Shown here: positions 1 to 12,807 of the stretch, in pieces
How the letters are laid out: each line of letters starts with the position of its first letter
Numbering within the stretch: the stretch's first letter is position 1
From: Silvimonas sp. JCM 19000
GTDB lineage: Bacteria > Pseudomonadota > Gammaproteobacteria > Burkholderiales > Chitinibacteraceae
Length of the DNA: 12,807 bases
Direction of reading: 5' to 3'
Assembly: GCA_001313065.1 (NCBI GenBank)
Contig: BBFD01000102.1
Span: forward strand, 1-12,807
Translations under genes and position numbers: made by a program
Notes under the pieces: generated by a model
Database searches by the model: none
What the model was told of the DNA's origin: nothing
The model's input: only the letters and a program-made list of their open reading frames with translations

Positions 1-535
1 GGCTGGCTCCCGGCCGCCTGGCCACCGAAGCCGACGTGCCGGACGCGCAGTTTGCGCGTAAATCGGAATTCGCCGCACGCGCGCTGGCCGAGCAAGGCGT
101 GCGCGCCGCCACGGTACGGCTTGCGCCAGCGTGCATGGCCTGGGTGACCATGGCTTTGTGCCCATCCTGATCAAACTGGCGCGCGAGAAAGGCGTGTCGG
201 CCTACCTTGGCGACGGGCAGAACCGTTGGGCTGGCGTGCATCGCACCGACGCTGCCCGCGTTTACCGGCTGGCGCTGGAAACCGGTCTGAGCGAAGCGGC
301 CTACCACGCCGTCGCCGACGAATCAGTGCCGTTCAAAGCCATTGCCGAGGTCATCGGCCGCCAGTTGGGCCTGCCGGTTGAATCGCGCGAGCGCGAGCAT
401 TTTGGCTGGTTCGCCGATTTTGCCAGCATGGATATGGCCGCCAGCGCCGCCCACACCCGCGCCGTGCTGAACTGGCAACCCAGCGGGCCGGATTTGCTCA
501 GCGATCTGGATCAGCCCGGCTATTACGCCGCATAA
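1..535 (+). CDS. Extended short-chain dehydrogenase/NAD-dependent epimerase family protein, 3' part, one frameshift
   Basis: Only the C-terminal part is in the window; the gene enters from the left and ends at TAA 533-535. The first segment reads in the frame starting at base 3 (LAPGRLATEADVPDAQFARK, then VRLAP). The rest reads in the frame holding VHGLGDHGFVPILI, GDGQNRWAGVHRTDAARVYRLALE and, near the end, VLNWQPSGPDLLSDL. The order RLAPSVHG, GDHGFVP, GDG(Q/N)NRW..VHR.DAARL is that of the substrate-binding half of extended SDR enzymes, which use NAD(P)H on sugar-nucleotide, steroid-like or flavonoid-like substrates. The Rossmann N-terminus and catalytic YxxxK lie upstream, so the substrate cannot be given. 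The two frames join near 127-131, where one base is missing (GCGCCA-GCGTGCAT should give A-P-S-V-H). It converges on prfH across a hairpin and has no evident link to the RNA-repair genes. Confidence 0.85.
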
Positions 536-543
536 GGCAATGG

Positions 544-573
544 GGCGCGGTGCGCTAGCGCAGGCACCGCGCC
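544..573. terminator. Perfect 10-bp inverted repeat between convergent genes
   Basis: Bases 544-553 (GGCGCGGTGC) are the exact reverse complement of 564-573 (GCACCGCGCC). The ten-base loop lies mostly within a palindrome, TGCGCTAGCGCA (551-562). The repeat sits 8 bases after the dehydrogenase stop and 8 bases beyond the prfH stop. This is where a shared two-way transcription stop is expected. No T run follows on either strand, so intrinsic termination is inferred from position and stem strength only. Confidence 0.5.
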
Positions 574-581
574 GTCATGCC

Positions 582-1199
582 TCAGACTATTTCGATAAAC
601 CGTTCTCCTTTAAAACTGCGGACCGGATTGCCGCGCTCCAGCGCCAGATGCATTTGCCGCCGTTGGGCTCGCAACGCCGCATCGGCCGCCTCTGCGCGCT
701 CTGCCAGCCGATGTGCAATCAGCGCCAGCGCCAGTCGTTTGTTGGCGTGCTGGCTGCGTTCGGTCTGCACCCGCACGCTGATCCCGCTGGCGATATGGGT
801 GGCGCGGATGGCCGATTCGGTTTTGTTGACATGTTGACCACCGGGGCCCGCAGCACGGCAGGTTTCAAAGCGGATTTCGTGGCCCAGTGCGGCGGGCGGG
901 GCCGCACAGCGGGCAATGCCGATAAACCAGTTTTTGCGGGCATGGCCCGGCCGGTACGGGCTCGGGCAGGTCCAGCGGATGGAGCCGATCCAGCTTTGTG
1001 CCAGTGCTTCAGCGGCCGAGCCCTCCAGGCTGAGCAGCGCCGAGCTCAAGGTGCCCGCCGTCCGCCCTGGCGTACGCTCAAGTACATCGATCTGGACGTC
1101 GATGGCGTTTGCTTGCGCAGTGAGCGCGGCTAGCACATGAACCACCGCCAGCTCGCATTCGGCCGGACCTTGGGCGGCGGAGAGTTGCAATAACAGCAT
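582..1199 (-). CDS. prfH: PrfH, class I release-factor homologue for damaged ribosomes
   Basis: A 205-residue protein, one of the few intact frames here. It has the peptidyl-tRNA hydrolysis motif [18 protein letters not shown] at about residues 118-135, followed by the [14 protein letters not shown] block and a basic C-terminal helix typical of release factors. It lacks the stop-codon-reading domain of RF1/RF2, which fits the PrfH (RF-H) family. Known for the family: PrfH releases nascent peptide from ribosomes whose 16S rRNA was cut in the decoding centre, so that RtcB2 can reseal the break. A GTG at 1208 is possible, but I prefer the ATG at 1199 because it overlaps the rtcB2 stop as TGATG, a translational-coupling arrangement. 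The gene is downstream of and co-transcribed with rtcB2. It ends with TGA at 584-582, just past a strong hairpin. Confidence 0.93.
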
Positions 1200-2343
1200 C
1201 AGCAGCACTCCCCGTTGGTCTTGTAGGTGAGTACCGGTGCCAGCCGCGCCAGTTTGCGTAGCAAGCCCGCGTCTTCCAGCGCATCCACCACGCTATCAAT
1301 CGATTTGTAGGCTTCTGGCGCTTCTTCATACAGCAACTCGCGGTCGGCGCAGATGACGTGACTGCCGAGCCGGGTGCGCGTTAACTGCGCCGCCGAATAA
1401 CGGCGTTCAAGGCGCCCCTTGCAATCTTTGCGCGCCCATTTGCGCCCGGCGCCATGGGCCAGCGAATACAAGGTGGCCGCGCCGACATCGGCCAGCGGTT
1501 GCACCAGAAAACTGTAATCACCGCGCGAGCTGGAATCACCACCGGCCCAACATCGGCCGGGGTGGCGCCTTTGCGATGCAGCCAGCCCGCCTCGCCTGCA
1601 ATCACAGCCGGGGTGACCAGGTTGTGATCGACGTCGAGCACGCAGCTGGCGTGCGCCCGCCAGCGCCGCAACATGCGCAAGGCAATGAGTTGGCGATTGG
1701 CTGCGGCAAAGCGCAAGGCGTGATCATGGCGCTGTAGATAGGCGCGGCATTCGGCGCTGTCCGCCAGCAAAGGGCGGTGGCCATGGGCCTGCAAATGCAG
1801 TTCCAGCACGGCCTGGCCAAGGCCGCGCGAGCCGCTATGCACCAGCAACTGCAATTGATCTGCGCGCAGACCCAGACTGGCGACGGCTTGCGCATCGTAA
1901 ATGGCATCCAGTTTTTTTTGCACTTCGGCAAAATGGTTGCCGCTGCCGATGGTGCCAGCGCGCCCAGATAATCGCGGTCAGCCAGATCATAGCTGGCGAT
2001 GTGTTCGGCCCAACTGTCGTCCAGCGCGCCGTCGATGCTGCCCAGTTGTTTGACCAGCTTGTTAATGCCCGTTAGCCGGGTATCAAGATCGGTCTGCCAC
2101 AGCGCCATGCCGCAGCCGATATCGCCGCCAATCAAGGCGGGATAGATATATCCGACCGCAAAAAAAAGCCGCGCCGACCGGATAGCCGCGGCCGGGATGC
2201 AGATCCGGCATTCCGGCGACGTGGCGCATGCCGGGGAGTGTTGCTGTTTGTTTAAGTTGGCGAATTGCTTCGCCTTCGATCCAGGTGTCGGTGGTCGCGC
2301 ACAGCGTGACACCGGCTGCCAGATCTTGAATGGCATTGCCCAT
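1199..2343 (-). CDS. rtcB2: RtcB2, RNA 3'-phosphate/5'-OH ligase paired with PrfH (three frameshifts)
   Basis: Read from ATG 2343 ([21 protein letters not shown]) across three indels to TGA 1201-1199, giving about 380 residues. RtcB landmarks appear in order: [27 protein letters not shown] (metal-binding Asp/Cys), [34 protein letters not shown], and [13 protein letters not shown], whose His is the expected guanylylation site. It is shorter and more divergent than the canonical RtcB at 7514, and the PrfH partner identifies it as the RtcB2 type. The family joins RNA 3'-phosphate or 2',3'-cyclic phosphate to 5'-OH using GTP and Mn2+; RtcB2 is known to repair cleaved 16S rRNA. Frameshifts: one extra base in the A8 run at 2160-2167 and one missing G near 1955 and near 1530. 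A possible leader ORF lies upstream. Confidence 0.9.
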
Positions 2344-2457
2344 AAGTGTTTGGTCCGTTCAGGAATAAAAGATAAAGCGGGAACGGCGGGCGGCTAGCCC
2401 AGGGGCAATGCGGAGGAGCGTCTTTACAAGAAAAGACGGAAGGCGCGTTAACCCGGA

Positions 2458-2493
2458 CTACAGCCCGCGAAGGGAGGAGAGATAGCGTTGCAT
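2458..2493 (-). CDS. Putative 11-codon leader peptide upstream of rtcB2
   Basis: Reading the minus strand, an ATG at 2493 opens MQRYLSSLRGL followed by TAG. It is preceded by a near-perfect Shine-Dalgarno, CGGAGGA (2507-2501), at an ideal 7-base spacing. That ribosome site is much stronger than the one in front of rtcB2, 114 bases further on. The downstream leader contains TCCTCCG (2417-2411), exactly complementary to this Shine-Dalgarno, and a 7-bp hairpin CGTCTTT/AAAGACG (about 2440-2421). This suggests a translated leader that switches RNA structure. I do not recognise the peptide. An indel, common in this sequence, could alter the frame, and chance is not excluded. Confidence 0.42.
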   Translation of the reverse strand: MQRYLSSLRGL

Positions 2494-2535
2494 GGTGTGT
2501 TCCTCCGGGGGTCAGGGTTAAGCAAAAAAAAGTGC

Positions 2536-2552
2536 CCGCAATGTAGCACGGG
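2536..2552 (-). promoter_or_regulatory. Possible extended -10 promoter for the rtcB2-prfH transcript
   Basis: The minus strand reads GTGCTACATTGCGG here, close to an extended sigma-70 -10 element (TGnTAnnnT). It lies about 35 bases upstream of the leader Shine-Dalgarno. No good -35 box is seen at the right distance. No sigma-54 element with correct spacing was found upstream of rtcB2, so this operon is probably not under direct RtcR control. Tentative. Confidence 0.3.
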
Positions 2553-2804
2553 TTTTCCGGCGCGGCCACGCCCGCTTGCGTCGGTATGACATGAATGCCA
2601 CGCCCCGCGCTGGCAGCGCCGGCGACATGGTGCGGTTGTGGCCTGGGTCATGGCGATACAAATTGCGCACATTGCAGCGCAGCACGCGGCTGCCGCATGT
2701 GCTAAGTCCAATACAGACGCCCGCACAAAACCAGATCGTCAGCCGCCGTTGCCACCGTTTTTTTTCTGATGCTTCTGTTTGATCCCAAAAAAAGGACAGC
2801 ACCC

Positions 2805-3569
2805 ATGCTCAAGACCGCCCGCTACGGTTGGATTCCCGATTTACCCGACCACCGAGATCATTTCTACGCTGCGCCTGCCGCGCATTTAAAAGCCCTGCCG
2901 GCCAATATCGATTTGCGCGCGCAATGTCCGGCCGTGTACGACCAGGGCCAGTTAGGGAGTTGCACCGCCAATGGCATCGCCGGTGCCATCCAGTTCGATC
3001 GCAAAAAAGCAGGGTTTTGCCGATGACTTTGTGCCGTCGCGCTTGTTTATCTATTACAACGAACGCGTGATTGAGCATTCGGTGGCGTCGGACAACGGCG
3101 CGCAAATCCGCGACGGCATCAAGAGCGTGGCCAAGCAAGGCGATTGCCCTGAAACCGAATGGCAGTATGACATCGCCAGGTTTGCCGAAAAGCCGCCGAC
3201 TCAGCCTATAGCGACGCGCTCAAGTACAAAGCCGTGCAATACCAGCGCGTGCAGCAAACCCTGGCGCAGATTAAAGGTTGCCTGGCAGAGGGCTATCCCG
3301 TGGTGGTCGGTTTTACTGTGTACGAGAGCTTTGAATCCGCCGCGGTGGCCAAAGACGGCGTGGTGCCGATGCCGACCAGTAGCGAAACCGTGGTAGGCGG
3401 GCATTGTGTGCTGCTGGTGGGCTATGACGATGCCGATTCGAGCTTCTGGTTCCGCAATTCCTGGGGCGATGCATGGGGCCAGCAGGGTTACGGCAAGATG
3501 CCGTATGCCTATATGGTCGACACCAGTTTGTCTTCGGATTTCTGGACCATCCGCACCATCGCCGCCTGA
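2805..3569 (+). CDS. Papain-like (C1A) cysteine peptidase, cytoplasmic, two frameshifts
   Basis: Starts at ATG 2805 after AAAAGGA (about 10 bases upstream) and ends TGA 3567-3569, giving about 254 residues. The catalytic elements of family C1 are present in order: the oxyanion Gln and nucleophile Cys in DQGQLGSCTANGIAGAIQF (about residues 46-64), the general-base His in VGGHCVLLVGYDDAD, and the Asn in FWFRNSWGDAWGQQGYGKMPYAY. There is no signal peptide and no long inhibitory propeptide. The N-terminus (YGWIPDLPDHRDHFYAAP) matches the short lead-in of bacterial C1 peptidases that begin directly with the catalytic domain. Frameshifts: one extra A in the run at 3004-3009 (RKKQGFADD is the natural reading) and one missing base near 3206 (PTQAYSDALKYK). 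It is divergent from rtcB2 and convergent with rtcR. Its substrate is unknown, and any role in the RNA-damage response is inference from position. Confidence 0.85.
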
Positions 3570-3608
3570 GGCCCAAGCCCGCCGGATGTGGGCGGCAACA
3601 AGCTGCGT

Positions 3609-5197
3609 TCAGTCACGCAGCGCCGCCCAGGTCAGGTCAAATCGGGCCAGATATTTGCGCAGACGATCAGCATCGTTGGCTTGTTTTTTTGTCTTCACGC
3701 GATACGGCAAACAGCATGCGGCCGGCCTCCGACAAACTGCTGGCCTGGCGGCAAACACGCAGCACGGTGTCGAGTTGAGCGCGATCAAACAGGTCCAGCC
3801 GAGCCGCGCGTTCGCCCAGCACACGGTCCAGTTCCGATTGCGTCTGCATGCCATCCCAGCCCCGCTGCAGGCGGGCTATTTCCTGGTTTACATTGCTTGT
3901 ATCAATGCGCCCGGCATGGGCCAGTGTCGCCATGCGCGTAATGGACGCGCTCAGCTCGCGGAAATTGCCGGACCAGCGCGCCTGCGCCGAGGTGGCAAAT
4001 TCCAGATAATGCCGCCGTGCCTCAACGTTAAAGCGGATTTGTTCGCCCTGATCCTGGGCGAAGCGAGCTAATTCAAAATCAAGATTGGGCTCGATATCTT
4101 CAGTGCGTCCGGCCAGGCCCGGCAAGTCATAAGTCCATAAATTGATGCGCGCATACAGGTCTTCGCGGAACTTGCCTTCCGCCACCCAGCGGCGCAAATC
4201 GCGGTGCGTGCCCGCGATCAATTGAAAATCGCTTGCGACTTCGCGGTCCCCACCAAACGGAAAGAAGCGCTTTTCTTCGATGGCCTTGAGCAGCATCGCT
4301 TGCTCATCCAGGCCCAGTTCGCCGATCTCATCCAGAAACAACAAACCGCCGTCGGCCGCCCGCAGCAGGCCGGGGCGTTCGCTTTGTGCGCCGGTAAACG
4401 CGCCCCTGACGTGGCCAAACAAAGCCGACATTGCACTATCGCCGCGCAAGGTGGCGCAATTGACTTCCACAAAGCGGCCGCTGATCTGATGGCGTGATTT
4501 CTTCAGTTCATACACTTTGCGTGCCAGAAACGATTTGCCCGCACCGGTTGGCCCCACCATCAGGATCGGCGCTTTGGAGCGCCCGGCAACATGCTCAATC
4601 TGTTCGATCACCCGATTGAAATGCGCGTTGCGCGTGGCAATGCCGGACTTTAAAAAACGACACCGTCTCAGCTGCGTCGCGCTGGAAACGCTGCGCGATT
4701 TTGTTATAGCGCGACAAATCCAGATCGATGATGGCGTAGCTACCGACTGCATGACCGGTGTCGGTTTTGCGCGGTGGCGAAGTCTGGATCAAACGGCCCG
4801 GCAGATAACGCGCTTCCGCCAACAGAAACCAGCAAATCTGTGCCACGTGCGTGCCGGTGGTGATGTGGATCAGGTAATCCTCGTTCTCGGTATCGAAGGG
4901 GTAATCGTGCGCAAAATCGTGCAGTGCGCCGTACACCTCCTCAAAATCCCACGGATTACGCAGATTGATTTCTACGCGCCGGGTTTCGGTTTCGGGCGAG
5001 ACACTGCGCAGATCATTGCAGGTGCGCTCCGCCAGGCCGCGGCTGCGCTCGTCATGCAGCAGTTCCAGCCGGTGCACGATCAGATCTTCTTGCTGGCCCA
5101 GGCTGATGGTGGGCCGCCATTTCTCCCAGCGCTGACTGCCACGCCCGGCGTGGTCGAGCACGGTGCCAATAAAGCCAATCACGACGGTCTTACGCAT
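3609..5197 (-). CDS. rtcR: RtcR, sigma-54-dependent activator of the RNA repair operon (two frameshifts)
   Basis: About 530 residues from ATG 5197 to TGA 3611-3609, the usual RtcR length. The N-terminal 180 residues (MRKTVVIGFIGTVLDHAG, ENEDYLIHITTGTHVAQI) form the CARF-type sensor domain. Then comes the AAA+ domain with Walker A GPTGAGKS, the sigma-54-contacting loop GAFTGA, and Walker B GGLLFLDEIGEL. The C-terminal helix-turn-helix is ASSLSEAGRMLFAVSR, followed by NDADRLRKYLARFDLTW. In Salmonella, RtcR is activated by tRNA fragments with cyclic-phosphate ends; the same is assumed here. Frameshifts: one extra base in the A6 run near 4652-4657 (VSFLKSGIATRN is the natural reading) and one in the T7 run at 3684-3690 (near the C-terminus). 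It is divergent from rsr, whose sigma-54 promoter it should activate. A perfect 6-bp hairpin (3602-3607/3616-3621) surrounds its stop codon. Confidence 0.95.
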
Positions 5198-5221
5198 GGG
5201 TTTATCCAGAAAGATAAATGA

Positions 5222-5264
5222 CTAGCGCAAAGTATATATAAAGCGCTGCAGAACCGGCTAGCGC
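5222..5264. promoter_or_regulatory. Candidate RtcR upstream activator sites
   Basis: CTAGCGC occurs twice in direct orientation (5222-5228 and 5258-5264), and AGCGC (5224-5228) forms a dyad with GCGCT (5243-5247) around an AT-rich core, AAGTATATATAA. These lie about 90-130 bases upstream of the sigma-54 -24 element, the normal distance for an enhancer of a bacterial enhancer-binding protein. The core also contains the only TATATA-like -10 for the divergent rtcR gene, so RtcR could autoregulate. The assignment rests on position and symmetry only. Confidence 0.35.
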
Positions 5265-5284
5265 GCAGGCGGTCTGTCGTTTGC

Positions 5285-5325
5285 TGATGAAGATTAATTC
5301 TTTAAAAAAACATTTGCTTAGCGGG
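5285..5325. promoter_or_regulatory. AT-rich spacer, possible bend/IHF region
   Basis: Between the candidate enhancer and the sigma-54 promoter, the sequence turns AT-rich (GATTAATTCTTTA followed by an A7 tract), in contrast to the GC-rich surroundings. Sigma-54 promoters commonly need DNA bending here to bring the activator to the polymerase. I see no exact IHF consensus, so this is positional inference. Confidence 0.25.
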
Positions 5326-5350
5326 TTTTATCTGGCTCCGCCGCAACGCC

Positions 5351-5366
5351 TGGCACGCCGATTGCA
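5351..5366 (+). promoter_or_regulatory. Sigma-54 (RpoN) promoter of the rsr-Y RNA-rtcB-rtcA operon
   Basis: TGGCACGCCGATTGCA matches the -24/-12 consensus TGGCAC-N5-TTGCA exactly, with the GG at 5352-5353 and the GC at 5364-5365 at the required spacing. Transcription should start about 12 bases after the GC, near 5376, leaving a 5' leader of about 30 bases before the rsr ATG. It sits between divergent rtcR and rsr, where RtcR-dependent promoters of RNA repair operons are found. Confidence 0.93.
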
Positions 5367-5405
5367 AAGTAGCTGGCATCAAACGAAAACGCTGTGAGTG
5401 CTGAA

Positions 5406-6976
5406 ATGGCCAACCCGCAATTGTTCAACTCGCTGACCGCCAGACTGCCGCAGACCAATACGCTTAATCAGACCGCCGCCGCAGCCTATGCCTATTCGCC
5501 CGAACACCAGTTGGCGCAGCTGGTCATGACCGGTTGCCTGAATCAAACCTTCTATGCGCACGCCGAATTGCAACTGGCCGACGTGCTGGCGCTGTGTGCA
5601 GAACTGGATGCGCGCTTTATCGCTCAGGCGGCGGTGTATGGGCGACAGCGTGGCTATATGAAAGACATGCCGGCGCTGCTGCTGGCGGTGCTGTCGCGCA
5701 AAGATGCGGTGCTGTTTGCGCAAGTGTTCGATCAGGTCATCGATAACGGCAAAATGTTGCGCAACTTTGTGCAGATCATGCGCAGCGGGGCCAGCGGGCG
5801 TAAGTCGCTGGGCTCACGTCCCAAGAAGGCAGTGCAGGCGTGGCTGAACCGTGCCACCGAAGCGCAGTTGTTGAGCGCAAGCGTCGGCAGTGCACCTTCG
5901 CTGGCCGACGTGATCAAGATGGTCCACCCCAAGCCGCAAGAAGCATGGCGTGAGGCGTTTTTTTTGCCTGGGTCTTGGGCCAACCGTGTCATCGCGCAGC
6001 GCTGCCGCCGCTGACCCAACAGTTGCTGGCCTTCCGCGCCGATACCGCGCTGGAATTGCCGAATGTGCCGTTCCAGTTATTGACCAGCGCGGCGCTGAGC
6101 AGCATGCAATGGGCGCAACTGGCCGAGCGTATGGGCTGGCACGCATTGCGCATGAATCTGAACACGCTGGCCCGGCACGGCGTCTTTGCGCAACCCGGCA
6201 TGGTCGACGCGCTAGCGGCGCGCCTGGCGGACGCGGAACGTGTTGCGGCAGCGCGGGTTTATCCGTATCAGTTGCTGGCGGCATGGCGTATGGCCGGGGA
6301 TGAGATTCCGCTGCAAATCAAAAATGCGCTGCAGGATGCGCTGGAAATCGCTTTGCGCAATGTGCCCGCGCTGCAAGGCAATGTGGTGGTGTGCCCGGAC
6401 GTTTCGGGATCGATGTCGAGTCCGGTCACCGGTGGGCGGCGCGGCGCCACGACGGCGGTACGTTGCATTGATGTTGCGGCCTTGATGGCAGCGGCGGTAC
6501 TGCGCCAGTGCCCACAAGCGCGCGTATTACCGTTTGCAACGGATGTGGTGCCGGTGCAGTTGAATTCCCGCGATAGCGTGCTGAGCAATGCCGAAAAACT
6601 GGCTGCAATCGGCGGCGGCGGAACGCGTTGTTCGGCCCCGTTGGTGCAGTTGGTCAAGGAAAAGGCCATGGTCGATACCGTGATCCTGGTGTCGGATAAC
6701 GAATCGTGGATCGATGCGCGCCGTTATGGCGCCACCGAGACCATGCAACAGTGGCAGCAGATCAAACACCGCAATCCGCAAGCTCGCTTGATCTGCATCG
6801 ATATGCAACCGTACGGCACCACGCAAGCGCAAGACAGCCCGGACATCCTGAATGTGGGCGGCTTTGGCGACGCGGTGTTTGATGTGGTGGCGCAGTTTGC
6901 GGCGGGCAGTTTTGGCGCCGGGCATTGGGTCCAAGCCATCAAGCGGACCCGCCTGGCCGGGGACGCCGCAGCTTGA
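5406..6976 (+). CDS. rsr: Rsr, bacterial Ro60-like TROVE/vWA RNA-binding ring protein (one frameshift)
   Basis: About 523 residues. I choose the ATG at 5406 (MANPQLFNSL) over a GTG at 5394 because family members start at this point. The TROVE domain covers roughly residues 1-330, with GGxAY-like AAAAYAYSPEHQLAQ, TGCLNQTFYA, RGYMKDMPALLLAVLS, DNGKMLRNFVQIMRSG and GRKSLGSRPKK. The C-terminal von Willebrand A-like domain has a MIDAS start, CPDVSGSMSSP, and a later SDNES. Ro-family proteins are ring-shaped, bind misfolded or damaged RNA in the central hole and Y RNA on the outside, and in bacteria cooperate with exonucleases such as PNPase. The frame breaks in the T8 run at 5958-5965; the natural reading is WREAFFAWVLGQP. 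It is first in the sigma-54 operon and is followed 7 bases later by the first Y RNA. Confidence 0.95.
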
Positions 6977-6983
6977 GCAATCC

Positions 6984-7079
6984 GGCACGAATGGGAGACG
7001 GGTCTACCTCTGCGAACCTTGCTGGAAGGTGATCCAGCCCGCACTGCGGTGCGCGCAGACTCGCTTGTTTTGTCGTGCC
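6984..7079 (+). ncRNA. Y RNA 1 of 3: Ro-binding stem with a multi-hairpin (non-tRNA) head
   Basis: A perfect 7-bp end stem (GGCACGA 6984-6990 / TCGTGCC 7073-7079) leads into the asymmetric internal loop shared with the two following RNAs (5' ATG after GA, 3' TTTTG before TC). Inside, CTGCG 7010-7014 pairs with CGCAG 7054-7058. This encloses GCTGGA-AGGTGA-TCCAGC (7021-7038) and GCAC-TGCG-GTGC (7041-7052), a three-way-junction head with no T- or D-arm. It ends near a short T run (7084-7087). It begins 7 bases after the rsr stop, so it is probably processed from or transcribed with the rsr mRNA. Its position and lack of a tRNA-like module recall the second, YrlB-type RNA of the Salmonella operon. 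I infer Rsr binding from the shared stem. Confidence 0.7.
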
Positions 7080-7089
7080 ACTCTTTTAT

Positions 7090-7119
7090 CCGCGCTGCTT
7101 GCGGCGCGGCCAGGTTTTT
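7090..7119 (+). terminator. Hairpin with T5 between Y RNA 1 and Y RNA 2
   Basis: CCGCGC (7090-7095) pairs with GCGCGG (7104-7109) around an 8-base loop. Five bases later a T5 run (7115-7119) abuts the 5' stem strand of the second Y RNA. It looks like a weak or leaky intrinsic terminator that could set the ratio of the first RNA to downstream RNA. The gap between stem and T run is longer than in strong terminators. Confidence 0.45.
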
Positions 7120-7245
7120 CGGCGAATGCGAACGGAACTACATCCTCTGAAGATCGAGATACGGGTTCAAATCCCGTCGGCTCCAACACTGTGGGGCCGT
7201 AGTTCAACGGTAGAACACGCCAACGTTTCGTTTATTTTGTCGCCG
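7120..7245 (+). ncRNA. yrlA: Y RNA 2 of 3: YrlA-like, circularly permuted tRNA mimic
   Basis: The end stem is CGGCGA 7120-7125 / TCGCCG 7240-7245. After the shared internal loop, CGAACG (7129-7134) pairs with CGTTTCG (7224-7230) with one bulge. The head contains, in permuted order: a T-arm (ACGGG-TTCAAAT-CCCGT, 7161-7177); the 3' acceptor strand CGGCTCC (7178-7184); an 8-base loop; the 5' acceptor strand GGGGCCG (7193-7199), which pairs over all 7 positions with one G-U; the usual TA (7200-7201); and a complete D-arm (GTTC-AACGGTA-GAAC, 7202-7216). So the acceptor stem is capped by a loop, and the Y stem takes the place of the anticodon arm, the established YrlA architecture. A T8 run follows (7250-7257). 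In Salmonella such RNAs bind Rsr; the same role is expected here. Confidence 0.88.
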
Positions 7246-7257
7246 ATCCTTTTTTTT
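7246..7257 (+). terminator. T8 run after Y RNA 2
   Basis: The GC-rich closing strand TCGCCG is followed by ATCC and eight T. Together with the Y RNA end stem this resembles an intrinsic terminator defining the 3' end. Run lengths here may be inflated by a base or two, judging from homopolymer errors elsewhere. Confidence 0.5.
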
Positions 7258-7266
7258 GTTGAGTTT

Positions 7267-7410
7267 TGCGGTGAATGCAGTTGGAACTACATCGGATAGA
7301 GCGCCCGCGGCAACGCGGGAGGGGCGGGTTCAAATCCTGCTGAGTGCATCGGCTTATCGATGCGCAAGATAGCTCAGTGCTTTTCTGTTTCAACATTTTT
7401 TGTCATCGCA
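7267..7410 (+). ncRNA. Y RNA 3 of 3: tRNA mimic apparently permuted within the D loop
   Basis: An 8-bp end stem (TGCGGTGA 7267-7274 / TCATCGCA 7403-7410, one G-U) is followed by the shared asymmetric loop and an inner 8-bp stem (GTTGGAAC 7280-7287 / GTTTCAAC 7387-7394). The head then reads GGATA and GAGC (7299-7302), the 3' half of a D-arm; one base; CCCGCG-GCAA-CGCGGG (7304-7319), a GNRA-capped hairpin at the anticodon-arm position; a 4-base variable region; a T-arm GCGGG-TTCAAAT-CCTGC (7324-7340); a loop-capped acceptor-like stem GTGCATCG/CGATGCGC (7344-7351/7358-7365); and TAGCTCAG, whose GCTC (7372-7375) is the 5' half of the D-arm. The Y stem therefore leaves through the D loop, unlike Y RNA 2. 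The acceptor base has mismatches (TGA/AAGA). T5 follows at 7414-7418. Confidence 0.78.
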
Positions 7411-7418
7411 CCCTTTTT
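7411..7418 (+). terminator. T run after Y RNA 3
   Basis: CCC and five T directly follow the closing strand of the third Y RNA, the same stem-spacer-T pattern as after Y RNA 2. rtcB starts 96 bases further on in the same direction with no obvious promoter, so some readthrough is presumably needed. Confidence 0.4.
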
Positions 7419-7445
7419 CTAACGAATAGCAAACACGCATTGAAT

Positions 7446-7475
7446 GGCCCCGTCGTTGCTCTGGACGGCGGGGCC
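7446..7475 (+). promoter_or_regulatory. GC-rich stem-loop in the rtcB leader
   Basis: GGCCCCG (7446-7452) pairs perfectly with CGGGGCC (7469-7475), 38 bases before the rtcB start. No T run follows, so it is unlikely to be a terminator. It could protect the 5' end of a processed rtcB mRNA or affect its translation. A second small repeat, GGCC-AGCCAA-GGCC, follows. Confidence 0.35.
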
Positions 7476-7513
7476 GGGGCCAGCCAAGGCCACTTTAAAA
7501 CGAGAGATAAACA

Positions 7514-8736
7514 ATGAGCACCAACGATTATCAAGTGCTGCAAGTCAGCGGCGGTAAGCCATCAAGCTGTGGACCAATGGCGTACCGGTGGAAGACGCTG
7601 CGCAAAAGCAGTTGTTCCAGACCTCAAAAAAATGCCGTTCATTTTTTGACCATATCGCGGTAATGCCGGACGTCCACCTGGGTAAGGGTTCGACCATCGG
7701 CAGCGTGATTCCCACCCAGGGCGCGATCATTCCGGCGGCAGTGGGCGTGGATATCGGCTGCGGCATGATGGCTGCCTGTACCACGCTGACGGCCAAAGAC
7801 CTGCCCGACAACCTGGCGGGATTGCGTAGCGCCATCGAAAAAAAAGCGGTGCCGCACGGACGTACGCCGGGTGCGCGTGATAAAGGCGCGTGGTCCACGC
7901 CGCCCGAAACCGTCGATAGTATGTGGGCCGATTTGTTGCCCGGTTTCAAGCGCATTACCGATAAATATCCGCGCCTGAAGAACACCAACAACTACAAGCA
8001 TCTGGGTACTGGGTACGGGTAACCACTTTATCGAAGTCTGCCTGGATGAGCGGACCGCGTGTGGTTCATGTTGCATAGCGGATCGCGCGGGGTAGGTAAC
8101 GCCATCGGCAACTTGTTTATCGAACTGGCGCAGGCCGATATGCGCCAGCACATCGCCAATCTGCCGGATAAGGATCTGGCGTATTTCGAAGAAGGCAGCG
8201 AGCACTTTGATGATTACGTCGAGGCCGTGGGTTGGGCGCAGGACTACGCGCGGCGTAACCGCGCCGTGATGATGCAGAACGTAATCGACGCGGCGCGCAG
8301 CGTGATCACCAAACCGTTTAACGCCAGCATGGAAGCGGTGAACTGCCACCACAACTATGTGCAGAAAGAAAAGCACTTCGGCGCCGAGATTCTGGTCACG
8401 CGCAAAGGCGCGGTGTCGGCACAGAAGGGGCAGTTGGGCATCATTCCCGGTTCGATGGGCGCCAAAAGTTTTATCGTGCGCGGGCTGGGTAACGAAGAGG
8501 CGTTCTGCTCGTGCAGCCACGGCGCAGGTCGCACCATGAGCCGTAACGAAGCCCGACGGCGCTTTACCGTGGACGACCAGATCAAAGCCACCGAACACGT
8601 TGAATGCCGCAAGGATAGCGATGTGATTGATGAAATTCCGATGGCGTACAAGGATATCGACGCGGTGATGCAAGCACAGAACAGCCTGGTGGAAGTGGTG
8701 CATACCTTGCGGCAGGTGGTATGTGTAAAAGGATGA
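7514..8736 (+). CDS. rtcB: RtcB, GTP-dependent RNA ligase (several indels)
   Basis: Starts at ATG 7514 (MSTNDYQVLQVSGGKP) after AGAGA and ends TGA 8734-8736, giving about 408 residues, the normal length. Landmarks include AVMPDVHLGKGSTIGSVIPT, AAVGVDIGCGMM (metal-binding Asp/Cys), MLHSGSRGVGNAIG, NCHHNYVQKE and CSCSHGAGRTMSR with the guanylylated His. The ending HTLRQVVCVKG is typical. It joins RNA 2',3'-cyclic phosphate or 3'-phosphate ends to 5'-OH, resealing cut tRNAs. Indels: one base missing near 7558; two extra A (7626-7632) and one extra T (7643-7648), which together restore the frame but garble MPFIFDH; an over-long A8 run near 7848-7855; two bases missing near 8008 (LGTLGTGNHF); and one missing near 8052. 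It lies in the RtcR-controlled operon and carries no PrfH signature, so it is the canonical paralogue. Confidence 0.95.
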
Positions 8737-8743
8737 GTTGAGC

Positions 8744-10174
8744 ATGGACGAGCAAAACCGGGTGACATGGGTCACTACGCTGTGCCCCGCCGGCGTCGAC
8801 ATGGCGGCGCATTGGTATCAGCTGTTTGGCGTGGGCGCCAATGCCGTGCGTTACCTGCATGCGTTGCTGGCCGGGCAAGACGTACCCGCCGCGTTCTGGA
8901 TTGAGGTCAGTGCCTGCGGCAACGGCTATTTACGCCAGGAAGCCGTGCAGCAACTGGCGCAGGTGCATAGTCCTGCCGCGTGCTCCGCAATCTTGTTGCG
9001 CTTGAATGACTGGGTGCCCCAGGTGCGCCATGCGGCGGCAGATGTGGTCAACGCCATGCTGACGGCTTGCGATATCGAATGGGTTATAGGCGGCTTGCCT
9101 GCATTGCTGCGCTTGCTGTCGATGCGACGGCATAGTCATGCCGCCCTCAAGCAGCGCTTCGATCAGATGTTATGCAAGGAGATCTGGCGCGACACGGTGT
9201 TGCAGTGCCTGCGTGGGCTCACGGGGGCGTCGGCGCGCTATCTGACGGCCTTGCTGCTGGAGCGCTTGCCGCCGGATGAGCGCATCGACGTTATCTCCCG
9301 GGCCTTGCGCCACCCCGACCCGTCGGTGCAAAGCATGGCGATACAGGCGGCGGCCAGCTTTTCCGCGCCGGTTCAGTTGCACTTGCTCAATGTTGCCAAA
9401 GCACTGCCCGCAGCCGGGCCACGCTGCATGATGATGCGGCGTTTGCTCGCGTTGTTGGACGGTCCTGCACGTGATGCATTGCTGGAGAGCATGCTGCTCG
9501 ACCGCTTTGGTGGCGTGCGCGCCATCGCATTGTGGCATTTACAGCAAGCGGGCCAGACCCCTGCGGCGCTGTATGCGCGCATCGATCCGACGCAGTTGCA
9601 TGGGCACGCGCTGGCTGCGTGGCTTATCGAAGCGGGCCGTGCCGGCTTGCCTGTCGCGGCTGATTTTCTGCGGCAACTCAGCAGCCATCCGCTGCCCGGC
9701 ATAAGACTGGCGGCGTGGGCCATACGCTTGAGTCAGCCCAGCGAGTCGCGTTTTGCTATCGCGCGGCAAGCATTGCTTGATCCTGCGCGCAAAGTACGGC
9801 GAGCAATGGCGCGCCAGATCGAGGCGGAAGCCGGGTTTGATTGCGCACAGATTTCCGCGCTGGCCGAGGTCTGCCTGGCGGCGCGGGATGTCCCTGCGGC
9901 ATGGTGGCTGGGCAAGACGTTGTCGCCGTGGTTCAGGTTGCTATTGCTGCTGGAAGCGTTGGCGGCTAATGCGGACACTGCGCTGCATGCTGACGTGCTC
10001 ACAGCACTGCGGCAATGGGAAAGACCGTCAGGCTGGCATGTGTATATCGTGCCCGGTACCACAGAAAGCGAGCGGGTACGCCGCTTGCTGGATAATCAAA
10101 CCGTGAGCGCTGCGCTGGGCACCATGCCGTTGCTGAATGCGGCGATTCGCGCGCGCGTGGCGCTAAAACAATAA
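8744..10174 (+). CDS. HEAT-repeat-like protein between rtcB and rtcA
   Basis: An intact 476-residue frame from ATG 8744 (MDEQNRVTW). AAAGGA lies about 10 bases upstream, overlapping the rtcB stop, so it is tightly co-transcribed. A TTG at 8738 is less likely. The sequence is almost all alpha-helical with repeating pairs of the form D-P-x-V-R-x-x-A: for example [16 protein letters not shown] (about 89-104), [17 protein letters not shown] (about 187-203), [12 protein letters not shown] (about 254-265), [13 protein letters not shown] and [18 protein letters not shown]. These are HEAT-type repeats, usually a scaffold for protein or RNA binding. There is no catalytic motif, signal peptide or membrane segment. 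Conservation of the frame amid indel-ridden neighbours argues that it is a real gene. Position suggests an adaptor for RtcB, RtcA or the Rsr-Y RNA particle; this is inference. Confidence 0.85.
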
Positions 10175-10203
10175 AACTCGCCGCAAGGCGTGGACTAAAA
10201 GCA

Positions 10204-11234
10204 ATGACAACAACAAAAAAACTGAATATCTGGAGCTGGATGGCTCCATGGGCGAGGGCGGGGGGCAGATTTTGCGTACCGCGCTCACTTTATCGATGAT
10301 TACCGCTGTGCCCATCCGCATCAGCCAGATCCGGGCCGGGCGACAGAAGCCTGGTTTGCTGCGCCAGCATCTCACCGCAGTGCAGGCGGCCGCGGCGATT
10401 TGTGGGGCAACGGTGGAAGGGGCGACGCCCGGTTCGCAAGCGCTGACGTTTGCGCCTGGCCCGATACGCGGCGGCGATTATCGCTTTGCCATCGGTAGCG
10501 CGGGCAGTTGCACGCTGGTGCTGCAGACGGTGCTGCCGGCCTTGTGGTTTGCCGATGCGCCTGCACGCATTTGCGTGAGTGGCGGCACGCATAATCCTAA
10601 AGCGCCACCCGCAGATTTTCTGATTGATGCATGGCTGCCGCTACTGCAGCGCATGGGCGTGCAGACGCAGATCGAGTTGGTGCGGCATGGGTTTTATCCG
10701 GCCGGTGGCGGTGAGGTGGTGGCGCATACGCAGCCGGTGCCTGCTTTGCAGCCGCTCGACTTGTCGACGCGTGGCGCGCACGTCGCCCTTAATGCCGTGG
10801 CCATGGTGGCTGGCGTGCCGGTGAGTGTTGCGCTGCGCGAGGTGGACTGCCTGCGTGCACGTTTGCCCGCGGTGACGGCCGTACACCAGGAATTGTCCGA
10901 TCGGATGGGGCCAGGCAATGCGGTGCTGGTGCGCGTCCAGCACGAAAACGTCACCGAACTGTTCATCGGCCTGGGCGAAAAAAGGCATCGCCGCTGAACG
11001 CGTGGCCGACCGCGTGGCGCAAGACGCCTGAGCTATCTGCGCCGCGATGCCGCAGTGGGCGAATATCTGGCCGACCAGCTGTTATTGCCGCTGGCGCTGG
11101 CGGGCGCTGGCACGGTAAGCACCACGCATGCATCCAGCCATCTGATCACCAACGCACAAGTGATTGAGAAATTTCTGGATGTCAGCATTGAGATCGAAGC
11201 CGACGGGGCCGCTTATCGCATTACGGTGCGTTGA
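10204..11234 (+). CDS. rtcA: RtcA, RNA 3'-terminal phosphate cyclase (three frameshifts)
   Basis: Starts at ATG 10204 (MTTTKKL(E)[23 protein letters not shown]) and ends TGA 11232-11234, giving about 343 residues; E. coli RtcA has 338. Family motifs: [67 protein letters not shown] and, near the end, [12 protein letters not shown] with the nucleophilic His that takes AMP. The enzyme uses ATP to convert RNA 3'-phosphate to 2',3'-cyclic phosphate, a form RtcB can use. Frameshifts: one base missing near 10224, one extra A in the run at 10978-10983 ([15 protein letters not shown] is the natural reading), and one base missing near 11028 ([27 protein letters not shown]). It lies 29 bases after the HEAT gene, last in the operon, and converges with the HhH gene. 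Confidence 0.94.
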
Positions 11235-11237
11235 GCG

Positions 11238-11525
11238 CTACGCCGCATAACGCTGCTTGCGCTCGGCCGTATACGCCCACCAGGCTTGCGGCTCGGCGCC
11301 ATCCATAAAGCGCGTGACCGCGATAAACGTATCGATCATGCACGGGTCATGGCGGGTGGCGGTAACGCTGCAGAGTTGGTCGTACAGATCATAAGGATCG
11401 CGGCCGCGCAATTGTTCGGGCGTGTCGATGCCCAACAAACGCAAATCCGCGGCCACGGCGGGGCCGACATTGGGCAGGTCGGTGAGCGCGTGCAGACGGT
11501 TGCGATCAACTTTGGCGGGATGCAT
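11238..11525 (-). CDS. Small helix-hairpin-helix protein (Cdd1/pathogenicity-locus type)
   Basis: An intact 95-residue frame from ATG 11525 to TAG 11240-11238, 3 bases from the convergent rtcA stop. The N-terminus carries a helix-hairpin-helix, LHALTDLPNVGPAVAADLRLLGI (residues 12-34), followed by the conserved pattern DPYDLYDQLC, HDPCMIDTF and WWAYTAERK. This matches the short HhH proteins grouped as Cdd1 ('pathogenicity locus'). HhH motifs bind the DNA backbone without sequence specificity. The cellular role is not known, and nothing links it to RNA repair beyond adjacency. A CTGGAG lies just upstream of the start. Confidence 0.85.
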   Translation of the reverse strand: MHPAKVDRNRLHALTDLPNVGPAVAADLRLLGIDTPEQLRGRDPYDLYDQLCSVTATRHDPCMIDTFIAVTRFMDGAEPQAWWAYTAERKQRYAA

Positions 11526-11559
11526 GGGGGGCTCCAGCGGCGTCCAGATGAGATGTGGT

Positions 11560-11754
11560 TAGCATAATCTGACGGCGCAGCGATTTCTACGCGGCGGTGT
11601 TTCGGGTCTATACGCACTTCGATCCAGGCATGTCCGGGGCGGATTGAGCGCGCTGCCTCATCCATCTGATCGAACGCAAATGCGGTGGTAGTTGGCAGGC
11701 CACGATTTCACGGCTTAAATGCTCGCATCTCATCCAGACCTGCGAATCCGCCAT
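11560..11754 (-). CDS. Doubtful small hypothetical ORF, probably frameshifted
   Basis: On the minus strand, an ATG at 11754 opens MADSQVWMRCEHLSREIVA. If one base is missing near 11699, this continues as LPTTTAFAFDQMDEAARSI, then RPGHAWIEVRIDPKHRRVEI. The second half looks like a natural small beta-rich protein segment and lies just upstream of the HhH gene in the same direction, so the two could form an operon. The C-terminal end is unclear: the frame runs on over the HhH gene, and I end it arbitrarily near SDYA. The start codon overlaps the start of the + strand NUP gene by two bases, so one of the two starts is probably wrong. I do not recognise the family. Confidence 0.3.
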
Positions 11755-12807
11755 GCCTGCTGCCTTCCCGTCATTCCGTTTCCGCGCCACCTTGTTTGCC
11801 ACCGCGCTGGCGCTCGCGCTGCCAGTCGCGGCCCACGCCGCAACGCCGAGCACGCAGCACAGCACGCTGGCGCAGCCGGTCAAGGTCATGATCATTTCGA
11901 TGTTCGGGCCGGAGGGCAAAGTGTGGCTGGACCATCTGGGGCCGTGGCGTGCGATTGCGGTGCCGGGCTTGTCGCCGGATTACCCCGAAGTGCACTGCAA
12001 TGCGCAAGCGGTGTGCGTGTTGACCACCGGGATGGGCCACGCCAATGCGGCAGCCTCGGTCATGGCGCTGACCTTTTCAGATCGCTTTGATTTGCGCCGC
12101 ACCTGGTTTCTGATCGCCGGCATTGCCGGGATCGACCGGCGCAAGGCACCTTGGGGTCGGCGGCGTGGGCTAAATATCTGGTGGATTTCGGCATGCAGTG
12201 GGAGCTGGATGCGCGCGAGAAGCCCGACGACTGGCCCAGCGGCATGCTCGGCATCAATACACGTTCGCCCTCTGAAAAGCCGCCGCTGGATTATCGCACC
12301 GAGGCGTTTACCTTGAATGCCGCGCTGGCCGAGCGTGCCTATGCCTTGTCGCGCAACGTCAAACTGGCGGATAGCGCCGAGGCTCAAGCCGCGCGCGCCC
12401 GCTATCCTGAAGCGCCGGCCAATCTGCCACCCAAAGTGATCCAGTGCGATACCCTCGCCGGGGATACCTGGTGGTCGGGCAATTTGATCGGCGAGCGCGC
12501 GCGCGCGTGGACGAAGCAGATCACCGACGGCAAAGCCACCTATTGCACCACGCAGCAAGAAGACAACGCAACCTACGAAGCGCTGAAGCGCGCGGCCAGT
12601 ACCGGGCGGGTGGATCTGAGCCGTCTGGCGGTGGTGCGCACGGGTTCGGATTTTGATCGGCCCGCGCCGGGGCAATCGCCGGTCGACAATCTGCTCGATT
12701 ACGCCAAACAAGGCGGCTTTGTGCCCGCGATTGATAATCTGTATCGCGCGGGCAATCCGCTGGTGCAGGACATTACCGCGCGCTGGGCCGATTGGCGCGA
12801 CGGGGTG
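11753..12807 (+). CDS. Purine nucleoside permease (NUP) family protein, secreted, 3' end outside the window
   Basis: Begins at ATG 11753 with a clear Sec signal peptide (MPAAFPSFRFRATLFATALA, then LALPVAAHA, cleavage about residue 29). The mature part contains VKVMIISMFGPEG, VPGLSPDYPEVHC, VCVLTTGMGHANAAASVMAL, FLIAGIAGID, GTLGSAAWAKYLVDFGMQWE, TWWSGNLIGERA, TYCTTQQEDNATYEALKRA and VVRTGSDFDRP, the pattern of the NUP family first described as fungal nucleoside permeases. The fold resembles nucleoside phosphorylase-like proteins, so transport is uncertain for bacterial members. It should act in the periplasm on purine nucleosides. One frameshift near 12138: a C is missing in GACCGG (natural reading GIDPAQGTLGS). 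About 352 residues are visible, near full length, and no stop is reached. Confidence 0.85.

Follow-up and report, generated by a model that had tools for sequence, protein, structure and literature searches.

The window, that is, the whole 12,807-nucleotide stretch of Silvimonas sp. JCM 19000 DNA analysed here, carries an RNA-repair operon in the order rtcR-rsr-Y RNA-rtcB-rtcA, with the rtcR-like gene on the minus strand (Pfam). The features of the locus are:

3667..4752, minus strand: rtcR-like sigma54 activator gene (Pfam Sigma54_activat)
5351..5366, plus strand: sigma54-type -24/-12 site TGGCACGCCGATTGCA, located 28 bases upstream of the start codon of rsr (exact pattern match)
5394..6976, plus strand: rsr, the Ro60 orthologue, interrupted by a frameshift near 6000 (3' piece with Pfam TROVE and vWA_Ro60)
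7119..7249, plus strand: adjacent Y RNA of the YrlA type, permuted at the anticodon, D arm intact (RF02553 53.2 bits, below the cut-off of 69; R2 28.6 bits; fold)
7268..7410, plus strand: D-loop-permuted Y RNA, predicted core of the whole transcript (R3 match and RNAfold minimum-energy fold)
7514..8736, plus strand: rtcB, split by frameshifts, start codon placed by eye (Pfam RtcB on 7588-8022 and 8059-8736)
10248..10997, plus strand: rtcA (Pfam RTC)

The gene at 3667..4752 would be rtcR, judging from its position and the operon. When one mismatch is allowed, the -24/-12 pattern has three matches in the window, compared with 1.74 expected by chance. The 5' piece of rsr gives no Pfam match. A gene for a HEAT-repeat protein lies between rtcB and rtcA (8738-10174, plus strand; Pfam), and an RF-1 domain protein is encoded at 582-1208 on the minus strand (Pfam). 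To the eye, the minus-strand frames beside the latter resemble fragments of an RtcB-type protein; Pfam finds no match in one of these fragments, 1602-2336.

The RNA at 7268-7410 has the features expected of a bacterial Y RNA: an adjoining rsr gene and a long stem that joins both ends. Between rsr and the YrlA-type RNA there is a third Y RNA-like element (6984-7079), which has a GGCACGA...TCGTGCC outer stem and, in the fold, a two-hairpin head; its counterpart in Amantichitinum (L010) is present at 5589-5684.

Architecture of the D-loop-opened Y RNA

The Y RNA at 7268-7410 consists of these parts:

7268..7274, plus strand: Y stem helix 1, 5' strand, partner 7403-7409 (RNAfold, alignment A8)
7280..7287, plus strand: Y stem helix 2, 5' strand, partner 7387-7394 (RNAfold, alignment A8)
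7294..7302, plus strand: 3' part of the D loop, with G18G19 (7294-7295) and the D-stem 3' half GAGC (7299-7302) (sequence, fold, parse)
7304..7319, plus strand: anticodon-position hairpin CCCGCG-GCAA-CGCGGG, 6 bp, with a GCAA tetraloop replacing the 7-nt anticodon loop (sequence, fold, A8)
7320..7323, plus strand: short variable region AGGG, with G48 at 7323 (motif parse, orthologue alignment)
7324..7340, plus strand: T arm GCGGG-TTCAAAT-CCTGC, 5 bp, loop TTCAAAT (sequence, fold, A8)
7344..7365, plus strand: acceptor-like hairpin of 8 bp with a closing loop and no free CCA end (sequence, fold)
7370..7377, plus strand: U8A9 (7370-7371), D-stem 5' half GCTC (7372-7375) and A14G15 (7376-7377) (sequence, A8, parse)
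7387..7409, plus strand: Y stem 3' strands 7387-7394 and 7403-7409 (RNAfold, A8)

Within the head, G18G19 and the D 3' half are followed by the anticodon-position hairpin, the variable region, the T arm, the closed acceptor hairpin, U8A9, the D 5' half and A14G15; the D, T, acceptor and anticodon-position helices are therefore in circular tRNA order. By sequence and fold, the Y stem exits the head at the opened D loop. A sequence-only reading had placed the D halves at opposite ends of the head, with the Y stem leaving from the opened D loop. Every element that it named is found at its coordinates in the window sequence, and the same topology is the unaided minimum-energy fold given by RNAfold for 7268-7410 alone (-57.7 kcal/mol, z -3.9; none of 200 shuffles folds as well). 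As that reading had also said, the neighbouring Y RNA has an intact D arm, which follows its T arm and acceptor (sequence and fold). The weak point that it conceded, a mismatched acceptor base, is real: the patch between the T arm and the acceptor helix is irregular, with TGA (7341-7343) opposite AAGA (7366-7369). In addition, G48 (7323) is ill-suited to G15, so that the window lacks the Levitt pair 15-48. The head of 7268-7410 is almost certainly a circularly permuted tRNA fold opened in the D loop.

The tRNA mimicry of YrlA is known from structure 6CU1 (PMC8394870, PMC11472068), and modification of YrlA by DusA and TruB is described in PMC8394870. In both YrlA and the window RNA, a Y stem joins the 5' and 3' ends, the RNA is encoded with rsr/rtcBA, and the head is a circularly permuted tRNA-like structure with a T arm, an acceptor stem and a D arm. 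YrlA, however, is opened in the anticodon arm and has an intact D arm, while the window RNA has its D arm split around the Y stem and retains a hairpin at the anticodon position; one class of D-permuted RNAs also has a long variable arm, unlike YrlA. The Rfam YrlA model (RF02553, cut-off 69) gives the neighbouring Y RNA (7119-7249) 53.2 bits and the D-permuted one (7268-7412) 24.8 bits. On 12 D-permuted RNAs of the tested loci, it scores ten at 25.4-36.1 bits and leaves L107 and L114 unlisted at E up to 1. Membership of the window RNA in RF02553 was rejected: the score lies below the cut-off, and D halves at opposite ends are not in the YrlA order.

YrlB, the second Y RNA of rsr-yrlBA-rtcBA operons (PMC7790460), resembles the window RNA in its setting; its model (RF02565, 78 positions) finds nothing in the window up to an E-value of 5. 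Permuted tmRNA (RF04321) is also a bacterial RNA with a permuted tRNA domain, and its model finds a weak match, below cut-off, in the neighbouring Y RNA only (7161-7201). A search of open-licence literature, a set that the main Y RNA papers lie outside, found no Y RNA with its opening in the D loop. To our knowledge, the only natural tRNA permutation known in Y RNAs is that of YrlA, whose opening at the anticodon is seen in a crystal structure.

Other kinds of head are seen in related operons. In L001 (5636-5728) and L003 (from 5665), the Y RNA head seems to consist of just a T arm and a sealed acceptor hairpin, with no D arm (a fold was computed for L001 only). Such heads look like minihelix mimics and may represent a third head type in rsr operons. 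The head of another Y RNA, L007 5607-5722, has an anticodon-like hairpin, a T arm and an acceptor hairpin, with no clear D stem.

Rotated tRNA models and covariation

Two covariance models, R1 and R2, were built from 17 real tRNAs from rsr loci, circularised before opening. R1 is opened before G18 in the D loop and R2 in the anticodon loop. ARAGORN had returned 28 distinct tRNA records from the rsr loci, some of them doubtful (23 with a CCA end, 19 passing the filter), and 17 of the 19 were aligned, a Glu and a Gln tRNA, both with unusual D loops, being omitted. The sequence-only reading had proposed scoring the sequence, rotated at the D loop, with a tRNA model; within the window and with filters off, the D-permuted Y RNA gives 24.6 bits with R1 (E 1.9e-5) versus 8.2 bits with R2 (E 0.87). 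For the neighbouring Y RNA (7119-7249) the gap is small, R1 giving 26.6 and R2 28.6 bits. R1 scores YrlA heads well because the order T-acceptor-D5' is common to both topologies; R1 alone does not part them, but the difference between R1 and R2 does. When 81 sources were searched, the R1/R2 scores of D-permuted relatives were 47.7/22.3 bits (L043), 46.8/19.2 (L070), 45.4/13.7 (L056), 43.3/16.5 (L042), 42.1/25.6 (L053) and 28.2/14.0 (L010), and four others (L045, L061, L069, L020) gave R1 scores of 29.8-43.4 with no R2 match at the head at E up to 1. YrlA heads reverse the gap, for example 48.5/63.2 in L046. A Leu-like class with a long variable arm is beyond the reach of R1, with a single weak match (L073, 14.4 bits).

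For the covariation analysis, 54 distinct D-permuted Y RNAs were collected. Alignment A8 contains 52 of them, the other two being L010 and L071. In A8, 96.5% of cells are paired, compared with 71.6% in shuffled and 35-51% in slid alignments, with both-sided changes in 29 of 34 pairs; the fitting of A8 followed the model's structure, and the cell counts are inflated by related sequences and uncorrected for phylogeny. Y stem helix 1 has 96.2% of cells paired and both-sided changes in 5/7 pairs, and helix 2 has 98.1% and 7/8. All counted pairs change on both sides in the T stem (5/5), the acceptor (4/4) and the anticodon-position hairpin (6/6), whose CCCGCG/CGCGGG pairs had been singled out beforehand, with the D halves, as those that should covary. 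In the D stem, two of the four pairs show both-sided changes (AU31/CG20 and GC49/AU3), so that the D halves do covary. A third pair is near-constant (CG51/UG1); the fourth does not form in 18 rows, which the 13-22 mismatch of the Leu-like class would lead one to expect. That class has at most three D-stem pairs.

A motif-anchored parse, which required GG, A14 and a D5' motif that bars C at 15, covers 51 of the 54 sequences; the three Labrys-type RNAs (L067, L068, L146) fall outside it, being without a standard T loop, and keep GAAC/GTTC D halves. The D-stem types in the parse are GAGC/GCTC (28), Leu-like ACGC/GCGG (17), GCGC/GCGC (3) and three single variants. The D3' register was taken as the best of four, and with equal freedom given to the cross-pairing control, all four D pairs form within the same sequence in 33/51 cases versus 91 of 1460 comparisons across differing D5' types. 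The Levitt pair 15-48 is complementary in 49/51 heads (G-C 43, A-U 4, U-A 2), the misfits being L140 and the window; none of 100,000 permutations reaches 49 (mean 38.4), relatedness being uncorrected. U8 stands directly before A9 or G9 and the D5' half in 42/51. Energy minimization is less consistent, since only 36/51 sequences show at least three D-stem pairs in the minimum-energy fold, and L010 is among the 15 failures. An intact D arm 3' of the acceptor, which the sequence-only reading had named as a finding against its proposal, was not seen in any of the D-permuted relatives inspected by sequence.

These results bear on whether the window RNA could be a decayed anticodon-permuted YrlA in which GAGC and GCTC pair by chance. 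The Rfam YrlA model does touch the RNA, at 24.8 bits, and four-base complements are common. Against such decay stand the mere 8.2 bits given by anticodon opening, the 54 distinct relatives with compensating D-stem changes, and the gap between pairing within and across sequences. Decay is largely ruled out by the anticodon-opened score and the D-stem covariation, and is very improbable.

D-loop openings are also found among permuted tRNA genes. Type I genes of algae and one archaeon have the junction 20/21 in the D loop, according to PMC3978253, and share with the window RNA a 3' half before the 5' half, an acceptor join and a D-loop break. As that source has it, they mature by splicing and circularisation, whereas the window RNA keeps a long stem and has an acceptor and an anticodon loop unlike those of a working tRNA. 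The window RNA might then be such a gene, circularised by RtcB into a working tRNA; the gene order is the same, and rtcB, an RNA ligase gene, adjoins. ARAGORN calls no tRNA in the window in native order. Among the 51 parsed heads, it calls a tRNA in 29 when they are un-permuted, compared with one (L114) in native order. That un-permuting makes the heads tRNA-like therefore holds for these 29, while the window's own un-permuted head is uncalled, in keeping with its irregular acceptor. Four of the 29 calls are assigned an amino acid (L104 Ala, L108 Thr, L110 Ser, L114 Leu), but the other 25 are tRNA-??? with unreadable anticodon loops, and the window has GCAA at the anticodon position. The acceptors of the parsed relatives are sealed, most commonly by GCAA (19/51) and in 4/51 by GAAA, with a paired run of 4 bp in 24/51. 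Furthermore, the long Y stem is conserved and covarying, and the relatives occur with rsr or rtcB. With a tetraloop and a sealed acceptor in the window, and sealed acceptors in the relatives, the RNA does not belong with permuted tRNA genes, and there is scant chance that it is one.

The Amantichitinum orthologue and the distribution of D-permuted heads

The 3' piece of the window's rsr has its closest Rsr in Amantichitinum ursilacus, at 89% identity, and the two group together in the Rsr tree with a support of 100/100. The Amantichitinum locus (L010) contains an orthologue of the window RNA (131/143 aligned columns identical) between rsr and rtcB, which are long single frames of 539 and 406 aa. 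It has C48 where the window has G48, and its minimum-energy fold does not show the D stem. By eye, the frameshifts in window rsr (5394-6976) and rtcB (7514-8736) lie at short single-base runs, which suggests indel errors of assembly. Because the window is frameshifted where Amantichitinum is intact, base-level oddities in the window need careful reading. The same errors could, in principle, have joined pieces of two Y RNAs. However, the same RNA between intact genes in L010 and the same topology in many other assemblies refute this for the topology, and such a join is very improbable; the refutation does not extend to single bases like G48.

A total of 81 rsr loci was examined, consisting of the best 80 among the matches listed plus the window. 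A D-permuted Y RNA is present in 23 of these, 22 recognized by pattern or models and one (L071) by sequence reading. All 23 also have an anticodon-opened head, seen as an R2 match of 28 bits or more at another place in the locus. In 21/23, there is no R3 match (E 0.01 or better) 3' of the D-permuted RNA; the exceptions are two Labrys loci. R3, a model trained on eight class I D-permuted sequences with the window and L010 left out, scores the window Y RNA at 52.9 bits (E 1.6e-10 in 751,524 bases), although R3 scores of the two types overlap: the best anticodon-permuted heads reach 49.4 (rsr loci) and 51.5 bits (L147, survey), versus 48.2 and 43.7 for the D-permuted L010 and L071. The named carriers are Chitinibacteraceae, Oxalobacteraceae, Comamonadaceae, Sphaerotilaceae and Xanthobacteraceae (Labrys); their positions in the Rsr tree are scattered.

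Surveys of genome samples, which overlap and whose search filters lose weak matches, found D-permuted heads in 6/399 genomes from the order to which L043's genome belongs (16 with a match at E 0.001; L090-L092 are anticodon-permuted by reading, and L093-L099 were left out), 22/399 from its family (25 with a match at E 1e-7; L123-L125 are the anticodon-permuted matches), 3/43 of the Amantichitinum family (5 matched, two left out of the count) and 15/297 of the Labrys order (19 matched; 12 assigned by score and L148, L150 and L152 by reading). Matches left unclassified in these counts are L093-L099, L130, L131 and L153. In the 399-genome family sample, 20 of the 37 Rsr-bearing genomes, scored with protein query P0001, carry a D-permuted head, and two further carriers without an Rsr match (L111, L116) have RtcB in the same stretch. 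Across 34 further survey loci, two of them overlapping, Rsr is matched in 29 and Rsr or RtcB in all 34, counted within the stretch taken for each locus. In viral contigs, none of 80 scripted checks, from 89 stretches with a short signature, passes as a D-permuted Y RNA. An automatic classing of 337 Y RNA units by minimum-energy fold mixed the classes; it was set aside and excluded from the counts.

Possible role of the paired Y RNAs

The explanation that best accommodates the whole, a Y RNA of an RNA-repair operon with a D-loop-opened tRNA fold as its head, is highly probable. The RNA would be transcribed together with rsr from the sigma54/RtcR promoter, and Rsr would bind it through the Y stem, its presumed handle, which is attached where the head is opened between A14G15 and G18. 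With its acceptor end sealed by a loop, the head could present an unchargeable tRNA body to proteins that bind tRNA; the window head, having a tetraloop in place of an anticodon loop, would be unable to decode. Because the handle exits at the elbow, it would cover part of the outer elbow and leave both the anticodon limb and the acceptor limb free; in the YrlA neighbour the elbow would be free and the anticodon limb lost. The two heads might then complement each other as baits or adaptors for enzymes that act on tRNA, whether in modification, in repair or as competing nucleases. Such a two-sided role, akin to the decoys in two orientations that the sequence-only reading had suggested, follows from the geometry and is offered tentatively.

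A simpler account accepts the topology and gives the head the same function as that of YrlA: the two would be equivalent elbow mimics or stem caps, and D-loop opening a neutral outcome of head shuffling. Two tRNA classes share one slot in Variovorax (class I in L045, L053, L056, L069 and L070, class II in L055), and a Y RNA remnant (L052) and an apparent hybrid (L062) exist. Among the best 80 listed rsr loci, moreover, none of the 30 Pseudomonas loci has an R3 match of at least 50 bits, and thus many rsr operons do without a D-permuted head. Neutrality sits less easily with the side-by-side presence of both types in 23/23 loci, the lack of an R3 match 3' of the D-permuted RNA in 21 of them, and the pairing constraint on the anticodon-position stem and the Levitt pair. 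Its chance is appreciable, if short of even.

The loci also hold traces of how heads may change. The apparent hybrid (L062, 5735) consists of a YrlA 5' half and a Leu-like D-permuted 3' half, and the remnant (L052, after 5937) is a truncated D-permuted Y RNA; both hint at recombination or deletion involving adjacent Y RNAs. Upstream of rsr there are tRNA arrays in L072 (10-1563, 13 Rfam tRNA matches) and L042 (about 327-1549, tandem R1/R2 matches), and the D-loop-opened model matches tandem tRNA junctions, a possible source of D-loop-opened heads.

On a bolder reading, Ro/Rsr operons might encode a matched set of Y RNAs that share a single tRNA fold but differ in where it is opened, which would let one particle show opposite tRNA faces to different modification or repair enzymes; D-opened heads would perhaps derive from captured tandem tRNA gene junctions and be exchangeable modules on a constant Y stem. 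This picture is a possibility rather than an expectation. As judged from sequence, the D-loop-opened topology is a second tRNA permutation in Y RNAs, conserved by compensating changes in several bacterial groups. It adds a class of Y RNA that the current Rfam YrlA model scores below cut-off wherever tried. The presence of this second permutation, with a covarying tertiary pair, beside the first in 23/23 loci suggests that selection keeps the tRNA body and elbow, whatever the attachment point.
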